Assembly: GCF_012844365.1 (NCBI RefSeq)
Contig: NZ_CP051626.1
Span: 3,038,001-3,102,000, forward strand
DNA length: 64,000 bases
Reading direction: 5' to 3'
Source: Brevibacterium sp. 'Marine'
GTDB lineage: Bacteria > Actinomycetota > Actinomycetes > Actinomycetales > Brevibacteriaceae
Shown: positions 1 to 64,000 of the stretch, one piece after another
Layout of the letters: each line of letters starts with the position of its first letter
How positions within the stretch are numbered: the stretch's first letter is position 1
Program-made: the position numbers and the translations under genes
Notes under the pieces: generated by a model
What the model was told of the DNA's origin: nothing
The model's database searches: none
Seen by the model: only the letters and a program-made list of their open reading frames with translations

Positions 1-66
1 GTCCCACATGACCGGGCGACCACCTCGGCGATGGTGTGATCTTTCCCCAAAGCCTGCCGGGTGCGG

Positions 67-72
67 TAGTGT
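67..72 (+). promoter_or_regulatory. -10 hexamer for a leaderless acyltransferase mRNA
   Basis: TAGTGT ends 6 nt before the GTG start at 79, so transcription would begin at or next to the start codon. No Shine-Dalgarno sequence is present and no good -35 is visible. Prediction from spacing only. Confidence 0.45.
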
Positions 73-78
73 ATCGGC

Positions 79-1482
79 GTGTCAACACGGGACTATCGCA
101 TCGACCGCGCCAAGGGAATACTGATCTTCCTGGTGGTTTTGGGCCACCTTCTCGCTCGAACCTCTCCGTGGGAGTCGCCGATCCTGGGCGCACCGATGTA
201 CTTCATCTACATGTTCCACATGCCGGCGTTCGTCTTCCTCGCCGGAATCACGGCGAAGTCGAACAAGCTGGCCGAGCGGGTGCTCACCTACTTCGTTCTC
301 CTCGCCACGGTGCTGCCGCTCATGTGGGGGTGGATGTGGATCTTCGGGCTCAATCCCGACTACGACTTCCTCAGACCGTTCTGGTACACGTGGTTCCTGC
401 TGTCGATGGCGTGGTGGATGATCACGGTCCCCTTCATCGAGCGCTTCCCACGCACGATGCTCGTCGCCTCGCTCGTCGTCGGGCTCTTCGGCGGACTGCT
501 GCCGATCCTCGACACCGAACTCTCCGCGGCTCGGACGATGGCGTTCTGGCCGTTCTTCGTCATCGGCAAGCTCTACGGCAAGCAGATCATCGGCTGGGCG
601 GGCAGCCTTGCGATCTGGCAGAAACTCGGCCTCAGCGTCGCCGCACTCGCAGCAGTCGGATACTTCTACCTCGACCAGGTCGATCACAACTGGCTCTACG
701 GCAGCCTCAACTTCGCCCACTTCGGCGTCAGCGTTCCCGAAGGCGTGGGCCTGCGTCTCATCGTCGACCTCGGAGCGGTGCTGCTGACATTGGCGCTGCT
801 GACCTGGCTGTCGAACACGAAGGACACGCTCGCCACGATCGGCAAGCACAGCCTGGCTGTATACATTCTCCACGGCTTCGTCGTCCGCGGCCTGCAGCCG
901 GTCCTCGACGACAGCCGCACCGTCCTCCACGACGCCGTCGTCCTCCTCATCTGCGTGGCCCTGGCCGTGGTGTGGACGGGCGTGCTGTCCTGGGGGCCCT
1001 TCGAACGCGCCCTGCGCTGGTGGTCGTCGACCGTCACGGGCCTGCTGCTCAAACCGTTCCCGTTCCTGCGACCGGAGGATTCCGACCGGCGCGGCGGGCG
1101 AGGTCGCGGAGAGCGAGGTCGCGGAGAGCGAGGTCGCGGCGGACGTGGTCGCCGTGGAGACGCCGGCTACCCCGGCGACGCTCATCACCCCGGCAACTCC
1201 TACAGCGAGGGCGACGGACCGGACCGGCAGGGACTCGGCCTGCAGCCGCTGCCCGGAGTCGGCTACCAGCACTCCCCCGGCTACGAACAGCAGCCGGGCC
1301 AGCAGCAGTCCTTCGCCTCGCCGGCACCGGCTGCGGGCGAGCCGTACCCGCTGCCGGGTTCGCACGAGGTTCCGCAGAACAACGCCACCTACGAAACCAC
1401 TCAGGAAGTTCCCGCCGGAGCCGCCCAACGGGCAATGCGCTACCGTCGCCTGCCGGTCTACCTCAGCGGCGACGACCGCTGA
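79..1482 (+). CDS. Acyltransferase family 3 integral membrane protein
   Basis: This 467-residue protein belongs to the acyltransferase-3 (OafA/fucose acetylase-like) membrane family, which moves acyl groups onto extracytoplasmic sugars or lipids. The N-terminus has the family pattern RIDRAKGILIFLVVLGHL (residues 7-24), with the conserved basic residue and His, followed by HMPAFVFLAG. About ten hydrophobic helices fill residues 12-325. From about 335 the protein turns into a low-complexity cytoplasmic tail: first GRGERGRGERGRG, encoded by a 15-bp tandem repeat, then Gly/Pro/Gln-rich sequence. The start is GTG and has no ribosome-binding site; a -10 hexamer lies 6 nt upstream. Substrate cannot be told from sequence and there is no linked polysaccharide cluster. 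Family assignment is firm, role is not. Confidence 0.88.
   Translation: MSTRDYRIDRAKGILIFLVVLGHLLARTSPWESPILGAPMYFIYMFHMPAFVFLAGITAKSNKLAERVLTYFVLLATVLPLMWGWMWIFGLNPDYDFLRPFWYTWFLLSMAWWMITVPFIERFPRTMLVASLVVGLFGGLLPILDTELSAARTMAFWPFFVIGKLYGKQIIGWAGSLAIWQKLGLSVAALAAVGYFYLDQVDHNWLYGSLNFAHFGVSVPEGVGLRLIVDLGAVLLTLALLTWLSNTKDTLATIGKHSLAVYILHGFVVRGLQPVLDDSRTVLHDAVVLLICVALAVVWTGVLSWGPFERALRWWSSTVTGLLLKPFPFLRPEDSDRRGGRGRGERGRGERGRGGRGRRGDAGYPGDAHHPGNSYSEGDGPDRQGLGLQPLPGVGYQHSPGYEQQPGQQQSFASPAPAAGEPYPLPGSHEVPQNNATYETTQEVPAGAAQRAMRYRRLPVYLSGDDR
1098..1139 (+). repeat. 15-bp tandem repeat in the acyltransferase tail
   Basis: The unit GCGAGGTCGCGGAGA occurs at 1098-1112 and 1113-1127, with a partial third copy to 1139. 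The unit is in phase with the codons and encodes repeated Arg-Gly-Glu-Arg-Gly, so copy changes would alter tail length without a frameshift. Confidence 0.85.
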
Positions 1483-1692
1483 CGCTCGGGCCGCACCCGC
1501 GGTTCCTGCCCCCGACCGAGCCGAATCCGTCTTCGGGACCTCGGGCCGTCTCGGCGAAGGTTGTGTCCTTTCATGGCGATCGGCGACGATTTATGTCGAT
1601 GTGACGGACGTCGCTGCGCCGATCGATGGTGTGATACCCAGGTTCGGGCCGCTCGCCCGGGCTCGACCACATCATCGAATCGGAGAGCAACC

Positions 1693-2742
1693 ATGACCGC
1701 GACCAACGCACTGACCCAACGCCTCGATGCCGGCCCCGTGATCTGCGCGGAAGGCTTCCTGTTCGAGCTCGAGAAACGCGGATACCTGTCCGCAGGCGAG
1801 TTCGTCCCCGAGGTGGCCCTCGAATTCCCCGATGCCCTGCGCTCCCTCCACGTCGACTTCCAGCGGGCCGGCTCCGACATCGTCGAGGCCTTCACCTACA
1901 ACGGCCACCGCGAGAAGATGCGCGTGATCGGCAAGGAGGATCTGCTCGAGCCGCTCAACCGCGCCGCCCTGCAGATCGCCCGGTCCGTCGCCGACGCGAA
2001 GCCCGGGAACTTCATGGCCGGCAACATCTCGAACTCGAACATCTGGGACCCTGCCGATGAGTCCAAGCAGGCCGAAGTGCGGGCCATGTTCGCCGAAATG
2101 GTCGGCTGGGCGGTCGAGGAAGGTGCCGACCTCATCATCGGCGAGACCTTCTACTTCGCCGGTGAGGCCATCGCTGCCGCCGAGATCGCCAAGGCCAGCG
2201 GCCTGCCCGTCGTACTCACACTGGCGCCGATGGCCTTCCAGGAGATGGCCGACGGGGTCGGGATCGTCGAGACCGCGCAGCGCCTCGAGCAGCTCGGCGT
2301 CGATGTCGTCGGCCTCAACTGCTTCCGCGGTCCCGCGACGATGCTGCCGTGGCTCAAGGAGATCCGAGCAGCCGTGTCCTGTCACGTCGGCGCCCTGCCG
2401 ATCCCCTACCGCACCACGGAGGACGAGCCGACCTTCTTCAACCTCTCCGACCCCCGCGCCGAGGTGGCCTCCCCGCACGGGCGCACGTTCCCCACCGCCC
2501 TCGATCCCCTGCAGACCAACCGCTACGAGATCGGTGCGTTCGCGAAGGAGGCCTACGACCTGGGCGTCAACTACATCGGCGTGTGCTGCGGCGCCACCCC
2601 GATGCACATCCGCGAGGTCGCCGAGGCGGTCGGGCTGACCACAGAAGCCAGCCGGTTCTCCGAGAACATGGCCAACCACTTCATGTACGGCAGCAACGAA
2701 CGGCTCGCCGACAACGTCGTCGCCCTCGGAGACTCCGCCTGA
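1693..2742 (+). CDS. Betaine-type homocysteine S-methyltransferase
   Basis: This 349-residue zinc enzyme probably transfers a methyl group to homocysteine to make methionine, in the cytosol. The fold is the homocysteine-binding (S-methyltransferase) barrel. The three predicted zinc ligands are visible: Cys210 in GLNCFRGP and the pair Cys298-Cys299 in GVCCGATP. Their spacing matches mammalian BHMT (Cys217, 299, 300). The absence of cobalamin and folate domains excludes MetH. The ATG at 1693 is preceded by a GGAGAG ribosome-binding site and begins the conserved domain; an upstream in-frame ATG at 1561 would add unrelated residues. The methyl donor (betaine, dimethylglycine or S-methylmethionine) cannot be read from sequence; length and cysteine pattern favour a betaine-like donor. 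It converges with the aminotransferase downstream. Confidence 0.87.
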   Translation: MTATNALTQRLDAGPVICAEGFLFELEKRGYLSAGEFVPEVALEFPDALRSLHVDFQRAGSDIVEAFTYNGHREKMRVIGKEDLLEPLNRAALQIARSVADAKPGNFMAGNISNSNIWDPADESKQAEVRAMFAEMVGWAVEEGADLIIGETFYFAGEAIAAAEIAKASGLPVVLTLAPMAFQEMADGVGIVETAQRLEQLGVDVVGLNCFRGPATMLPWLKEIRAAVSCHVGALPIPYRTTEDEPTFFNLSDPRAEVASPHGRTFPTALDPLQTNRYEIGAFAKEAYDLGVNYIGVCCGATPMHIREVAEAVGLTTEASRFSENMANHFMYGSNERLADNVVALGDSA

Positions 2743-3071
2743 CGCCCGTCCGTCTGCGGCTGGTGCGCGGCACTCACGCGTGCCGCGGGACCGCAGCCGA
2801 CTTCCGCGCCCAGAGACGGGTGAGACTCGGGAGCATCGCTCACAGCTAGGCGAACGAGGGTGCCGAGCATCCCTCACCGTCAGGGCGACCACATACAGTC
2901 AGCGCCATAGCCCCTCGTTGCAACGGGAGGATATGGCGCTGACTGTATGTGCTGCGACTACCGGTAGGCAGTGACGCTGTCGGTGCGTGATGCTTCCCGG
3001 CGTTCCGCCTGTAGGCAGTGCCGGTTACGGTGCGCGATGCTTGGCGACCGCGCGGGATCGCCCGTGAGCGC
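2743..3071. other. Convergent intergenic region with hairpin and repeats
   Basis: This 329-bp gap holds no convincing gene. It contains a perfect 20-bp inverted repeat at 2890-2951 and two direct copies of a GTAGGCAGTG...CGGTGCG.GATGCTT unit at 2964-2994 and 3011-3042. A related inverted unit lies near 2868-2890. The same repeat family recurs at 50.55-50.85 kb. Confidence 0.8.
2890..2951. repeat. Perfect 20-bp inverted repeat, possible bidirectional terminator
   Basis: The left arm at 2890-2909 (CACATACAGTCAGCGCCATA) is exactly matched by its reverse complement at 2932-2951. The 22-nt loop itself contains the palindrome CGTTGCAACG at 2916-2925. It lies between convergent genes. No T-run follows on either strand, so it is not a textbook intrinsic terminator. 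Confidence 0.9.
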
Positions 3072-4214
3072 TCAGGCTTCGGCGGTCACGCCGATCGAGT
3101 CGAGAGCGGCCTCGAGGCGAGCGATCGTGCCGTCGATGTCGCCGAGCTTGTCGAGACCGAACAGGCCGATGCGGAAACTCGAGAAATCCTCGGGCTCATC
3201 GCACTGCAGCGGCACGCCGGCGGCGATCTGCACGCCGACCTCCTTGAAGCCGGCGCCGGTGGCGAGCTGCGGGTTGTCGGTGTGGACGACGACCACGCTC
3301 GGCGAGGCGAACTCGTCCGACGCCACCGAGGGCAGTCCACGAGCGGCGAAGACCGCGCGCACGCGCTGTCCGAGCTCGGCCTGCGCGGCGGCGAGCTTGT
3401 CGAAGCCGCGCTCCTCGCTCTCGGCCATGAGCTTGGCGTTGTGCGCCAGAGCGTCGGTGGGCATCGTCGCATGGTACGGCGCACGACCGGCTTCGTATTC
3501 GTCGGCGATGAACAGCCACTTCTTCAGATCCATCGCGAAGCTCGTCGACGTCGTCGCCTCGACGGCGGCACGGCCGGCCTTGCTGAGCATGACGTATCCG
3601 GCGCACGGCGATCCGCTCCAGCCCTTCTGAGGGGCGGAGATGAGCACATCGACACCGAGATCGGTCATCGATGCCCACACCGCACCCGAGGCGATGCAGT
3701 CGAGAACGAAGATTCCGCCGACCGAATGCACGGCCTCGGAAACCTGGCGGACGTAGTCATCGGGCAGGACCATTCCCGAGGCGGTTTCGACGTGGGGAGC
3801 GAACACGACAGCGGGCTTCTCGCGCTCGATGGCGGCGACCACCTCGGCGATGGGAGCCGGTGACCACGGCGACTGGTGCTCGGCGCTGTCCGGGGAGGCC
3901 TTGAGCACGGTCGTCTCCGAGGCGATGGCTCCGGCATCGAGGATCTGCGACCAGCGGAAGGAGAACAGACCGTTGCGCACGATCAGCGCCTTCTTGCCGG
4001 TGGCCACCTGGCGGGCCACGGATTCCATGGCGTAGCTGCCGCCGCCGGGGACGATGGCTGCGGAATCGGCATCGTAGGCCGAGCGCAGGATCCGGTTGAT
4101 CTCCTGCATCACGGACACGAATCGCTGCGACATATGGTTGAGCGATCGGTCGGTGAAGACCACCGAGTATTCGAGCAGGCCGTCTGGGTCAACATCTTCG
4201 TGTGGCAAAGTCAT
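3072..4214 (-). CDS. Class V pyridoxal-phosphate aminotransferase
   Basis: This 380-residue protein is a fold-type I, class V aminotransferase of the alanine-glyoxylate / serine-pyruvate group. The Schiff-base lysine is Lys197 in SAPQKGWSG, and the upstream VLDCIAS segment supplies the PLP-binding Asp. PGGGSYAMESVARQ near the N-terminus is the phosphate-binding Gly-rich loop. The start at 4214 (MTLPHEDVD) is favoured over an ATG 13 codons upstream because the family begins there and because a TATGTT -10 sits 6 nt before it. The amino donor is not determinable; small amino acids such as serine, alanine or glycine are usual for the group. It converges with the homocysteine methyltransferase, which hints at one-carbon or serine/glycine metabolism, but that is inference. 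Confidence 0.86.
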   Translation of the reverse strand: MTLPHEDVDPDGLLEYSVVFTDRSLNHMSQRFVSVMQEINRILRSAYDADSAAIVPGGGSYAMESVARQVATGKKALIVRNGLFSFRWSQILDAGAIASETTVLKASPDSAEHQSPWSPAPIAEVVAAIEREKPAVVFAPHVETASGMVLPDDYVRQVSEAVHSVGGIFVLDCIASGAVWASMTDLGVDVLISAPQKGWSGSPCAGYVMLSKAGRAAVEATTSTSFAMDLKKWLFIADEYEAGRAPYHATMPTDALAHNAKLMAESEERGFDKLAAAQAELGQRVRAVFAARGLPSVASDEFASPSVVVVHTDNPQLATGAGFKEVGVQIAAGVPLQCDEPEDFSSFRIGLFGLDKLGDIDGTIARLEAALDSIGVTAEA

Positions 4215-4220
4215 GGCTCT

Positions 4221-4226
4221 AACATA
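4221..4226 (-). promoter_or_regulatory. -10 hexamer for a leaderless aminotransferase mRNA
   Basis: TATGTT on the minus strand lies 6 nt before the ATG at 4214. No ribosome-binding site separates them. Confidence 0.45.
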
Positions 4227-4349
4227 TCGACAGTCCGACATCCGGGCCACCACAGTCGATGAGTGAGATCAGTTCGACCGACACCGAGGCGGCCCCGTCG
4301 TTCCGGTCGACTGTCACCGAGGCGGCCGACCGTTCGGAGCTCGATCGGC

Positions 4350-5792
4350 TCAGAGCTCGACTTCGCTGCGATCCCCCGACCACAGGGTGTGGAAGGTCCC
4401 GGGACGGTCGGTGCGCGCATAGGTGTGCGAACCGAAGCGGTCGCGCTGGGCCTGGATGAGAGCGGCGCTGCCCGCCTCGGAGCGCAGTCCGTCGAAGTAG
4501 GACAACGTCGAGGCCAGTCCGGGGACGGCGATGCCGCCACCGATAGCCTGGACGACCGTCGAACGCAGGGATTCCTGGCAGCCCTCGGCAACCTCGCGGA
4601 CGAACTCGGCAGCCAGCAGGATCTCTGGAGGGGCCGGGGAATCGAAGGCCCCGACGATGCGATCGAGCAGTCGGGCCCGGATGATGCATCCGGCCCGCCA
4701 GATCCCAGCGAGGCGCCCGAGGTCGATGTCCCAGCCGTGTTCGGCAGCCCCGGCAGAGATCTCGTGGAAGCCCTGCACGTAGGCCATGACCTTGCCGAGC
4801 AGCAGCGCCCGACCGATCTCGTCGATGCGAGCCGTCCGCTCGTGGCCGGGCAGCGACGACGGTTCCGCGCCGGGACGGGGACCGGCCAGCCGGAGCCCCT
4901 GAGCGCGCAGATCGAGCGCGGATGACAGCGACCGGGAGAAGACCGCCTCGGCGATGGTGGGCACCGGAACCCCGAGATCCAGCCCGACCTGCGCTGTCCA
5001 CGCACCCGTGCCCTTGGCCTTCGCCGCATCGGCGACGATATCGACGAACGGCCGGCCCGTCGCCTCGTCGACGTGGGCGAGGACGTCGGCGGTGATCTCG
5101 ATGAGGTAGGACTCGAGCTCTCCGGTGTTCCAGTCGGCGAAGACCTCGGCGATCTCGGCCGGCGTCATCCCCAGGCCGTCGCGCAGGAGGGCGAAGGCCT
5201 CGCTGATGAGCTGCATATCGGCGTATTCGATGCCGTTGTGGACCATCTTGACGAAATGCCCGGCCCCGTCGGTGCCGATGTGGTCGACGCAGGCCTCATC
5301 TCCGGCCCGTGCCGCGATGGGTTCGAGCAGGGGGCGCAGACGCTGCCATGCGGTCTCCGATCCGCCGACCATGAGGGAAGGTCCGAGCAGAGCGCCGACC
5401 TCTCCCCCGGAGATGCCGACCCCGGCGAACTCGATGCCGGTGCCCTCGAGTCGGACCCCACGGTCGATCGTGTCCCGGAAGTGGGAATTGCCGCCGTCGA
5501 CGATGATGTCACCCGGTGCGAACGCCTCGGCGAGGTCGCCGATCGCCGAATCCGTGGCTCTTCCGGCGTTGACCATGAGGATCGCCACCCGCGGTTCGGC
5601 GAGCTTCGCGGCCAGGTCGGCCGGGTCGGAGGCGACGATGAAATCGGCCTCGGGGAAGTCCTGCGCCAGGCTCTGGGCGCGTTCGACGTCCCGGTCGTAG
5701 ACGGCCACACGGTGGCCGGACTGACGGGCGAGATTGCGGGCGAGATTCGATCCCATCACACCGGTTCCGATCACTGCGACATCGGCCTTCAT
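4350..5792 (-). CDS. gnd: 6-phosphogluconate dehydrogenase, decarboxylating
   Basis: Gnd oxidises 6-phosphogluconate to ribulose 5-phosphate and CO2, the last oxidative step of the pentose phosphate pathway. The 480-residue product has the normal length of the decarboxylating dimeric form. The N-terminal nucleotide-binding motif is IGTGVMGSNLARN. The substrate loop is GVGISGGEVGALLGPSLMVGG, split here as GVGISGGEVG and PSLMVGG, and the catalytic segment is FVKMVHNGIEY with its Lys and Asn. A helical C-terminal domain holds KGTGAWT. The start at 5792 (MKADVAVIG) has an AGAGGAA ribosome-binding site. It is divergent from gntK across a 125-bp AT-rich gap, so gluconate made into 6-phosphogluconate by GntK is passed straight to Gnd. 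Assignment is secure. Confidence 0.96.
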   Translation of the reverse strand: MKADVAVIGTGVMGSNLARNLARQSGHRVAVYDRDVERAQSLAQDFPEADFIVASDPADLAAKLAEPRVAILMVNAGRATDSAIGDLAEAFAPGDIIVDGGNSHFRDTIDRGVRLEGTGIEFAGVGISGGEVGALLGPSLMVGGSETAWQRLRPLLEPIAARAGDEACVDHIGTDGAGHFVKMVHNGIEYADMQLISEAFALLRDGLGMTPAEIAEVFADWNTGELESYLIEITADVLAHVDEATGRPFVDIVADAAKAKGTGAWTAQVGLDLGVPVPTIAEAVFSRSLSSALDLRAQGLRLAGPRPGAEPSSLPGHERTARIDEIGRALLLGKVMAYVQGFHEISAGAAEHGWDIDLGRLAGIWRAGCIIRARLLDRIVGAFDSPAPPEILLAAEFVREVAEGCQESLRSTVVQAIGGGIAVPGLASTLSYFDGLRSEAGSAALIQAQRDRFGSHTYARTDRPGTFHTLWSGDRSEVEL

Positions 5793-5822
5793 GAGCATTC
5801 CTCTTCCCTGTGATCTGCAGTG

Positions 5823-5852
5823 TTGACAGTCGCTTCCTGCCAGCACTACGGT
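5823..5852 (+). promoter_or_regulatory. Predicted promoter of gntK-gntP
   Basis: TTGACA at 5823-5828 and TACGGT at 5847-5852 are separated by 18 bp, a good vegetative sigma-factor match. The gnd-gntK gap (5793-5917) is much richer in A and T than its surroundings. On the minus strand, TACAAT near 5876 is a candidate -10 for gnd. Confidence 0.5.
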
Positions 5853-5917
5853 GCAATAAATCTGTTTTAATAACTGATTGTAGATATTTCTTCATATTTT
5901 ATCGAGAGGTTTCGGTT

Positions 5918-6430
5918 ATGGGTCACAGCCCTTTCCTTCCACCGCTCGTCATCATGGGTGTCTCGGGAACCGGCAAAACCGTCCTCGGCGCGCAGGTGGC
6001 GCACGCCCTCGACCGTCGATTCGTCGACGCCGACGATCTGCACTCCGCGGCGAACAAAGCGAAGATGGGCTCCGGGGTGCCGCTCACGGATGAGGATCGG
6101 GCCCCCTGGCTCGACAGTGTCGCACTCGAAGCCGCCCGCACCCCGGCTCCCGTCATCGCCTGCTCCGCACTCAAGCGCACCTACCGTGACCTGCTGCGCA
6201 GGTCCGCACCCGAGCTCGTCTTCATCCACCTCGACGGTCCTCGAGAGGTCATCGCCGACCATCTGGCCCGCCGCGACCATGAGTTCATGTCCCCCGACCT
6301 GCTCGACTCGCAGCTGGCCACCCTCGAACCGCTCGCTGCCGAGGAAGCTCACGCCACCGTCGACGTCGACCAGTCGATCCCCGATGTCCTGGGTGCGATC
6401 CTCGCATCCGTGAAGCGGATGAGCGCATGA
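5918..6430 (+). CDS. gntK: Gluconokinase
   Basis: This 170-residue kinase phosphorylates D-gluconate with ATP to 6-phosphogluconate. The P-loop GVSGTGKT lies at residues 13-20, followed by FVDADDLHSAANKAKMGSG, the typical substrate segment of the GntK shikimate-kinase-like family. CSALKRTYRDLLR carries the conserved basic residues, and HLDGP and RRDHEFM complete the signature. The start at 5918 follows a GAGAGG ribosome-binding site; the frame is open further upstream but lies in the AT-rich promoter region. It is followed 50 bp later by gntP and faces gnd. Assignment is secure. Confidence 0.95.
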   Translation: MGHSPFLPPLVIMGVSGTGKTVLGAQVAHALDRRFVDADDLHSAANKAKMGSGVPLTDEDRAPWLDSVALEAARTPAPVIACSALKRTYRDLLRRSAPELVFIHLDGPREVIADHLARRDHEFMSPDLLDSQLATLEPLAAEEAHATVDVDQSIPDVLGAILASVKRMSA

Positions 6431-6480
6431 TCACCCCGTCCACCGTCCGTCCATCCACCTGACCTCAAGGAAGAGGAACA

Positions 6481-7884
6481 ATGACCGAACTCGAACTGGC
6501 CTGGACTCTGTCGACCCCGGCCCTGCTGGGTCTCGCAGCCGCGGCCATCGCCGTGCTGCTCCTGCTCATCATCAAGGCACGCGTCCATGCCTTCATCGCC
6601 CTCGTCATCGTCTCAGTGATCACGGCGCTGGCCGCCGGAATCATGCCCGGCGACCTCATCGACGTCCTCTACGACGGTTTCGGGTCGACCCTGGCCAGCG
6701 TGGCCCTGCTCGTGGGCCTCGGTGCGATGCTCGGGCGGATGCTCGAACTCTCCGGCGGCGCCGAGGTGCTCACCGATGCCCTCATCCGCCTCTTCGGTGA
6801 GAAGCGAGCACCGTTCGCCCTCGGTGTGACCTCACTGCTCTTCGGCTTCCCGATCTTCTTCGACGCCGGCCTCGTCGTCATGCTGCCGATCATCTTCACG
6901 ATCGCGCGCCGCCTCGGTGGATCTCTGCTGCTCTACGCGATGCCCGCGGCCATGGCGTTCTCCGCCATGCACATCTTCGTGCCCCCGCACCCCGGCCCGG
7001 TCGCGGCCTCCGGACTGCTCGGCGCGAACGTCGGACTCGTCCTCATCTGCGGACTCGTCGTCGCCATCCCGGCCTGGTACCTCACCGGGTACCTGTTCGG
7101 GCTCATCATCGGCCGACGCATCGACGTCGCGGTCCCGTCGGTCCTCTCGGCAGGGAAGGACGACACCTATGCCGACTTCTCCTCGCGCCCGAAGCTCGGC
7201 CACGTCATCTTCCTCCTCGTCCTGCCGCTCGTGCTCATCTTCCTCAACACCGGGCTGAACTTCGCCGGTGAAGCCGAGTGGGTCGATGTCGAATCGGTGT
7301 TCATCAGCTCCCTGCGACTGCTCGGAGAGACCCCGATCGCCCTGCTCATCACCGTCATCATGGCCATGTGGCTGCTCGGCTGGAAGCAGAAGAAGGGCCA
7401 GTCGCTCATCGAGACCGTCGTCGACTCCGCGCTCGGCCCGGTGTGCTCGATCATCCTCATCACCGGCGCCGGCGGCATGTTCGGCGGAGTCCTGCGTGCC
7501 AGCGGCATCGGCGATTCGCTGGCCGAATCACTTGCCGCCCTCGGCCTGCCCGTCATCGTCGCCGGATTCGTCATCGCCGCGATCGTGCGCATCGCGCAGG
7601 GTTCGGCCACAGTGGCGCTGACGACCGCGGCGGCTCTCGTCCAGCCGATCGTCGTCGGCAACCCCGACTTCTCGAGCCTGCAGGTCGTCGCGATCGTGCT
7701 GTCGCTGGCGGCCGGTTCGGTCTTCGCCAGCCACGTCAACGACTCCGGCTTCTGGCTGGTCTCCCGCTTCTTCGGCATGGACACGAAGACGACGCTGAAG
7801 ACCTGGACCGTTGCGGAGACGCTGCTGGGCACCGTCGGATTCCTGCTCAGCCTGGTCCTCTACGGAATCGTCAGCCTGTTCTAG
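6481..7884 (+). CDS. gntP: Gluconate:H+ symporter, GntP family
   Basis: The 467-residue, very hydrophobic protein belongs to the GntP permease family, which imports gluconate with protons across the cytoplasmic membrane. About twelve to fourteen membrane segments are apparent. Family signatures include FGFPIFFDAGLVVMLPI near residue 122 and FVPPHPGPVAASGLLGAN near 163. ITGAGGMFGGVLRASGIG lies near 325 and ASHVNDSGFWLVSRFFGM near 420. AAGGAAGAGGAA precedes the ATG. It follows gntK by 50 bp, so the two form a transport-phosphorylation operon. Other GntP members carry related sugar acids, but the linkage to gntK and gnd makes gluconate the likely substrate. Confidence 0.94.
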   Translation: MTELELAWTLSTPALLGLAAAAIAVLLLLIIKARVHAFIALVIVSVITALAAGIMPGDLIDVLYDGFGSTLASVALLVGLGAMLGRMLELSGGAEVLTDALIRLFGEKRAPFALGVTSLLFGFPIFFDAGLVVMLPIIFTIARRLGGSLLLYAMPAAMAFSAMHIFVPPHPGPVAASGLLGANVGLVLICGLVVAIPAWYLTGYLFGLIIGRRIDVAVPSVLSAGKDDTYADFSSRPKLGHVIFLLVLPLVLIFLNTGLNFAGEAEWVDVESVFISSLRLLGETPIALLITVIMAMWLLGWKQKKGQSLIETVVDSALGPVCSIILITGAGGMFGGVLRASGIGDSLAESLAALGLPVIVAGFVIAAIVRIAQGSATVALTTAAALVQPIVVGNPDFSSLQVVAIVLSLAAGSVFASHVNDSGFWLVSRFFGMDTKTTLKTWTVAETLLGTVGFLLSLVLYGIVSLF

Positions 7885-7900
7885 GACAGGTTCTCGGCCG

Positions 7901-7963
7901 CACGGGCGCCTCGGACCAGTCGACGGGCGCCTCGGACCATGCGACGGGCCTCTCGAACCAGGC
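7901..7963. repeat. Three 21-bp tandem repeats between gntP and gntR
   Basis: Units of the type GACGGGCGCCTCGGACCANNC occupy 7901-7921, 7922-7942 and 7943-7963; the third differs at a few bases. They lie between convergent stop codons and are outside any gene. Confidence 0.8.
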
Positions 7964-7973
7964 GTCGGTTTCG

Positions 7974-8747
7974 TCAGTGTCCGGTGTGCCGGGGTTCGTC
8001 GGCCCAGACGCTGCCCATCTCCGCATCGGCCTTGGCCACGATCTTCGCCATCGCGTCCTTCGCCCGGGCCGGGTCCTGCCCGCCGATGGCGTCGGCGACG
8101 TCGAAATGCCATTGCAGGGCATCCGGATGCGGGAACTTCGGCATCAGCCCCGCCCCGGTGCGCCCGGCGAGGATCTCACCGATGACGGTGTCGAAGGCGG
8201 CGAAGAGCTCGTTGCCGCCGGCGCCGAGCACCGTCCGGTGGAACGCCACATCGGCATCGAGGAACGCTTCGACATCGCCCTGTCTGCCCGTCGCCCTCAT
8301 CCGGGCGGCCAGACCCATGATCTCCTCGGCGACGTCCGCCGGGGCATGCTGAGCGGCCAGTCCGGCCGCTTCGGGTTCGATGGCCACCCGCAGTTCGGTC
8401 AGCGATCGCAGCTGCCGCGCCGGAGTCTCGGTCATCCTCCAGCGGATGACGAGCGGGTCGAGCAGCATCCATTCGCTCATCGCGAGCACGACGAGACCGA
8501 CTCGACGGATCGGCTGCAGCATTCCCAATGATTCGAGGACTCGCACGACTTCGCGCACCACCGACAGCGACACGTCGTAGCGGGCACGCAGATCCTCGGC
8601 CTTGATGATCGTTCCGGCGGCCAGCCGCCCGGCGACGATGTCCTGCCCGACCTGGTCGCGCAGCGTCTCATGGAGGTTGCTGCGGTTCTCCGGCCCCGAT
8701 TTCGGACTGCCGGCCGCCTCGGCGGGGGCGCCGTTGCTCTCCCCCAC
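7974..8747 (-). CDS. GntR-family transcriptional regulator, FCD type
   Basis: This 257-residue protein has an N-terminal winged helix-turn-helix (residues about 25-90, with IKAEDLRARYDVSLSVVREVVRVLE) and an all-helical FCD effector domain (about 100-235). The FCD domain carries the ligand/metal residues seen in ELRVAIEPEAA, DVAFHRTVLGAGGN and WHFDVADAI. The family represses sugar-acid genes and is released by the sugar acid, so control of gnd and gntKP is the natural inference. The start is GTG at 8747, only 2 bp after the ispE stop. The regulator therefore appears to be the last gene of the rsmA-ispE run rather than having its own promoter. It converges with gntP. Confidence 0.86.
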   Translation of the reverse strand: MGESNGAPAEAAGSPKSGPENRSNLHETLRDQVGQDIVAGRLAAGTIIKAEDLRARYDVSLSVVREVVRVLESLGMLQPIRRVGLVVLAMSEWMLLDPLVIRWRMTETPARQLRSLTELRVAIEPEAAGLAAQHAPADVAEEIMGLAARMRATGRQGDVEAFLDADVAFHRTVLGAGGNELFAAFDTVIGEILAGRTGAGLMPKFPHPDALQWHFDVADAIGGQDPARAKDAMAKIVAKADAEMGSVWADEPRHTGH

Positions 8748-8749
8748 GG

Positions 8750-9697
8750 TCAGCCGCCGTCCACAATGTGCGCTCCGGGGGCGGGCCCGGTGGTGCGCAG
8801 CGCTTCGTTGACGCCTCTCGTGGCCTGCAGGAGAACGGCGAGGTCAAGGGCATGGTGGGCATCGCGGGCGAGGAAGCCGATCGTCGGGCCTGACCCGCTG
8901 AGCAGGGGCAGGAGCGCTCCGGCGTCCCGGCCGGCCTCCATCACCTCGGCGATTTCGGGCATGAAGGACACAGCCGCCTCGGTGAGGTCGTTCGCCGCGG
9001 ATTCCGCGAGCGTGTCCGGCTCACCGGCGGCGAGCGCCGTGAGCACCCGGTCGGGGACGGTCGCAGGCGCCGGGTCGGGGTTGAGTTCGTCGAAGCGGGC
9101 GTAGACGTCCGGGGTGGGCAGGGGCGACGCCGAGGTGGCCATCACCCAGTGGAAGGTTCCGCGGGTGAGCACGGGGCTCAGCTTCTCCCCGCGACCGTGG
9201 CCGATGGCCGTGCCCCCGCGCAGGAGGAACGCGACGTCGGCGCCGACGGCGACCGCGCACTCGTGGAGGATCGCCTCGTCGACGCCGCCGACGAGGTGGG
9301 CGGCTCCGACGAGGGCGGCGGCAGCGTCGGCCGATCCCCCACCCATTCCGCCGGCCACGGGAACCTGCTTGTCGATGACGATGTCGAGGTCACGCAGCAC
9401 GGCGACGTCACGATCGTCTTCGAGTGCGGTGATGAGGAGGTCGACGGCGCGTCTGGCGAAGTTCGAATCATCGCGTGGGACCGCGGCATCCGCGTAGCGG
9501 CCCTGGATGATGATCGTCCGAGTTCCGCCCGGAATGAGGGTGAGGGTCTCGCCGAGGTTGAGCGCTTGGAACACGGTCGCGAGCTCGTGATATCCGTCGT
9601 TGACCGCGCCCACACCGAGGTGGATGTTGATCTTCCCCGGCGCCCACACTTTCACCGGGGCAGGGATCGTCATACGCGGGTGCAGCGGGACGGTCAT
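8750..9697 (-). CDS. ispE: 4-diphosphocytidyl-2-C-methyl-D-erythritol kinase
   Basis: IspE phosphorylates the 2-hydroxyl of CDP-methylerythritol with ATP in the non-mevalonate (MEP) isoprenoid pathway. The 315-residue protein is a GHMP kinase. WAPGKINIHLGVG is the N-terminal substrate motif, PVAGGMGGGSADAAAAL is the Gly/Ser-rich ATP loop and LLSGSGPTIGFLA is the third GHMP motif. The ATG at 9697 overlaps the rsmA stop by 4 bp (ATGA). A second ATG eight codons in (9673) is closer to the usual N-terminus, so the exact start is uncertain. The pair rsmA-ispE is a common actinobacterial operon. Confidence 0.95.
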   Translation of the reverse strand: MTVPLHPRMTIPAPVKVWAPGKINIHLGVGAVNDGYHELATVFQALNLGETLTLIPGGTRTIIIQGRYADAAVPRDDSNFARRAVDLLITALEDDRDVAVLRDLDIVIDKQVPVAGGMGGGSADAAAALVGAAHLVGGVDEAILHECAVAVGADVAFLLRGGTAIGHGRGEKLSPVLTRGTFHWVMATSASPLPTPDVYARFDELNPDPAPATVPDRVLTALAAGEPDTLAESAANDLTEAAVSFMPEIAEVMEAGRDAGALLPLLSGSGPTIGFLARDAHHALDLAVLLQATRGVNEALRTTGPAPGAHIVDGG

Positions 9698-10623
9698 GGT
9701 GAGGGATCCTCGGTGGGCGGGGCCGGTGCGGAGGCGTCATCGTCGACGGCCACGGCGGCGAGGCGTTCGAAGTCGGAGACGGTGAGGGCCTCGCCGCGGG
9801 TCTTCGGGTCGATTCCGGCCGCGATCAGCAGGTCTTCGGATTGCTGGGGGCTGCCGGCCCAGTCGGACAGGGCAGCGCGCAGGGTCTTGCGGCGCTGGGC
9901 GAAGGCTGAGTCGATGAGGGTGAAGAGGCGGCTGCGGGTCGCCGGGTCGCTGTCGGTGCGGGTGACGTCGATGCGCACGAGTCCGGAGTCGATGTTCGGG
10001 GCCGGCCAGAACACGTTCTTGCCGATCTTGCCCGCCAGCTGCACATCCCCGTACCACTGCGCTTTGACGCTGGGGACGCCGTAGGTGCGGGAGCCGGGCG
10101 CGGCGGCGAGCCGTTCGGCGACTTCGAGCTGGACCATGACGAGGACGGTCGTCAGGCTCGGGAAGGTCTCGAGGAAGTGCAGCAGCACGGGCACGGCCAC
10201 GTTGTAGGGCAGGTTCGCCACGAGTGCGTCGGGGTGGTTCGCGGCATCGGGCCGATCGTCCACAGGTTCGGTCGTGTGCTGCGGCGCGGGCAGCGTCGTG
10301 ACACGGAGGGCATCGGCGTTGACCAGGTGGAACGGGGCATCACTGCCGGCGAACCTGTCGACGGTGCTCGGCAGCTTCTGCGCGAGCAGGTCGTCGATCT
10401 CGACGGCGGTGACGGTGTGGCCGGCCTCGAGCAGGCCGAGGGTGAGCGAACCGAGACCCGGACCGATCTCGACGACGTTCGAGTTCTCCGCAAGTCCCGC
10501 GGCAGCGACGATCGACCGCACGGTATTGGGGTCGATGACGAAGTTCTGGCCCTTCTGCTTCGTCGGGCGCAGACCGATGTCGGCGGCTAGTTCGCGGATA
10601 TCGCGGGCGGTCAGTAACGTCAC
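9694..10623 (-). CDS. rsmA: 16S rRNA dimethyladenosine transferase
   Basis: RsmA (KsgA) dimethylates the two adjacent adenines in the helix 45 loop of 16S rRNA during 30S maturation. The family motif QNFVIDPNTV appears near residue 27, the SAM-binding loop EIGPGLGSLT near 50, and the catalytic NLPYNV in the middle. The 309-residue length is slightly above normal because of an acidic Pro/Ala tail (ASAPAPPTEDPSP) and a short insert. The start is taken as GTG at 10623 (MTLLTARDIREL), although the frame is open far upstream. The GTG has a TAAGTT -10 seven nt before it and is the family's N-terminus. It overlaps ispE by 4 bp. Confidence 0.95.
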   Translation of the reverse strand: MTLLTARDIRELAADIGLRPTKQKGQNFVIDPNTVRSIVAAAGLAENSNVVEIGPGLGSLTLGLLEAGHTVTAVEIDDLLAQKLPSTVDRFAGSDAPFHLVNADALRVTTLPAPQHTTEPVDDRPDAANHPDALVANLPYNVAVPVLLHFLETFPSLTTVLVMVQLEVAERLAAAPGSRTYGVPSVKAQWYGDVQLAGKIGKNVFWPAPNIDSGLVRIDVTRTDSDPATRSRLFTLIDSAFAQRRKTLRAALSDWAGSPQQSEDLLIAAGIDPKTRGEALTVSDFERLAAVAVDDDASAPAPPTEDPSP

Positions 10624-10630
10624 AGCCAAC

Positions 10631-10636
10631 AACTTA
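10631..10636 (-). promoter_or_regulatory. -10 hexamer for leaderless rsmA-ispE-gntR mRNA
   Basis: TAAGTT on the minus strand lies 7 nt before the GTG start of rsmA. A TTGTGA -35-like sequence lies 16 bp further upstream. Confidence 0.5.
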
Positions 10637-10724
10637 CCGCACCACCCAGCCGTCACAATCACCTCGGCGGTCCGGCGGTTCGGCCGGGCCGCCTCGGCGA
10701 GGGAAGACCCCACCGCGCAGACGA

Positions 10725-10730
10725 TAGGGT
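10725..10730 (+). promoter_or_regulatory. -10 hexamer for the THUMP-like methyltransferase
   Basis: TAGGGT ends 7 nt before the ATG at 10738; a leaderless transcript is predicted. Confidence 0.4.
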
Positions 10731-10737
10731 GAAGCCT

Positions 10738-11955
10738 ATGGATCCGCAGACACTGACCGAACTGCTCGACGTCGCCGTCCTCGACCGTCTCGACCGCATC
10801 GAAGACCTCGCAGGCGATGAGCTCGCCCGGTCGACGGCCCTGCGGAAGGAGGGCTACTCCGCCGAGGTGACCGCGGCCCTGCTCACTCAGGCGCGGCTGC
10901 GGCAGGAGGCGGCAGCGAAGCTCGGCCCCTTCGCCGAGGATATGCTCTTCACCCGGGACGGGCTGGCCCAGGCCACGCGGCTGCCGGTCGCCGCTCATCA
11001 CGCGCGTCGCCTCATCGGGGACGGGGCCGAGGGTGAGTCGTTCCGCATCGCCGATCTCGGATGCGGGATCGGCGCGGATTCGGTCGCCTTCGCCGGAATG
11101 GGCGCGCAGGTCTCGGCCGTCGACGCCGACGAGGTCACCGCCGCCATCGCCGCCTTCAACCTCCGTCATCTGCCCGATGCCGCCGTCGAACACGCTCGCG
11201 CCGAGGATGTCGACTTAGGCGGATTCGATGCCCTCTGGTTCGATCCGGCCCGGCGGACCGTCGGCAAGGCCGACAAACGCGGATCGACTGCCCGCATCAC
11301 CGACCCCGAGGCGTTCTCCCCCTCACTGTCCTGGGTGATCGAGCAGGCGAGCGCGGCGAAGTCGGCCGGAGTGAAGCTCGGCCCGGCACTCGACCACGAC
11401 CTCGTACCGGAAGGAGCCGAAGCCCAATGGGTCTCCCACAGCGGAGAGGTCGTCGAGGTCTGCCTCTACTTCGGTGAAGCTTGTCAGCGACCCGGCCGCG
11501 GGGCCCTCGTCATGGGCGACCGCACCCTCCTCGTCCACGAGGACAACCTGCCCGACGAGGACGAAGCGGACATCGGGGAACTCGGAAAGTATCTCCTCGA
11601 ACCCGACGGCGCGATCGTGCGCGCCGGACTCGTCGCCGCCCTGTGCGCGCCGCTGCAGGCCCGCCGACTGCACCCGAAGATCGCGTATCTGACCACCGAT
11701 GTCGCACCGAGCGGCCCGGCGTCGGCAGGTGTCACCGCCTACGAGGTCGTCGACGTTCTGCCCGCGAAGGTCCCAAGCCTGCGCAAGGAGCTCGTCTCCC
11801 GCGGAATCGGCTCGGTCGTGATCAAGAAACGCGGGGCCGACATCGTGCCCGACCAGGTCCGACGCCAACTCAAACTGCCCAAGGGCGACAAAGCCACACT
11901 CGTGTTCACCCGGCTCGGCGACAAGCACGTCGTCCTGCTCACCCAACCGGTGTGA
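10738..11955 (+). CDS. SAM-dependent methyltransferase with THUMP-like domain
   Basis: This 405-residue protein has a class I methyltransferase core. The SAM loop IADLGCGIGADSVAFAGMG is near residue 105, VDADEVT is the acidic ribose-binding strand, and WFDPARR is the motif IV-like catalytic strand. The C-terminal third (about 310-400, with [19 protein letters not shown] and VIKKRGADIVPDQVRRQL) is the THUMP-like domain that contacts RNA in related proteins. A nucleic-acid substrate, probably RNA, is the inference; no specific target can be named. The start is set at ATG 10738; a GTG three codons earlier is possible. It is divergent from rsmA. Confidence 0.85.
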   Translation: MDPQTLTELLDVAVLDRLDRIEDLAGDELARSTALRKEGYSAEVTAALLTQARLRQEAAAKLGPFAEDMLFTRDGLAQATRLPVAAHHARRLIGDGAEGESFRIADLGCGIGADSVAFAGMGAQVSAVDADEVTAAIAAFNLRHLPDAAVEHARAEDVDLGGFDALWFDPARRTVGKADKRGSTARITDPEAFSPSLSWVIEQASAAKSAGVKLGPALDHDLVPEGAEAQWVSHSGEVVEVCLYFGEACQRPGRGALVMGDRTLLVHEDNLPDEDEADIGELGKYLLEPDGAIVRAGLVAALCAPLQARRLHPKIAYLTTDVAPSGPASAGVTAYEVVDVLPAKVPSLRKELVSRGIGSVVIKKRGADIVPDQVRRQLKLPKGDKATLVFTRLGDKHVVLLTQPV

Positions 11956-12011
11956 CCCTGCCCCAACTAGTGTGACCCCGTCCCAGGGCCCCGTCCAAGA
12001 AGGAGATCGAA

Positions 12012-12845
12012 ATGACCCGCTCCGACGTTCTCATCAGCGCCGATGACCTGCTCACCCGAATGGCCGACTCCCCCGCGCCGAGGCTGCTCGACGTCCGCTG
12101 GACCCTGCCCAAACCCGATGGCCGCGAGGACTTCGCCGCCGGGCACATCCCCGGCGCAATCTATGTCGACCTCGACACCGAACTCGCCGACCACGGCACC
12201 ACCGACCCGACGGCCGGCCGCCACCCGCTGCCGAGCGCCGAAGCCTTCCAGAAGACGGTACGCTCCTGGGGCATCGACGAAGACACCGAGGTCGTGGTCT
12301 ATGACGACAACTCGTCCCTCGGTGCGGCCCGCGCCTGGTGGCTGCTGCGCTGGGCCGGGCTGAGCGCGCGGGTCCTCGACGGCGGACTCGCCGCCTATCG
12401 TGATGCCGGCGGGACGGTCGAGACCGGCGACTCCCCCGAGATCGCCCGCAGTGCCGTGGAGATCAGCCCGGACTCACTGCCCGTCATCGGCGCCGAGGAG
12501 GCGGCCGGCTTCGACGGAGTCCTGCTCGATGCCCGCGCCGGTGAGCGCTTCCGCGGGGAGACCGAACCGCTCGATCCGCGGGCCGGTCATATTCCCGGGG
12601 CGAAGAGCGCCCCTGCCACGGACAACGTCCCCGCAGGGACATTCCTGCCCGAGGCGCTGCTGCGCGAACGCTTCGATGAGTTGGGCGCCCTCGATGGTCC
12701 CGTCGGCGTGTACTGCGGTTCGGGAGTCACCGCCTGCCACAACGCTCTGGCGCTGGCGACCCTCGGGATCGAAGCCAGCCTCTACCCCGCGAGCTGGTCC
12801 GGTTGGTCGTCCGATCCCGACCGACCCGCCGAAACCGGAGCCTGA
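12012..12845 (+). CDS. sseA: Sulfurtransferase, 3-mercaptopyruvate type
   Basis: The 277-residue protein carries two rhodanese domains. The first (about 8-125) is structural and includes DVRWTLPKPDGREDF and GHIPGAIYVDLDTELAD. The second (about 155-275) holds the catalytic cysteine in YCGSGVTACHNALAL. The loop CGSGVTA is that of 3-mercaptopyruvate sulfurtransferases such as E. coli SseA, rather than the CRKGVTA of thiosulfate sulfurtransferases, so 3-mercaptopyruvate is the likelier donor. AAGAAGGAG precedes the ATG. It follows the THUMP-like methyltransferase by 56 bp, which suggests cotranscription, possibly with a role in RNA thiolation, but that link is speculative. Confidence 0.88.
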   Translation: MTRSDVLISADDLLTRMADSPAPRLLDVRWTLPKPDGREDFAAGHIPGAIYVDLDTELADHGTTDPTAGRHPLPSAEAFQKTVRSWGIDEDTEVVVYDDNSSLGAARAWWLLRWAGLSARVLDGGLAAYRDAGGTVETGDSPEIARSAVEISPDSLPVIGAEEAAGFDGVLLDARAGERFRGETEPLDPRAGHIPGAKSAPATDNVPAGTFLPEALLRERFDELGALDGPVGVYCGSGVTACHNALALATLGIEASLYPASWSGWSSDPDRPAETGA

Positions 12846-13093
12846 GACTCGTTCACCACCGCCGACGCCATCGGCATTCTTGGGTCCATCCACGGTGGTC
12901 TGGGCGTGAAAAACGCCGCGGATCGACCCGAGAATCACGCTTCGCGAATGTCACGAACCGTTATTCACGGCTGCGACTGGACGCGAAACCACAGGCACAA
13001 GCAGACGGGAACACGACCTCTCACCAGCCATTTCTATCGGCGTTAAGCCTGTGACCTGGGATTACGCACCTCTCGATGCCGCTGAATCCTTTT

Positions 13094-13110
13094 GTAACAA
13101 AAACGTGACA
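13094..13110 (+). promoter_or_regulatory. GTAACA-N5-GTGACA direct repeat, candidate MtrA box
   Basis: Two hexamers with 11-bp period (13094-13099 and 13105-13110) overlap the predicted -35. Further GTTACA (13126-13131) and GTCACA (13144-13149) sites follow. GTAAC-type repeats are reported for the actinobacterial response regulator MtrA, which controls wall hydrolases. The gene assignment to MtrA is inference. Confidence 0.5.
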
Positions 13111-13133
13111 GAAGATCACGAATTAGTTACAGT
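13105..13133 (+). promoter_or_regulatory. Promoter of the NlpC/P60 gene
   Basis: GTGACA at 13105-13110 and TACAGT at 13128-13133 are separated by 17 bp. This gives a 35-40 nt leader ending in a GAGAGGA ribosome-binding site before the GTG start. Confidence 0.55.
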
Positions 13134-13174
13134 GGAGCACATCGTCACAGACAGCCAGGCAACGAGAGGAAATC

Positions 13175-14086
13175 GTGGCATCTCAGCAGCACGGCCGCCG
13201 CGCCGCGAACGTCAAAGCCAAAACACCACTGACCGAGTTGAGCGAACTGCTCGCGGCGAACTCCGGCGCATTCGGCCGCCGCGCCGCAGTCGTCGCCGCC
13301 AGCGGCGGACTGCTCACCGCAGCGGTCCTCCCCGCTGCCGGACAGGGAACCGACGATGAGGCGAAGGTCGCAGCTGAGTCCGAGAAGCAGGCGCCCGTCG
13401 AGTTCAAGAACCAGACACCGACGATCGACGCCGGCGGCACCTCGAAGAAGGGCGATCAGGAGGCTGAGGTCACCGTCGACACAGATCTCGTCACCGCCGA
13501 AGCCGCTCCCAAGCCGAAGCCCAATCCGAAGCCGAAACCTGAGCCGAAGGAGGAGCCGGAGACGACCGTCGCAGAGCCGGCGCCTGCCGAGGAGCCGGAG
13601 GAGGAGCCGAGCGAGTCCTCGGACGATGGTTCATCCGATTCCCCCGGCACCAGCGATGAGGGTCCAGCCGATTCGGGCGATGACAAGAGCAAGGACGACG
13701 GCGCGGACTCGGGTTCCGGGGGCGTCGAGGTCCCGGACGGTTCGAAGGCCGAGCAGGTCATCGCCATCGCAAAACAGTACGTCGGCACGCCGTATGTGTC
13801 GGGCGGAACGTCGCCCAGCGGTTGGGACTGCTCGGGCTACACCTCATACGTCTACGGCAAGGTGGGGGTGAATCTTCCGCGGACGTCTTCGGCTCAGAAG
13901 GGTGCCGGGCAGATCGTCTCGGCATCCGAGGCGAAGGCCGGAGACATCATCTGGTCGCCGGGCCACGTCGGCATCTACGCGGGCGACGGAATGATGTACG
14001 ACGCAGGGAACACGCGCGTGAACACCAGCTACCGCAGCGTCGATTGGATGACTCAGCAGGGCGCCCAGTTCGTCCGCGTCCTCTGA
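13175..14086 (+). CDS. Secreted NlpC/P60 family peptidoglycan hydrolase
   Basis: This 303-residue protein probably cleaves D-Glu-mDAP or related bonds in peptidoglycan outside the cell. An N-terminal Ala-rich segment after FGRRAAVVAAS (residues 29-53) acts as signal peptide or anchor, with twin-arginine-like Arg residues. Residues about 80-185 are a Lys/Pro (PKPKPNPKPKPEPK) then Glu/Asp/Ser-rich linker. The C-terminal NlpC/P60 domain (about 190-303) has the catalytic triad: Cys in GWDCSGYTSYVYG, His in SPGHVGIYAG and a following polar residue. The start is GTG at 13175 with GAGAGGA 5 nt upstream. Its own promoter overlaps GTNACA repeats. A 12-bp stem terminator follows at 14145. Confidence 0.92.
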   Translation: MASQQHGRRAANVKAKTPLTELSELLAANSGAFGRRAAVVAASGGLLTAAVLPAAGQGTDDEAKVAAESEKQAPVEFKNQTPTIDAGGTSKKGDQEAEVTVDTDLVTAEAAPKPKPNPKPKPEPKEEPETTVAEPAPAEEPEEEPSESSDDGSSDSPGTSDEGPADSGDDKSKDDGADSGSGGVEVPDGSKAEQVIAIAKQYVGTPYVSGGTSPSGWDCSGYTSYVYGKVGVNLPRTSSAQKGAGQIVSASEAKAGDIIWSPGHVGIYAGDGMMYDAGNTRVNTSYRSVDWMTQQGAQFVRVL

Positions 14087-14144
14087 TTCCCAGAACAGCT
14101 CTGAGCCGTCACCTGAACTCGGAGGAACCCTCTCAACTCCAGGG

Positions 14145-14172
14145 ACACCCCTCGCCGGCTGGCGAGGGGTGT
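14145..14172 (+). terminator. Rho-independent-like terminator of the NlpC/P60 gene
   Basis: A perfect 12-bp stem (ACACCCCTCGCC at 14145-14156 with its complement at 14161-14172) closes on a 4-nt loop GGCT. It is followed by the pyrimidine-rich TCTCGTCT rather than a pure T-run. Confidence 0.75.
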
Positions 14173-14228
14173 TCTCGTCTCCGAATCCTTGGGGCTGCTG
14201 TGCTTCTCGGCCCCGAGGGGTCACAGGA

Positions 14229-14293
14229 GCGAGTTCCGGACGATCCGTGCGGGATTCCAAGTGGTTTTCCAGCACGCATCGTCCGGAACTCGC
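14229..14293. repeat. Perfect 16-bp inverted repeat at a convergent junction
   Basis: GCGAGTTCCGGACGAT at 14229-14244 is repeated inverted at 14278-14293. An inner CGTGC/GCACG pair extends the stem. It lies between the NlpC/P60 and GH3 stop codons, separate from the short terminator at 14145. Confidence 0.85.
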
Positions 14294-14347
14294 ACAGTCG
14301 GCTGCGGTCAGCCCCGGTCGGCCCCGGCCGGTCCCGGTCGGCCGTGC

Positions 14348-15985
14348 TCACCCGCAGTCGGGGGCCTTGTCGCTGCCGTCGTATTCGGCAGGCAGCTGAC
14401 CCGATGCTTTGAGGTCGCCCTTCAGCCACTTCGCCACGGCCCGCAGCGCATAGGGGTTCGAATCGTATGCGGTCACCGCAGACTTCGCCGGAGTGCTGCG
14501 CATCGTCCACGGAGCGGCGGTGCCCACGGCCACCTCGGCCGACGTCGACGGACTCAGACTCACGGAGGTTCCACCGGATCCGACGGTGAGGTCTTCGGCC
14601 TCGGCCGCTTCCTTCAGCGCTGCCTTCTCCTTGTCGCTACCGCCGACGATCGAGATCGAATCGGTGCCTGTGAAGGAGCATTCGCCCTTGAGCACGGTCA
14701 GCGACTTGTCGGCCACCTTCGTCAGGACCTTCTTCGGATCCTTCGCATCCGAGTCCCCTGCCTGCACGCTCTTCTGAGCCTCGGCGGTGGCCAGCTGTGC
14801 GGCGACGACGCGTTCGGACTTCTCGACGAGGTCCTTCTTCTCAAGCGTCCCGTCCCCCATCGCCGTGACGATCGCCTTCTGCGCGGCCGCCGAGTCCGGG
14901 GGCATGAGCGCGATATCGGCTCCGGCAGCGAGCGCCTTAACCGTCTCTCCGCCCTTGAGGTTCTGCGGCACGGCCTTCATGTTCAGCGCATCCGTGGTGA
15001 TGACACCGTCATAGTCGAGGGTCTCGCGCAGCGCCGAGTAGGCCTTCTTGTTCAGCGTCGCGGGCGTCGTCTTCGCATCGGGCAGACCGATATGGCCCAT
15101 CATCACCATCGGCACACCGGCCTTGACCGCAGACTTGAACGGCAGGAGGTCCGAGTCCTCCATCTCCTCGATCGACTTCTCCGACACCGGCAGGCTCTCG
15201 TGCGAATCCACGCCGAGGCGGCCGTGCCCCGGGAAATGCTTCGCCGAGCTCGACACCCCACCGGACCGGTATCCCTCGACGGCGTCGGCGACGACCTCGG
15301 CGACATCCTCGTGGTCGGTGCCGCCCGAACGGACGTTGATCGCTTTGTCCTTCGGCCCGACCGAGACGTCGGAGTCCGGAGCGAAGTCGATGGTGAAGCC
15401 CAGATCGGTGAGGTTCCGCCCCTGCACGGTCGTGGCGTCGGTGATGAGATCGGAATCATCAGTCGCGGCTAAGCCCATGAGCGGCGGGAACGGCAGCGCA
15501 GCGGTGCCCAGGCGTGACACCGGGCCGCCCTCCTGGTCGACGCCGATCGATACGGGCTGACCCTTCGTCCGCGCCCCGGAGATCTGACCGGTCAGTTCAG
15601 TGACCTGGTCCTTCGTCGGGTTCTCCGGCAGGTTGTAGCCCATGACGATGACCCCGCCGAGGTGGTTCTGCTTGACCATGTCCACCGGGGTCTGCGTGTC
15701 CGTGCCTTCCCAGGTGCCGATGATGAGCGACCCGGCAAGCTCCTCGTCGGAGAAGTCTCCGACGATGTCCGCGGCCTCGTCCTCGAAATCGGCCGGATCC
15801 GCGTCGGCGGGGTCGTCGAGGGACGATTCGGTCTGGGCTTCGGATTGTGCTTGGGTCTGAGCACCCGAATCGGCGGAGGAGTTCTGTCCGGCCGTGGAGG
15901 ATTCGGGGGCTGACGCTCCGCCGGAACAGCCGACGAGCGCGAGAGTCGTGGTCAGGGCCAGAAAGCTCAGGCGAGAACGCAACAT
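14348..15985 (-). CDS. GH3 beta-N-acetylhexosaminidase-like lipoprotein
   Basis: This 545-residue protein has a lipoprotein signal peptide with lipobox LVGC (Cys19) and an acidic Ser/Ala/Gln-rich linker to about residue 75. The glycoside hydrolase family 3 TIM barrel carries the NagZ signature KHFPGHGRLGVDSHESLP, which supplies the acid/base His-Asp dyad, and the nucleophile Asp in VITTDALNMKAV. A C-terminal region (about 410-545) resembles the GH3 second domain. It probably removes N-acetylglucosamine from muropeptides or chitin-type oligomers at the outer membrane face. The start has a TAGCAT -10 six nt upstream with GGAGAC in between. It is 39 bp downstream of the polyol dehydrogenase but probably has its own promoter. 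Confidence 0.9.
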   Translation of the reverse strand: MLRSRLSFLALTTTLALVGCSGGASAPESSTAGQNSSADSGAQTQAQSEAQTESSLDDPADADPADFEDEAADIVGDFSDEELAGSLIIGTWEGTDTQTPVDMVKQNHLGGVIVMGYNLPENPTKDQVTELTGQISGARTKGQPVSIGVDQEGGPVSRLGTAALPFPPLMGLAATDDSDLITDATTVQGRNLTDLGFTIDFAPDSDVSVGPKDKAINVRSGGTDHEDVAEVVADAVEGYRSGGVSSSAKHFPGHGRLGVDSHESLPVSEKSIEEMEDSDLLPFKSAVKAGVPMVMMGHIGLPDAKTTPATLNKKAYSALRETLDYDGVITTDALNMKAVPQNLKGGETVKALAAGADIALMPPDSAAAQKAIVTAMGDGTLEKKDLVEKSERVVAAQLATAEAQKSVQAGDSDAKDPKKVLTKVADKSLTVLKGECSFTGTDSISIVGGSDKEKAALKEAAEAEDLTVGSGGTSVSLSPSTSAEVAVGTAAPWTMRSTPAKSAVTAYDSNPYALRAVAKWLKGDLKASGQLPAEYDGSDKAPDCG

Positions 15986-15991
15986 GTCTCC

Positions 15992-15997
15992 ATGCTA
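15992..15997 (-). promoter_or_regulatory. -10 hexamer for the GH3 gene
   Basis: TAGCAT on the minus strand, 6 nt before the ATG at 15985. The intervening GGAGAC could also act as a ribosome-binding site if transcription starts further upstream. Confidence 0.35.
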
Positions 15998-16024
15998 GAC
16001 GTTCTCGCCTGCGTGCCGCCTGGG

Positions 16025-17569
16025 TCAGAGCTCGTCGTGAGCGGCCAGGCGGCGGGCGGTCTCCTTCGCTCCCCGTTCGTGCAGCGATGTCAGTGCCTTG
16101 AGATACGGTTCGGTGAACCGGGGCTCCTCGGCCAGCGGTCCGAAGAACTGTTCCTGCCGGACGAATGCCAGCGGGTCCTCTCCCTGTGTCGCGGCAACTG
16201 CCTGCAGTTCGTCGGCATAGCGGTCGACGATGGTGAACCGAGCGCCGGCTTCGTCATGCCCTTCGGCATAGCGGGCCCACGAGGCGCAGATCGCCGCGGC
16301 TACCTCGATCGGGTGGCCCGAGGCGAGGTTGTCCTTGACGACCGGCAGCAGCCATTTGGGGATCCGGTCAGACGACTCTGCGCCGAGGCGCGCGAGGGTG
16401 TCGCGGATCTCCGGGTTGCTGAACCGTTCGATGAGCGAGTCCTTGTAAGCGTCCAGGTCGATTCCGGGCAGCGGTGCCAGACTCGGTGTGCCTTCCTCAT
16501 CCATGTATCGGCGCAGGTAGACGGGGATGTCCGGGTTCGCCATCGCCTCATGGGCGAAGGTGTATCCGCCGAGGAGGCCGAAGTACGCGAGTCCCTGATG
16601 CCCGGAGTTGAGCAGGCGCAGCTTCATGTGCTCATAGGGCTGCACATCGTCGACGACCTGCACCCGTGCCTCTTCATAGGGCGGACGACCAGAGGTGAAA
16701 TCGTCTTCGAGCACCCATTGGAAGAACGGTTCGGCGACGACCGGCCAGGCATCGGCCACGCCTGTGTCGGCGAGCAGGTCGGCGCGGTCGCCGTCTGTGG
16801 TGGCCGGGGTGATGCGGTCGACCATCGAGTTCGGGAACGCCACGGACGCGGCGATCCACTCGGCGAGTTCGGCGTCGACGAGGCGAGCGAAGGCCGAGAA
16901 CATCTTCGCCGCCACATCGCCGTTCTCCGAGATGTTGTCGCACGACTGCACGGTGAACGGAGCGATCCCGGCCGCGCGTCGTTTCCGCAGAGCGGAGACG
17001 ACATAGCCGAAGACCGTCGCCGGCAGCTTACCCGCCCGCAGCGCCTCGACATCGGCGACGATCGTCGGCTCATCGGTGATGAACTCTCCGGTGACGGGAT
17101 TGACGTTGTATCCGCCCTCGGTGACGGTGAGCGAAACGATCCGGATCGCCTCATCGGTGAGCAGATCGAGCAGTCCGGCGGGGTCGTCGGGCCCGAAACG
17201 GTAGTCGATGATCGACCCGATGACCCGCCGTTCCTTGGTTCCATCGGCATGTTTGAGGGTGAGCGTGTACAGGTGATCCTGGTCGGCGAGCGCATCGCGC
17301 ATGCCCACATCGTGGGGCAGCACACCGGCTCCGACGATCCCCCAGTCGGCGGCGAGCCCAGCCCCGAGCAGGTCGTCGAGCACCATCGCCATGTGCGCGC
17401 GGTGGAATCCGCCGACTCCGAAGTGGACGATGCCGGGGCTCACGGCCGAGCGGTCATAGGTGGGCACGGCGATGCCGTGGTCGGCCACCTCGGCGAGGTT
17501 CTCCGTGGTCAGGGCCAAGGGAGTCGCGCCTCGGCGAGGATCGGACGGTGCGGTGTGCGGTGCGGTCAT
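16025..17569 (-). CDS. Mannitol/arabitol dehydrogenase family protein
   Basis: This 514-residue NAD-dependent long-chain polyol dehydrogenase oxidises a C5 or C6 alditol to the ketose. The N-terminal nucleotide loop is HFGVGGFHRAHMA near residue 45. The family catalytic triad Lys-Asn-His is in KLRLLNSGHQGLAYFG near 315. Its start overlaps the permease stop by 4 bp (17566-17569), so it is the last gene of a four-gene transporter operon. Because a xylulokinase lies in the divergent arm, D-arabitol to D-xylulose is the best-fitting reaction. Mannitol to fructose and sorbitol to fructose are alternatives that sequence alone cannot exclude. Confidence 0.9.
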   Translation of the reverse strand: MTAPHTAPSDPRRGATPLALTTENLAEVADHGIAVPTYDRSAVSPGIVHFGVGGFHRAHMAMVLDDLLGAGLAADWGIVGAGVLPHDVGMRDALADQDHLYTLTLKHADGTKERRVIGSIIDYRFGPDDPAGLLDLLTDEAIRIVSLTVTEGGYNVNPVTGEFITDEPTIVADVEALRAGKLPATVFGYVVSALRKRRAAGIAPFTVQSCDNISENGDVAAKMFSAFARLVDAELAEWIAASVAFPNSMVDRITPATTDGDRADLLADTGVADAWPVVAEPFFQWVLEDDFTSGRPPYEEARVQVVDDVQPYEHMKLRLLNSGHQGLAYFGLLGGYTFAHEAMANPDIPVYLRRYMDEEGTPSLAPLPGIDLDAYKDSLIERFSNPEIRDTLARLGAESSDRIPKWLLPVVKDNLASGHPIEVAAAICASWARYAEGHDEAGARFTIVDRYADELQAVAATQGEDPLAFVRQEQFFGPLAEEPRFTEPYLKALTSLHERGAKETARRLAAHDEL

Positions 17570-18519
17570 TTGACGGCTCCCATGGACAGGCCCTGGACGA
17601 GTTTGTCCTGGGCGGCGATTCCGGCCACGAGGACGGGCACGGAGATGATGAGCGAGGCCGCGCACACCTGCGACAGGAACAGGCCCTGGGAGGTGACGAA
17701 GCTGGTGAGGAACACGGGTGCCGTCGACGCCGCCGTGGAGGTGAGCACGGTGGCGAAGAGGAGTTCGTTCCACGAGAAGATGAAGCAGATCAGGGCGGTC
17801 GCGGCCAGTCCGGGGGCGGTCAGCGGCAGCAAGATCTGGAGGAACACGCGCGGCAGACGGGCACCGTCGAGTTCGGCGGCTTCGAGGACTTCGACGGGCA
17901 CCTCGGCGAGGAAGGAGCGCATCATCCACACCGCGATCGGCATGTTCATCGCCGAGTAGATGATGATGAGCAGCAGCCAGGTGTCGAGGATGCCGACGGA
18001 CTTCGCGACGAGGTAGACGGGCAGGAGGCCCGCGACCATCGGCAGCATCTTCGTCGACAGGAGGAAGAACAGCACGTCCGACCAGCGTTCGATGCGGCGG
18101 ATCGCCAGCGAGTATGCGGCCATCGTGGACAGGACGAGGACGATCAGCGTCGAGACGATCGCGCCGACCGCGGAGTTGATGAGGAACGGCCACGGGTTCG
18201 CGCCGTTGCCGCCGCCGAAGAAGTTGACGAAGGACTCCAGCGTCAGTGGGGCGAAGTAGCTCGGCGGGTTCGTCGAGGCGTCGGTTTCGGCGTGCAGGCT
18301 GGTCAGCAGCATCCACAGCAGGGGTGAGACGAACAGGAGTCCGACGAACCAGGCCAACAGGCCCAGCAGGATCTTACCGGCCCGCCCCTGGCCGGGCCGC
18401 CTCGGTGCGTTCGCCTTTCGCCGAGGCGGCTCTGCGGAACCGGGTCCGCCCGGTTCGGTCGGGGTGGGGGTCACCCCGGGTGCGGGGTGGTCGTCCACGG
18501 TGAGGTCGGGGGTGCTCAT
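17566..18519 (-). CDS. Carbohydrate ABC transporter permease, MalG type
   Basis: The 317-residue protein is the second inner-membrane permease of the polyol importer. An N-terminal Pro/Arg-rich cytoplasmic segment (1-48) precedes six predicted membrane helices. The EAA loop that docks the ATPase is EVLEAAELDGARLPRVFLQILLP, seen here in the pieces EAAELDGA and FLQILLPLTAPG. The start at 18519 overlaps the upstream permease stop by 4 bp; the frame is open further upstream but inside that gene. It acts with the permease at 18516, the binding protein at 19485 and probably the ATPase at 23699. Confidence 0.92.
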   Translation of the reverse strand: MSTPDLTVDDHPAPGVTPTPTEPGGPGSAEPPRRKANAPRRPGQGRAGKILLGLLAWFVGLLFVSPLLWMLLTSLHAETDASTNPPSYFAPLTLESFVNFFGGGNGANPWPFLINSAVGAIVSTLIVLVLSTMAAYSLAIRRIERWSDVLFFLLSTKMLPMVAGLLPVYLVAKSVGILDTWLLLIIIYSAMNMPIAVWMMRSFLAEVPVEVLEAAELDGARLPRVFLQILLPLTAPGLAATALICFIFSWNELLFATVLTSTAASTAPVFLTSFVTSQGLFLSQVCAASLIISVPVLVAGIAAQDKLVQGLSMGAVK

Positions 18520-19457
18520 GAGTTCTCCTCCTTGAGCAGGGTCGATGCGGTGCGCAGGGCGAAGGTCGCGATGATGAGCGAGGCGATGACGACGATGACG
18601 CCGACGGCGGAGGCGACTCCGTAGTCCTGGGCGACGAAGAACTCCTGGTAGATGACGTACGGCAGGGTGGCGGTGCCGAGCCCGCCGGAGGTCATGGTGA
18701 AGACCATGTCGAAGTTCTGGACGATGTAGATCGTGCCCAGCAGTGCGGCGAGTTCGATGTATCGGCGCAGGTGGGGCAGCGTGATGAAGCGGAAGGTCTG
18801 CCAGTGTCCGGCCCCGTCGACCAGGGCCGCCTCGTAGACGTCCATGGGTCGCGACTGCAGTCCGGCGAGCATGATGAGCATCATGAACGGCGTCCACTGC
18901 CAGACGAGGACGATTCCGATGCCCAGCAGCGGGTTCGAGGTCATGAGGTCCGGCTGCGGGGCGTTGTCACCGAACACGGTCGTCAGCAGCCCGTTGATCA
19001 GTCCGTACGAGGGGTTGAAGATCGCGTGCTTGAACAGCAGTGCCGCAGCGACGGGCACGACGAGGAACGGGGTGATCATCAGGGTGCGGACGAAGCCGCG
19101 GCCGATGAACTTCCGATCGAGCAGCAGGGCGATGCCCAGGCCCAGCAGCGCCGAGGCCAACACGACGCCGACGGTGAGTCCGACGGTGACGAAGACGGCC
19201 TTGAGCAGGTTCGCATCGGTGAAGACGGTGACATAGTTGGCCACGGTGCCGAAGCTGATGTCATCGGGGTAGGCGGCGTTCCAGTTCATGAACGAGATGA
19301 TGATCGTGATCGCGAACGGGATCTGGGTGACGAGGATGACGAAGATCAGCGCCGGCAGCATGGGCGCACGTTTGAGCCATCGGTCCTTGGCACGGGGTTT
19401 CGGCGGCGTGATCGGCTGCGATGCACGCTCGGCGGCGGGAGCTGACACTTCGAACAT
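18516..19457 (-). CDS. Carbohydrate ABC transporter permease, MalF type
   Basis: This 313-residue protein is the first membrane subunit of the polyol importer, with six predicted helices (first at about 33-55: LPALIFVILVTQIPFAITII). The EAA loop reads YEAALVDGAGHWQTFRFITLP, recognisable from EAALVDGAG. It is translationally coupled to the next permease by ATGA overlap. The binding protein ends 27 bp upstream. Its similarity to mannitol/sorbitol (SmoF/MtlF-like) permeases fits the flanking dehydrogenase, though permease sequence does not fix the substrate. Confidence 0.92.
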   Translation of the reverse strand: MFEVSAPAAERASQPITPPKPRAKDRWLKRAPMLPALIFVILVTQIPFAITIIISFMNWNAAYPDDISFGTVANYVTVFTDANLLKAVFVTVGLTVGVVLASALLGLGIALLLDRKFIGRGFVRTLMITPFLVVPVAAALLFKHAIFNPSYGLINGLLTTVFGDNAPQPDLMTSNPLLGIGIVLVWQWTPFMMLIMLAGLQSRPMDVYEAALVDGAGHWQTFRFITLPHLRRYIELAALLGTIYIVQNFDMVFTMTSGGLGTATLPYVIYQEFFVAQDYGVASAVGVIVVIASLIIATFALRTASTLLKEENS

Positions 19458-19484
19458 CCTTCGTCGGGTGGGTGGTGCGGGCAG

Positions 19485-20843
19485 TCACTTCTTGTACTTG
19501 TCTCCGACCTTCTCGGCTTCCTTCTGTCCCTTCTCCAGCGCCTTGTCGGCGGTCGTGCGTCCGGCGATGGCGGAGCTGACGTCCTCGGAGATGCCCGTGG
19601 CGAGGTCCGCGAATTCGGGGATCGTCACGAACTGGACTCCCAGCGTCGGGCGCGGCTGCACGCCCGGGCTCTCGGGATCGGCCGAGTTGATGGCATCTTC
19701 CGTCTGCTGATAGAAGGGTTCGGCGGCCTTCTGGTACTCGGGGTTCTCGTACGTCGAGGTCCGCTTGCCGGCCGGCACGTGCTGCCAGCCGAGTTCCTCG
19801 GCGACGGTCTCCTCGTAGTCCTTCGACGAGGCCCAGGCGACGAACTGCTTCGCCGCGTCCTGGTTCTTGCCCGCTGCCTGGATTCCCCATGCCCAGGTGT
19901 AGAGCCAGGAGCTCGAGTCCGTCTCCTTCACCGGGGCGGCGACGTAGCCGATCTTGCCCTTGACGGGAGAGTCATCGGCTTCGAGGGTGCCGGTGGCGGC
20001 TGTCGAGTCGTACCACATGGCGACCTTGCCCTGCTGCAGGTTCGTCAGGCATTCGGTGTAGCCGGCCTGTGGGGCACCGGATTCGCCGTGGTCCTTGATG
20101 AGGTCGACGTAGAAGTTCGTCGCTTCCTTGAATTCCTTCGAGTCGACCTGGGCGTTCCAGTCCTCGTCGAACCAGGTTCCGCCGAAGGTGTTGACCACGG
20201 TCGTCAGCGGGGCGAACATCTCACCCCAGCCGGGCAGTCCGCGCAGGCAGATGCCCTTCGTGCCCTTCTCTGCACCGTCGACCTTCGCCGCGAGCTTCGC
20301 GACTTCGTCCCAGGTCGGCTTCTCCGGCATCTCCACACCGGCTTTGTCGAAGATGTCGGTGCGGTACATGAGGAACGAGCCCTCACCATAGAACGGCTCA
20401 CCGTAGATCTGATCGTCGACCGTCATCGACTCGGCCATGGGGGCGAGGATATCGTCCTGGTCGAAACCCTCGGCGTCGGCGACGCCCTCGTCCATGGGCG
20501 TGAGCCACTTGTTGTTCGCATAGGTCGGGATCTCGTAGTTCGACAGCGAGGCGACGTCGTAGTTGCCGGCCTGAGCGGCGAACTCCTGGCCGATCTTCGC
20601 CCGCACCTCGTTCTCGGGCAGCACGGTGTAGTTGACCTTGATGCCGGTGTCCTTGGTGAAATGGTCGGCCGTGAGCTTCTGCAGATCCTGCATCTGCGGG
20701 TTGTTGACCATGAGGACGTTGACTTCATCGCCGCCGCCTCCGGCCGAGCTGCCGCCGGCGCCGCCGCAGCCGGACAATGCCAGCGCTCCGACCATGCCGA
20801 TGGCCGCCCATGTGACTCTCCGGCCTGTGATCAGGTGTTTCAT
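19485..20843 (-). CDS. Extracellular solute-binding lipoprotein for polyol uptake
   Basis: The 452-residue protein is a family 1 (maltose/polyol type) ABC binding protein. The signal peptide ends in the lipobox LSGC, after which a Gly/Ser linker leads to VNVLMVNNPQMQDLQKL. Family features include EGSFLMYRTDIFDKAGVE near residue 165 and the hinge WLYTWAWGIQAAGKNQDAAKQF, seen here as SSWLYTWAWGIQ. The start at 20843 has GAGGGAAGG upstream; an in-frame ATG 14 codons earlier lacks a site. It leads the operon with two permeases and the dehydrogenase, facing the SorC regulator across the palindromic operator. Confidence 0.92.
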   Translation of the reverse strand: MKHLITGRRVTWAAIGMVGALALSGCGGAGGSSAGGGGDEVNVLMVNNPQMQDLQKLTADHFTKDTGIKVNYTVLPENEVRAKIGQEFAAQAGNYDVASLSNYEIPTYANNKWLTPMDEGVADAEGFDQDDILAPMAESMTVDDQIYGEPFYGEGSFLMYRTDIFDKAGVEMPEKPTWDEVAKLAAKVDGAEKGTKGICLRGLPGWGEMFAPLTTVVNTFGGTWFDEDWNAQVDSKEFKEATNFYVDLIKDHGESGAPQAGYTECLTNLQQGKVAMWYDSTAATGTLEADDSPVKGKIGYVAAPVKETDSSSWLYTWAWGIQAAGKNQDAAKQFVAWASSKDYEETVAEELGWQHVPAGKRTSTYENPEYQKAAEPFYQQTEDAINSADPESPGVQPRPTLGVQFVTIPEFADLATGISEDVSSAIAGRTTADKALEKGQKEAEKVGDKYKK

Positions 20844-20904
20844 CGTTGTGCCTTCCCTCGTCCTTGCGGGATTGCAGCCCGCCATCGGTTCGCTGCGAGA
20901 AAAT

Positions 20905-20928
20905 CATATGAGCATCTGTGCTCATATG
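20905..20928. promoter_or_regulatory. 24-bp perfect palindrome, predicted SorC operator
   Basis: CATATGAGCA-TCTG-TGCTCATATG (20905-20914, 20919-20928) lies in the divergent gap between the polyol transporter operon and the regulator gene. A half-site CATATGAGC recurs just before the regulator, and ATGTGCAA is repeated at 20926-20933 and 20956-20963, 30 bp (about three helical turns) apart. Confidence 0.65.
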
Positions 20929-21012
20929 TGCAATACTGTGTCACGAACCAATCAGATGTGCAACACTTCACATATGAGCGAACACAGAGACGTCGACGCC
21001 GAAGGGAGGACC

Positions 21013-22014
21013 ATGTCCACGGTGCCCACCGCCCGCCACCGCCGCTTTCTCGCGCAGCTGGCCCGCGATCACTACCTCGAGGGGCGCTCCAAGGTCGAGA
21101 TCGGCAAGGTGCACGGACTCAGCCGGTTCCAGGTCGCCCGACTCCTCCAAGAGGCCGTCGACACCGGCGTCGTGACCATCACCATCGAAGCCGATGCCGG
21201 TGAGAACAACGGCGTGGCCGAGCAGGTCGCCGCGACCTTGAGTCTCGACTCGGTCGTCATCGTCGACATCCCCGATGCCTCCCAGGCCTCCCAACAGATG
21301 GGCCGGGCCGCCCTGTCACTGGTCGGCCGGCAGGCTCGCGCAGGGATGCGCATCGGCCTGTCCTGGTCGCGCACCCTCGATTCGGCGGCCGCGTTCACCC
21401 CGGCCCTGCCGCGGTGCACGATCGTCCAGCTCGCCGGTGCCCTCCGTTTGGAATCGCACCGTCCCAGCTCGGAGATCTTCACCCGGTTGGGCCAGGATCC
21501 GGCCGTGAGCATGGTTCGCCTGCCCGCCCCGCTGCTCGTCACCGAGGCCGGAACCGCCGACGACCTGCGTGCCCTGCCCGAGATCTCCGGAACCCTGGCC
21601 GCCGCCGATGACCTCGACCTCGCCGTGGTCTCCGTGGCCTCGTGGGCCGAAGGCCTGTCCTCGGTGTGGGAGAAGTGCTCCCCCGCCCAGCGTCAGGCGG
21701 GCATCGACGACGGTGCCATCGCCGAGGTGTCCGGTCGTCTGTTCGCCGCCGACGGAGCCGATGTCACCACGATCGACGACCGCGTCATCGCCGTCACCCT
21801 CGATCAGCTCCGCCGCGCCACGACGACCGTCGGAGTCGCTCGCGGAGCCGAACGCGCCCGCGCGGTCCGTGCGGCCTGTGCTGCCGGGATCCTCGATATC
21901 GCGATCATCGACCGGGCGTTGGCCGATGAGATCCTCGCCGAGGCGGCCGGCCCCGGTGCGCCCGCCGCCGAACCTTCCGAGGTCGCCCCCGCCTCTGCCG
22001 AGGAGTCTCGATGA
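21013..22014 (+). CDS. SorC/DeoR-family sugar-responsive transcriptional regulator
   Basis: This 333-residue regulator has an N-terminal helix-turn-helix (residues about 15-55, LEGRSKVEIGKVHGLSRFQVARLL). A large C-terminal SorC-type phosphosugar-binding domain (about 65-315) has the glycine-rich IGLSWSRTL and ARGAERARAVRAAC segments. Members of this family bind a sugar phosphate and act on divergent catabolic operons as repressor or activator. The start is set at 21013 because GAAGGGAGGA sits just upstream; ATG 20974 is possible. It overlaps xylB by 4 bp, so regulator, kinase and ATPase form one operon. Confidence 0.9.
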   Translation: MSTVPTARHRRFLAQLARDHYLEGRSKVEIGKVHGLSRFQVARLLQEAVDTGVVTITIEADAGENNGVAEQVAATLSLDSVVIVDIPDASQASQQMGRAALSLVGRQARAGMRIGLSWSRTLDSAAAFTPALPRCTIVQLAGALRLESHRPSSEIFTRLGQDPAVSMVRLPAPLLVTEAGTADDLRALPEISGTLAAADDLDLAVVSVASWAEGLSSVWEKCSPAQRQAGIDDGAIAEVSGRLFAADGADVTTIDDRVIAVTLDQLRRATTTVGVARGAERARAVRAACAAGILDIAIIDRALADEILAEAAGPGAPAAEPSEVAPASAEESR

Positions 22015-23693
22015 GCATCCGTCGTTTCGTCGCCGGTGTCGACTCCTCGACGCAGAGCTGCAAGGTCGTCATCGCCGATCCGGACTCCGGGGACATCATC
22101 CGCACCGGTTCGGCCCCGCACCCTCCCGGCACCGAGGTCGCCCCCGAGGCATGGTGGACTGCCCTGCAGGCAGCGATCGCGGCCGCCGGCGGACTCGACG
22201 ACGTCGCCGGATTGAGCATCAGCGGTCAGCAGCATGGACTCGTCGCCCTCGACGCCGAGGGCCGGGTCATCCGCGATGCCCTGCTGTGGAACGATCTGCG
22301 CAGCAAGGCCGCGGCCAGAGATCTCATCGCCGAGGTCGGAGCCGCCGACTATGTCGCACGCACCGGGATCCTGCCCGTCGCCTCCTTCACCGGCGCCAAG
22401 CTGCGATGGCTCAAGGTCGCCGAACCGGTCAATGCCGCCCGGGTCGCCGCCGTCGCCCTGCCCCATGACTGGCTGAGCTGGCGCTTCCTCGGATACGGCC
22501 CCGCGGAATCCTCCGCCCGCGGTCCCGTGCTCGAGGCTCTGGTCACCGATGCATCCGATGCCAGCGGCACCGCCTACTTCGACCCCTCCACTTCGCGCTA
22601 CGATCTCGATCTCTTCCGCATCACCTTCGGTGCGTCCGCTCGTGAGGCCGCAGGTCTGCCGTGCGCCGCGGATACGGACGTCGAGGTGGATTCGCCGGAC
22701 GTGGACGGGAAGGGCGGCGCCGCCTCGGCGATCATTCTTCCCCGCGTCCTCACCCCCAACGAGGCGGCCGGGCACAGCCCGGACGGAATCGTCGTGGGGC
22801 CCGGGGCCGGGGACAATGCGGCCGCGGCGCTGGGACTCGGGGTCACCTCGGGGGATCTCGTCATCTCGATCGGAACCTCGGGCACGGTCTTCGGGACCAC
22901 CGACCTGCCCATTGCCGATTCGTCCGGAGCGGTGGCCGGATTCGCCTCCGCCGACGGCGGGCGCCTGCCGCTGGTTGCCACGCTCAACGCCGCCCGGGTC
23001 CTCGATTCGGCGGCGTCGCTGCTGCGGGTCAGCCACGACGAACTCGCGGCCCTGGCGCTGGCGTCCCGGCCGGGAGCGGACGGGCTCACGCTCGTACCGT
23101 ACTTCGAGGGCGAGCGTACCCCGAACCTGCCCGATGCCACGGCCCGGCTCGAGGGGATGACTCTGGGCAACTCCTCGGCGGAGAACGTCGCTCGCGCCTT
23201 CGTCGAAGGCATGCTGTGCGGTCTGGCCGACGGACTCGATGCCGTGCAGGCGCAGGGTCTGGAAGCCGGACGGCTGCTGCTCATCGGCGGGGCGGCGCGC
23301 AATCCTGCCGTCCGGGAGGTCGCCCGCGATATCTTCACCGTACCCATCGACGTTCCCGAACAGGCCGAATACGTCGCCATCGGGGCGGCTCGTCAGGCGG
23401 CCTGGACACTGTCGGGAACCCTGCCCGACTGGACCGTCGAGCTCGTCGCCACGCTGCATCCGCGGCCATCTCAGGTGCGGCAGCAGTACCGGTCCTTTGC
23501 AGCGCAGACGGCTGCGCAGCAGACGGCGAGTCTCGCCTCGCCCGACCGCACAACGCCGGAACGGTCTTCGTCAGAACCCTCTATGTCCGAACGCTCGTCG
23601 TCCGATCAATCACTGCCCGATCGTTCATCGTCCGATCAATCACTGCCCGATCACCGTGGATCTTCGGGTGCGCACGCATCCGTGAAAGGTTGA
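22011..23693 (+). CDS. xylB: Xylulokinase
   Basis: XylB phosphorylates D-xylulose to D-xylulose 5-phosphate, which enters the pentose phosphate pathway. It is an FGGY kinase with N-terminal [15 protein letters not shown] (phosphate-binding), [12 protein letters not shown] and LLWNDLRS, then [10 protein letters not shown] and [10 protein letters not shown] in the C-terminal half. At 560 residues it is about 60 longer than usual. The excess is a Ser/Asp/Pro tail with a 10-residue repeat ([10 protein letters not shown]). Its ATG overlaps the regulator stop by 4 bp. The pairing of a xylulokinase with a mannitol-type dehydrogenase is the main reason to favour D-arabitol as the locus substrate. Confidence 0.93.
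23598..23652 (+). repeat. 30-bp period repeat in the xylulokinase tail
   Basis: The 25-bp string TCGTCCGATCAATCACTGCC plus CGATC occurs at 23598-23622 and again at 23628-23652. The period of 30 bp is in codon phase and encodes a Ser-rich decapeptide. Confidence 0.85.
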
Positions 23694-23698
23694 GAACA

Positions 23699-24796
23699 AT
23701 GGCCACAGTCACCTTCGACAAAGCACTGCGTCAATATCCCGAGGCACTCAAACCCTCCGTCGACGAGGTCAGCCTCGATATCGCCGACGGAGAGTTCCTC
23801 GTCCTCGTCGGTCCCTCGGGCTGCGGGAAGTCGACGACCCTGCGCATGCTCGCCGGGCTCGAACCCGTCGACTCCGGGCACATCCGCATCGGCGACCACG
23901 ATGTCACGGACCTCTCCCCGAGGGAACGCGACATTGCGATGGTGTTCCAGAACTATGCGCTCTACCCGCATATGAGCGTGCGCGAGAACATGGCGTTTGC
24001 GCTCAAGATCGCGGGAGTCGCCAAGCAGGAACGCGATGAGCGCGTCGCCGAAGCCGCCCGGCTGCTCGACCTGGAGCCGTACCTCGACCGCAAACCCAAG
24101 GCGCTGTCCGGCGGTCAGCGACAGCGGGTGGCGATGGGACGCGCCATCGTCCGCTCCCCGCAGGTCTTCCTCATGGACGAGCCGCTGTCGAACCTCGATG
24201 CGAAGCTGCGGGTGCAGACTCGCGCGCAGATCGCCTCCCTGACTCGCCGCCTCGGTGTCACCACGGTCTACGTCACTCACGATCAGGTGGAGGCGATGAC
24301 GATGGGCGACCGGGTCGCGGTCCTCGCCGATGGCAGGCTGCAGCAGGTGGATACTCCAGCGAATCTCTACGATCGTCCGGCGAATCTCTTCGTCGCGGGC
24401 TTCATGGGCTCGCCGGCGATGAACCTCATCGACGTGCCTGTCGAGGGAACGTCGCTGCGCCTCGGCGATGTCGAACTGTCCCTGACTGCGCAGCAGCGTG
24501 ACCAGGTCACGGGTGAGACTGTCACCGTCGGCATCCGTCCGGAGGACCTGCAGGTCACCGAGACGCAAGGCCTCGAGGTCACCGTCGATCTCGTCGAGGA
24601 GCTCGGCGCCGATGCCTTCGTCCACGGTCGCGCGGGACTGGCCTCGGGCGAGAAGACGGTCGTGGCACGTGTCGCCGGTCGGTCGACGATCCGCCGCGGC
24701 GACACCGTGCGCGTGGCTCCCGATGCCGCACGCCTGCACCTCTTCGACACCGCTTCGGGCAGCCGACTGACAGAGGACGCACGCCGCGCTGCGTGA
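23699..24796 (+). CDS. Sugar/polyol ABC transporter ATPase, UgpC/MsmK type
   Basis: This 365-residue ATPase energises carbohydrate importers. The nucleotide-binding domain has Walker [10 protein letters not shown] (near residue 38), Q-loop [12 protein letters not shown], signature [15 protein letters not shown] and Walker [13 protein letters not shown]. The C-terminal part (about 240-365) is the regulatory TOBE/OB domain typical of MalK-like subunits. The ATG is 5 bp after xylB. No other ATPase is linked to the two permeases at 17.5-19.5 kb, so it probably serves them. MsmK-type subunits can also serve several importers. Confidence 0.93.
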
Positions 24797-24936
24797 TCGG
24801 CGGGTCGGGCGCCGTGCTCGGCGGGGCGAGGGAAGCGAGCGCACCGCGGCACGGCAGAGCCGCCTCGGTGCGGGAATGCGGGACATCACACAGGCCGAAT
24901 CTCGCCGCTGAGTCAGGCGAATCGAGCGTGCGCGAT

Positions 24937-24942
24937 TATGAT
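24937..24942 (+). promoter_or_regulatory. -10 hexamer for the YbdK-type ligase gene
   Basis: TATGAT ends 6 nt before the ATG at 24949, with no ribosome-binding site between them; a leaderless mRNA is predicted. Confidence 0.5.
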
Positions 24943-24948
24943 CGGATC

Positions 24949-26076
24949 ATGGTCGATTTCGCACGCTCTGCCCGCTCCACCCTCGGTGTCGAGTGGGAAC
25001 TGGCTCTGCTGGATTCTCGCAGCCTGGACCTGACTCCGGCTGCCGAGACTCTGTTGACGGATGTGGCCGAGCATGCGCCCGAGTTCGAGAAGCACATCGT
25101 CGGTGAGATGCTCACGAACACCATCGAGCTCGTCACCGGCGTGCACACCCAGGTGTCGACCGTCGCGGATGACCTGGCCACCTCGATCGGAGCGCTGCGG
25201 AAGCTGACCGAGGCGCGCGGCGTCGAACTGATGTCGGCGGGCACTCACCCGTTCGCCCAGTGGCAGTCGCAGGAGGTCAGGGCGAAGGACCGGTACCTCG
25301 AACTCGTCGATCGCACCCAGTGGTGGGGTCGGAACATGCTGATCTTCGGAGTCCACGTCCACGTCGGCATCGACTCGCGCAACAAGGTGCTGCCGATCGT
25401 CAACGCACTGCTGGCCTATGTTCCGCATCTGCAGGCACTGTCCGCGTCGTCTCCGTTCTGGGGCGGCACTGACACCGGCTATGCCTCGAACCGGGCGATG
25501 ATGTTCCAGCAGCTGCCCACGGCGGGTCTGCCGTTCCAGTTCGATCAGTGGGCGGACTACGAGAAGTACGTCGACGATATGCTCACCACCGGCATCATCG
25601 ACAACATCAACGAGATCCGCTGGGACATCCGCCCCGCCCCGCACTGGGGCACCGTCGAGGTCCGCGTCTGCGACGGACTGCCGACGCTCGAGGAGATCCT
25701 CGCGGTCACCGCGTTCATCCAATGCCTCGTCGATGACATGTCTGCCCGCCTCGACGCCGGTGAGACCCTGCCGACGATGCCCGATTGGTTCCACAACGAG
25801 AACAAATGGCGCGCCGCCCGCTACGGCATGGACGCGATCATCATCGAAAACGCCGCGGCCGACGAGCGTCTCGTCACCGAATGCCTCGCCGACGAAATCG
25901 AGCGGCTCTCCCCCGTCGCCGAACGGCTGGGCTGCAGCAGCGAGCTGCACTCGATCACGTCGATCATCGAACGCGGCGTGCCCTACCAGCGTCTGCAGAA
26001 GGTCTTCGGGACGACGGGTTCTCTCACCGAGGTGACCCGCTCCCTCATCGGCGACCTGCGCAACTCCTACAGCTGA
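24949..26076 (+). CDS. YbdK-family carboxylate-amine ligase (glutamate-cysteine ligase 2)
   Basis: The 375-residue protein is a GCS2-type ATP-dependent ligase related to E. coli YbdK, which joins glutamate and cysteine weakly in vitro. Motifs include LGVEWELALLD (residues 12-22), VGEMLTNTIELVTGVH, MSAGTHPFA, GVHVHVGI and the metal-binding RWDIRPAPHWGTVEVRVCDG, seen here from WDIRPAPHWGTVEVR. In actinobacteria some members act in mycothiol-independent thiol or amide metabolism, but the true substrate is unknown. The start at 24949 begins the conserved domain; upstream in-frame sequence is low-complexity and unlike the family. Confidence 0.9.
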   Translation: MVDFARSARSTLGVEWELALLDSRSLDLTPAAETLLTDVAEHAPEFEKHIVGEMLTNTIELVTGVHTQVSTVADDLATSIGALRKLTEARGVELMSAGTHPFAQWQSQEVRAKDRYLELVDRTQWWGRNMLIFGVHVHVGIDSRNKVLPIVNALLAYVPHLQALSASSPFWGGTDTGYASNRAMMFQQLPTAGLPFQFDQWADYEKYVDDMLTTGIIDNINEIRWDIRPAPHWGTVEVRVCDGLPTLEEILAVTAFIQCLVDDMSARLDAGETLPTMPDWFHNENKWRAARYGMDAIIIENAAADERLVTECLADEIERLSPVAERLGCSSELHSITSIIERGVPYQRLQKVFGTTGSLTEVTRSLIGDLRNSYS

Positions 26077-26098
26077 GGGGCTGGGCGAGCAGCCGTCC

Positions 26099-26170
26099 GC
26101 CGAGACACGGGTGGAGTGTCGAGAAACGCACGTGCGCACCCGTTTTTCGACACTCCACCCGTGTCTCGGC
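26099..26170. repeat. 30-bp inverted repeat between convergent genes
   Basis: The arms at 26099-26128 and 26141-26170 are reverse complements with a single mismatch; they begin GCCGAGACACGGGTGGAGTG. The loop is 12 nt. It separates the ligase and NUDIX stop codons (116 bp gap). A T-run (GTTTTTCG) lies inside the right arm, not after it. Confidence 0.9.
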
Positions 26171-26191
26171 AGCAGGCAGGCGGGCACCCCC

Positions 26192-26803
26192 TCACAGATG
26201 CGGGCGAAGCAGCTCCAACAGCGTCGGCAGTGCGGAGGCGACTCCCGGGTGCAGCTCAAAATCGTCGAGCTCGTCCACCGGCACCCATGACAGCTGGATG
26301 CTCTCGGGATCGTTGATGACGGCGTCGAAGTGGCGCAGGGTCTTCGCGATCACCGTGGTGTAGCTCCAGGTGCCGAGGTCGAGGACATGCGTTTCGAGGA
26401 TCTCGATGCCCGATCCGTCCTGGTCGGGCACCCCGGCTTCTTCCCACGACTCCCGGACCGCGGCGTCGACGGCCGACTCGCCCATATCGCGGGCGCCGCC
26501 GGGGAAGCCCCAGGTTCCGCCCTCGACCGACCACAGCGCCCGGTGCTGCATGAGCACCCCGCGCTCAGGATCGACGAGCATGAGCCCAGCGGCCCCGTTG
26601 AGACCCCAATGCTTCTTCCCATCGGACCCGTACGTCCACCCATCACCGGATCGCCGAGGCGGCCGACCGTCAGGCAGATGTGTGGACTTCGCCGCCTGTG
26701 CGTTGCGTTCGGCGGCGTCGATCACCGCATCGTGCGCAGCGCTGCTGGCAGCCTCGCCGTCGGCTCGAGTCTCTTCGTTCTCAGACGAGGACATGATCGA
26801 CAT
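26192..26803 (-). CDS. NUDIX hydrolase
   Basis: This protein of about 203 residues carries a complete Nudix box, [21 protein letters not shown] within GFPGGA...EEAGV, near residue 100, so it should hydrolyse a nucleoside diphosphate linked to another group. An N-terminal acidic segment (1-55) precedes [15 protein letters not shown]. The exact substrate cannot be told. The gene overlaps the end of tsaD in another frame. The start is either ATG 26803 or ATG 26794 (MSSSENEE), and neither has a clear ribosome-binding site. It would be the last gene of the tsa-linked run. Confidence 0.87.
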
Positions 26804-27860
26804 CCAATGAGGAGACTGCGGCGAAGGACAGGTCGCTCGGCCCGATTCCGCGGGAGACGAGCTCCGCGCCGAGAGCTGCGACCATGGCTCCATTGTCCGT
26901 GCACAGCTTGAGCGGCGGCACCCGCAGAGTCACACCCGCCTCTGCGCAGCGAGCCGCGAGCACCTCACGCAGGTGCGAGTTCGCAGCCACTCCCCCACCG
27001 AGGACGACATGATTGATGCCGGTATCGGCCGCAGCGAGCAGAGTCTTGGTCACGAGCACGTCGACGACGGCGTCTTCGAACCCGGCGGCGATATCTGCCA
27101 CCCGCAGGTCCGCGCCGAGCGTCTCGGCCTTCGTCACCTCGCGCAGGGCCGCGGTCTTGAGCCCGGAGAACGAGAAATTGTACCGGCGCTCGGGGTCACG
27201 CAGATCCTGCTTCTTCGCGAGTCCCCGCGGAAACTTCACGGCATTCCGGTCGCCGGGGACTCCGGTGCCGTCGAGCAGGCCGAGGGCCGCCTTCGAGATG
27301 TTCGGGCCGCCGGGATAGTTCAACCCCAGCAGACGCGCCGTCTTGTCGAAGGCCTCACCTGCGGCATCGTCGATCGTGGCACCGAGGAGCTCGATGTCGT
27401 CGACGACGTCTCCGATGCGCAGAATCTCGGTGTGACCGCCCGAGACGAGCAGGGCGATGGTCGGAGTGGTCAGCCCGTCGACATCCTCGGCGACGAGATC
27501 GACGGCCACGTGCGCGGCCAGATGGTTCACACCGTAGAGCGGTCTGCCCAGAGCGGCGGCAAGCCCTTTGGCCGCACCGACCCCGACCATGAGTGCACCG
27601 GAGAGCCCCGGCCCGGCGGTGACGGCGATGGCGTCGATGTCGCCCAGCTCCACCTCGGCGGCCTCACATGCCGAGGCGATGGCCGGGCCGATAGCCTGCA
27701 CATGGGCGCGGGAGGCGACTTCGGGCACGACTCCGCCGAAGCGGACATGTTCGTCCATCGACGAGGACACGGTGTTCGTCAGCAGCGTGCGTCCGCGGAC
27801 GATGCCGACCCCGGTCTCGTCGCACGAGGATTCGATGCCGAGGACGAGTGGTTCGCTCAT
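26781..27860 (-). CDS. tsaD: tRNA N6-threonylcarbamoyladenosine transferase
   Basis: TsaD transfers the threonylcarbamoyl group from TC-AMP to A37 of ANN-reading tRNAs, working with TsaB and TsaE. The 359-residue protein has the ASKHA fold with [14 protein letters not shown] at the N-terminus and the metal-binding HLAAH motif in [13 protein letters not shown] (near residue 115). [10 protein letters not shown] and [13 protein letters not shown] follow. TsaB and TsaE are encoded 3-4 kb upstream on the same strand. It overlaps the SRPBCC gene by 4 bp upstream and the NUDIX gene downstream. Confidence 0.97.
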
Positions 27861-28432
27861 GCGTCGTCCTCGTCAGCACCGGCCGAATCCGTGCCGTCCC
27901 CGGTATCCGCAGCCTCGTGCGAGAGATCGGAATAGGAGGCGACGAGTTCGGGTTCGGTCGCCTCGGCGATGTCGATGCCGAGGGTGCGGGCGAACAGGCG
28001 CAGGTGCGTGTCCCACATGGGGCCGAAATCGGCTGCCTGAGCTCGGGCAGACTCGGCATCGGCGGCGGTGTGGGTGAACACCAGCAGGCTCTCGTCACCC
28101 GAATCTCCTTCGATCGGCAGGAGCCGGATGCCGAGGACTCCGAAGGCTTCGAGTTCGAGCAGCACGTGGTCGTAGTCTTCGCAGCTGAGGACGGAGCCGT
28201 CCAAGTCGGCGTCTTCGAGCTCGAAGGTCAGCGGCCGGGAAGCGGGCCCATCGCCATCGTCGCCCGTATCTGCCGTTTCCTCGCCGAGGCGGAACGGCGC
28301 GAACCATGTTCCTGCGGTCTCGGCATCGGTCAGTGCGTTCCACACCGTTTCGACGTCGCGGGCCAGGAGCAGCTCGATGACGAGGTCGGTGCCGTTCTCC
28401 CAGGTGACCAGGCGGGGGCTGGGCTCGCTCAT
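27857..28432 (-). CDS. SRPBCC (AHSA1-like) domain protein
   Basis: The 191-residue protein has an AHSA1/START-type hydrophobic ligand-binding fold: [31 protein letters not shown] near the N-terminus is the family signature. The middle contains an acidic insert ([11 protein letters not shown]) and the C-terminus is a Ser/Asp/Glu tail. No catalytic residues are expected and the ligand is unknown. ATGA overlaps join it both to the aldo/keto reductase upstream and to tsaD downstream, so it is translated as part of the tsaD transcript. Confidence 0.8.
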
Positions 28433-29376
28433 GCTTCGACCCAGGCTCCGTCGAGGGCGGCCTTCTCATCCGCACTCAGCTGCAATTCCGTGCCGGCGAG
28501 CAGCTCGGTGAGCTGTTCGGGCACGCGTGCCGAGGCGATCGTCGAGGGGATGAAATCGTGCGTAAGCTGCCAGGCGATGGCCGTGGCCGTCATCGACGCT
28601 CCGTGGTCGGCGGCGACATCATGAAGGGCTTCGAGGGCGCCGAGTGCATTCTGGTCGTCGACGAAATCGGCCACACGGTCACCGCGGACGCTTCCGGTGG
28701 CGTCTCCGCCGGTGTGTTTGCCGGTGAGGAACCCCGATGCCAGCGAGTGGAACGGCAGTTCGGCGATGCCCTCAGCTCGCAGGTACGCCTGCTTCTGCGG
28801 ATCGACGGCGGCACGGGAGACGAGGTTGAACCGGTCCTGGACGACCCGATAGCAGGCAAGCGAGAACTTCGTCGAGATCTTCCGGGCCTTCTGCAGACGT
28901 TCGAGGCTGAAGTTCGATGCTCCGAGGTAGCTGACCTTGCCGGAACGGACGAGCGCGTCGAAGGTCTCGGCGACGGCGACCTGGTCGACGTCGTCATCGT
29001 CTCTGTGGGCGTAGTAGACGTCGATGCGGTCGGTGCCGAGTCGGCGCAGCGAGTCATCGACGCAGTTGCGGATGTTCGCCGGATCGAGGCCCCGGCCCTG
29101 CGGGTGCATGCCGACCTTGGTGGCGATGACCATGTCGTCGCGGTTGCCGCGCGCCTTCATCCATTCGCCGATGATCGTCTCGGACTCTCCGCCCGAGTTT
29201 CCCTCGACCCAGGCCGAATACGCATCCGCGGTGTCGATGAAATTTCCACCGGCCTCGGCATAGGCGTCGAGGACAGCGAAGCTCTGATCCCGATCCGCAC
29301 CCCAGCCGAAGGGGTTGCCGCCCAACTGAAGAGGGTGGACGAAGAGATCGGTATCTGCCAATTGCACACGTGTCAT
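28429..29376 (-). CDS. Aldo/keto reductase
   Basis: This 315-residue TIM-barrel oxidoreductase reduces aldehydes or ketones with NADPH. Family features are GGNFIDTADAYS (catalytic Asp and Tyr near residues 45-50), the Lys in VIATKVGM, the His in YYAHRDDDD, and GASNFSLERL. It resembles the YajO/Tas group by length. The start at 29376 (MTRVQLADTD) has GGAGGGT just upstream, and a TAGTCT -10 seven nt upstream. It leads an ATGA-coupled run AKR-SRPBCC-tsaD that interrupts the usual rimI-tsaD order. The substrate is unknown. Confidence 0.9.
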   Translation of the reverse strand: MTRVQLADTDLFVHPLQLGGNPFGWGADRDQSFAVLDAYAEAGGNFIDTADAYSAWVEGNSGGESETIIGEWMKARGNRDDMVIATKVGMHPQGRGLDPANIRNCVDDSLRRLGTDRIDVYYAHRDDDDVDQVAVAETFDALVRSGKVSYLGASNFSLERLQKARKISTKFSLACYRVVQDRFNLVSRAAVDPQKQAYLRAEGIAELPFHSLASGFLTGKHTGGDATGSVRGDRVADFVDDQNALGALEALHDVAADHGASMTATAIAWQLTHDFIPSTIASARVPEQLTELLAGTELQLSADEKAALDGAWVEA

Positions 29377-29383
29377 ACCCTCC

Positions 29384-29389
29384 AGACTA
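29384..29389 (-). promoter_or_regulatory. -10 hexamer upstream of the aldo/keto reductase
   Basis: TAGTCT on the minus strand lies 7 nt before the ATG, but GGAGGGT in the gap could serve as a ribosome-binding site for a longer transcript. Confidence 0.35.
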
Positions 29390-29532
29390 CCCTTTCGACC
29401 TCCACGACTTCGGGACCGGATCATCACCCGGAGCTCGGGTCAGGCCACGGCATCGCTGTGCATTGATGCCGAGCACACCACGTTCATGGTCGACCTCAGC
29501 GAGGCGACCGAAAACCGCGCGGCTGCGGTGGC

Positions 29533-30039
29533 CTAGGCTCGGATCCGCAGACGCATGAGGATTCCCGCGGCTCCCGGATAGTAGTCCGGGCGCCGTCCCC
29601 ATTCCTCGAATCCGAAGGCTGCGTACATCCCCAGCGCCGCGGAGTTGCGTTCGTCGACTTCGAGGTGGACGACCTCGGCCCCGCGGTCCTTCGCCCAGTC
29701 GATTCCCGCCTGCAGCAGGGCGCGGCCGATGCCCTGGCCGCGTGCCGCCTCGGTGGTCGCGATCGTCATCACATCGGCCTCCGCACCGGCCCCCGACATG
29801 ACTATCCACCCGGCCAGCTCCCCCGCCGAGGCGGTGGTGTCCTTGCCTGCGGCTGTGGAGTCCGCATCCGATTCGTTCGCCGAGGCGGTTCTGGCGGCGA
29901 GCATGATCGTGCCGTTCTGCGCCTTGACCGACCAGTAGTAGCCGAGCGTCCACGCGGTCGGGCCGAAGATCGCCGCATCGTGGTCGGCCACCTCGGCGAG
30001 GTCCCACCAGGGAAGCTCGGCGATGGTCGTGGACGTCAT
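29533..30039 (-). CDS. rimI: GNAT N-acetyltransferase, RimI type
   Basis: RimI acetylates the N-terminal alanine of ribosomal protein S18 in E. coli; in actinobacteria the gene clusters with tsa genes. The 168-residue protein has the GNAT acetyl-CoA loop ARGQGIGRALLQAG near residue 103, followed by VVHLEVDERNSAALGMYAAFGFEEWGRRPDYY, the RimI-like C-terminus. An Ala/Ser/Asp-rich insert (about 50-70) is unusual. Its start overlaps tsaB by 4 bp. The target protein in this organism is inference from context. Confidence 0.9.
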   Translation of the reverse strand: MTSTTIAELPWWDLAEVADHDAAIFGPTAWTLGYYWSVKAQNGTIMLAARTASANESDADSTAAGKDTTASAGELAGWIVMSGAGAEADVMTIATTEAARGQGIGRALLQAGIDWAKDRGAEVVHLEVDERNSAALGMYAAFGFEEWGRRPDYYPGAAGILMRLRIRA

Positions 30040-30770
30040 CTCAGTGAGCTCTCCCGCACCGGGGTCGCCTTCGCATCGGCTTCGCGCAGGTATTCGGGAA
30101 TCGGTTCGCGCAGCTCTCGGCCGGCGGCGAGTTCCCGTGCCGCCGCGAGGGCGAGGTACTCGGCACGAGGATCGGTGATCGACTCGACGCTCGGCTCTCC
30201 GAGAATGTCCGGATAGAGGAGGAACCCACGGCCGAGCCTCTCCTCGATCGTCTCGAGCCGAAAGCCGTTGTCAGCGAGGACCGAGGCGACCTCGGCCGGT
30301 TTCGCCACAAAAGCTCCGGCGCTCAGCGTGGCGTCGGTGGAGTCGTAGACGCTGAAATAGACCTCTTTGCGACGGGCGTCGGAGGCGATGAGGACGGGAC
30401 GGTCGGATTCGTTTGCCGCGGGCGACGCGGCCTCCGACTCAGGTGTCGCCAGGTCAGCGGCGCTGCGCACGCACTCTTCGGCGATCGCGGCTTGGGACAG
30501 CAGTCCCTTGACGGGGATCCCGCGGGCCTGACCGACGGCGATTCCGGCGGCGATGCCGACCCGCAGACCGGTGAAGGGTCCGGGTCCGATGCCGACGACG
30601 ACGAGGTCGGGTTGGACATCCTCGGCGAGCACGCCGGCGAGCGCAGGACCGATGAACTCGACGTGTCGACGCTGGTCATCGGCCTGTTCGGCCGCGATGA
30701 CCGAACCGGCATCCGTGTCCACCAGCGCCACGGAGGCCGACTGCGAGGTGTCGATGGCCAGAATGATCAT
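30036..30770 (-). CDS. tsaB: tRNA threonylcarbamoyladenosine biosynthesis protein TsaB
   Basis: TsaB is the non-catalytic partner that dimerises with TsaD in t6A synthesis. The 244-residue protein shows the ASKHA N-terminal strand ILAIDTSQSASVALVD and the conserved GIGPGPFTGLRVGIAAGIAVGQA near residue 65, with DARRKEVYFSVY in the middle. It lacks the HxxxH metal site of TsaD, as expected. It is coupled by 4-bp overlaps to tsaE upstream and rimI downstream. Confidence 0.95.
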   Translation of the reverse strand: MIILAIDTSQSASVALVDTDAGSVIAAEQADDQRRHVEFIGPALAGVLAEDVQPDLVVVGIGPGPFTGLRVGIAAGIAVGQARGIPVKGLLSQAAIAEECVRSAADLATPESEAASPAANESDRPVLIASDARRKEVYFSVYDSTDATLSAGAFVAKPAEVASVLADNGFRLETIEERLGRGFLLYPDILGEPSVESITDPRAEYLALAAARELAAGRELREPIPEYLREADAKATPVRESSLR

Positions 30771-31381
30771 GATTCGTCTCCCTCATTCGCCGAGTCCTCG
30801 GCAGGCCGGTCTGCAGGGCTCACGTCGTCGACTCTCACGCCTGCCAGTGCCGAGACAGCGGCCTCAACCGCGGGCATCCGTTCGGCCCAGGCAGCTCCGC
30901 GACCGGTGAGGTCGACGGTGCGCCGTTCGTCCTCGGATTCGTCCTCGTCATCCGCACCGACCGAGCCGACGGCAATCTCGTCCTCGGCGTTCTCGTCCCA
31001 TACCGGGGTGATGGTGATGTCGAGATGATCGCTGCTGAGCTGTTCGGCCATCCCGGCACCCCATTCGACGACCGTGATCGACTCGTCCAGTTCGGAGTCG
31101 AGGTCGAGGTCCTCGAGCTCCTCCCCGTCGGCCAAGCGGTACGCGTCGACGTGGACGAGGGCAGGGCCGCCCGTCCGCGACGGGTGTTCGCGGGCGATGA
31201 CGAACGTCGGTGAGGTGATCCGCCCGGCCACGTCGAGGGTCTTCCCCAGCGATTGGGTGAACGTCGTCTTCCCCGCACCGAGGTTGCCCGTGAGGATGAG
31301 CAGGTCACCGGCGCGCAAGTGGTCGGCCAGGGCCGCAGCGAAGGCGCGCATCTGCTCCAGGGATTCGAGATGGACCCTCAT
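30767..31381 (-). CDS. tsaE: tRNA threonylcarbamoyladenosine biosynthesis ATPase TsaE
   Basis: TsaE is the small ATPase that resets the TsaBD complex between t6A reactions. The Walker A loop GNLGAGKTTFTQSLG is near residue 33, followed by SPTFVI, HVDAYRL and the VVEWG motif. At 204 residues it is about 50 longer than usual because of an acidic insertion (DDEDESEDERR) and a C-terminal acidic tail. The start at 31381 overlaps the alr stop by 4 bp; open frame upstream belongs to alr. Confidence 0.94.
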   Translation of the reverse strand: MRVHLESLEQMRAFAAALADHLRAGDLLILTGNLGAGKTTFTQSLGKTLDVAGRITSPTFVIAREHPSRTGGPALVHVDAYRLADGEELEDLDLDSELDESITVVEWGAGMAEQLSSDHLDITITPVWDENAEDEIAVGSVGADDEDESEDERRTVDLTGRGAAWAERMPAVEAAVSALAGVRVDDVSPADRPAEDSANEGDES

Positions 31382-32592
31382 CGTCCGTCTCCCTTGCACG
31401 CGACCCGGTCGACGCGGGCGCTGAGCTGGGTGACGATTTCGTAGTTGATCGTGTTCGCCCAGGTCCCCCACTCGGCCGCGCTCGGCCCACCGGGACCGAA
31501 GATGACGACCTCGTCGCCGATGGCCACCTCATCGTTGCCGGCGCCGATGTCGATGATCATCTGATCCATCGCGATGCGCCCGACGACGGGATAGCGGCGA
31601 CCGCGGATGGCCACCTCGGCGCGGTTGGATGCCGCCCGCGGCAGTCCGTCCCCGTACCCACCGGGCACGAGCGCGAACCGGGTGTCGGTCGCAGCGGTGA
31701 ACGTCAGCCCGTAGGAAGCGCCGTGACCTGCGGGAATGTCTTTGAGATTGATGACGGTCGAGACCAGCCGCATGACCGGTCGCAGCCCGAGAACCGTCGG
31801 ATCGCCGTCTTCGAGCGGGGACAGACCGTAGAGGGCGAGCCCCACCCGCGCCGAGGTGCCCGGGCACGGTCCCAGAGTGAGCGCGCCCGGTGAGTTCGCG
31901 ATGTGCACGTCCAGGTCGTCCGATTCGCCGAGGCGGCCGTCCGCGGCGTCGAGCACTGCCCGCAGCTGCCCGTGGGCGGAGGAGAAGACCGCGCTCTGCG
32001 CAGCGGTCTCGGGGCGTTCGGGTTCGTCGGCGACCGCGAAGTGGCTCATGATCCCGACGATGCGGATATCGGCAGCGGCGTCGCGGGCTTCGGCGTCATC
32101 AGTGCGGCTGTCCTCGGCGTGGCGGCGCAGCCAGTCGAAGGCGCGGACAAGAGCCTCCGGGGACAGTCCGTTGCGGCCGAGACCGGTGTCGATCTTCAGA
32201 TGGGCTCGGGCGGTGACGCCGGTGCGGCGAGCCGCCTCGGCGAGTCGTTCGAGAGCCCCGACCGTCGAAATGCCCAGTTCGATGTCGGCGCGCACCGCTT
32301 CGTCGAGGTCGGTGGTGGGCCCGTAGAGCCAGGCGAGGATCTGCGCTTCGGGGCCGAGCAGGCTGCGCAGGCGAAGGGCTTCGGGGATCGTGGCCACGCA
32401 GAACTCGCGCCATCCGGCCGAGAAGAGGGCGGGTGCGATGAGGTCGATGCCGTGGCCGTAGGCGTTCGCCTTGACGACGCATTTGAGGCGGGCGGGTGAG
32501 AGGCGATCGGCAAGGACGGCGGCGTTGTCGAGCAGGGCCGCCTCGTCGATCTCGGCCCGCACGAGAGCCTCGGGGATGTCGAAAGATGTCAC
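31378..32592 (-). CDS. alr: Alanine racemase
   Basis: Alr interconverts L- and D-alanine with PLP to supply D-alanine for peptidoglycan. The PLP lysine is in VVKANAYGHG (near residue 41). The second-base tyrosine lies in GASYGLTF near 290, with GYGDGLPRAASNRA and GRIAMDQMIIDIG completing the family signature. The 404-residue length includes a small loop insert (SRTDDAEARDAA). The start is GTG at 32592 with a TAGTCT -10 six nt upstream. It leads the alr-tsaE-tsaB-rimI operon, the standard actinobacterial arrangement. Confidence 0.96.
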   Translation of the reverse strand: MTSFDIPEALVRAEIDEAALLDNAAVLADRLSPARLKCVVKANAYGHGIDLIAPALFSAGWREFCVATIPEALRLRSLLGPEAQILAWLYGPTTDLDEAVRADIELGISTVGALERLAEAARRTGVTARAHLKIDTGLGRNGLSPEALVRAFDWLRRHAEDSRTDDAEARDAAADIRIVGIMSHFAVADEPERPETAAQSAVFSSAHGQLRAVLDAADGRLGESDDLDVHIANSPGALTLGPCPGTSARVGLALYGLSPLEDGDPTVLGLRPVMRLVSTVINLKDIPAGHGASYGLTFTAATDTRFALVPGGYGDGLPRAASNRAEVAIRGRRYPVVGRIAMDQMIIDIGAGNDEVAIGDEVVIFGPGGPSAAEWGTWANTINYEIVTQLSARVDRVACKGDGR

Positions 32593-32598
32593 TGGATA

Positions 32599-32604
32599 AG
32601 ACTA
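32599..32604 (-). promoter_or_regulatory. -10 hexamer for leaderless alr-tsaEB-rimI mRNA
   Basis: TAGTCT on the minus strand ends 6 nt before the GTG start; there is no ribosome-binding site between them. Confidence 0.5.
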
Positions 32605-32746
32605 CCGCCGACCTCCGCCGACCAGCACCTTCGCTACGCTGATCCCCCGCGATCGTCGGTGCCATCGATGCCGACCTCGCAGGTGCAGCCGACGATGTGT
32701 TCGGCGAAGACCGGCTCGACGAGCCATTCGATGAAGAAGGAGAATC

Positions 32747-33424
32747 ATGCACACCACACCAGCCCGCACTCTCGCGATGGTGATCACGGCCGTCCTGTTC
32801 GCAGCCGGACTCACCGTGGTCGGACAGACCGGCCCCGCCGAGGCAGCCGCGAAGTACTGCACCGGCGTCGAGGCGAACACGTCGGTCACGGCTGCGAAGG
32901 CCATCGAAGTCAAGCAGCGGTCGACGATCACCGCCGATATCTACCTGTGCAGAAAGTCCGGTGACCGGTACGTCCGCGACAGCGGCCCGTACAAGGCCCG
33001 CCTCGGCTACAACGGAACGACGTCGAGCAAACGGGAAGGCGACGGGAAGACCCCGAAGGGCGTGTTCTGGATGCGCGACGGCTTCGGCACCTCGGCGAAT
33101 CCCGGGTTGGGCAAGCCGTGGACGAAGGTCACTCGTGATCATGTCTGGGTCGACGGTGACGCGACGAAGGCCGAGGGCTACAACACGATGCAGCTGAAGT
33201 CCGACGGGTACGAGGGCGAATCCCTCTACCAGCCGAAGCCGTACAAGTATGCCCAGGTGATCGGCTACAACGAGGCACGCACACCGGGGAAGGGATCGGC
33301 GATCTTCCTCCATGCGAACACGGAGTCGATGAAGACCGCCGGCTGCGTGTCGATGTATGAGTCCAGCCTCGTCAAGGCCATGAAGTGGGAGGGCACGACG
33401 AAGACGCAGATCCTCATCCACTGA
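32747..33424 (+). CDS. Secreted L,D-transpeptidase family protein
   Basis: The 225-residue protein has a Sec signal peptide (residues 1-34, ending AEA-A) and a catalytic domain related to YkuD/ErfK L,D-transpeptidases. The active-site pattern is His in IFLHAN and Cys in TAGCVSMYE near residue 203. It probably forms 3-3 peptidoglycan crosslinks or attaches proteins to the wall. Unlike mycobacterial Ldts it has no Ig or LysM domain; in size it resembles stand-alone YkuD-fold enzymes. GAAGGAG precedes the ATG. The stop codon lies 15 bp from the convergent nnr stop, with no terminator between. Confidence 0.86.
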   Translation: MHTTPARTLAMVITAVLFAAGLTVVGQTGPAEAAAKYCTGVEANTSVTAAKAIEVKQRSTITADIYLCRKSGDRYVRDSGPYKARLGYNGTTSSKREGDGKTPKGVFWMRDGFGTSANPGLGKPWTKVTRDHVWVDGDATKAEGYNTMQLKSDGYEGESLYQPKPYKYAQVIGYNEARTPGKGSAIFLHANTESMKTAGCVSMYESSLVKAMKWEGTTKTQILIH

Positions 33425-33439
33425 GGCGGGTGAGCAGAG

Positions 33440-34969
33440 TCAGTCGGTGCCGTGGATGAGTTCGCCGACCACCTCGGCGAGGGCATCGGCGAATCCGGAC
33501 GCGGTCACCGCGCGCCGGCCGGCCTCGTTGTGCAGCAGCACTCCGAGTCCGGCCAGGCGAGCCCACTCACGGGGCGGACGCGTCCGATCGTCGCTGTCGT
33601 AACGACTGTGGGCGGCGGTGATCGCCGCGAGCGTGCCGAGGATCCCGGCGAGCACGTCCCCGGAGCCCGCCGTGGCCAGGCTGCCCGGCCCGGGCGCCGG
33701 CAGGACGAGGTGTCCGTCGGGAGCGGCGATGACCGTGTGATGGCCCTTGAGCAGAACGATCGCACCCGTCAGCTCCGCGGCCCGCTGTGCCCACCGCATC
33801 GGGTTCGCCCCGATCCGACCGGCAGTGATGATCTCGCCGAGGAGGCGGCTGAGCAGCCGCGCCAGCTCGGCGGCATGCGGGGTGATGATGAGCGGTCGGT
33901 CGGCCAGCCAGGTGCCGGCCATCGATTCGGCCCGGGCGATCATGTCGATGCCGCCGGCGTCGACGACGACCGGGGTGCGGTTGCCGGTCAGCGCCTCGGC
34001 GACGTTCTGGACGAATTCGGTCTCGGGGTCGCCCGGGCCGAGGACGACGGCGTCGATGCGGCCGGAGGCGCTGACGACCTCGGGGTGGAGTCCGAGGACG
34101 TATTCGGCCACGAGCGGTGAGCCGAGATAGCGGACCATGCCCGCTCCGGTGTTCACCGCCGAGGTGGTGGTGAGCACTCCAGCACCCGGGTAGTCCTCGG
34201 ATCCGGCGAGGACCCCGGTGACACCGCGGGAGTATTTGTGCCCGGTCGCATCGGGGCGAGGGAATCCGGTGATGAGATCGTCGGAATCGAGCAGTTCCGT
34301 GGTGGCCCGTCCGGGGTCGAGGCCGAGTCCGATATCGATGACGTCGATGGTGCCGGTGAACTCGTACGCGCGCGGATCGATGAGTTCGGTCTTGAGCCCA
34401 CCGAAGGTCACAGTGCGGTCGGCGTGGAGTCGTTTCTCGGCTCCGGTGTGGTTCGGGTCGAGGTCGGAGGGGAAGTCGACGGCGATGAGGCGGCCGGTGC
34501 GGTGCGGGGCCCAGTCGGCGATGAGTGAGCTGATGTGGTCAGGCAGTCCGCGTCGCCCGCCGGTGCCGAGGATGCCGTCGAGGACGAGATGGGCGCGGGA
34601 GAGTTCCCGCAGAGCATCGGCGCGGGCGGGGTCGGCCTCGGCCGATGTGAACGCGATGACCTGTGCCCCGGCACGGCGCGCGGCAGTCAGCCCCTCGCCG
34701 TGAGTGCGGTCGAAGAGAGTGATGATGGTGACGGCGGCACCGCGCCTGCCCAGTGTCGCCGCGGCGAAGAGCGCGTCCCCGGCGTTGTTGCCCGGCCCGG
34801 TCAGCACGCACACCCTGGTGCCGGCGACCCGGCCGAAGCCGGCGGTGAGGGTGTCGATGCTGATGTTCGCCAGCGCCCGGGCGGCTCGGGCCATCAGCGG
34901 GACACCGGCCTCGAGGAGAGGCACCTCGGCCTCCCTGATGGTCTCGCTCGGGTAGGCGAACACACTCAT
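33440..34969 (-). CDS. nnr: Bifunctional NAD(P)H-hydrate epimerase/dehydratase
   Basis: Nnr repairs hydrated NADH and NADPH. The N-terminal epimerase (YjeF_N) domain, residues about 1-215, has the cofactor loop TGPGNNAGDALFAAATL. It reads NAGDA where most members have NGGDG. The C-terminal ADP-dependent dehydratase (about 225-500) has VLGPGDPETEF, ITPHAAELARLL and the catalytic GSGDVLAGILGTLAA. The 509-residue length is normal for the fusion. AGGAG lies 6 nt before the ATG. It sits in its usual place between glmS-acpS and alr, although here an amidohydrolase and a GNAT gene intervene. Confidence 0.94.
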   Translation of the reverse strand: MSVFAYPSETIREAEVPLLEAGVPLMARAARALANISIDTLTAGFGRVAGTRVCVLTGPGNNAGDALFAAATLGRRGAAVTIITLFDRTHGEGLTAARRAGAQVIAFTSAEADPARADALRELSRAHLVLDGILGTGGRRGLPDHISSLIADWAPHRTGRLIAVDFPSDLDPNHTGAEKRLHADRTVTFGGLKTELIDPRAYEFTGTIDVIDIGLGLDPGRATTELLDSDDLITGFPRPDATGHKYSRGVTGVLAGSEDYPGAGVLTTTSAVNTGAGMVRYLGSPLVAEYVLGLHPEVVSASGRIDAVVLGPGDPETEFVQNVAEALTGNRTPVVVDAGGIDMIARAESMAGTWLADRPLIITPHAAELARLLSRLLGEIITAGRIGANPMRWAQRAAELTGAIVLLKGHHTVIAAPDGHLVLPAPGPGSLATAGSGDVLAGILGTLAAITAAHSRYDSDDRTRPPREWARLAGLGVLLHNEAGRRAVTASGFADALAEVVGELIHGTD

Positions 34970-35074
34970 CGACTGCTCCTCTTCACGACGCGGGTCCTGC
35001 TTCGTTGTCGCCCTGCACAGGGCTCATCCCTGCACCGTATGCCGTTTCCACCGTCCAGGCCAGGGCCCGGCAGG

Positions 35075-36388
35075 TCAGTATTCGGCCAGCTGCGCCAGCC
35101 GGCGCCCGGCCAGATGCGCGAGGAACAGTGCCTGGTCGGCCAGTCCGTCGTCGCTGTGGCGGGCGCGCGGGGAATGATTGGCTTCGCGTTCGGAGACCGG
35201 CAGGTTCGGCAGAGCGACGCCGAAGTGTCCATAGGCTCCGGGCACGGCGTCCAGTACCCGGGAGAAGTCCTCGGACCCGGGCAGCGGATTCGCTTTGCGC
35301 ACGGTCCGCTCCTCGCCGAAGAGGTCGGTGAAGGTGGCCAGGAAGAATTCGGCTTCGGCATCGTCGTTGATCGTCGGCGGCAGGATCTGCTCGTACTCGA
35401 CGTCGGCGGTCAGACCGTGGGCGGCGACGAGGTCACGGACGAGCTGAGGCAGCTCCGCCTCGGCGCGGGACGTCACTGACTCGGAGAACGTGCGCACACT
35501 GACGACCAAGGTCGCGAAGTCGGGGACGACGTTGGGGGCGGTGCCGCCGTTGAACTGGCCGACGGTGACGACGAGCGGGTCGAAGATGTCGAAGCGGCGG
35601 GTGACGTATTCCTGCAGTTGGCCCACGAGCATCGCGCCGACCTGGATGGGGTCCTTGCCGGTGGCCGGGCGGGAGGCGTGCGTGCCCTTGCCGTTGACGG
35701 TGATGGTCATCTTCGAAAACGCCGCCATGTACGGACCCGGACGGGAGCTGGCGACCCCGAGGTCGGCGTCGGCGGAGACGTGGATGCCGAAGGCGGCCTT
35801 GACGCGGGGGCCTGCGGCGTCGAGGACGCCTTCGTCGATCATTGTCCCGGCACCGTCGAAGCCTTCTTCGCCGGGTTGGAACATGAACACGACGTCTCCG
35901 GGCAGGCAGTCGCGGTCGCGGTGGAGGAGTTTGAGTGCGCCGACGAGTCCGGCGGTGTGCAGATCGTGGCCGCAGGCATGCATCCTCCCCGAGGTGGCCG
36001 CGAAGTCGAATCCGGTCGCCTCGGTGACGGGCAGTCCGTCCATGTCTCCGCGCAGCAGGACGGCGGGCACGACGCCGGTCGAGTCCTCCTTGCGGGCACC
36101 GCCGCGCAGGACGACGACGATCGACGACAGCCCCTCCCCCGTTGTGACCTCGACGTCGAGGCCTTCGATGGCGTCGAGGACGAGCTTCTGCGTCACCGGC
36201 AGGTCGAGTCCGACCTCGACGTTCTCGTGCAGCGCCCGGCGCAGGGTGACCAGGCCGGGCGCGATGTCATTCGCGTCATCGGCGGTGGGCAGGTGGACGG
36301 AGGTGGCGGCCGCCTCGGCGGGGGTCGGGATCGTAGGTGCGGCGATGTCGGCTGCGGCGGTGGTGGCGGCGTTGGGAAGTGAACTCAT
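35075..36388 (-). CDS. M20 family amidohydrolase
   Basis: This 437-residue zinc amidohydrolase of the M20D subfamily (hippurate hydrolase, IAA-amino acid hydrolase, N-acyl-amino acid deacylase) acts on N-acylated amino acids. Metal-site features are RGDMDGLPVTE, the HACGHDLHTAGLVGA segment (His, Cys and His ligands near residue 118) and PGEEGFDGA. A lid/dimerisation domain follows (about 205-320, with VNGKGTHASRP). The N-terminal 30 residues are Ala/Thr-rich and poorly conserved. A TAGACT -10 lies 6 nt before the ATG. The amide substrate cannot be assigned. It is divergent from a GNAT gene. Confidence 0.9.
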   Translation of the reverse strand: MSSLPNAATTAAADIAAPTIPTPAEAAATSVHLPTADDANDIAPGLVTLRRALHENVEVGLDLPVTQKLVLDAIEGLDVEVTTGEGLSSIVVVLRGGARKEDSTGVVPAVLLRGDMDGLPVTEATGFDFAATSGRMHACGHDLHTAGLVGALKLLHRDRDCLPGDVVFMFQPGEEGFDGAGTMIDEGVLDAAGPRVKAAFGIHVSADADLGVASSRPGPYMAAFSKMTITVNGKGTHASRPATGKDPIQVGAMLVGQLQEYVTRRFDIFDPLVVTVGQFNGGTAPNVVPDFATLVVSVRTFSESVTSRAEAELPQLVRDLVAAHGLTADVEYEQILPPTINDDAEAEFFLATFTDLFGEERTVRKANPLPGSEDFSRVLDAVPGAYGHFGVALPNLPVSEREANHSPRARHSDDGLADQALFLAHLAGRRLAQLAEY

Positions 36389-36394
36389 GCCTTG

Positions 36395-36400
36395 AGTCTA
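36395..36400 (-). promoter_or_regulatory. -10 hexamer for a leaderless amidohydrolase mRNA
   Basis: TAGACT on the minus strand (within GGTAATAGACT) ends 6 nt before the ATG at 36388. Confidence 0.5.
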
Positions 36401-36502
36401 TTACCGTGCCTGTTGTTCGAGTCGCCAGTTCTTCTTTCGAGGAGCCTGCCGCGGAAATTCGACATCCTTCGGCCCGATGACCGGTGGGGCATACTGGTGG
36501 CC

Positions 36503-37027
36503 ATGGTCCACGATGGCGGCATCTGCACTGCCCGGCTGAGACTGCGCCCGTGGAGGGTCTCGGATGCGGCCTTTCACCGCCGGCTCTGGGAGGAACGCGA
36601 CAAGCAAGTTCCCGCACGTCGACGCATCTCGGCTGACGGTCGTCCCACTCAGGTGGATCTGGAGGAATGGATTCGCACCTACGATTCGACTCCGGAACCG
36701 GGGCTGCTCGTCGTCGACAACAAGCTGACGGAGGCCCCAATGGGCTATTGCGGGCTCGTCGACAACAGCGTGGGTCACCCCGACGAGCCCGAACTGGCTT
36801 TCGAGTTCCTGCAGGAGTGCTGGGGACGGGGGTTCGCCACCGAAGCTTCAAGGGCGGTCGTCGAGCGCGCAGAGCACATCGGTTATCGATACCTGGCCTC
36901 GACTGTTCGCGAGTGGAACTCTGCTTCGTTCAATGTGCTCGGCAAGCTGGGATTCGAATTCGCCGGGGAGCGGGAGCCTGACTCCATACACGGCGATTCG
37001 CTTCTTCTGCGACTAGCGCTTCGGTGA
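36503..37027 (+). CDS. GNAT family N-acetyltransferase, RimJ/RimL-like
   Basis: The 174-residue protein fits the Acetyltransf_3 (RimJ/RimL) group. It begins TARLRLRPWRVSDAAFH, has ELAFEFLQECWGRGFATEASRAVVERA as the acetyl-CoA loop region (near residue 100), and ends with VREWNSASFNVLGKLGFEFAGE. RimJ/RimL acetylate ribosomal protein N-termini, but many paralogues act on antibiotics or small molecules, so no substrate is claimed. The start at 36503 begins the domain. A CATACT hexamer lies 7 nt upstream, and the in-frame ATG at 36392 would extend into the neighbouring promoter. Confidence 0.85.
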   Translation: MVHDGGICTARLRLRPWRVSDAAFHRRLWEERDKQVPARRRISADGRPTQVDLEEWIRTYDSTPEPGLLVVDNKLTEAPMGYCGLVDNSVGHPDEPELAFEFLQECWGRGFATEASRAVVERAEHIGYRYLASTVREWNSASFNVLGKLGFEFAGEREPDSIHGDSLLLRLALR

Positions 37028-37047
37028 GAAGGGTGAAAAGACGGTCC

Positions 37048-37088
37048 CCGCCGTTGTGAAGAACGTGCCCGCCGTAGTGAATGACGTG
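37048..37088. repeat. Two 21-bp direct repeats at a convergent junction
   Basis: CCGCCGTTGTGAAGAACGTG (37048-37067) and CCGCCGTAGTGAATGACGTG (37069-37088) repeat with 21-bp period between the GNAT and acpS stop codons. Confidence 0.75.
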
Positions 37089-37111
37089 CTGAGCGTATTA
37101 CAGGCGAAACC

Positions 37112-37582
37112 CTACCGGCCGGGCGTCGAACCCGGGCGCGATCCCTTCCCGTACATCGAATGGGTGAAGTGGTCGGCGATCCCTTCGATGCCGGGGCTCA
37201 GCGACGGGCCGTCGCCCTCTGCGATGACGAACGTCATCGTCAGGTGCGCATCGTGGGTGATCGACAGGTGGATGTTCGTGCCCCCGATGGCACGGAAGTG
37301 CTCGAGCACGAGCCCGCGCAGACGGAAACTCGGCGCACCGGAGAGCGCGGGGACCACCTCGGCGGATTGCCACGGCAGCCATCCGGGGAAGCCGATCGCT
37401 TTCTTCAGCGCCTCCTTCGCGGAGAACCGCGCAGCCAGGGAGGCATCGGTCCGGCGTTTGCCGTTGCGTTTGAGCTGTTCACCGGGGGTGAGCAGGCGAT
37501 CAAGAAGTTCGGGCACGCGTTCGATGTGCTCCGCGAAGCGCGGCACGTCGGCGATGTCCGTGCCGATGCCTAGAATCGCCAC
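37112..37582 (-). CDS. acpS: Holo-[acyl-carrier-protein] synthase
   Basis: AcpS transfers 4'-phosphopantetheine from CoA to the serine of acyl carrier protein. The family motifs are GIGTDIADVPRF at the N-terminus (metal-binding Asp) and RFSAKEALKKAIG near residue 53, with HLSITHDAHLTMTFVIAE near 105. The 156-residue length is above the usual 120-130 because of a 25-residue C-terminal tail with Gly/Ser/Pro. The start is GTG with a strong GAGGAGG upstream. It follows glmS by 73 bp, as in other actinobacteria. Confidence 0.95.
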   Translation of the reverse strand: MAILGIGTDIADVPRFAEHIERVPELLDRLLTPGEQLKRNGKRRTDASLAARFSAKEALKKAIGFPGWLPWQSAEVVPALSGAPSFRLRGLVLEHFRAIGGTNIHLSITHDAHLTMTFVIAEGDGPSLSPGIEGIADHFTHSMYGKGSRPGSTPGR

Positions 37583-37655
37583 AATCGAACCTCCTCAGAT
37601 ACCCGACCGACTCAGATGCCGGACCGACCGATGTCGTGCCCGGCACCGAGGCGGA

Positions 37656-39530
37656 TCATTCGACCGTGACCGACTTCGCGAGGTTGCGCGGCTGGTCGAC
37701 GTCGAGGCCCTTGGCCGTGGCCAGCTCCATCGCGAAGATCTGCAGCGGAACGGTCGTCAGCAGCGGAGCCATGAGCGTCGTCGTCTCGGGCACGAAGATG
37801 ACCTCGGAGGCGAACTGATCGACCTCTTCGTCGCCCTCCTCGGCGATGACGACGGTGTTCGCACCGCGGGCGCGGACTTCCTGGATGTTCGAGATGACCT
37901 TCGCATGCAGCGAATCCCGGCCGCGCTTGGACGGGACGACGATGATGACGAGCTGACCGTCGTCGATGAGCGCGATCGGTCCGTGCTTGAGCTCACCGGC
38001 GGCGAAGCCCTCCGCGTGGATGTACGCGAGCTCCTTGAGCTTGAGCGCACCCTCCATCGCCACCGGGTAGCCGACGTGACGGCCGAGGAACAGCACGGAA
38101 TCGACGTCCTGATTGCGGTCGGCCAGCGCCAGGACCTGCGACTTCGTCTCGTCGAGGATGTGCTGGATCTTCTCCGGGATGGACTGCAGCTCGGCGAGGA
38201 TCGTGGCGATCTCATCGCGGAACTTATTGCCCCGCAGCTGGGCGAGGTAGAGGCCGAGCAGGTAGCAGGCGACGACCTGCGACAGGAAGGCCTTCGTCGA
38301 GGCCACGGCGATCTCCGGGCCGGCGTGGGTGTAGAGCGCGGCATCGGATTCGCGCGGGATCGTCGAGCCGAAGGTGTTGCAGATCGCGATGACCTTCGCG
38401 CCCTGCTGACGGGCGTGGCGGACGGCCATGATCGTGTCCATGGTCTCCCCGGACTGCGAGATCGCCACGACGAGCGTCTTCTCCGTGACCACCGGGTCCC
38501 GGTAGCGGAATTCGTGGGCCAGCTCCACCTCGGTGGGGATGCGGCACCAGTGCTCGATCGCGTACTTCGCGACCTGACCGGCGTACGCGGCGGTGCCGCA
38601 GGCGATGACGACGATCTTGTCCACGGACTTGAGCACGTTCTCGTCGATGTGCATCTCGTCCAACGTCAGGCGGCCCTCGGTGTCGAGGCGGCCGAGCAGG
38701 GTGTCGGCCACGGCCTGCGGCTGATCGTGGATCTCCTTGTCCATGAAGGACGCGAAGCCGCCCTTCTCCGCCGAGGCAGTGTCCCAGTCGACCTCGAACT
38801 GCTCGCCTTCGACGGGGTTGCCGTCGGTGTCCGTGATCGTCACCGCCTCCGGGGTGATGGTGACGACTTCGTCCTGGCCGATCTCGACGGCCGTGCGGGT
38901 GTAGTCGATGAACGCGGCGACGTCGGAGCCGAGGAAGTTCTCCCCCTCGCCGAGGCCGATGACCAGCGGCGAGTTCCGGCGGGCGGCGACGACCTTGCCG
39001 GGAGCATCGGCGTGGACGGCGAGCAGGGTGAACGCGCCCTCGAGTTCGGTCGCGGTCCTGCGCATCGCGGCGGTGAGGTCGCCGGTCTCCCGGTAGTTCT
39101 TCGCCAGCTGGGCGGCGGCCACCTCGGTGTCGGTCTCGGAGAGGAATTCGACGCCCTCGGCGACGAGGTCCTTCTTCAGGTGGGCGAAGTTCTCGATGAT
39201 CCCGTTGTGGATGAGCGCGAGCTTCCCACCGTCGGCCAGGTGCGGGTGGGCGTTGACGTCGGTGGGCCCACCGTGGGTGGCCCAGCGGGTGTGGCCGATT
39301 CCGGTCTGCGCAGCCGGCAGCGGGTTGGTCTCGATCTCCTCGGTCAGGGCGGAGAACTTTCCGGCCTTCTTCGCCGAGGCGAGCTGACCGTCTTCGGTCA
39401 CGAGCGCGACACCGGCCGAGTCGTAGCCGCGGTATTCGAGCCTCTTCAGGCCGCCGAGCACGACATCGAGCGCCGAGTGATCGGCATTGTCAACGGGGGC
39501 CTTGGATACATAGCCAACGATTCCACACAT
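37656..39530 (-). CDS. glmS: Glutamine-fructose-6-phosphate aminotransferase (isomerizing)
   Basis: GlmS makes glucosamine 6-phosphate from fructose 6-phosphate and glutamine, the first committed step to UDP-GlcNAc. After Met removal Cys1 is the glutaminase nucleophile (MCGIVGYVS). The N-terminal amidotransferase also has RWATHGGPTDVNAHPH. Two SIS domains follow (about 300-430 and 470-615), with ACGTAAYAG, SQSGETMDT and the C-terminal LAKSVTVE. The 624-residue length is normal. The start follows a TAAAAT -10 by 7 nt with no ribosome-binding site, so the mRNA is probably leaderless. GlmM, encoded upstream on the same strand, catalyses the next step. Confidence 0.97.
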   Translation of the reverse strand: MCGIVGYVSKAPVDNADHSALDVVLGGLKRLEYRGYDSAGVALVTEDGQLASAKKAGKFSALTEEIETNPLPAAQTGIGHTRWATHGGPTDVNAHPHLADGGKLALIHNGIIENFAHLKKDLVAEGVEFLSETDTEVAAAQLAKNYRETGDLTAAMRRTATELEGAFTLLAVHADAPGKVVAARRNSPLVIGLGEGENFLGSDVAAFIDYTRTAVEIGQDEVVTITPEAVTITDTDGNPVEGEQFEVDWDTASAEKGGFASFMDKEIHDQPQAVADTLLGRLDTEGRLTLDEMHIDENVLKSVDKIVVIACGTAAYAGQVAKYAIEHWCRIPTEVELAHEFRYRDPVVTEKTLVVAISQSGETMDTIMAVRHARQQGAKVIAICNTFGSTIPRESDAALYTHAGPEIAVASTKAFLSQVVACYLLGLYLAQLRGNKFRDEIATILAELQSIPEKIQHILDETKSQVLALADRNQDVDSVLFLGRHVGYPVAMEGALKLKELAYIHAEGFAAGELKHGPIALIDDGQLVIIVVPSKRGRDSLHAKVISNIQEVRARGANTVVIAEEGDEEVDQFASEVIFVPETTTLMAPLLTTVPLQIFAMELATAKGLDVDQPRNLAKSVTVE

Positions 39531-39537
39531 GAGGGAG

Positions 39538-39543
39538 ATTTTA
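39538..39543 (-). promoter_or_regulatory. -10 hexamer for leaderless glmS mRNA
   Basis: TAAAAT on the minus strand ends 7 nt before the ATG at 39530. The intervening bases CTCCCTC cannot pair with anti-SD, supporting a leaderless start. Confidence 0.6.
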
Positions 39544-39716
39544 CGCACTCCCGCCCGTTCTCGTATATTTCGGCGAGTCACGATCGGGTCAACGTGACCA
39601 ACCGCACGCGCACGCGGGCACGGTGGGACCGCCTCGGTGAGGGTGAGGGCATTGCCCGACCTGTCCCGGGTGGGGGCATTCGCCGACCTGGCGCGGGGGC
39701 AGAACATGACGCGTGA

Positions 39717-39722
39717 CACAAT
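39717..39722 (+). promoter_or_regulatory. -10 hexamer for leaderless coaA mRNA
   Basis: CACAAT ends 6 nt before the ATG at 39729. The GGGGG between them is too close to the start codon to act as a normal ribosome-binding site. Confidence 0.4.
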
Positions 39723-39728
39723 GGGGGA

Positions 39729-40766
39729 ATGAGCCATGTCGACCCTCAATTGGACCGTGCGCGCAAGCTCGCCGGACTCAATACCGCCCGGCGCAGCGAA
39801 CCGGACACGACGTCCCCGTTCTGGGAATTCGACCGGGAGGTGTGGGGCACGCTCGCCCAGGCCACTCCCCTGCCGCTGAAGCAGCGCGATATCGAACGGC
39901 TGCGCGGGCTCGGCGATCGGATCAACCTCGACGAGGTGGCTCAGGTGTACCTGCCCCTGTCCCGGCTGCTCAACCTCTACGTCTCCGCACGGCGGGCGAA
40001 GCACGACCTGACCAGGGAGTTCTTCTCTCCGCTGCACGAACGCGGGCTGGAACCGCAGGACGCCAAACGCACGCCTTTCGTCATCGGCGTCGCCGGATCG
40101 GTGGCCGTGGGCAAGTCGACGACGGCACGTGTGCTGCGCGAACTGCTCGCCCGCTGGCCCGACACTCCGCGGGTCGAGCTCATCACCACCGACGGATTCC
40201 TCTACCCCAATGCCGAACTCGACCGTCGCCGCCTCAACGGGCGGAAGGGATTCCCCGAATCCTACGACCGGCGCAAGCTGCTCAAGTTCATCTCCGCCGT
40301 GAAATCAGGGGCCCCCGAGGTCCGCGCTCCCGTGTACTCGCACCACACCTACGACATCGTTCCCGGCGCCGAGGTGGTCGTGCGCTCCCCCGATGTCCTC
40401 ATCGTCGAAGGCCTCAACGTCCTCCAACCCGCCCGCCCCCGTCAGGACGGAACCGTGGGCTTGGCCATCAGCGACTACTTCGACTTCTCCGTCTACGTCG
40501 ATGCACGCTCCCGTGATATCCGGCAGTGGTACATCTCGCGGTTCCTCAAACTCAAGCACGGCGCGTTCCAGGACGAGGACTCCTACTTCCACCGGTACTC
40601 GCAGCTCGACGATGACGAAGCGATCACCCTGGCCACGGAGATCTGGGACTCCATCAACTTCCCGAACCTGCGCGAGAACGTCCAGCCCAGCCGCGGCCGC
40701 GCCGACCTCGTGCTCCACAAGTCCTCGGACCACACCATCAGGAAGGTGCAGCTGCGGAAGCTGTGA
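39729..40766 (+). CDS. coaA: Pantothenate kinase, type I
   Basis: CoaA phosphorylates pantothenate, the first and controlling step of coenzyme A synthesis. The 345-residue protein matches the bacterial type I P-loop kinase: Walker A is [17 protein letters not shown] near residue 122, followed by [34 protein letters not shown] and VEGLNVLQP. The C-terminus (HYRYS-like [13 protein letters not shown]) is conserved. It is divergent from glmS. Type I enzymes are feedback-inhibited by CoA, but this is family knowledge and not visible here. Confidence 0.96.
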
Positions 40767-40808
40767 GCGGGACCGCCGCCGGGCGGGGCGGTGTGACTGG
40801 AGTCGTTG

Positions 40809-40872
40809 GGCGGTGAGGAAATAGTTTCACGCCTCCGACGGTTGCACTGGGTGCACTGAACCACTCACCGCC
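40809..40872. repeat. Inverted repeat downstream of coaA
   Basis: GGCGGTGAG (40809-40817) is matched inverted at 40864-40872 around a 46-nt loop. The loop carries a smaller GGTT/AACC pair and a direct repeat of TGCACTG. It lies in the 211-bp gap between coaA and the ABC exporter and could end the coaA transcript. Confidence 0.5.
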
Positions 40873-40977
40873 AGCAGGCCACCTGCCTGCGGCGGCGACC
40901 GGAGGCGGGCGATCCCCGCACCGTCACGGGAGTCCCCGTGCATGCTCGGTCGTTTCGGCAGCAGAAAGGGACCCACT

Positions 40978-42840
40978 ATGAGTGTGCCGTCCGCACATCA
41001 CCTCATGTACTCCTCGGTCAAGAGCAAGAAGACCCCCGAAACGCGCATCCAACCGGGCATCTACAAGCGGATCGGCGGGTATGCGACTCGCCACAAGCGC
41101 AAACTCATCGTCTTTCTGCTGCTGTCCGTGCTCACCGCTGGCATCGGCGTCCTCAATCCGGTGCTCGCCGGTGACGTCGTCAACGCAATCACCGGCGGCG
41201 GTCCCGTGTCCACGGTCGTGTGGCTGGCCGTGGCCATCGGCGGGTTGGCCATCGCCGATGCGGCCATCTCGATCACGAACCGGTACCTGTCCTCACGGAT
41301 CGGCGAGGGGCTCATCTTCGATCTGCGCACGGCCGTCTACGATCACGTCCAGTCGATGCCGATCGCATTCTTCAACCGCACCCGCACCGGAGCCCTGGTC
41401 TCCCGACTCAACACGGATGTCATCGGTGCGCAGCGGGCATTTTCGAACACCCTGTCCGGCATCGTGTCGAACTTCGTCTCCCTGGCTCTGACCGTCGGAG
41501 TCATGGTCACGATCTCCTGGCAGGTGACCGTGCTGTCGATCCTGCTGCTGCCGCTGTTCATCATCCCCACCCGAATGCTCAGCGGAAAGCTCGCGTCCCT
41601 GCAGTTCGAAGCGGCCAACAACTCGGCCGACATGTCGACCCGCATGACCGAACGGTTCTCCGCCGCCGGGGCCACCCTGGTCAAGCTCTTCGGCAATCCC
41701 CGGCAGGAGAACGAGGAGTTCGCCGACCGCGCCGGTCAGGTCCGCGATATCGGCGTCAAGGTCGCAATGCTGCAGTCGACATTCGTCTCGTCCCTGACTC
41801 TCGTCTCTGCTCTGGCGCTGGCCCTCGTCTACGGTGTCGGCGGTGTGCAGGCGGTCGTCGGCAACCTCAACGCCGGTCAGGTCGTGACCCTGGCACTGCT
41901 GCTCACCCGGCTCTACACACCGCTGACGATGCTCGCCAATGCACGTCTGGACATCCAGAGCGCAGTCGTGTCCTTCCAACGCGTCTTCGAGATCCTCGAT
42001 CTCGTGCCCTATTTCAAGGAACCCTCGCGGCCGAAGGCTCTGCCCGCCGGTGGGCTGGATGTGACATTCGATCACGTCGACTTCGCCTACCCCAGCGCCT
42101 CTCAGGTCAGCCTGGCCAGTCTCGAGGACGTCTCCGTGCTCGACGCCCGCGGCGGCGATGAGGTTCTCCACGACTTGAGCTTCACCATTCCCGCCGGGCA
42201 CACCGTCGCCCTCGTCGGATCCTCAGGTGCGGGCAAGTCGACGATCGCCTCGCTGCTGCCGCGGCTCTACGACGTCACGGGCGGGACGATCACCATCGGC
42301 GGAGTCGATGTCCGCGACCTGTCGTTCGCCGATCTGCGCGAGGCCGTCGGCGTCGTCACCCAGGACGGTCATGTCTTCCACGAATCGATCCGGGCCAACC
42401 TGGCGCTGGTCAATCCCGACGCCACCGAGGAGCAGATGCTCGATGCCATCGACCGGGCACAGCTGCGAGGTGTCATCGATGCTCTGCCCGATGGACTGGA
42501 CACGGTCGTCGGTGAGCGCGGGTACCGACTCTCCGGAGGCGAACGTCAGCGGCTGACGATCGCCCGGATGCTGCTGGCCTCCCCGGAGATCGTCGTGCTC
42601 GACGAGGCCACCTCGGCGTTGGACTCGACGAATGAGGCCGCGATCCAACGGGCCCTGGCCCAGGCGATGCATGGGCGGACGGCTCTGGTCATCGCCCACC
42701 GCCTCTCGACGATCCGGCAGGCCGATACGATCCTCGTCGTCGAGGCCGGTCGCATCGTCGAATCCGGGACTCACGAGCAGCTGGTCGGCCGCGGCGGTCG
42801 CTACGCCGAGCTCTACGCCACCCAGTTCGCCTCGAGCTGA
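40978..42840 (+). CDS. ABC transporter, fused permease and ATPase (exporter type)
   Basis: This 620-residue protein joins a six-helix transmembrane domain (residues about 35-320) to a nucleotide-binding domain (about 355-610), the half-transporter layout of MsbA/LmrA-like exporters. NBD motifs are Walker A GSSGAGKST, Q-loop VTQDGHVFHESI, signature LSGGERQRLTIARM, Walker B VVLDEATSALD and switch His in IAHRLST. The start at 40978 has AAAGGG upstream; ATG 40942 would add 12 residues. Half-transporters act as dimers; with no partner gene nearby a homodimer is likely. A lipid or drug substrate is typical, but none can be specified. Confidence 0.9.
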   Translation: MSVPSAHHLMYSSVKSKKTPETRIQPGIYKRIGGYATRHKRKLIVFLLLSVLTAGIGVLNPVLAGDVVNAITGGGPVSTVVWLAVAIGGLAIADAAISITNRYLSSRIGEGLIFDLRTAVYDHVQSMPIAFFNRTRTGALVSRLNTDVIGAQRAFSNTLSGIVSNFVSLALTVGVMVTISWQVTVLSILLLPLFIIPTRMLSGKLASLQFEAANNSADMSTRMTERFSAAGATLVKLFGNPRQENEEFADRAGQVRDIGVKVAMLQSTFVSSLTLVSALALALVYGVGGVQAVVGNLNAGQVVTLALLLTRLYTPLTMLANARLDIQSAVVSFQRVFEILDLVPYFKEPSRPKALPAGGLDVTFDHVDFAYPSASQVSLASLEDVSVLDARGGDEVLHDLSFTIPAGHTVALVGSSGAGKSTIASLLPRLYDVTGGTITIGGVDVRDLSFADLREAVGVVTQDGHVFHESIRANLALVNPDATEEQMLDAIDRAQLRGVIDALPDGLDTVVGERGYRLSGGERQRLTIARMLLASPEIVVLDEATSALDSTNEAAIQRALAQAMHGRTALVIAHRLSTIRQADTILVVEAGRIVESGTHEQLVGRGGRYAELYATQFASS

Positions 42841-42903
42841 GGCATGCCGCTGCACCACCTTCGATGCGCGGGCTGCACTCAAGCGGCAGGGACAGCCGCT
42901 TCC

Positions 42904-42975
42904 CGCGAGTCAAGTGGGGTCAGATTGCCATTTTCGCGCGAAAATTGTGCAATCTGGCCCCACTTAACTTGCGAG
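42904..42975. repeat. Imperfect inverted repeat with inner palindrome
   Basis: CGCGAGTCAAGTGGGGTCAG onward (42904-42927) pairs with 42950-42975 with three differences. The loop centre ATTTTCGCGCGAAAAT (42930-42945) is itself a perfect 16-bp palindrome. It lies between the convergent ABC exporter and glmM. Confidence 0.85.
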
Positions 42976-43045
42976 AGCCGCACGATGCGCGCTCGACGCT
43001 GAGGACGCCCCGCAAGGCACTGCCGCAGCCGGCGGCACGACCGCT

Positions 43046-44398
43046 CTACAGCGCGAGGTGTTCCTTGACCGATGCGGCCAGGCGCTCGGCCTGGGCGGCG
43101 GCGGCATCCTCGGTGGCAGCTTCGACCATGACGCGGATGAGCGGCTCGGTGCCCGAGGCACGCAGCAGCACGCGACCGGTGTCGGCGAGTTCGGCTTCGA
43201 CGGCGGCCACCGCGGCGACGACCTGCGGGTGATCGACGTTGTTCTTGTCCACGCCCTTGACGTTGACGAGCGCCTGCGGCAGCTGCGGGATCTCCGCGGC
43301 GAGGTCGGCCAGGGTGCGCTTGGCATCGGCCATCCGCTTCATCAGGTGCAGTGCCGTCTGCACACCGTCGCCGGTGGTGCCGTGATCGAGCATGAGCACG
43401 TGTCCGGACTGTTCCCCGCCGAGTGCATACCCGTCGGCGAGCATCCGTTCGAGCACGTAGCGGTCGCCGACAGCCGTCTGCACGGTTTTGATGCCGTACT
43501 TGTCCATCGCCTGCGTCAGGCCCAGGTTCGACATGACGGTGGTGACCAGGGTGTTGCCGCGGAGCTCACCGAGCTCCTTGAGCCCGATCGCGAGGATGCC
43601 CATGACCTGGTCGCCGTTGACGACGCGGCCCAGCGAGTCCACGGCCAGGCAGCGGTCGGCGTCACCGTCGAAGGCCACGCCCAGATCGGACTGGGTCTCG
43701 ACGACGAGGCGCTGCAGCGGTTCGAGGTGGGTCGAACCGACACCGTCGTTGATGTTGAAGCCGTCGGGTTCGGCGGCGGAGACGATGACTTCGGCGCCGG
43801 CCTGACGCAGTGCGGCGGGTCCGACGATGGAGGCCGCACCGTGAGCACAGTCGACGACGACCTTGAGTCCCGACAGCGGGCGCACATTGTCGGCGTCGAC
43901 ACAGCGCACAAGATGTTCGGTGTACTCGTCGGCAGCGGCCGGGTAACGCGCGATGCGACCGACGTCCGCGCCGGTCGGACGATCCCAGTCGTGGTCGAAG
44001 ATGGCGAGGATCTCGTCTTCGACCGCGTCGTCGAGCTTCGTCCCTCCCGCGGCGAAGAATTTGATGCCGTTGTCGGGCATGGGGTTGTGGGAGGCGGAGA
44101 TGACGACGCCGAAGGCGGCACCAGTGTCCTTGACGACCTGGGCGATGCCCGGCGTCGGCAGCATGCCCGCGTCGAGGACGTCGACTCCCGTCGAGGCGAT
44201 GCCGGCGCTCAGTGCGGCGGAGAGGAATTCGCCGGACACACGCGTGTCACGTCCGACCACGGCGAAGGGGCGCTTCTCGCCCGTCCAGCCGCGGCTGAGC
44301 ACGCGCGAACCTGCGACCGAGAGCTGGAGCGCGAGTTTGGCCGAGATGTCGCGATTGGCCAATCCGCGCACTCCATCGGTGCCGAAGAGTCGAGACAT
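43046..44398 (-). CDS. glmM: Phosphoglucosamine mutase
   Basis: GlmM converts glucosamine 6-phosphate to glucosamine 1-phosphate on the way to UDP-GlcNAc. The 450-residue protein starts RLFGTDGVRGLANRD and has the phosphoserine loop ISASHNPMPDNGIKFF (Ser near residue 102). The metal loop is DGDADR in VAFDGDADRCLAVD, and the sugar-binding loop is GGEQSGHV. The C-terminal phosphate loop is RASGTEPLIRVMVE. All catalytic elements are intact. It lies downstream of rplM-rpsI, the conserved actinobacterial order, but a terminator separates them. Confidence 0.97.
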   Translation of the reverse strand: MSRLFGTDGVRGLANRDISAKLALQLSVAGSRVLSRGWTGEKRPFAVVGRDTRVSGEFLSAALSAGIASTGVDVLDAGMLPTPGIAQVVKDTGAAFGVVISASHNPMPDNGIKFFAAGGTKLDDAVEDEILAIFDHDWDRPTGADVGRIARYPAAADEYTEHLVRCVDADNVRPLSGLKVVVDCAHGAASIVGPAALRQAGAEVIVSAAEPDGFNINDGVGSTHLEPLQRLVVETQSDLGVAFDGDADRCLAVDSLGRVVNGDQVMGILAIGLKELGELRGNTLVTTVMSNLGLTQAMDKYGIKTVQTAVGDRYVLERMLADGYALGGEQSGHVLMLDHGTTGDGVQTALHLMKRMADAKRTLADLAAEIPQLPQALVNVKGVDKNNVDHPQVVAAVAAVEAELADTGRVLLRASGTEPLIRVMVEAATEDAAAAQAERLAASVKEHLAL

Positions 44399-44535
44399 GG
44401 TGGGGGGATCCTTTCGTCAATGTCGGAGTCGATCTTAGTCGATCCGCGGAGTGTCGGCCGTGATATCGGCACCTTCGCCGAGGCGGCCGACCGCACCCGT
44501 GGCCACGTCAGTGACCGTGTGAGATGAGTCCGGAT

Positions 44536-44579
44536 ATGAGAAATGCGGCCCCGAACCAGGTTCGGGACCGCATTCTCAT
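44536..44579 (-). terminator. Terminator hairpin after rpsI
   Basis: A near-perfect stem spans 44536-44579: ATGAGAAATGCGGCCCCGAA on the left pairs with the reverse complement on the right around a CAG loop. It lies 70 bp downstream of the rpsI stop, before glmM. Confidence 0.75.
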
Positions 44580-44649
44580 GTTCATGATGCTGAACTGTCG
44601 ATGACTGCGACTCAGTGGCAGACCAGCCGCAGTCGGTTCGCCAGCGAGA

Positions 44650-45159
44650 TCAGCGCTTCGAGAACTGAGGTGCCTTACGGGCCTTCTTGAGACCGGCCTT
44701 CTTGCGCTCAGGAACGCGAGCATCGCGGCTGAGGTATCCGGCCTTCTTCAGCTCGGCGCGGTTGGACTCCGCGTCGATCTGGTTGAGCGAACGAGCCACG
44801 CCCAGGCGGACGGCACCGGCCTGGCCGGAAGGTCCACCGCCGGAGATCCGGACGATGACGTCGAAGCGTCCGCCCAGGTCCAGCAGGGTGAAGGGCTCAT
44901 TGACGAGCTGCTGGTGCAGCTTGTTCGGGAAGTACTCCTCGAGAGTACGTCCGTTGATGGTCCACTCACCGGTGCCGGGGACGAGGCGCACGCGAGCAAT
45001 TGCCTGCTTGCGGCGGCCGACTCCGTTGCCGGGAGCGGTCAGGGACTGTCCACGTCCACCGGCGGTGCTTTCGCCCAGGCCAGCGGATGCGGGAGTCTCG
45101 GAAGTGTATTCGGTGATCTCTTCTTCGACAGTTTCTGTCGCGTTGGTGGTATCAGCCAC
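44650..45159 (-). CDS. rpsI: 30S ribosomal protein S9
   Basis: S9 contacts the P-site tRNA anticodon loop through its extreme C-terminus. The 169-residue protein has the normal domain ([21 protein letters not shown] onward, from about residue 47) and ends KAPQFSKR with the conserved terminal Lys-Arg. An N-terminal extension of about 45 residues, acidic and Thr/Ser-rich ([16 protein letters not shown]), is typical of actinobacteria. It follows rplM by 32 bp and is cotranscribed with it. Confidence 0.98.
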
Positions 45160-45191
45160 GGTTCTCCTCGGGATGTCTAGAGCTCAGGCGC

Positions 45192-45635
45192 TTACTGCGC
45201 GACCTGGCTGAGTTCGTACGGCTGCGGATTCTGAGCGGCGTGCGGGTGCTCGGCACCTGCATAGACCTTCAGCTTCTGCATCTGGGCACGTCCGAGACGA
45301 GTCTTCGGGACCATACCGGCGACAGCCTTCTCGACTGCACGCTCGGGGTGGGTGGCGAGGAGCTCGGCATAGTTCACGCTCTTGAGTCCACCCGGGTAAC
45401 CGGAGTGACGGTAAGCGCGCTTCTTCTCGAGCTTCGCACCTGTCAGCGCGACCTTGTCGGCGTTGATGATGATGACGAAGTCACCGGTGTCCGTGTTCGG
45501 AGTGAACGTGGTCTTGTGCTTGCCGCGCAGGAGGCGTGCCACCTGCGAAGCAAGGCGACCGAGCACCTGGTCAGTGGCGTCAATGACGTGCCACTGGTGC
45601 TCAACGTCACCGGGCTTAGCTGTATACGTACGCAA
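45192..45635 (-). CDS. rplM: 50S ribosomal protein L13
   Basis: L13 is an early-assembly protein of the large subunit. The 147-residue sequence is typical throughout: [59 protein letters not shown] and [18 protein letters not shown], the last seen in [25 protein letters not shown] ribosome-binding site precedes the start. It leads the rplM-rpsI operon and is divergent from the first envelope gene. L13 is known to autoregulate its operon in other bacteria; no such leader structure was recognised here. Confidence 0.98.
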
Positions 45636-45892
45636 AAGTAGCCTTCTTTTCGTATCTGTGTTCAGTGCAGCGCCGGGTCCTCATCGGGTCGTGAGTCCAA
45701 TGGGTCTCAAGCGCTGGTTGTCTTCAATCGGGTGAACCTATCGACGCATTCCCCTCACCTACGGGCCTGCAACGCATGAGGCTATGTAAGGGAGTGCGAC
45801 AAGCACACACAACGACAATCAAATATACATGGCCGCAGGCCCGGGGAGCAAACGCCCAGAGCGGTCTCAGGGCCAGCAGAAACCTGAGCCGA

Positions 45893-45898
45893 TAGTAT
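45893..45898 (+). promoter_or_regulatory. -10 hexamer for the envelope gene pair
   Basis: TAGTAT ends 6 nt before the GTG at 45905; no ribosome-binding site lies between. A leaderless transcript for both paralogues is predicted. Confidence 0.5.
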
Positions 45899-45904
45899 TG
45901 ATCT

Positions 45905-48355
45905 GTGCCGACTCATTCCAGCCTGCTCTTCCGACTTCCCGCATTGAGAATCCTGATGCTGGGTCTGCTGGTCGGGCTGCTGACGGCAGGCCTCGGACTC
46001 GGCCCCGCCTCCGCGTCGGCATCGCCCGACGATACGGCATCGCCCAATGGTTCGGCTGCGAACGTCAGCGCATCCTCCGCGCAGGCCGCCGACGCCAGTA
46101 GGCCCCCGGCCGGGCAGACGATCGTCTTCGGCATTCCGGGTCTGACCATCGATGATATCGATCCCGAGCGCACTCCGAACCTCTACCGCCTGCTCTCCGA
46201 GGGTGCGGCCGCGAATCTCAACGTGCGCACGATCGGCGCGGCCACCTGCCCGGCGTCGGGTTGGCTGTCCTTCGGCGCGGGCGCCCGTGCGCAGGCCGGG
46301 CCCTCCCCCGCCGCCGAGGATGCCGACGCCGATGACTCAGCCAGATGCCCGACGATGATCGCCCCCACCACGGACGGTTCCGCGGACACCGAGAACGGGG
46401 CCGCCTCGGCGAAGGACGCCGCGGACAGTGATGAAGCTCATGCTGACGAAACGGCCACGGGAGCGACGACCGCGCGGATCGAGGGCTTCGACGCGGTCAA
46501 GGAGCCCAACATCGGTTCCGGCTACTCCGTCGACTACGGCATGCTCGCGCGCGCCGTCGCCGGAGCCGGCAAGGCCGTGCCCGCCGGCACCGACGCGGCC
46601 GATGCGGACTCCCTGCTCGAACCCTGCGTCGCCGCCGAAGGCCCCGGCGCCGCCTATGCCACCGCGGACGACGACGGGGTGGTGACGAACTTCACGGAGG
46701 ATGCGACCGCCACGGACTGCCGCCTCGGCGTCGTCGACCTCGGTGCGATCGGCATCCGCTCCTGGCTGTTCGACCCGATCCCGAACTACTCCTATACCGT
46801 TCCGCCGGATTTCGATCGGGAGGCCCGCGTCGCCGAAGCCGACCGCCGCCTCGGCGTGCGTCTGCAGGAAATGCGGGAGAACGCGAAGGACGGGGCCGCG
46901 GAGCCGACGATCATCGTCGCCGGCCTCGGTGACAGTTCCGGTCTGCCGCAGCTGCGGGCGTTCATCGCCGCAGGCCCGGGCTTCGAGCCCGGGTCGCTGT
47001 CCTCGGCGACGACCCGCACCCCGGGGCTGCTGCAGATCACGGATCTGGCACCGGGCATCCTCGATGTCCTCGACGTCGATTCCCCGCGCGCCGTCGGCTT
47101 CGATTCCAACCCCACCGAAGATGATCCGCAGCAGCGCATCGACGATCTCGTCGCCGAGGCGCAGAAGTCGACGACGATCCACCAGAATCTCTCGACGTTC
47201 TCCATCACCCTCGATATCATCTTCTACGTCCTCTTCATCGCGTGTGCGATTCTGCTCAACCGCTCCATCCTCGGTCGCCGAGGCGGCGCCACCCGAGCTG
47301 CCCACGTCCACCGCTTCCTCGGCTGGGTGTCCCTGGCCGTCGCGTCGCTGCCGATGGGGGCGTTCCTCGCCGGGCTCGTCCCCTGGTCGCGGACGGCCGA
47401 TCCCGGACTCGGCCTGTTCCTCTCGGTCATCGGCACGGCCGCCGTCCTGTTCGTCGTCGCCCTCATCCCACCGTGGGGGCGGACCTGGCGGGGACGGGTC
47501 GGCGCTCTGGCCGGGGCGAACCTGCTCATCCTCGCTGCCGACCTGGCCACCGGGTCCCATCTGCAGGCGAACTCGCTGCTCGGCTACAACCCGATCGTCG
47601 GCGGCCGCTACTACGGGCTCGGCAATCAGGGTGCGGCGATCTTCATCGTCAGCCTCTTCATATTCTTAAGCGTCGTGGTGTCGTGGCTGCGGGCGCGCGG
47701 CCGGCGAAAAGCCGTGATCATCGTGCCGATCGCCATCGGTCTGGCAGCCGTGTTCGTCTCCGGGAACCCGTCCTGGGGTGCGAAGTTCGGCGGCACGATC
47801 GCCATCCTCGCCGGCCTCATGGTCCTCGTGGCGCTGCTGACGAAGATCCGACTGACTCTGCTGCGCCTCGCCCTCATCGGCGTGGCATCGCTGGCGATCC
47901 TCATCGGCATCGCCTTCCTCGACTGGCTGCGCCCGGCCGGGGCCCGCTCGCACTTCGGCACGTTCTTCGACCAGATCGTCACCGGTGAGGCCCTGCAGGT
48001 GATCGGCCGCAAGCTCGGCGCGAACCTCCACATCATCCAGATCAACCCGGCCCTGGCGATCGTCACCCCGCTCGCGGTCATCGCGATCCTCATCTTCCTC
48101 CGCTACCTCCTCCACTTCCCCCGCGTGCACGCCGGCAGCCGGACCGGGCGCCTGGTCAACAAGTGGCGGGGTCGGCTCCCCCAACTCTTCGCCGATTCCG
48201 ACCTGCACTATGGATTCCTCGCCGCCGCCACCGGGCTCGGCGTCGGGCTCGTACTCACCGATTCCGGTGTCGCCGTACCCTCGACCGGAGCCATGGTTCT
48301 CCTGCCCTTCCTACTGGCGCTCAGTGCTGAACACGCCGAGGAGGCTCACCGATGA
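45905..48355 (+). CDS. Large polytopic envelope protein with phosphatase-like ectodomain, copy 1
   Basis: I do not know a function for this 816-residue protein. A signal-anchor (residues 12-36) precedes an extracytoplasmic domain (about 37-425) that begins like the alkaline-phosphatase superfamily. TIVFGIPGLTIDDIDPERTPN is followed by LYRLLSEGA and a CPASGWLSFGAGARA loop where the metal site would be. Acidic Ala/Asp inserts follow. The C-terminal half has about eleven membrane helices (from about 433). Motifs shared with the next protein are DLATGSHLQANSLLG, RYYGLGNQ (about 569), FLDWLRPAGARSHFGTFFD (about 670) and LTDSGVAVP (about 786). The start is GTG. It overlaps copy 2 by 4 bp. Related conserved proteins occur in actinobacteria; an envelope glycan or lipid role is a guess. 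Confidence 0.85.
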   Translation: MPTHSSLLFRLPALRILMLGLLVGLLTAGLGLGPASASASPDDTASPNGSAANVSASSAQAADASRPPAGQTIVFGIPGLTIDDIDPERTPNLYRLLSEGAAANLNVRTIGAATCPASGWLSFGAGARAQAGPSPAAEDADADDSARCPTMIAPTTDGSADTENGAASAKDAADSDEAHADETATGATTARIEGFDAVKEPNIGSGYSVDYGMLARAVAGAGKAVPAGTDAADADSLLEPCVAAEGPGAAYATADDDGVVTNFTEDATATDCRLGVVDLGAIGIRSWLFDPIPNYSYTVPPDFDREARVAEADRRLGVRLQEMRENAKDGAAEPTIIVAGLGDSSGLPQLRAFIAAGPGFEPGSLSSATTRTPGLLQITDLAPGILDVLDVDSPRAVGFDSNPTEDDPQQRIDDLVAEAQKSTTIHQNLSTFSITLDIIFYVLFIACAILLNRSILGRRGGATRAAHVHRFLGWVSLAVASLPMGAFLAGLVPWSRTADPGLGLFLSVIGTAAVLFVVALIPPWGRTWRGRVGALAGANLLILAADLATGSHLQANSLLGYNPIVGGRYYGLGNQGAAIFIVSLFIFLSVVVSWLRARGRRKAVIIVPIAIGLAAVFVSGNPSWGAKFGGTIAILAGLMVLVALLTKIRLTLLRLALIGVASLAILIGIAFLDWLRPAGARSHFGTFFDQIVTGEALQVIGRKLGANLHIIQINPALAIVTPLAVIAILIFLRYLLHFPRVHAGSRTGRLVNKWRGRLPQLFADSDLHYGFLAAATGLGVGLVLTDSGVAVPSTGAMVLLPFLLALSAEHAEEAHR

Positions 48356-50553
48356 GAGCCCCCGTGACCTCCCCTGCCGCCCGGGTTCTCCTCGGGATGC
48401 TCGCCATCGTGCTTCTCGTCCTCGGCCTGCCCCACGCCGGGCAGGCGGCCCCGGCCGCGGGCCCGGCTGCGGAAGAGAGCGAGGGCGGGGCCGCCTCGGC
48501 GAATTCCGGTGTCGTGTCGATCAACGTCTCCGGATTCCGCTTCGAGGACCTCGACCCGCGCACCACACCGCACCTGTGGGTGATGATGAAGGGCGGTCAA
48601 ATCGGGACGATCACCCCGCGCAGCGTGCGCTCGACGAGCTGCCCGGTCGACGGCTGGCTGGGGCTCGGCTCGGGACGGCGGGCCGCCGACGAACCCCGCG
48701 ATCAGTGCCGCGTACCGGCCTCACCGCTCGACGGCTGGGTCGCCGATTGGGACGTCTACGCGCAGGTGGCCCGCGGTGACAACTACGATGCGTCCCTCGG
48801 AGCGCTGGCCGAGGCCGTGCCCGATATCCGCGCCTTCGGCAACGGTGCCGCGATCGCCGCCGCCTCCCCTTCCGGCCATGTCGAGAACTGGTCGCCCGTC
48901 GGGCCCGACCTGGGAGCGGACGTGGCGAAATCGGCCGCCGACGGTGAGCTCACCCTCGTCGATCTCGGCAACACCGCCGCCGACGGTTACTCTCTGAAGA
49001 ATCTCGATGCACAGGTCGGGGACATCCTCGAATCGACGGGGTGGATGAGTGCGGACCGGCCGAACCGCCTCGGCGAGGGAACCGTTCCCGTGGTGTTCTC
49101 CTCGATCGCCGACGGCACGCACGAAGGCTCGTCGATGCAGGCGACGATGATGGTCGAACCGGGTGAGCCGGCGGGTCTGCTCACCTCCTCGTCGACGCGC
49201 CAGCCGGGGCTGGTGCAGGTGCCCGACCTGGCACCGACGCTCGCGGCTCTGTCCGGGGCCGAGGAGATGGACAACGCGGCCGGGGCACCGATGACCTCGG
49301 GTGCGCACGGATCCGATTGGCATTCGCGCTATCAGGCCGTGCTCGACCGGCAGGTGGCGGTGAAGACGCAGAACGACCTGTCGACCTGGTTCTTCCCCGT
49401 CGTTGCCACGCTCATGGTCGGGCTGCTGGCGTTGGCGTGGTTCATGCGCAAGAACCACCGGGAGCTCGTCCATTCCGGGGCGTACCGCCTCGGTGTCGTG
49501 TTCGCGGCGATGCCGATCTCGACGTATCTGGTCAACACCGTGCCGTGGGAACGGGCGACGAATCCGGACATCGCGATGCTCGGTGCTCTGGCGGGGTGGT
49601 CGCTGCTGCTCGGAGTGCTGGCGCTGCTCGGCCCCTGGCGGCGGCACACGTTCGGGCCGGTGCTCTTCGTGTCCACCGTGACCGTCGTCGTGCTCGCCTA
49701 CGACGTCGTCACCGGGTCCCAGCTGCAGATGTCGACGCTGCTGGGCGAGCCGCTGCTCATCGCCTCCCGGTTCTACGGGATCGGGAACTCCGCGCTGGCC
49801 CTGTACTGCTGTGCGCTGCTGTTGGCCGTCACCGGCTTCGCGTCCTTGGTGACGAAGCCTCTGCACCGTGTACTCATCGTCACTGTGCCCGTCCTCGTCT
49901 CGTGTGTCATCTTGGCCGCCCCGGGGTTGGGGACGAAGTTCGGGTCCGTGCCGACGCTCATCATCGGGGTTGCCTACCTCGTGCTGGCGGCGGCGAGCAT
50001 CCGGTTCTCGGTCAAACGGCTGGGGCTGACGGTGGGCATCGCCGGTTTCGTCATGCTCACCGTGCTGTTCCTCGACTGGCTGCGCCCGGCCGATCAGCGC
50101 ACGCACTTCGGACGGTTCTTCGATTCGATCATCAGCGGACAGGCGCTCAGCGTGCTGGCCCGCAAGATCGGGATGAACATCGACATCCTCACCCAGTCGT
50201 GGATGACTCTGGTGCTCCCGCTCATCATCATCGGCGTGTTCTGGATGGCACTGGACCCGCAGCGTTTCCGGCTGCAGGGACTCCAAGACACGTACCGGCG
50301 GGTTCCGCTGCTGAGAGCTGCGATGATCAGCTTGGCGATCCTGCTGGGCGTCGGCACCCTCATCAACGACTCGGGTATCGTGGTCCCGGCCGTCGGCATC
50401 CTCTTCCTCGTCCCGGTGCTCACTCACCTCGAGACTTTCCGCGCCGGCCGCCCGCAAGTCCCGGCCGCCGGTGACGCCGCCGCCGATGCTGATGCGACCC
50501 CTGCCGGCTCCGGTGCCGAGGCCGACGGCTCCGATACATCGTCACGCCCCTGA
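48352..50553 (+). CDS. Large polytopic envelope protein with phosphatase-like ectodomain, copy 2
   Basis: This 733-residue protein is a diverged paralogue of the preceding one and is translationally coupled to it by ATGA. It has a Sec signal (1-28) and an ectodomain (about 30-335) with VVSINVSGFRFEDLDPRTTPH and CPVDGWLGLGSGRRA. From about 344 about ten membrane helices follow. Its versions of the shared motifs are DVVTGSQLQMSTLLG, RFYGIGNS (about 473), FLDWLRPADQRTHFGRFFD (about 572) and INDSGIVVP (about 672). The C-terminus is an Ala/Asp/Ser tail. Sequence divergence with full retention of these motifs suggests a heteromeric pair rather than recent duplication. No function can be given. Confidence 0.85.
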   Translation: MRAPVTSPAARVLLGMLAIVLLVLGLPHAGQAAPAAGPAAEESEGGAASANSGVVSINVSGFRFEDLDPRTTPHLWVMMKGGQIGTITPRSVRSTSCPVDGWLGLGSGRRAADEPRDQCRVPASPLDGWVADWDVYAQVARGDNYDASLGALAEAVPDIRAFGNGAAIAAASPSGHVENWSPVGPDLGADVAKSAADGELTLVDLGNTAADGYSLKNLDAQVGDILESTGWMSADRPNRLGEGTVPVVFSSIADGTHEGSSMQATMMVEPGEPAGLLTSSSTRQPGLVQVPDLAPTLAALSGAEEMDNAAGAPMTSGAHGSDWHSRYQAVLDRQVAVKTQNDLSTWFFPVVATLMVGLLALAWFMRKNHRELVHSGAYRLGVVFAAMPISTYLVNTVPWERATNPDIAMLGALAGWSLLLGVLALLGPWRRHTFGPVLFVSTVTVVVLAYDVVTGSQLQMSTLLGEPLLIASRFYGIGNSALALYCCALLLAVTGFASLVTKPLHRVLIVTVPVLVSCVILAAPGLGTKFGSVPTLIIGVAYLVLAAASIRFSVKRLGLTVGIAGFVMLTVLFLDWLRPADQRTHFGRFFDSIISGQALSVLARKIGMNIDILTQSWMTLVLPLIIIGVFWMALDPQRFRLQGLQDTYRRVPLLRAAMISLAILLGVGTLINDSGIVVPAVGILFLVPVLTHLETFRAGRPQVPAAGDAAADADATPAGSGAEADGSDTSSRP

Positions 50554-50984
50554 CGCTGCGGGCATCACGCACCGGTAGCGTCAGCACCCACCCTTCCTCG
50601 CAAACCACCCCCGCAGCGACACAACGCCCCGTTGCACCGGTGCGACGTGCGACTACCGGGTGGAGATGACGCTCAGGGCGTGGGATGCATCGCGCCAAAC
50701 GCCCCTCAGCGACGCATCTGTCACCGTTGGTCGCTGCACTCACCATTCCTCGCAGACCCCTTCCTCGGTGACAAAACACCCCTGTGCAATCGCGCATATT
50801 GCGAGCAGCGCGCGGGTGCTGCGCTACCGGTGAGGGATACCCCGCGCAGGAGACTGTCCGTTCGAAAAGCGTCTGCGAACGACGGCGGGGCCAACGACGG
50901 CGGGGCCGGAGAGAAGAACTCTCCGACCCCGCCGGTCTCGGCGACGATCTCGCCTGAGCGTCAGGTGTTTCTGAGCAGCCCGAC
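50554..50984. other. Repeat-rich convergent intergenic region
   Basis: This 431-bp gap has no convincing gene. It holds an inverted copy of the dispersed repeat core at 50562-50582, a direct relative at 50651-50690 (GCGACTACCGG...GATGACGCTC...GGGATGC), and a partial copy near 50811-50828. A 15-bp direct repeat AACGACGGCGGGGCC lies at 50877-50905, and a terminator-like hairpin at 50898-50934. Confidence 0.75.
50898..50934. terminator. Hairpin downstream of the nucleotidase gene
   Basis: CGGCGGGGCCGGAGAG (50898-50913) pairs with CTCTCCGACCCCGCCG (50919-50934) with one mismatch and a 5-nt loop. It lies about 50 bp past the nucleotidase stop on the minus strand. No T-run follows. Confidence 0.65.
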
Positions 50985-53606
50985 TCAGCTCTGGAGGCTG
51001 AGCTTGCGGCGGCGGACGATCGTGACCGCGGTGGTGCCGGCGACGATGAGCGCCAAGGCCGCAGCGACGATGTTGACGGTCTCGAAGCCGGTGCGCGGCA
51101 GGTCACCGCCGTCCTTCGAACCGTTCGCATCGGCCCCCGAACCATCGGCCGCACCGCCGTCGGCTGAGGCGTTCGAACCGTCGGCTCCGCTGCCGGCATT
51201 CGACGAACCGTTATCGGATCCGTCGGCCGTGCTGTCCCCGCCATCGGCGCTGCCGCCGGCCGCGCTGTCTCCGCCGTCAGCGGCACCGCCGTCGGCCGAA
51301 CCGTCGTCGCCGGCCGAGGCATTCGCATCGTCACCGACTGCAGCGGTGGCTTCGAACTCGTGAGCCAGCGGCAGCGGGTTGTCATCCCACCACGGACCAT
51401 CGGCGTTCGCCTGCACGCTGACCGTCACGGTCACCTCGCCGGAGGCATCGTCCGGCGCGGTCACGGTCACCGGAGTCTCGGACTCCCCCGCCGGAATCGA
51501 GTCGAGCGTGATCGTCGTGGCGGCCGCCTCGGCGCTGACCTCAGAGGACGTGCTCTTAGCAGCCTTCGCGGAAGCCGACTGGGCTCCGGCCTGCTGGGCC
51601 ACCTCGGCGGTATATCCCTCCGGCAGGTCGACGGTGACGTCGATGGGGCCTGCGACCTCGGACTTCGCATTCGTCCTGAGCGCGAACTCAGCGCTCTCAC
51701 CGGGCTTGATGGATGTCGGCCCGGTCAGCTCTGCGGTGAGGTCGCCGCTGTCGATGACGTCCTTGGCCGCATCGGCCTGGCGCTCGTTCTTGTCCGGGGT
51801 GACGTCCTCGCCCTCGGCCTGGTGCTTGTTGAAGTAGTTCTCCCAGGTCTCGAAGTCGGTCAGTCCCGACTGCTCGAAGTCGCCCTTGGCGAAGGAGGAG
51901 AAGTTGTCACCACCGGCAGCGAGGAAGCTCAGCGTCGCGACCCGGTAGTCCTTGTCCGGGTCGAGGTCCTTGCCATCGACCTTGACGGACTTCACGTGCT
52001 CGCCCTTGTCAGCGTCCGTGTCGTAGACGACGTCCAGGTCATCGGAGATGCCCAGGTGCAGGAACGGGCGGGACGCGTCCTCGGGCTGCCACTGCTCCTC
52101 GAAGAGGCCGATGACGTCCGACCCCTTCATCGTCACGACCCCGTGGTCGTTGGCGAAGGGAAGCACGCTGTTGAGCTCGGCGACGGTGACTTCGCACTCG
52201 TCCTCGGTGTTGTAGATGTCATCGCACAGCAGGTCGGTGCGCAGTCCGCCCGGGTTCGTGATCCCGAAATCGGCTTCCTCGAGCTGAGTCTCCTCGACGC
52301 CTTCCTTGAGTGCATCCGCGACGAGGTTGCCCAGCGTGGACTCGGCACCGCGGTCCTCCTCGCCGTCCTTCTTCGCGCGGGTGATGTCCTCGCTGATCGT
52401 GCCGGTGACCTCGGAGCCGAGCTCCTTGGCCTTGTCCTCTGCGTCGCTGACGATGGCGGCGACCTTGTCGACGACCTCGGAGTCGAAGCTCTTGTCTTCG
52501 GTCTCGATGAGGTTGATGCCGCCTGCCTGCCAGTCGCCGTTGCCGTCGACGCGCATAGTCACCTGCCCGACGTATTCGCCGTAGCTGCCGGCTTCGATGA
52601 CGGGACGGGTTCGGTCGGACTCTCCCGGCACCGGCGCTTCGAAGGAATACGGCATGTGGGTGTGGCCGGTGAACATGGCGTCGACCGAGGCGTCGGCCTC
52701 TGTGACGAGCTTCTTGAACTCGGCGTTCGACGCCTCCGCGTCCTCGAGGCTCTCAGCCGATGAGGCGCCGAGGTGGGCCTCGACGACCGTCATATCCGGG
52801 CGTTCATCCTCGGGCAGGTTCTCGAGATCGTCGGCGACGCGGTTGACTGCGTCCGTGGGATCTCCGAAATCGAGGTCGGGGATGCCGTCCGGTGAGACGA
52901 GCGAGGTCGTGTCCTTGGTGACGACGCCGATGACGGCGATCTTCACTCCCGCCACGTCGACGATCGAGTACTCGTCGAGACCGTCGACGACGTTCTGAGT
53001 TCCCTTGTCGTAGACGTTGGCTGCCGAGTACGGGAAATCGGCTTCGTCGCTCACGCGTCCCGTCAGGTCATCGATGCCTTTGTCGAATTCATGGTTGCCG
53101 ACAGCCGAGGCGTCGAGTCCCATGACGTTGAGAACATCGAGGGTCGGGGTGTCGTTCTGCGACGAGGAAGTGTAAGTCGAGGCACCGATGTTGTCACCGG
53201 TCGACAACAGCGCGGTGCCCGCATTGTCGCCGCCGGTGCCGAACTTCGCGCGCTCCTCTTCGACCACCGAGGCCACTTGAGTACCTGCCTCGGAGATGCG
53301 TCCGTGGAAGTCGGTGATGTTGAGCAGCTGGACCGCGGTGCCCTCGGGCGCCGACTGCGCAGCGCTGCCGGAGTCCTGCTCATCGCTGCCGGAGTCCTCT
53401 GCCGTCTCGGACTTGCCGCCGGTGGATGATTCGTTCGACGACTGCTCGGGGTCAGCGGGAGCTGCTTCGCTCGGCTTCGTGACGCTGTCGTCGGTGGAGT
53501 TTCCGTTGCCCAGAGAGGGCGCCGCGATGGCCGGTGAGAGGCTGGGCAGTGTCAGCATCGACACTGCGGCGCCTGCAGCCAGCACTTTGGTCACAAGTTT
53601 CGACAT
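50985..53606 (-). CDS. Cell-wall-anchored 5'-nucleotidase / metallophosphatase
   Basis: This 873-residue surface enzyme probably releases phosphate from nucleotides outside the cell. A Sec signal peptide (1-28) is followed by an acidic Ser/Glu linker. The calcineurin-like metallophosphatase domain (about 90-370) has metal motifs NITDFHGRI, STGDNIGAS, VGNHEFDKG and FTGHTHMPYS. The 5'-nucleotidase C-terminal substrate domain (about 390-610) has NPGGLRTDLL and FANDHGVVTMKG. After a CARDB/Ig-like segment comes an acidic Asp/Gly/Ser/Ala repeat, then sortase signal LPRTG (about 834), a hydrophobic helix and RRRKLSLQS. It has a long AT-richer upstream region with 11-bp-spaced repeats suggestive of phosphate control. 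Confidence 0.93.
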   Translation of the reverse strand: MSKLVTKVLAAGAAVSMLTLPSLSPAIAAPSLGNGNSTDDSVTKPSEAAPADPEQSSNESSTGGKSETAEDSGSDEQDSGSAAQSAPEGTAVQLLNITDFHGRISEAGTQVASVVEEERAKFGTGGDNAGTALLSTGDNIGASTYTSSSQNDTPTLDVLNVMGLDASAVGNHEFDKGIDDLTGRVSDEADFPYSAANVYDKGTQNVVDGLDEYSIVDVAGVKIAVIGVVTKDTTSLVSPDGIPDLDFGDPTDAVNRVADDLENLPEDERPDMTVVEAHLGASSAESLEDAEASNAEFKKLVTEADASVDAMFTGHTHMPYSFEAPVPGESDRTRPVIEAGSYGEYVGQVTMRVDGNGDWQAGGINLIETEDKSFDSEVVDKVAAIVSDAEDKAKELGSEVTGTISEDITRAKKDGEEDRGAESTLGNLVADALKEGVEETQLEEADFGITNPGGLRTDLLCDDIYNTEDECEVTVAELNSVLPFANDHGVVTMKGSDVIGLFEEQWQPEDASRPFLHLGISDDLDVVYDTDADKGEHVKSVKVDGKDLDPDKDYRVATLSFLAAGGDNFSSFAKGDFEQSGLTDFETWENYFNKHQAEGEDVTPDKNERQADAAKDVIDSGDLTAELTGPTSIKPGESAEFALRTNAKSEVAGPIDVTVDLPEGYTAEVAQQAGAQSASAKAAKSTSSEVSAEAAATTITLDSIPAGESETPVTVTAPDDASGEVTVTVSVQANADGPWWDDNPLPLAHEFEATAAVGDDANASAGDDGSADGGAADGGDSAAGGSADGGDSTADGSDNGSSNAGSGADGSNASADGGAADGSGADANGSKDGGDLPRTGFETVNIVAAALALIVAGTTAVTIVRRRKLSLQS

Positions 53607-53717
53607 GTATTCGGTTCCTTCGATCGTTCAGTGAGGCGCACATCAACCGTGCTGGTGGGGATGAAGACGGATTCCATCCTGCAGTGCCAATGCGAACTGA
53701 AAGTTACTTACATGTGA

Positions 53718-53772
53718 ATCTACACAGGATTCTCACACCTGGAAAGAGGAATTCTCACATAATCGAGAATTG
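53718..53772 (-). promoter_or_regulatory. Repeat-type operator upstream of the nucleotidase gene
   Basis: On the plus strand AATCTACACA (53718-53727), GATTCTCACA (53729-53738) and AATTCTCACA (53751-53760) recur at 11- and 22-bp steps. An AATTCTC/GAGAATT inverted repeat covers 53751-53772. Direct repeats with 11-bp period are typical of OmpR/PhoB-class response regulators. A phosphate regulator is inferred only from the gene's function. Confidence 0.45.
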
Positions 53773-53825
53773 CGCGATAGAAGGCGTCTTGATGCATCGG
53801 CCGACGCACCCGCCGAACCCCCGGC

Positions 53826-54680
53826 CTATTCGTGGTCGCGGCGGGCCATCGTCTGGGCGTTCCGAGCCGCGTAGTCCTCGGGTGCCGGGTAGCCGACCTC
53901 GGTGAGGACGAGTCCTTCGGCAGGAGTGACGAACATGGGCACATCCGGGGGCAGCCCGGCGTCCGCCTCGGCGATGAGCTCGGCGGGACGGGTCACGTCC
54001 CAGCTGCCCGAACCGACCTTGATCAACCCGCCGACCAGGGCCCGGACCATGTGGTGGCAGAAGGCGTCGGCGCGCAGATCGATGGTGATCACAGCATCCT
54101 GATCGCGCGAGACTCGCAGCTCATGGAGGGTGCGGATCGTCGTCGCTCCCTCGCGGGGTTTGCAGAACGGCAGGAAATCGTGGAGTCCCTGGACCTCGCT
54201 CGCGGCCTCGGCCATGGCTTCGGCATCGAGCTCGCCCTTGTGCCGTGGCGTCACCTGGGTCAGCAGCGGGTCGATGAAGGACCGGTGGTCGGCCAATCGG
54301 TACTGATAGGACCGCCACAGCGCGGAGAACCGGGCGTCGAAGTCCTCGGGCACCTCTGTCACCGCGTGGACGACGACGTCGTGGAACTCACCGGCGATCA
54401 GCACTCCGCGAAGACGGGACAGGAGGGCCGCCTCGGCGGGTCGATTCGACTGGCCGATGAGCTTGCCGATCGCCTCATCGCCGAGGTCGATGTGGACGAC
54501 CTGGCGGCGGGCGTGGACGCCGGCGTCGGTGCGGCCGGCGACGACGGTGGCCACCTCGGTGCCGGTGATCTGCTCGAGCCCGGATTCGACGGCGGCTTGG
54601 ACCGTGCGCAGCCCCGGCTGCTTGGCCCACCCGTGGAAATCCGTGCCGCGGTAGCCCAGATCGAGGCGGAAGCGGGTCAT
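53826..54680 (-). CDS. truA: tRNA pseudouridine(38-40) synthase
   Basis: TruA isomerises uridines 38-40 in the anticodon stem-loop of many tRNAs. The 284-residue protein has the family start RFRLDLGYRGTDFHGWAKQPG and the catalytic Asp in AGRTDAGVHARRQVVH (near residue 51). The conserved Tyr is in WRSYQYRLAD, and DAFCHHMVRALVGGLIKVG lies near 205. The length is normal. It overlaps the LemA-like gene by 4 bp. truA normally precedes rplM in actinobacteria; here the nucleotidase and the envelope pair separate them. Confidence 0.96.
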   Translation of the reverse strand: MTRFRLDLGYRGTDFHGWAKQPGLRTVQAAVESGLEQITGTEVATVVAGRTDAGVHARRQVVHIDLGDEAIGKLIGQSNRPAEAALLSRLRGVLIAGEFHDVVVHAVTEVPEDFDARFSALWRSYQYRLADHRSFIDPLLTQVTPRHKGELDAEAMAEAASEVQGLHDFLPFCKPREGATTIRTLHELRVSRDQDAVITIDLRADAFCHHMVRALVGGLIKVGSGSWDVTRPAELIAEADAGLPPDVPMFVTPAEGLVLTEVGYPAPEDYAARNAQTMARRDHE

Positions 54681-55297
54681 GGAGTCATCCTCGCCGAGGC
54701 GGGGCCCGCCATGCCGGGCCCGCCGTCGTCATCGATCGCTTCGGTGAACGGGGCGCGGGGCTTGAAGACCCCGCCGAAGAGACGGGAGACCAGTCGCTCC
54801 CGCTGCCGGTGATAGCGATCGACGTTCGTGTTGTAGAAGCGGGCGCCTGCGAGGATCCGTTCGGTGAGCACCTGCAGTTGACCGTGCAGCAGCTGGATCG
54901 TCGTGTCGACCTCGTCGTTGACCGCTGCCTGCTGGGACCGGGCAGAGTCTGAGGTCAGGGACCTCTCCGTCAGCGCCGCGGGGATGAGCGCGGCGTCGTC
55001 GACGGCGGCGGTCAGAGCGTTCTCGGCCGCGGCTCCTCGGTGGTCGAAGGGGGCGCGTTCGGCAGAGGCGAGCGCGAGTTCGAGCCGGGACAGGTCCTGC
55101 CCGGCGATCTGCTGGAGCGTGCCGATATAGGCCGGTACGAGAGCGTGGCGGGCGCGGATCTCACCGATGAGCTGGCGTCTGGCCTCGTCGCACAGCGACC
55201 GGGCCATGGACAACTGATTGAAGCGCAGGACGATGAGGACGACGAAGAGGACGATGAGGGCGGCGAGTACACAACCGCCGACGATGAACCAGACCAT
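54677..55297 (-). CDS. LemA-like membrane-anchored protein
   Basis: This 206-residue protein has one N-terminal membrane helix (residues 3-26) and a helical, probably cytoplasmic or periplasmic, domain of the LemA type. LCDEARRQLIGEIRARHALVPAYIGTL corresponds to the family segment around RRxDLIPNLV, and ILAGARFYNTNVDRYHRQRERL to ARxxYNxxVxxYN. The C-terminus has FKPRAPFTEA. LemA proteins have no known enzymatic activity. The 4-bp overlap with truA makes cotranslation likely, a linkage of unknown meaning. Confidence 0.78.
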   Translation of the reverse strand: MVWFIVGGCVLAALIVLFVVLIVLRFNQLSMARSLCDEARRQLIGEIRARHALVPAYIGTLQQIAGQDLSRLELALASAERAPFDHRGAAAENALTAAVDDAALIPAALTERSLTSDSARSQQAAVNDEVDTTIQLLHGQLQVLTERILAGARFYNTNVDRYHRQRERLVSRLFGGVFKPRAPFTEAIDDDGGPGMAGPASARMTP

Positions 55298-55490
55298 GGC
55301 CGATCTCCTCGTTCCCTGTGCTGCGCGAGCTTTTCCGACACCTCAGTTTACGCGGGGTTCAGACTCGTCGCGAACAGGCCACCACCCGGACACCGGGGCG
55401 TCTGTGCGCTGGACCGATTTCGGCCAGATGTCGCCGACCGGTCGCCTTCGGGTCACGCAATCGTCACTCGGCAGGCATTAGCTGGGAATC

Positions 55491-56672
55491 GTGAGAGTAG
55501 CGATCATTGCAGAATCCTTCCTCCCCAATATGAATGGGGTCACCCACTCACTCCTGCGGGTCCTCGACCATCTGGCCGACCGCGGTGACGAGGTCCTCGT
55601 CATCGCTCCGGGCACGCGCAGGGACGGCCCGAAGGAGGTCGCAGGCGCCCGCATCGTCCGGGTTCCCTCGATCGCCTTGCCGAAGTATCGGCGCATCCGT
55701 GTGGCTCCCGGCGGCGTCACCCGCATCCGCCGGCTGCTGCAGCGTTTCGCCCCGGACGTCGTCCACCTGGCCAGCCCGTTCGTCCTCGGTTGGCGCGGGG
55801 TGCTGGCCGCCCAGGCGCTCAATCTGCCGACCGTGGCGATCTACCAGACCGAGGTTCCCGCCTATGCCGCCCGGTACGGCATGCACGGCATCGAAGCCAT
55901 GCTGTGGAACCACGTCCGCAATATCCACCAGCATTCCTCCCTGACGCTGGCCCCGTCGTCGTACACGATCGATCAGCTGGAAGGGCTCGGTGTCGCCGAG
56001 GTGGCCCTGTGGGCCCGTGGGGTCGATTCCTCCCGCTTCGACCCGGTTCACCGGTCCGAGGCGTGGCGTCGAAGCGTTGCCCCGGATGGGGAGAAGATCA
56101 TCGGCTTCGTCGGCAGGTTGGCCGCGGAGAAGCAGGTCGACGACCTTGCCGCGCTCACCGACCTGCCCGGGGCGAAGGTCGTCATCGTCGGTGACGGTCC
56201 CTGGCGGACGCGCCTGCAGCGGCTGCTGCCGGAGGCTCATTTCACCGGGTTCCTCGGCGGAGATGCACTGGCCCAGGCGGTGGCGAGCTTCGACCTCATG
56301 GTCGCACCGGGCGAACTCGAGACCTTCTGCCAGACCATCCAGGAGGCCATGGCTTCCGAGGTGCCGGTCATCGCTCCCGCCCGGGGCGGCCCGCTCGACC
56401 TCGTCGACTCATCGCGGACCGGGTGGCTCTACACCCCGAAGGACCTGCGGGCCATGCGAGCGCATGCGGCGGACCTCCTCGGCGACGAGGCGAAACGGCG
56501 GGCCTTCGGAGTCGCTGGTCGTGAGCAGGTGCAGGCGAGGAGTTGGAAGAGCGTGTGCTCGCAGCTCGTCGGCCACTATTCGCGGGCGATCGAGAATCCC
56601 TCCCCGCAGGTGCTCGGCCGCGGGTTCAGCTCGATGGTCAACTCTCGCTTTGAGGACACCCTGCCCTTCTGA
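55491..56672 (+). CDS. GT4 family glycosyltransferase, probable mannosyltransferase
   Basis: The 393-residue enzyme has the GT-B fold of family 4. The N-terminus is MRVAIIAESFLPNMNGVTHSLLRVLDHL-like (first part VAIIAESFLPNMNGV), with DVVHLASPF and YQTEVPAYAARYG typical of MgtA/PimB-related GDP-mannose-dependent transferases. The C-terminal domain contains FVGRLAAEKQVDDL and the EX7E motif in APGELETFCQTIQEAMASEVPVIA. It probably adds mannose to a membrane glycolipid in lipomannan or phosphatidylinositol-mannoside synthesis; the acceptor is inferred from family only. The start is GTG; the ribosome-binding site is weak (CTGGGA). Confidence 0.88.
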   Translation: MRVAIIAESFLPNMNGVTHSLLRVLDHLADRGDEVLVIAPGTRRDGPKEVAGARIVRVPSIALPKYRRIRVAPGGVTRIRRLLQRFAPDVVHLASPFVLGWRGVLAAQALNLPTVAIYQTEVPAYAARYGMHGIEAMLWNHVRNIHQHSSLTLAPSSYTIDQLEGLGVAEVALWARGVDSSRFDPVHRSEAWRRSVAPDGEKIIGFVGRLAAEKQVDDLAALTDLPGAKVVIVGDGPWRTRLQRLLPEAHFTGFLGGDALAQAVASFDLMVAPGELETFCQTIQEAMASEVPVIAPARGGPLDLVDSSRTGWLYTPKDLRAMRAHAADLLGDEAKRRAFGVAGREQVQARSWKSVCSQLVGHYSRAIENPSPQVLGRGFSSMVNSRFEDTLPF

Positions 56673-56710
56673 CAGTGCCCACACTGCCTGACCGCCGACG
56701 GCTCTTTCAC

Positions 56711-56834
56711 CGACCGCTCACCTTACCGTCGCTGTATCAAGTTATACAGTGAGCGGTCGGCGCGCAGGTGAGCGGTCGACGAAAACGCGGGCCGCTGAGG
56801 TGAGCGGTCGGCGCGCAGGTAAGCGGTCGGTGCA
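56711..56834. repeat. Cluster of GAGCGGTCGG repeats
   Basis: GTGAGCGGTCGGCGCGCAGG occurs at 56749-56768 and 56800-56819, with partial copies starting at 56769 and 56820. An inverted copy (CACCGACCGCTCACC) spans 56709-56723. It fills the convergent gap between the glycosyltransferase and the isochorismatase-fold gene. Confidence 0.8.
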
Positions 56835-56849
56835 GAGAAGCCGATGCAC

Positions 56850-57416
56850 TCAGCTGAGGCCGGCGGTCCAGTCGGCGACGGTGAGCACGCTGGCCTGTTT
56901 GGGGAACACCTTCTCGGTGAGCACCTGGTGGACCTCGGGGTCGCGGTCGGCGCAGGCGTCGGAGAGCACCGTGAGTTCGAAGTCGAGATCGGCAGCCTGG
57001 CGCACCGTCGAGAGCACGACACCGCTCGTGGCGACACCGGCCAGCACGAGCGACGTCGCCCCGCAGCCGCGCAGCAGCACTTCGAGGTCGCTGCCGGTGA
57101 AGGCGCTGATGCGGCGCTTCGTCACGATCGGTTCCCCCTGATGGCGGTCAAGGGTGTCGTGGATGCTCGTCGAGGCGTGCGCCTCGTCGAGGTCACCATG
57201 GGCGGCGATCTGCGCGAACGATGCGGTTGCCGCCAACTCCGGGTGTCCCTCGCGCAGGGCCACTCGCACCCATACGACGGGGATGTTGTGCCTGCGGGCC
57301 GCGGCGACGGCGTCCCGTGCGCGTTCGAGCACACCGGTCGCGGCGAATGCGTCGTCGCCTGCGATGCCGTTCTGGAAGTCCATGGCCAACAGGACAGTGT
57401 TCGCGGTGCCGGTCAT
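56850..57416 (-). CDS. Isochorismatase-fold hydrolase lacking the usual cysteine
   Basis: This 188-residue protein has the isochorismatase/cysteine-hydrolase fold. The catalytic Asp is in LLAMDFQNGI (residue about 13) and the Lys is in VTKRRISAFTGSDLEVLLR (about 100). At the nucleophile site the sequence reads GVATSGVVLSTVRQA, so Gly replaces the Cys of nicotinamidases and carbamoylases. Known isochorismatases such as PhzD also lack that Cys and use Asp for vinyl-ether hydrolysis, so a non-thiol reaction is more likely. ATG 57416 is preferred over 57419 because AAGGAG is then correctly spaced. Confidence 0.85.
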   Translation of the reverse strand: MTGTANTVLLAMDFQNGIAGDDAFAATGVLERARDAVAAARRHNIPVVWVRVALREGHPELAATASFAQIAAHGDLDEAHASTSIHDTLDRHQGEPIVTKRRISAFTGSDLEVLLRGCGATSLVLAGVATSGVVLSTVRQAADLDFELTVLSDACADRDPEVHQVLTEKVFPKQASVLTVADWTAGLS

Positions 57417-57761
57417 CATGTCTCCTTCGGTTCGGGTGGGGGGGGTCGTTCCCTCTGTCGCCGAGGCTACTCCTCATACCGGATGATCCGCTGAGACCGA
57501 TCTTCAGATGGGCTGGGTCTCCGGGTTCACCGGCCGATTCCCCGCCGAGCCTGTTCCCTCAGTGCACGGATCTGGCGCAGGAGATCACGGCTGACAGACT
57601 GGCCTGGTGCGAACGGCTCACCACCTGAAGCCTCATTGCAATACTTCCGGGAAAGAAGCACCCGCGGGTTCAAGATGCATACGCACTGATCACAATCACC
57701 ACGTAAGAACTTTGAAGCCGCTCATACACACTTCCCCTCGCCGAGCGGTCGGTGGAGACGA
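57417..57761. other. Intergenic region without recognised features
   Basis: About 345 bp lie between the start of the isochorismatase-fold gene and the end of bioN. I looked for tRNA, riboswitch and small ORFs and found none convincing. One more copy of GAGCGGTCGGTG occurs near 57743, matching the repeat cluster at 56.7-56.8 kb. Confidence 0.5.
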
Positions 57762-58460
57762 TCAGTCGACGATGCCGCGGGCATCGAGCGCCCGACCGGT
57801 GTCCTGGGCGTATTTCACCGACCGCAGGATCGCCGGCACCACTCGGGCCTTGATGCTCGAGTCCAGTCCCCTGGCCCGAGCAGCACGCTCGGCCTCCCCG
57901 AGCAGACCGGAGATATGGGAGATCGCCCTGACCATGAGACTCGCGGTCAGTGCGACCGCTTCGGTGTTCGCACCGAAGAACCGCAGGGGCGAGACCAGCA
58001 CCGTGAACGTGTCGAGCAGCTGAGCTACCGACGTCGTCAGGGTGAGGATCAGGGCCGCCTGCACACAGGCGAACACGGTCCCGCCGACGGCCAGACCCGA
58101 CTCCATGGACCCGAAGAGGTACTGCAGCCCCATGACGATGGCCACGAGCACCGCCACATAGATCCATGTGCGCAGGAAGTGCGTCACCCGCAGCCGGGCG
58201 GTGAAGCCGAGGACGACGAGGACCGCGAACATCGACCAGTTGATGACCGCGTCACGGAAGATGAGCGCGACGATGCCGACGACGGCGATCACCGCCAACT
58301 TCACCCCCGTCGGCACCGAATGCAGCCATCCCCGAGGATGCGCCACCTTCCCGAAGAGCTGCGGCCTGGCCTTGATGCCGGCGTGCTTCCGCCACGTCGT
58401 TCCGGTGTCACCGGCACCAACGCCGGTATCGCCGACCCCGACAGGACGTTTCCCACTCAT
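57762..58460 (-). CDS. bioN: Biotin ECF transporter transmembrane protein
   Basis: BioN (EcfT) is the coupling membrane subunit that links the ATPase to the substrate-binding BioY. The 232-residue protein has an N-terminal soluble segment (1-45), four to five membrane helices, and the two Ala-Arg-Gly coupling motifs of EcfT proteins: ERAARARGLDSS and TGRALDARGIVD near the C-terminus. Its ATG at 58460 overlaps the bioM stop by 4 bp. It is the last gene of bioY-bioM-bioN. Confidence 0.92.
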   Translation of the reverse strand: MSGKRPVGVGDTGVGAGDTGTTWRKHAGIKARPQLFGKVAHPRGWLHSVPTGVKLAVIAVVGIVALIFRDAVINWSMFAVLVVLGFTARLRVTHFLRTWIYVAVLVAIVMGLQYLFGSMESGLAVGGTVFACVQAALILTLTTSVAQLLDTFTVLVSPLRFFGANTEAVALTASLMVRAISHISGLLGEAERAARARGLDSSIKARVVPAILRSVKYAQDTGRALDARGIVD

Positions 58461-59185
58461 GGCGTATCGCTCATGATGAGGTTCCGGTAGGCGGCGACCG
58501 CCTCGGCGGGGGTGGCATCGCAAGCGATCCGACCGTCGTCGACGACGATTGCCCGCTGGGCGATCTGCGCGAACTCGAGGTCATGGGTGGTGAGGATGAT
58601 GCGCACCCCGCGCCTGGACACGAGGTTCTGCAGATGCACGCGCAGGCGCTCCTTGTTGCGCAGGTCGAGCAGGGTCGTCGGCTCGTCGAGGACGAGGATC
58701 TGCGGATCGACCGCGAGTACCGCGGCCAAGGCGACGAGCTGTCGCTGACCGCCGGAGAGTTCGTAGACGCTGCGTTCGGCCAGGTCGGCGATGCCGAGTT
58801 CGTCGAGCACCGCCAGGGCCGCGGCCCGCCGCTCACGCTTGGGCACGGACTTGCGCAGGGACAGTTCGATGTCCTCGATCGGGGTGGGCATGACCAGCTG
58901 CGCGGCCGGATCGGTGAAGACGAAACCGACGCGAGAGCGCACCTTCGCCGGCTGCCAGCGCGGGTCGAAACCGTCGACGAGGACCTCACCGGCATTTGCG
59001 GTGACCAGCCCGTTGAACAGCTGCAGCAGGGTCGACTTCCCCGAACCGTTGGCGCCGATGACGGCGACGACATCCTCGGTGAGGGTGAGGGTGATGTGTG
59101 TGAGGATCGGGCGCACGACATCGCCGTCGGGTCCGTCGTCGATGACTCCGACGCCGACGTCGCTCAACCGGATCTCACGTGTCAC
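58457..59185 (-). CDS. bioM: Biotin ECF transporter ATP-binding protein
   Basis: BioM (EcfA) hydrolyses ATP for biotin uptake. The 242-residue protein has Walker A GANGSGKSTLLQLFNG near residue 44, a Q-loop in VFTDPAAQLVMPTPIEDIEL, signature LSGGQRQLVALA and Walker B ILVLDEPTTLLD, with the switch His in TTHDLEFA. It sits between bioY and bioN with 4-bp overlaps on both sides. A single EcfA gene implies a homodimer, normal for the BioMNY type. Confidence 0.94.
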   Translation of the reverse strand: MTREIRLSDVGVGVIDDGPDGDVVRPILTHITLTLTEDVVAVIGANGSGKSTLLQLFNGLVTANAGEVLVDGFDPRWQPAKVRSRVGFVFTDPAAQLVMPTPIEDIELSLRKSVPKRERRAAALAVLDELGIADLAERSVYELSGGQRQLVALAAVLAVDPQILVLDEPTTLLDLRNKERLRVHLQNLVSRRGVRIILTTHDLEFAQIAQRAIVVDDGRIACDATPAEAVAAYRNLIMSDTP

Positions 59186-59838
59186 TTCGCGCCCCGCTCC
59201 TGACCGGTCGCCACCGATTCGACGCTGATGCCGCGACGACGCAGCACATCGGGGAACGCACGGTGGATGAGCACCGCCACCGAGGCGGCCAGGATGTTCT
59301 TCACAATGTCACCGGGCCAGTAGGCGAGGTCTGCGACCGCGGCGACGCCGAGTGGCAGGTCGCCGTTGATCGACATGCCGAGGATGCCCAGCGGGTGGTT
59401 GAGCAGGAGGCTGCCGCCGAAGCCGCCGAGGAACAGCACCACACCGAGCTTCATTCCGCTGAAGCGACGCACGGCCCAGCGGGCGATGAGTCCGGCGAGG
59501 AGGGCGTAGAGGGCGAAGGAGAGGATATAGCCGGCGCTCGGGCCGGCGAGGACGCCGATTCCGCCGCGCATCCCCGAGAAGATCGGGAGTCCGATGAGCC
59601 CGAGGACGACGTAGAGCAGCGTGGCGGCGAAGCCGCGCCAGGGTCCGAGCACCATGCCGCACAGTGCGATCGCGAAGGTCTGCAGGGTGATCGGCACACC
59701 GAGGGGACCGACCGGGACCGGCGGCATCATGGCGAAGGCGGCGAGCATCGCCGCGAAGACCGCGACGAGGGCGATATCGCTGCCGGCCGAGCGAGGACGG
59801 GTGATGCCCGCCGAGGTGGTGCTGTGGGTCGGTGTCAT
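59182..59838 (-). CDS. bioY: Biotin transporter substrate-binding protein BioY
   Basis: BioY is the S-component that binds biotin in the membrane. The 218-residue protein has six helices with family motifs VPVGPLGVPITLQTFAIALCG, GPWRGFAATLLYVVLGLIGLP and GGIGVLAGPSAGYILSF, recognisable in PITLQTF and GPSAGYI. The conserved NHPLGILGMSI and YWPGDIVKNILAA follow. The start at 59838 is the family's N-terminus; upstream open frame is Arg/Pro-rich and crosses the promoter. A 15-bp palindrome that resembles a BioQ site lies 79 bp upstream. It leads the biotin import operon. Confidence 0.94.
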   Translation of the reverse strand: MTPTHSTTSAGITRPRSAGSDIALVAVFAAMLAAFAMMPPVPVGPLGVPITLQTFAIALCGMVLGPWRGFAATLLYVVLGLIGLPIFSGMRGGIGVLAGPSAGYILSFALYALLAGLIARWAVRRFSGMKLGVVLFLGGFGGSLLLNHPLGILGMSINGDLPLGVAAVADLAYWPGDIVKNILAASVAVLIHRAFPDVLRRRGISVESVATGQERGAK

Positions 59839-59916
59839 GAGTACTCCATTGGTCGTGATCCTCCCCGACCGCGGTCGGGGACGCTCGAGGCGGCCCCGAG
59901 CACCCTCCCACTGTAA

Positions 59917-59931
59917 CTGAACGGTGTTCAG
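59917..59931. promoter_or_regulatory. Predicted BioQ-type operator of bioYMN
   Basis: CTGAACGGTGTTCAG is a perfect 15-bp palindrome (odd centre) upstream of bioY. It fits the TGAAC-N3-GTT(A/C) type reported for the actinobacterial biotin repressor BioQ. It partly overlaps a TACAGT -10 candidate on the minus strand. Confidence 0.6.
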
Positions 59932-60020
59932 GAGCGGTATTCGGGGTCGCGGTCGGGGCCGCCTGGGCGAGGGAGTGCGCACGTTCACGTGCGCAGGGAC
60001 CTCTCAACGGTCGCGGAGGA

Positions 60021-61604
<1,584 letters not shown>

Positions 61605-61610
61605 GGTCCA

Positions 61611-61616
61611 ATTCTA
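61611..61616 (-). promoter_or_regulatory. -10 hexamer for leaderless guaA mRNA
   Basis: TAGAAT on the minus strand ends 6 nt before the ATG at 61604. Confidence 0.6.
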
Positions 61617-61713
61617 AGCGTCGGCGACCGGACGCCCGAATTCGGGTTGCGCTCCCCTCGCAGTGCGGATGCGCACGAGCCGACGGGCCGCCTCGGGGAG
61701 GGTGGATGCTGTC

Positions 61714-62151
61714 CTAGGACCTGGGGGCGACGACGACGGCGGCTTCGAGCTCCGCGTCGACCTGGCGGTGGATGCGGCGCTCCAAGATGAACGACATCAC
61801 TGGCACGACGCCGGCCAGGGCGAGGATGAGATAGCGGCCGAGGCTCCAGCGCATCTGCTGATTGAGCCAGAAGCAGCCGATGAGGTAGACGACATAGCAC
61901 CAGCCGTGGCAGATCGCGATGGCCGCGGCGAGGTTGAAGCCGCCGAAGTTCAGGGCTGTCTCCGAGTCGGCGGCGATGAGGTACTTGTAGATCATCTCGA
62001 CCGTGAGGATGAGCAGCATCGTGCCGGTGATGAGGGCCATCACGCGGTAGAACTTCAGCGCATTGCGGGCCGAGGTGAAGCGTTTGACGCTCCACACCTC
62101 GTTCTCGTCGAAATCGGGGCGGGAGTCCAAGGACTCGTGTTCTTCGCTCAC
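61714..62151 (-). CDS. DUF3817 family membrane protein
   Basis: This 145-residue protein has about three membrane helices in the pattern of DUF3817 actinobacterial proteins: ALKFYRVMALITGTMLLILTVEMIYKYL-type first helix, then a short loop, AIAICHGWCYVVYLIGCFWL and LILALAGVVPVMSFILERR. The conserved HGWCYVVYL and FILERR are visible. The function is unknown. The start is GTG at 62151 with GGAGGAA upstream, 2 bp after the SURF1 stop, so the two are cotranscribed. Confidence 0.85.
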   Translation of the reverse strand: MSEEHESLDSRPDFDENEVWSVKRFTSARNALKFYRVMALITGTMLLILTVEMIYKYLIAADSETALNFGGFNLAAAIAICHGWCYVVYLIGCFWLNQQMRWSLGRYLILALAGVVPVMSFILERRIHRQVDAELEAAVVVAPRS

Positions 62152-62153
62152 GC

Positions 62154-63146
62154 TCAGTTTCCTCCGGTCGTGGAAGTGTCGGTGTCGGTCGGGCCGGGCT
62201 TGTCTCCGGCCTTCTTCCCGGTTTTCTTCCCCGTTTTCTGTCCACCGTGACGATGGGCCGGCAGTCCGGTCAGTCCGGACATCACCTCGGGGTCGATGGT
62301 CGCGTCGCCTGCGGGTTTGACGACAACATACTCGACGCGCTTCTCCGATTCCTGGGAATCCTCGCCGAGGCGGCGCCGGAAGTAGTCGTCGCGCAGCAGC
62401 TGGAACCACATGTAGAGGGCCATGGCTGCGAAGATGATCCATTCGAGGGCGTAGACCGCCGACTGCAGATCGAATCCGCCTTCGTCGCGCGTCGTCGTGG
62501 TCGGAACCTGCTCGAGGCCGTCGGTGCCCACCGATGCGGCCGCTCCGTCCGCGGTTTCGGGAATGAGGAATCCGGAGTAGGTGAGCAGGTCGGGGAACAG
62601 GTTGATGATCTGCGAGGTCGAGACCGTGTGCACCTGCCCCTCGGGCAGGTCATTGCCCTCGACGGGGCCTTCGATCGGACCGATCCGAGCGGTCAGCTCG
62701 ACCTGGCCGTCCCGGGCCGCCGACGTCATCGCCGTGTCCTCGTCGGTGGTGAAACCGCGGACGACGGGGATCGCGATCGTCTTCTTCTCAGCGTTCGCGG
62801 CCTTGATGCCTTCACCGAGGTGGGCCCCGTCGGGGGCGAACATCGTGACGACCCAATACCCGGTTTCGCCGTCCTGGACGCGGCCGGGGACGACGATCTG
62901 GGCGTCGGGGATCCAGTGTCCGGACAGGCTGACCCGCTGGTCGGCGAGGATGCCGGGCATCGGAGCCTGGGCATCCATGACGTCGTTGAAGTCCTTGAGC
63001 TCATCGACTCCGGAGGATTCTGCGACGTCGTTCTTGTGCTGGGCTCGGTCGACCTGCCATGCGGAGAGACCGACGAAGCAGGTGACGAGCACCAGGACGA
63101 GGAGCAGGGACCCCAGCCATTTGGGAGTCAGTGCCAGGCGGAACAG
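62154..63146 (-). CDS. SURF1 family protein (cytochrome oxidase assembly)
   Basis: SURF1 proteins help haem insertion into cytochrome c oxidase. Two membrane helices flank an extracytoplasmic domain with the family pattern VSLSGHWIPDAQIVVPGR, YWVVTMFAPDG and IAIPVVRGF. The second helix is near residue 245 (YALEWIIFAAMALYMWF), followed by a Lys/Gly tail. The first ATG/GTG in frame (GTG 63092) would start inside the first helix. The 18 codons before it read LFRLALTPKWLGSLLLVLVL, matching SURF1 N-termini, so I place the start at CTG 63146, directly after the guaB3 stop. This start is inference. Confidence 0.82.
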   Translation of the reverse strand: MFRLALTPKWLGSLLLVLVLVTCFVGLSAWQVDRAQHKNDVAESSGVDELKDFNDVMDAQAPMPGILADQRVSLSGHWIPDAQIVVPGRVQDGETGYWVVTMFAPDGAHLGEGIKAANAEKKTIAIPVVRGFTTDEDTAMTSAARDGQVELTARIGPIEGPVEGNDLPEGQVHTVSTSQIINLFPDLLTYSGFLIPETADGAAASVGTDGLEQVPTTTTRDEGGFDLQSAVYALEWIIFAAMALYMWFQLLRDDYFRRRLGEDSQESEKRVEYVVVKPAGDATIDPEVMSGLTGLPAHRHGGQKTGKKTGKKAGDKPGPTDTDTSTTGGN

Positions 63147-64000
63147 TCAGACCACCGAACCGGTCTGGTAGGGCGAGACGGTGACGTCGACGCGCTGGAA
63201 TTCCTTGAGGTCGAGGTAGCCGGTGGTCGCCAGTGCCCGCCGCAGGGCACCGGCGAGGTTGAGTTCGCCGATCGCGGTGCGGCCGGGGCCGAAGAGGACC
63301 TGTTCGAGGCTGCCGACGGTGCCCAGTTCCACGCGGTGGCCGCGCGGCAGGTCCGGGTGGTGGGCTTCGGCGCCCCAGTGCATGCCGCGGCCGGGGGCTT
63401 CGGTCGACCGGGCCAGGGCGGTGCCGAGCATGACGGCGTCGGCGCCGACTCCGAAGGCCTTGACGATCTCGCCGCTGGTGCCGAGTCCGCCGTCGGCGAT
63501 GACATGGACGTAGCGGCCGCCGGATTCGTCCATATAGTCGCGCCGGGCGGCGTGGACGTCGGCGACGGCCGTGGCCATCGGGGCGTGGATGCCCAAGGTC
63601 TTGCGAGTCGTGGCCGCCGCTCCCCCGCCGAAGCCGACGAGGACGCCGGCGGCACCGGTGCGCATGAGGTGCAGGGCCGCGGTGTAGGTGGCGGCTCCGC
63701 CGACGATGACGGGCACATCGAGTTCGTAGATGAACTGCTTGAGGTTGAGCGGTTCGGTGTGGGTCGAGACGTGCTCGGCCGAGACCGTGGTGCCGCGGAT
63801 GACGAAGATGTCGACACCGGCGTCGACGACGGTCTTGTAGAACTCCTGGGTCCGCTGCGGGGTCAGGGCGCCGGCGACGGTGACTCCGGCCTCGCGGATC
63901 TGCTCGAGGCGGGCGGTGATGAGTTCGGCCTGGATGGGTGCGGAGTAGAGCTCCTGCATCCGGGAGGTCGCCATCTCGGCCGGCAGCTGGGCGATTTCGG
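63147..64000 (-). CDS. guaB3: GuaB3 family IMP dehydrogenase-related protein (partial)
   Basis: Only the C-terminal part, about 284 codons, is in the window; the frame runs off the right edge. The TIM barrel shows VIVGGAATYTAALHLMRTGAAGVLVGFGGGAAATTRKTLG-type loop (key piece VGFGGGAAATTRKTLGI) where true IMPDH has the catalytic Cys in GIGPGSICTTR. Here Ala-Thr-Thr replaces Ser-Ile-Cys, as is normal for GuaB3. VIADGGLGTSGEIVKAFGVGADAVMLG and GTVGSLEQVLFGP follow. GuaB3 proteins are conserved in actinobacteria and lack ordinary IMPDH activity; GMP-reductase-like activity has been suggested for some. Stop and SURF1 start are adjacent. Confidence 0.9.
   Translation of the reverse strand, partial: EIAQLPAEMATSRMQELYSAPIQAELITARLEQIREAGVTVAGALTPQRTQEFYKTVVDAGVDIFVIRGTTVSAEHVSTHTEPLNLKQFIYELDVPVIVGGAATYTAALHLMRTGAAGVLVGFGGGAAATTRKTLGIHAPMATAVADVHAARRDYMDESGGRYVHVIADGGLGTSGEIVKAFGVGADAVMLGTALARSTEAPGRGMHWGAEAHHPDLPRGHRVELGTVGSLEQVLFGPGRTAIGELNLAGALRRALATTGYLDLKEFQRVDVTVSPYQTGSVV

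Follow-up and report, generated by a model that had tools for sequence, protein, structure and literature searches.

The gene pair and its surroundings

The window, that is, the whole stretch of 64,000 nucleotides of Brevibacterium sp. 'Marine' DNA that was analysed, contains two genes in tandem on the forward strand. Gene A (45905..48355, +) has a GTG start and encodes 816 amino acids, comprising a signal peptide, a degenerate phosphatase-fold ectodomain and 11 predicted transmembrane helices. Gene B (48352..50553, +) has an ATG start and encodes a paralogue of 733 amino acids with the same layout. The stop of A and the start of B overlap in the 4 bp ATGA (48352..48355, +), and this in-frame overlap is retained in 35 of the 36 pairs examined. 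The two proteins are 26% identical in an alignment that spans almost their full length (E = 2e-60), a likeness well past chance; the closest named relative of A, from Brevibacterium linens ATCC 9172, stands at 95%. The possibility that these are chance open reading frames was considered, and is ruled out by the paralogy of A and B together with their conservation across the genus. A preliminary description of this DNA, made from its letters, had the two adjacent genes, their lengths of 816 and 733 residues and the 4-bp overlap exactly right. Its identical layout for the two proteins also stands, although the predicted helix number is 11 rather than about ten, and the four motifs that it listed as common to A and B are all present, with a correction of spacing in one of them (RP-x5-HFG rather than x4).

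The gene order is rplM (-), A, B, an LPXTG 5'-nucleotidase gene (-) and truA (-), with rplM, rpsI and glmM forming the flank on the side of A. The pair had been placed between truA and rplM, which is correct on the rplM side, but truA is separated from B by the gene for the LPXTG-anchored 5'-nucleotidase. The latter (window 50985-53606, -) is convergent with B and encodes 873 amino acids with a metallophosphatase domain, an LPRTG sorting signal and a C-terminal anchor. Elsewhere in the window, an 886-codon open reading frame (37056-39716, +) has no Pfam match of any kind. A consensus scan for promoters and terminators gave nothing of note. The host genome comprises 4.17 Mb in one contig, in which A and B are the only members of the family.

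A phosphatase fold without its metal site

The ectodomain of A (residues about 66-405; 46100..47119, +) was assigned to the alkaline-phosphatase/NPP fold from its AlphaFold model and by profile, and that of B (residues about 50-319; 48499..49308, +) to the alkaline-phosphatase fold from its AlphaFold model, the mean pLDDT being 83.0 for A and 87.9 for B. Both ectodomain models match NPP, phosphoglycerate mutase and sulfatase structures, with Z up to about 18.6 and ~215-240 residues aligned. The confident matches of B in a BFVD structure search were phosphatases only, and the family profile, when searched against the PDB, matched only phosphatase-superfamily chains, with nucleotide pyrophosphatase 7mw8 at E = 8e-5. 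On these predicted models, both ectodomains have the alkaline-phosphatase superfamily fold.

Active enzymes of the phosphatase superfamily carry an Asp, which serves as a metal ligand, before the strand-1 Gly. Among the aligning members of the 99-member family set, this first metal-ligand position, before the conserved strand-1 Gly, is occupied by P, A, S, G or T and never by Asp, and the ectodomain is therefore regarded here as a pseudo-phosphatase. The Asp of the DHG-like site persists in 86% of the family and the residue that follows it is not His, so that the metal-ligand set of active phosphatases (the strand-1 Asp and the Asp-His of the DHG site) is not found in this family. The nucleophile position holds Thr or Ser in 88% of the members. 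In A, residues 110-129 (46232..46291, +) carry the CPASGWLSFGAGARA loop at this position, with its Cys (88%), Gly (90%) and Trp (89%) conserved in the family. A second cysteine, Cys148 (87%, in A numbering), is conserved together with that of the loop, Cys115 (88%), and judging from this pattern the two may form a disulfide. The degenerate phosphatase-like ectodomain of the preliminary description is thus borne out by structure comparison, by profile and by the absent metal ligand. The CP-x-x-GWL-x-x-G-x-G-x-RA loop that it singled out can be placed at the phosphatase nucleophile position, in a family that has lost the first metal ligand throughout.

These features bear on a further reading of the pair, as a lipid-dependent phosphotransferase of the LtaS, EptA or GPI-ethanolamine-phosphate type, in which the phosphatase-fold domain would add a phospho-group to an envelope glycan. 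Such an enzyme would account for the superfamily of the ectodomain and for the Thr or Ser at the nucleophile position, but it would hardly dispense with both the first metal-ligand Asp and the His after the DHG-like Asp, and it is the membrane part, not the ectodomain, that is most conserved. We consider a phosphotransferase very unlikely.

Conserved residues of the membrane domain face outwards

The membrane domain of A (residues 425-812; 47177..48340, +) was defined from the model and from loop charge counts. In the model, one helix leads out of the ectodomain and ten more follow, which gives 11, and the topology of B agrees. Lys and Arg make up 15-33% of the inner loops and 0-11% of the outer loops, a positive-inside distribution that backs this topology. 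Conservation is strongest in the membrane part, above that of the ectodomain, and is concentrated on one face: 14 of the 16 polar membrane-domain residues conserved at 80% or more lie in outer loops (W494, R496, Q554, R568, Y570, N574, D673, R676, R681, H683, R702, K703, D786 and S787, all identical in B), the other two being D546, at an outer helix end, and R649, inside. The membrane domain of B (49369..50448, +) shares the conserved outer-face residues of A, among them R473, N479, K529, D575, R578, H585, R604, K605 and D673 in its own numbering.

Four outer loops of A can be picked out. The first, R568-YYGLGN574 (47606..47626, +), has R568 conserved at 98% and N574 at 97% and lies within the stretch that hhalign aligns to the R..G..N region of Wzy_C proteins. 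The long outer loop near the C-terminus (residues 672-714) runs from D673-WLRPAGARSH683 to K703-LGAN707 (47921..48025, +), with D673, R676, R681, H683, R702 and K703 conserved at 84-99%, and the last outer loop, D786-SGVAVP792 (48260..48280, +), carries the conserved D786 and S787. The remaining loop, P622-x-x-GAKFGG630 (47768..47794, +), contains K627 (codon at window 47783-47785; K529 in B), a position at which almost every relative outside Brevibacteriaceae has Asp, in a motif that mostly reads GADFGG there. Lys occupies this position in all 38 A and B sequences of the tree set, and among the 60 further members in which it is filled, 58 have Asp, one Glu and one Lys. A residue that is possibly important to the chemistry has thus been replaced in Brevibacteriaceae.

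Possible relationship to SEDS proteins and O-antigen ligases

In SEDS proteins, O-antigen ligases and polymerases, the conserved residues are all found on the outer face, a long outer loop is present towards the C-terminus, Arg residues serve Und-PP and His, Asp or Glu residues serve the acceptor (PMC10920833). The A/B family displays three traits of the GT-C_B group (CAZy clan GT-C1), namely 8-14 helices (11 here), outer-face conservation and a long C-terminal outer loop. Arg and His/Asp residues of the O-ligase-like kind are present as well, in a loop alignment too weak to equate positions.

Profile comparison of the membrane domain with Wzy_C proteins by hhalign gave P = 4.7e-4 over 105 columns for the whole family, 4.0e-4 with non-A/B members and 1.8e-3 with the independent alignment A6. 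The scores of 34-38 compare with 13-23 for MurJ, GT87 and most reversed profiles and with 30 for one reversed control, and the hhalign probability is just 15-35%, which is under normal significance limits. Subsets of A only and of B only matched Wzy_C more weakly, B equalling no more than its own reversed control. When the target columns were block-shuffled, the real score of the non-A/B profile was beaten by none of 300 decoys, for Wzy_C and for SEDS alike; for the profile of the whole family, 9 and 3 decoys out of 300 reached the real score. The hhalign comparison with SEDS proteins, whether from Brevibacterium relatives or from the wider phylum, was not significant; the SEDS and Wzy_C profiles match one another at 5e-9, in an alignment that begins in the same Wzy_C region.

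Direct searches were negative within their scope. Pfam and NCBIfam had nothing above cut-off for A, B or the family, and SEDS (PF01098) and Wzy_C (PF04932) were absent among the best 25 of 31 Pfam families at E up to 10 for 58 members. A PDB sequence search returned nothing for A alone and nothing for the membrane-domain profile, SEDS and ligase chains included, and in a plain hmmsearch with the HMM of the membrane domain, the SEDS, Wzy, MurJ and GT87 sets could not be told from reversed controls. With the whole model of A, RodA (6pl6_A) was the top membrane-type match in Foldseek (probability 0.66, E = 0.24); the VIA-align matches for A and B all fall in the phosphatase domain and are therefore silent on the membrane fold. 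The outer-face pattern, the long C-terminal loop, the weak profile likeness to Wzy_C and the RodA match together suggest that the membrane part has the GT-C_B architecture of SEDS proteins, O-antigen ligases and polymerases.

The polytopic membrane domain could also be that of a transporter or flippase with an envelope lipid or glycan as its substrate; it would then move a lipid-linked sugar for the ectodomain to receive. Relatives do lie near glycosyltransferases, and MFS-type transporters occur among the Foldseek matches listed for model A, but the transporters there have probabilities of at most 0.16. Furthermore, the conserved polar residues are found in outer loops and not across both faces or in the helix core, and several relatives already adjoin a MurJ-like flippase. 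We regard transport as unlikely. The preliminary description had left transporter, polymerase and transferase side by side. The outer-face residues, the weak likeness to Wzy_C and RodA, and the glycosyltransferase and MurJ-like neighbours favour a polymerase or transferase acting on an envelope glycan.

Distribution and evolution of the family

Homologues occur in Brevibacterium, Sediminivirga, Jiangella, Pseudactinotalea, Arcanobacterium, Trueperella, Phycicoccus, Geodermatophilus, Kribbella and Brachybacterium, and a protein query of the class detected the family in 92 of the 247 genomes sampled. Among 57 Brevibacterium species, A and B lie side by side in 51, neither is present in six, and neither ever occurs singly. 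Outside Brevibacteriaceae there is mostly one gene per genome, some genomes having two unlinked copies. The co-occurrence of the two genes is therefore obligate in Brevibacterium (51 of 51 genomes with either gene), but not elsewhere, where homologues are usually single; no known enzyme function attaches to these single homologues. The view of the pair as a candidate undescribed system holds to the extent that no Pfam or NCBIfam entry names the family and our literature search found no paper naming it.

In the tree, the A clade and the B clade each have a support of 1.0, and the sister grouping of A and B is weak (0.51). As the family is usually single-copy elsewhere, the pair appears to be a lineage-specific duplication, and the simplest reading of the sequences would be one duplication at the base of Brevibacteriaceae. 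In Sediminivirga luteola (L058), A and B form a single open frame of 1544 amino acids. A 1510-codon frame with two full copies of the family (L139:4596-9125, +), in lineage G043, is placed apart from A and B in the tree, so that this fusion is independent of the Brevibacteriaceae pair. Two other arrangements were observed. A Trueperella MAG has two divergent members on opposite strands a few kb apart (L047:2-2248, -, and 5899-8097, +), and one Brevibacterium genome has B broken into two separate frames (G366:C1:1593538-1595708), perhaps through a frameshift or sequencing error.

Gene neighbourhoods of the relatives

In several genera, the single homologue lies between pheA and genes for a family-2 glycosyltransferase and a DUF5926 protein, and in Geodermatophilus the cluster reads steA - ... 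- MurJ-like - GT4 - homologue - CTP synthase. Relatives often adjoin glycosyltransferases or sit in steA-steB-flippase-GT4-X-pyrG clusters. Among 99 proteins encoded near relatives, GT2 occurs 14 times, GT87 seven, GT4 six, MurJ-like proteins five, DUF5926 six and CTP synthase six, all as raw counts without a genome-wide background. The Brevibacterium A/B pair has no adjoining glycosyltransferase. In the host genome, a GT2-DUF5926 pair at 3.84 Mb and a recN-steA-steB-(weak PF00953)-MurJ-like-GT4-(GT-like)-pyrG cluster at ~2.46-2.48 Mb both stand without a homologue alongside, and neither a Wzy_C protein nor GT87 was found in that genome. The steA-steB...pyrG cluster (L301:2815-11683; about 2.465-2.474 Mb of G000) is a possible partner locus, in which a second GT-like protein (4503-5639) occupies the place of the Geodermatophilus family member. 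We infer that a candidate initiating transferase, the glycosyltransferases, a candidate flippase and A/B would make up a complete Und-P-based pathway.

The steA-type clusters also touch on a non-enzymatic role, in which A and B, as a PbgA/YejM-like pseudo-enzyme, would detect an envelope lipid or glycan and, as regulator or scaffold, control other wall enzymes. The work cited here describes SteA and SteB as cell-separation factors in Corynebacterineae (PMC6705760), and some relatives lie in clusters of this type; the degenerate ectodomain and the presence of the YejM periplasmic domain among the best Foldseek matches point the same way. Yet the catalytic-looking Asp, Arg, His and Lys residues of the outer loops are kept at 84-99% and in both paralogues, and a scaffold is unlikely to need them. 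A purely regulatory role accordingly seems improbable to us.

Proposed function

We propose, tentatively and at somewhat less than an even chance, that A and B are two subunits of an extracytoplasmic glycan-assembly enzyme, i.e. a heteromeric outer-face transferase, polymerase or ligase acting on an undecaprenyl-linked envelope glycan. The assignment draws on weak remote similarity, architecture and gene order, by which membership of GT-C_B is suggested; from these we infer the GT-C_B fold, a lipid-linked donor, glycosyl transfer and a physical A-B heteromer. In each membrane domain, the conserved outer-face Arg and Lys residues would hold an undecaprenyl-pyrophosphate-linked saccharide, which the domain would pass to a growing chain or to a wall acceptor, as in SEDS polymerases and O-antigen ligases. 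Acid/base residues of the outer loops (H683, D673 and D786 and, for most relatives, the GADFGG Asp too) could assist, and the pseudo-phosphatase ectodomain might bind the acceptor glycan, or position or regulate the enzyme, rather than cleave phosphate.

The idea of a heteromer is based on the co-occurrence in 51 of 51 genomes, the coupled start in 35 of 36 pairs and the 1544-residue fusion of Sediminivirga. The data fit a heteromer of A and B in Brevibacteriaceae only, and the heteromeric system first suggested is to that extent consistent with obligate co-occurrence, coupled translation and natural fusion, and restricted to this one family of bacteria. As the full residue set is present in both A and B, two active sites are likelier than one active and one dead subunit; the latter arrangement was considered and is not favoured, A and B keeping the same residues.

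The pair is neither ordinary nor an artefact. It is possible, though on balance doubtful, that it represents a new Actinomycetes-wide family of extracytoplasmic glycan polymerases or ligases, with a pseudo-phosphatase built into a GT-C_B-like enzyme, which in Brevibacteriaceae became an obligate heterodimer with Lys in place of Asp near the active site and makes a wall glycopolymer. If the family does assemble a lipid-linked glycan, it would add one more family to the SEDS/O-ligase group, give an instance of a pseudo-phosphatase serving as an integral partner domain, and direct attention to an envelope polymer conserved in actinobacteria, which gene order would connect with steA-steB and a MurJ-like flippase. 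A suitable test bed is offered by the Brevibacterium pair, with a single operon and both genes always present.

Comparison with known systems

Several known systems share parts of this architecture. With the NPP/alkaline-phosphatase superfamily (PF01663), A and B have the ectodomain fold in common (Z about 18.6; profile E = 8e-5 to 7mw8), but their family has lost the first metal-ligand position throughout. PbgA/YejM is likewise an inner-membrane protein with a phosphatase-fold outer domain, is among the best Foldseek matches and, to our knowledge, is itself not an active phosphatase; in PbgA, however, few helices precede the domain, whereas in A and B the domain precedes all 11 helices, which have a conserved polar set of their own. 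GPI ethanolamine-phosphate transferases of the PIG-N/Mcd4 type have a phosphatase-fold outer domain followed by many helices, the same order of parts as in A and B, but they retain an active metal site, which A and B do not have, and they are absent among the Foldseek matches listed.

For the membrane domain, helices 2-11 of A and B can be matched by eye to the topology of the SEDS proteins RodA/FtsW (PF01098; CAZy GT119), with corresponding conserved loops. The profile likeness to SEDS is not significant, though, no PBP partner is known for A and B, and the host genome has two SEDS proteins of its own. The O-antigen ligase/Wzy_C enzymes (PF04932; CAZy GT121, clan GT-C1) differ in that the A/B family has no Pfam match, carries an N-terminal pseudo-phosphatase ectodomain and occurs in actinobacteria, which have no LPS acceptor. 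They nevertheless share with A and B the many helices, the conserved outer-loop Arg and His, the long outer loop near the C-terminus and a weak profile match over 105 columns, and the relatives of A and B adjoin glycosyltransferase and flippase-like genes, as is the case for these enzymes.
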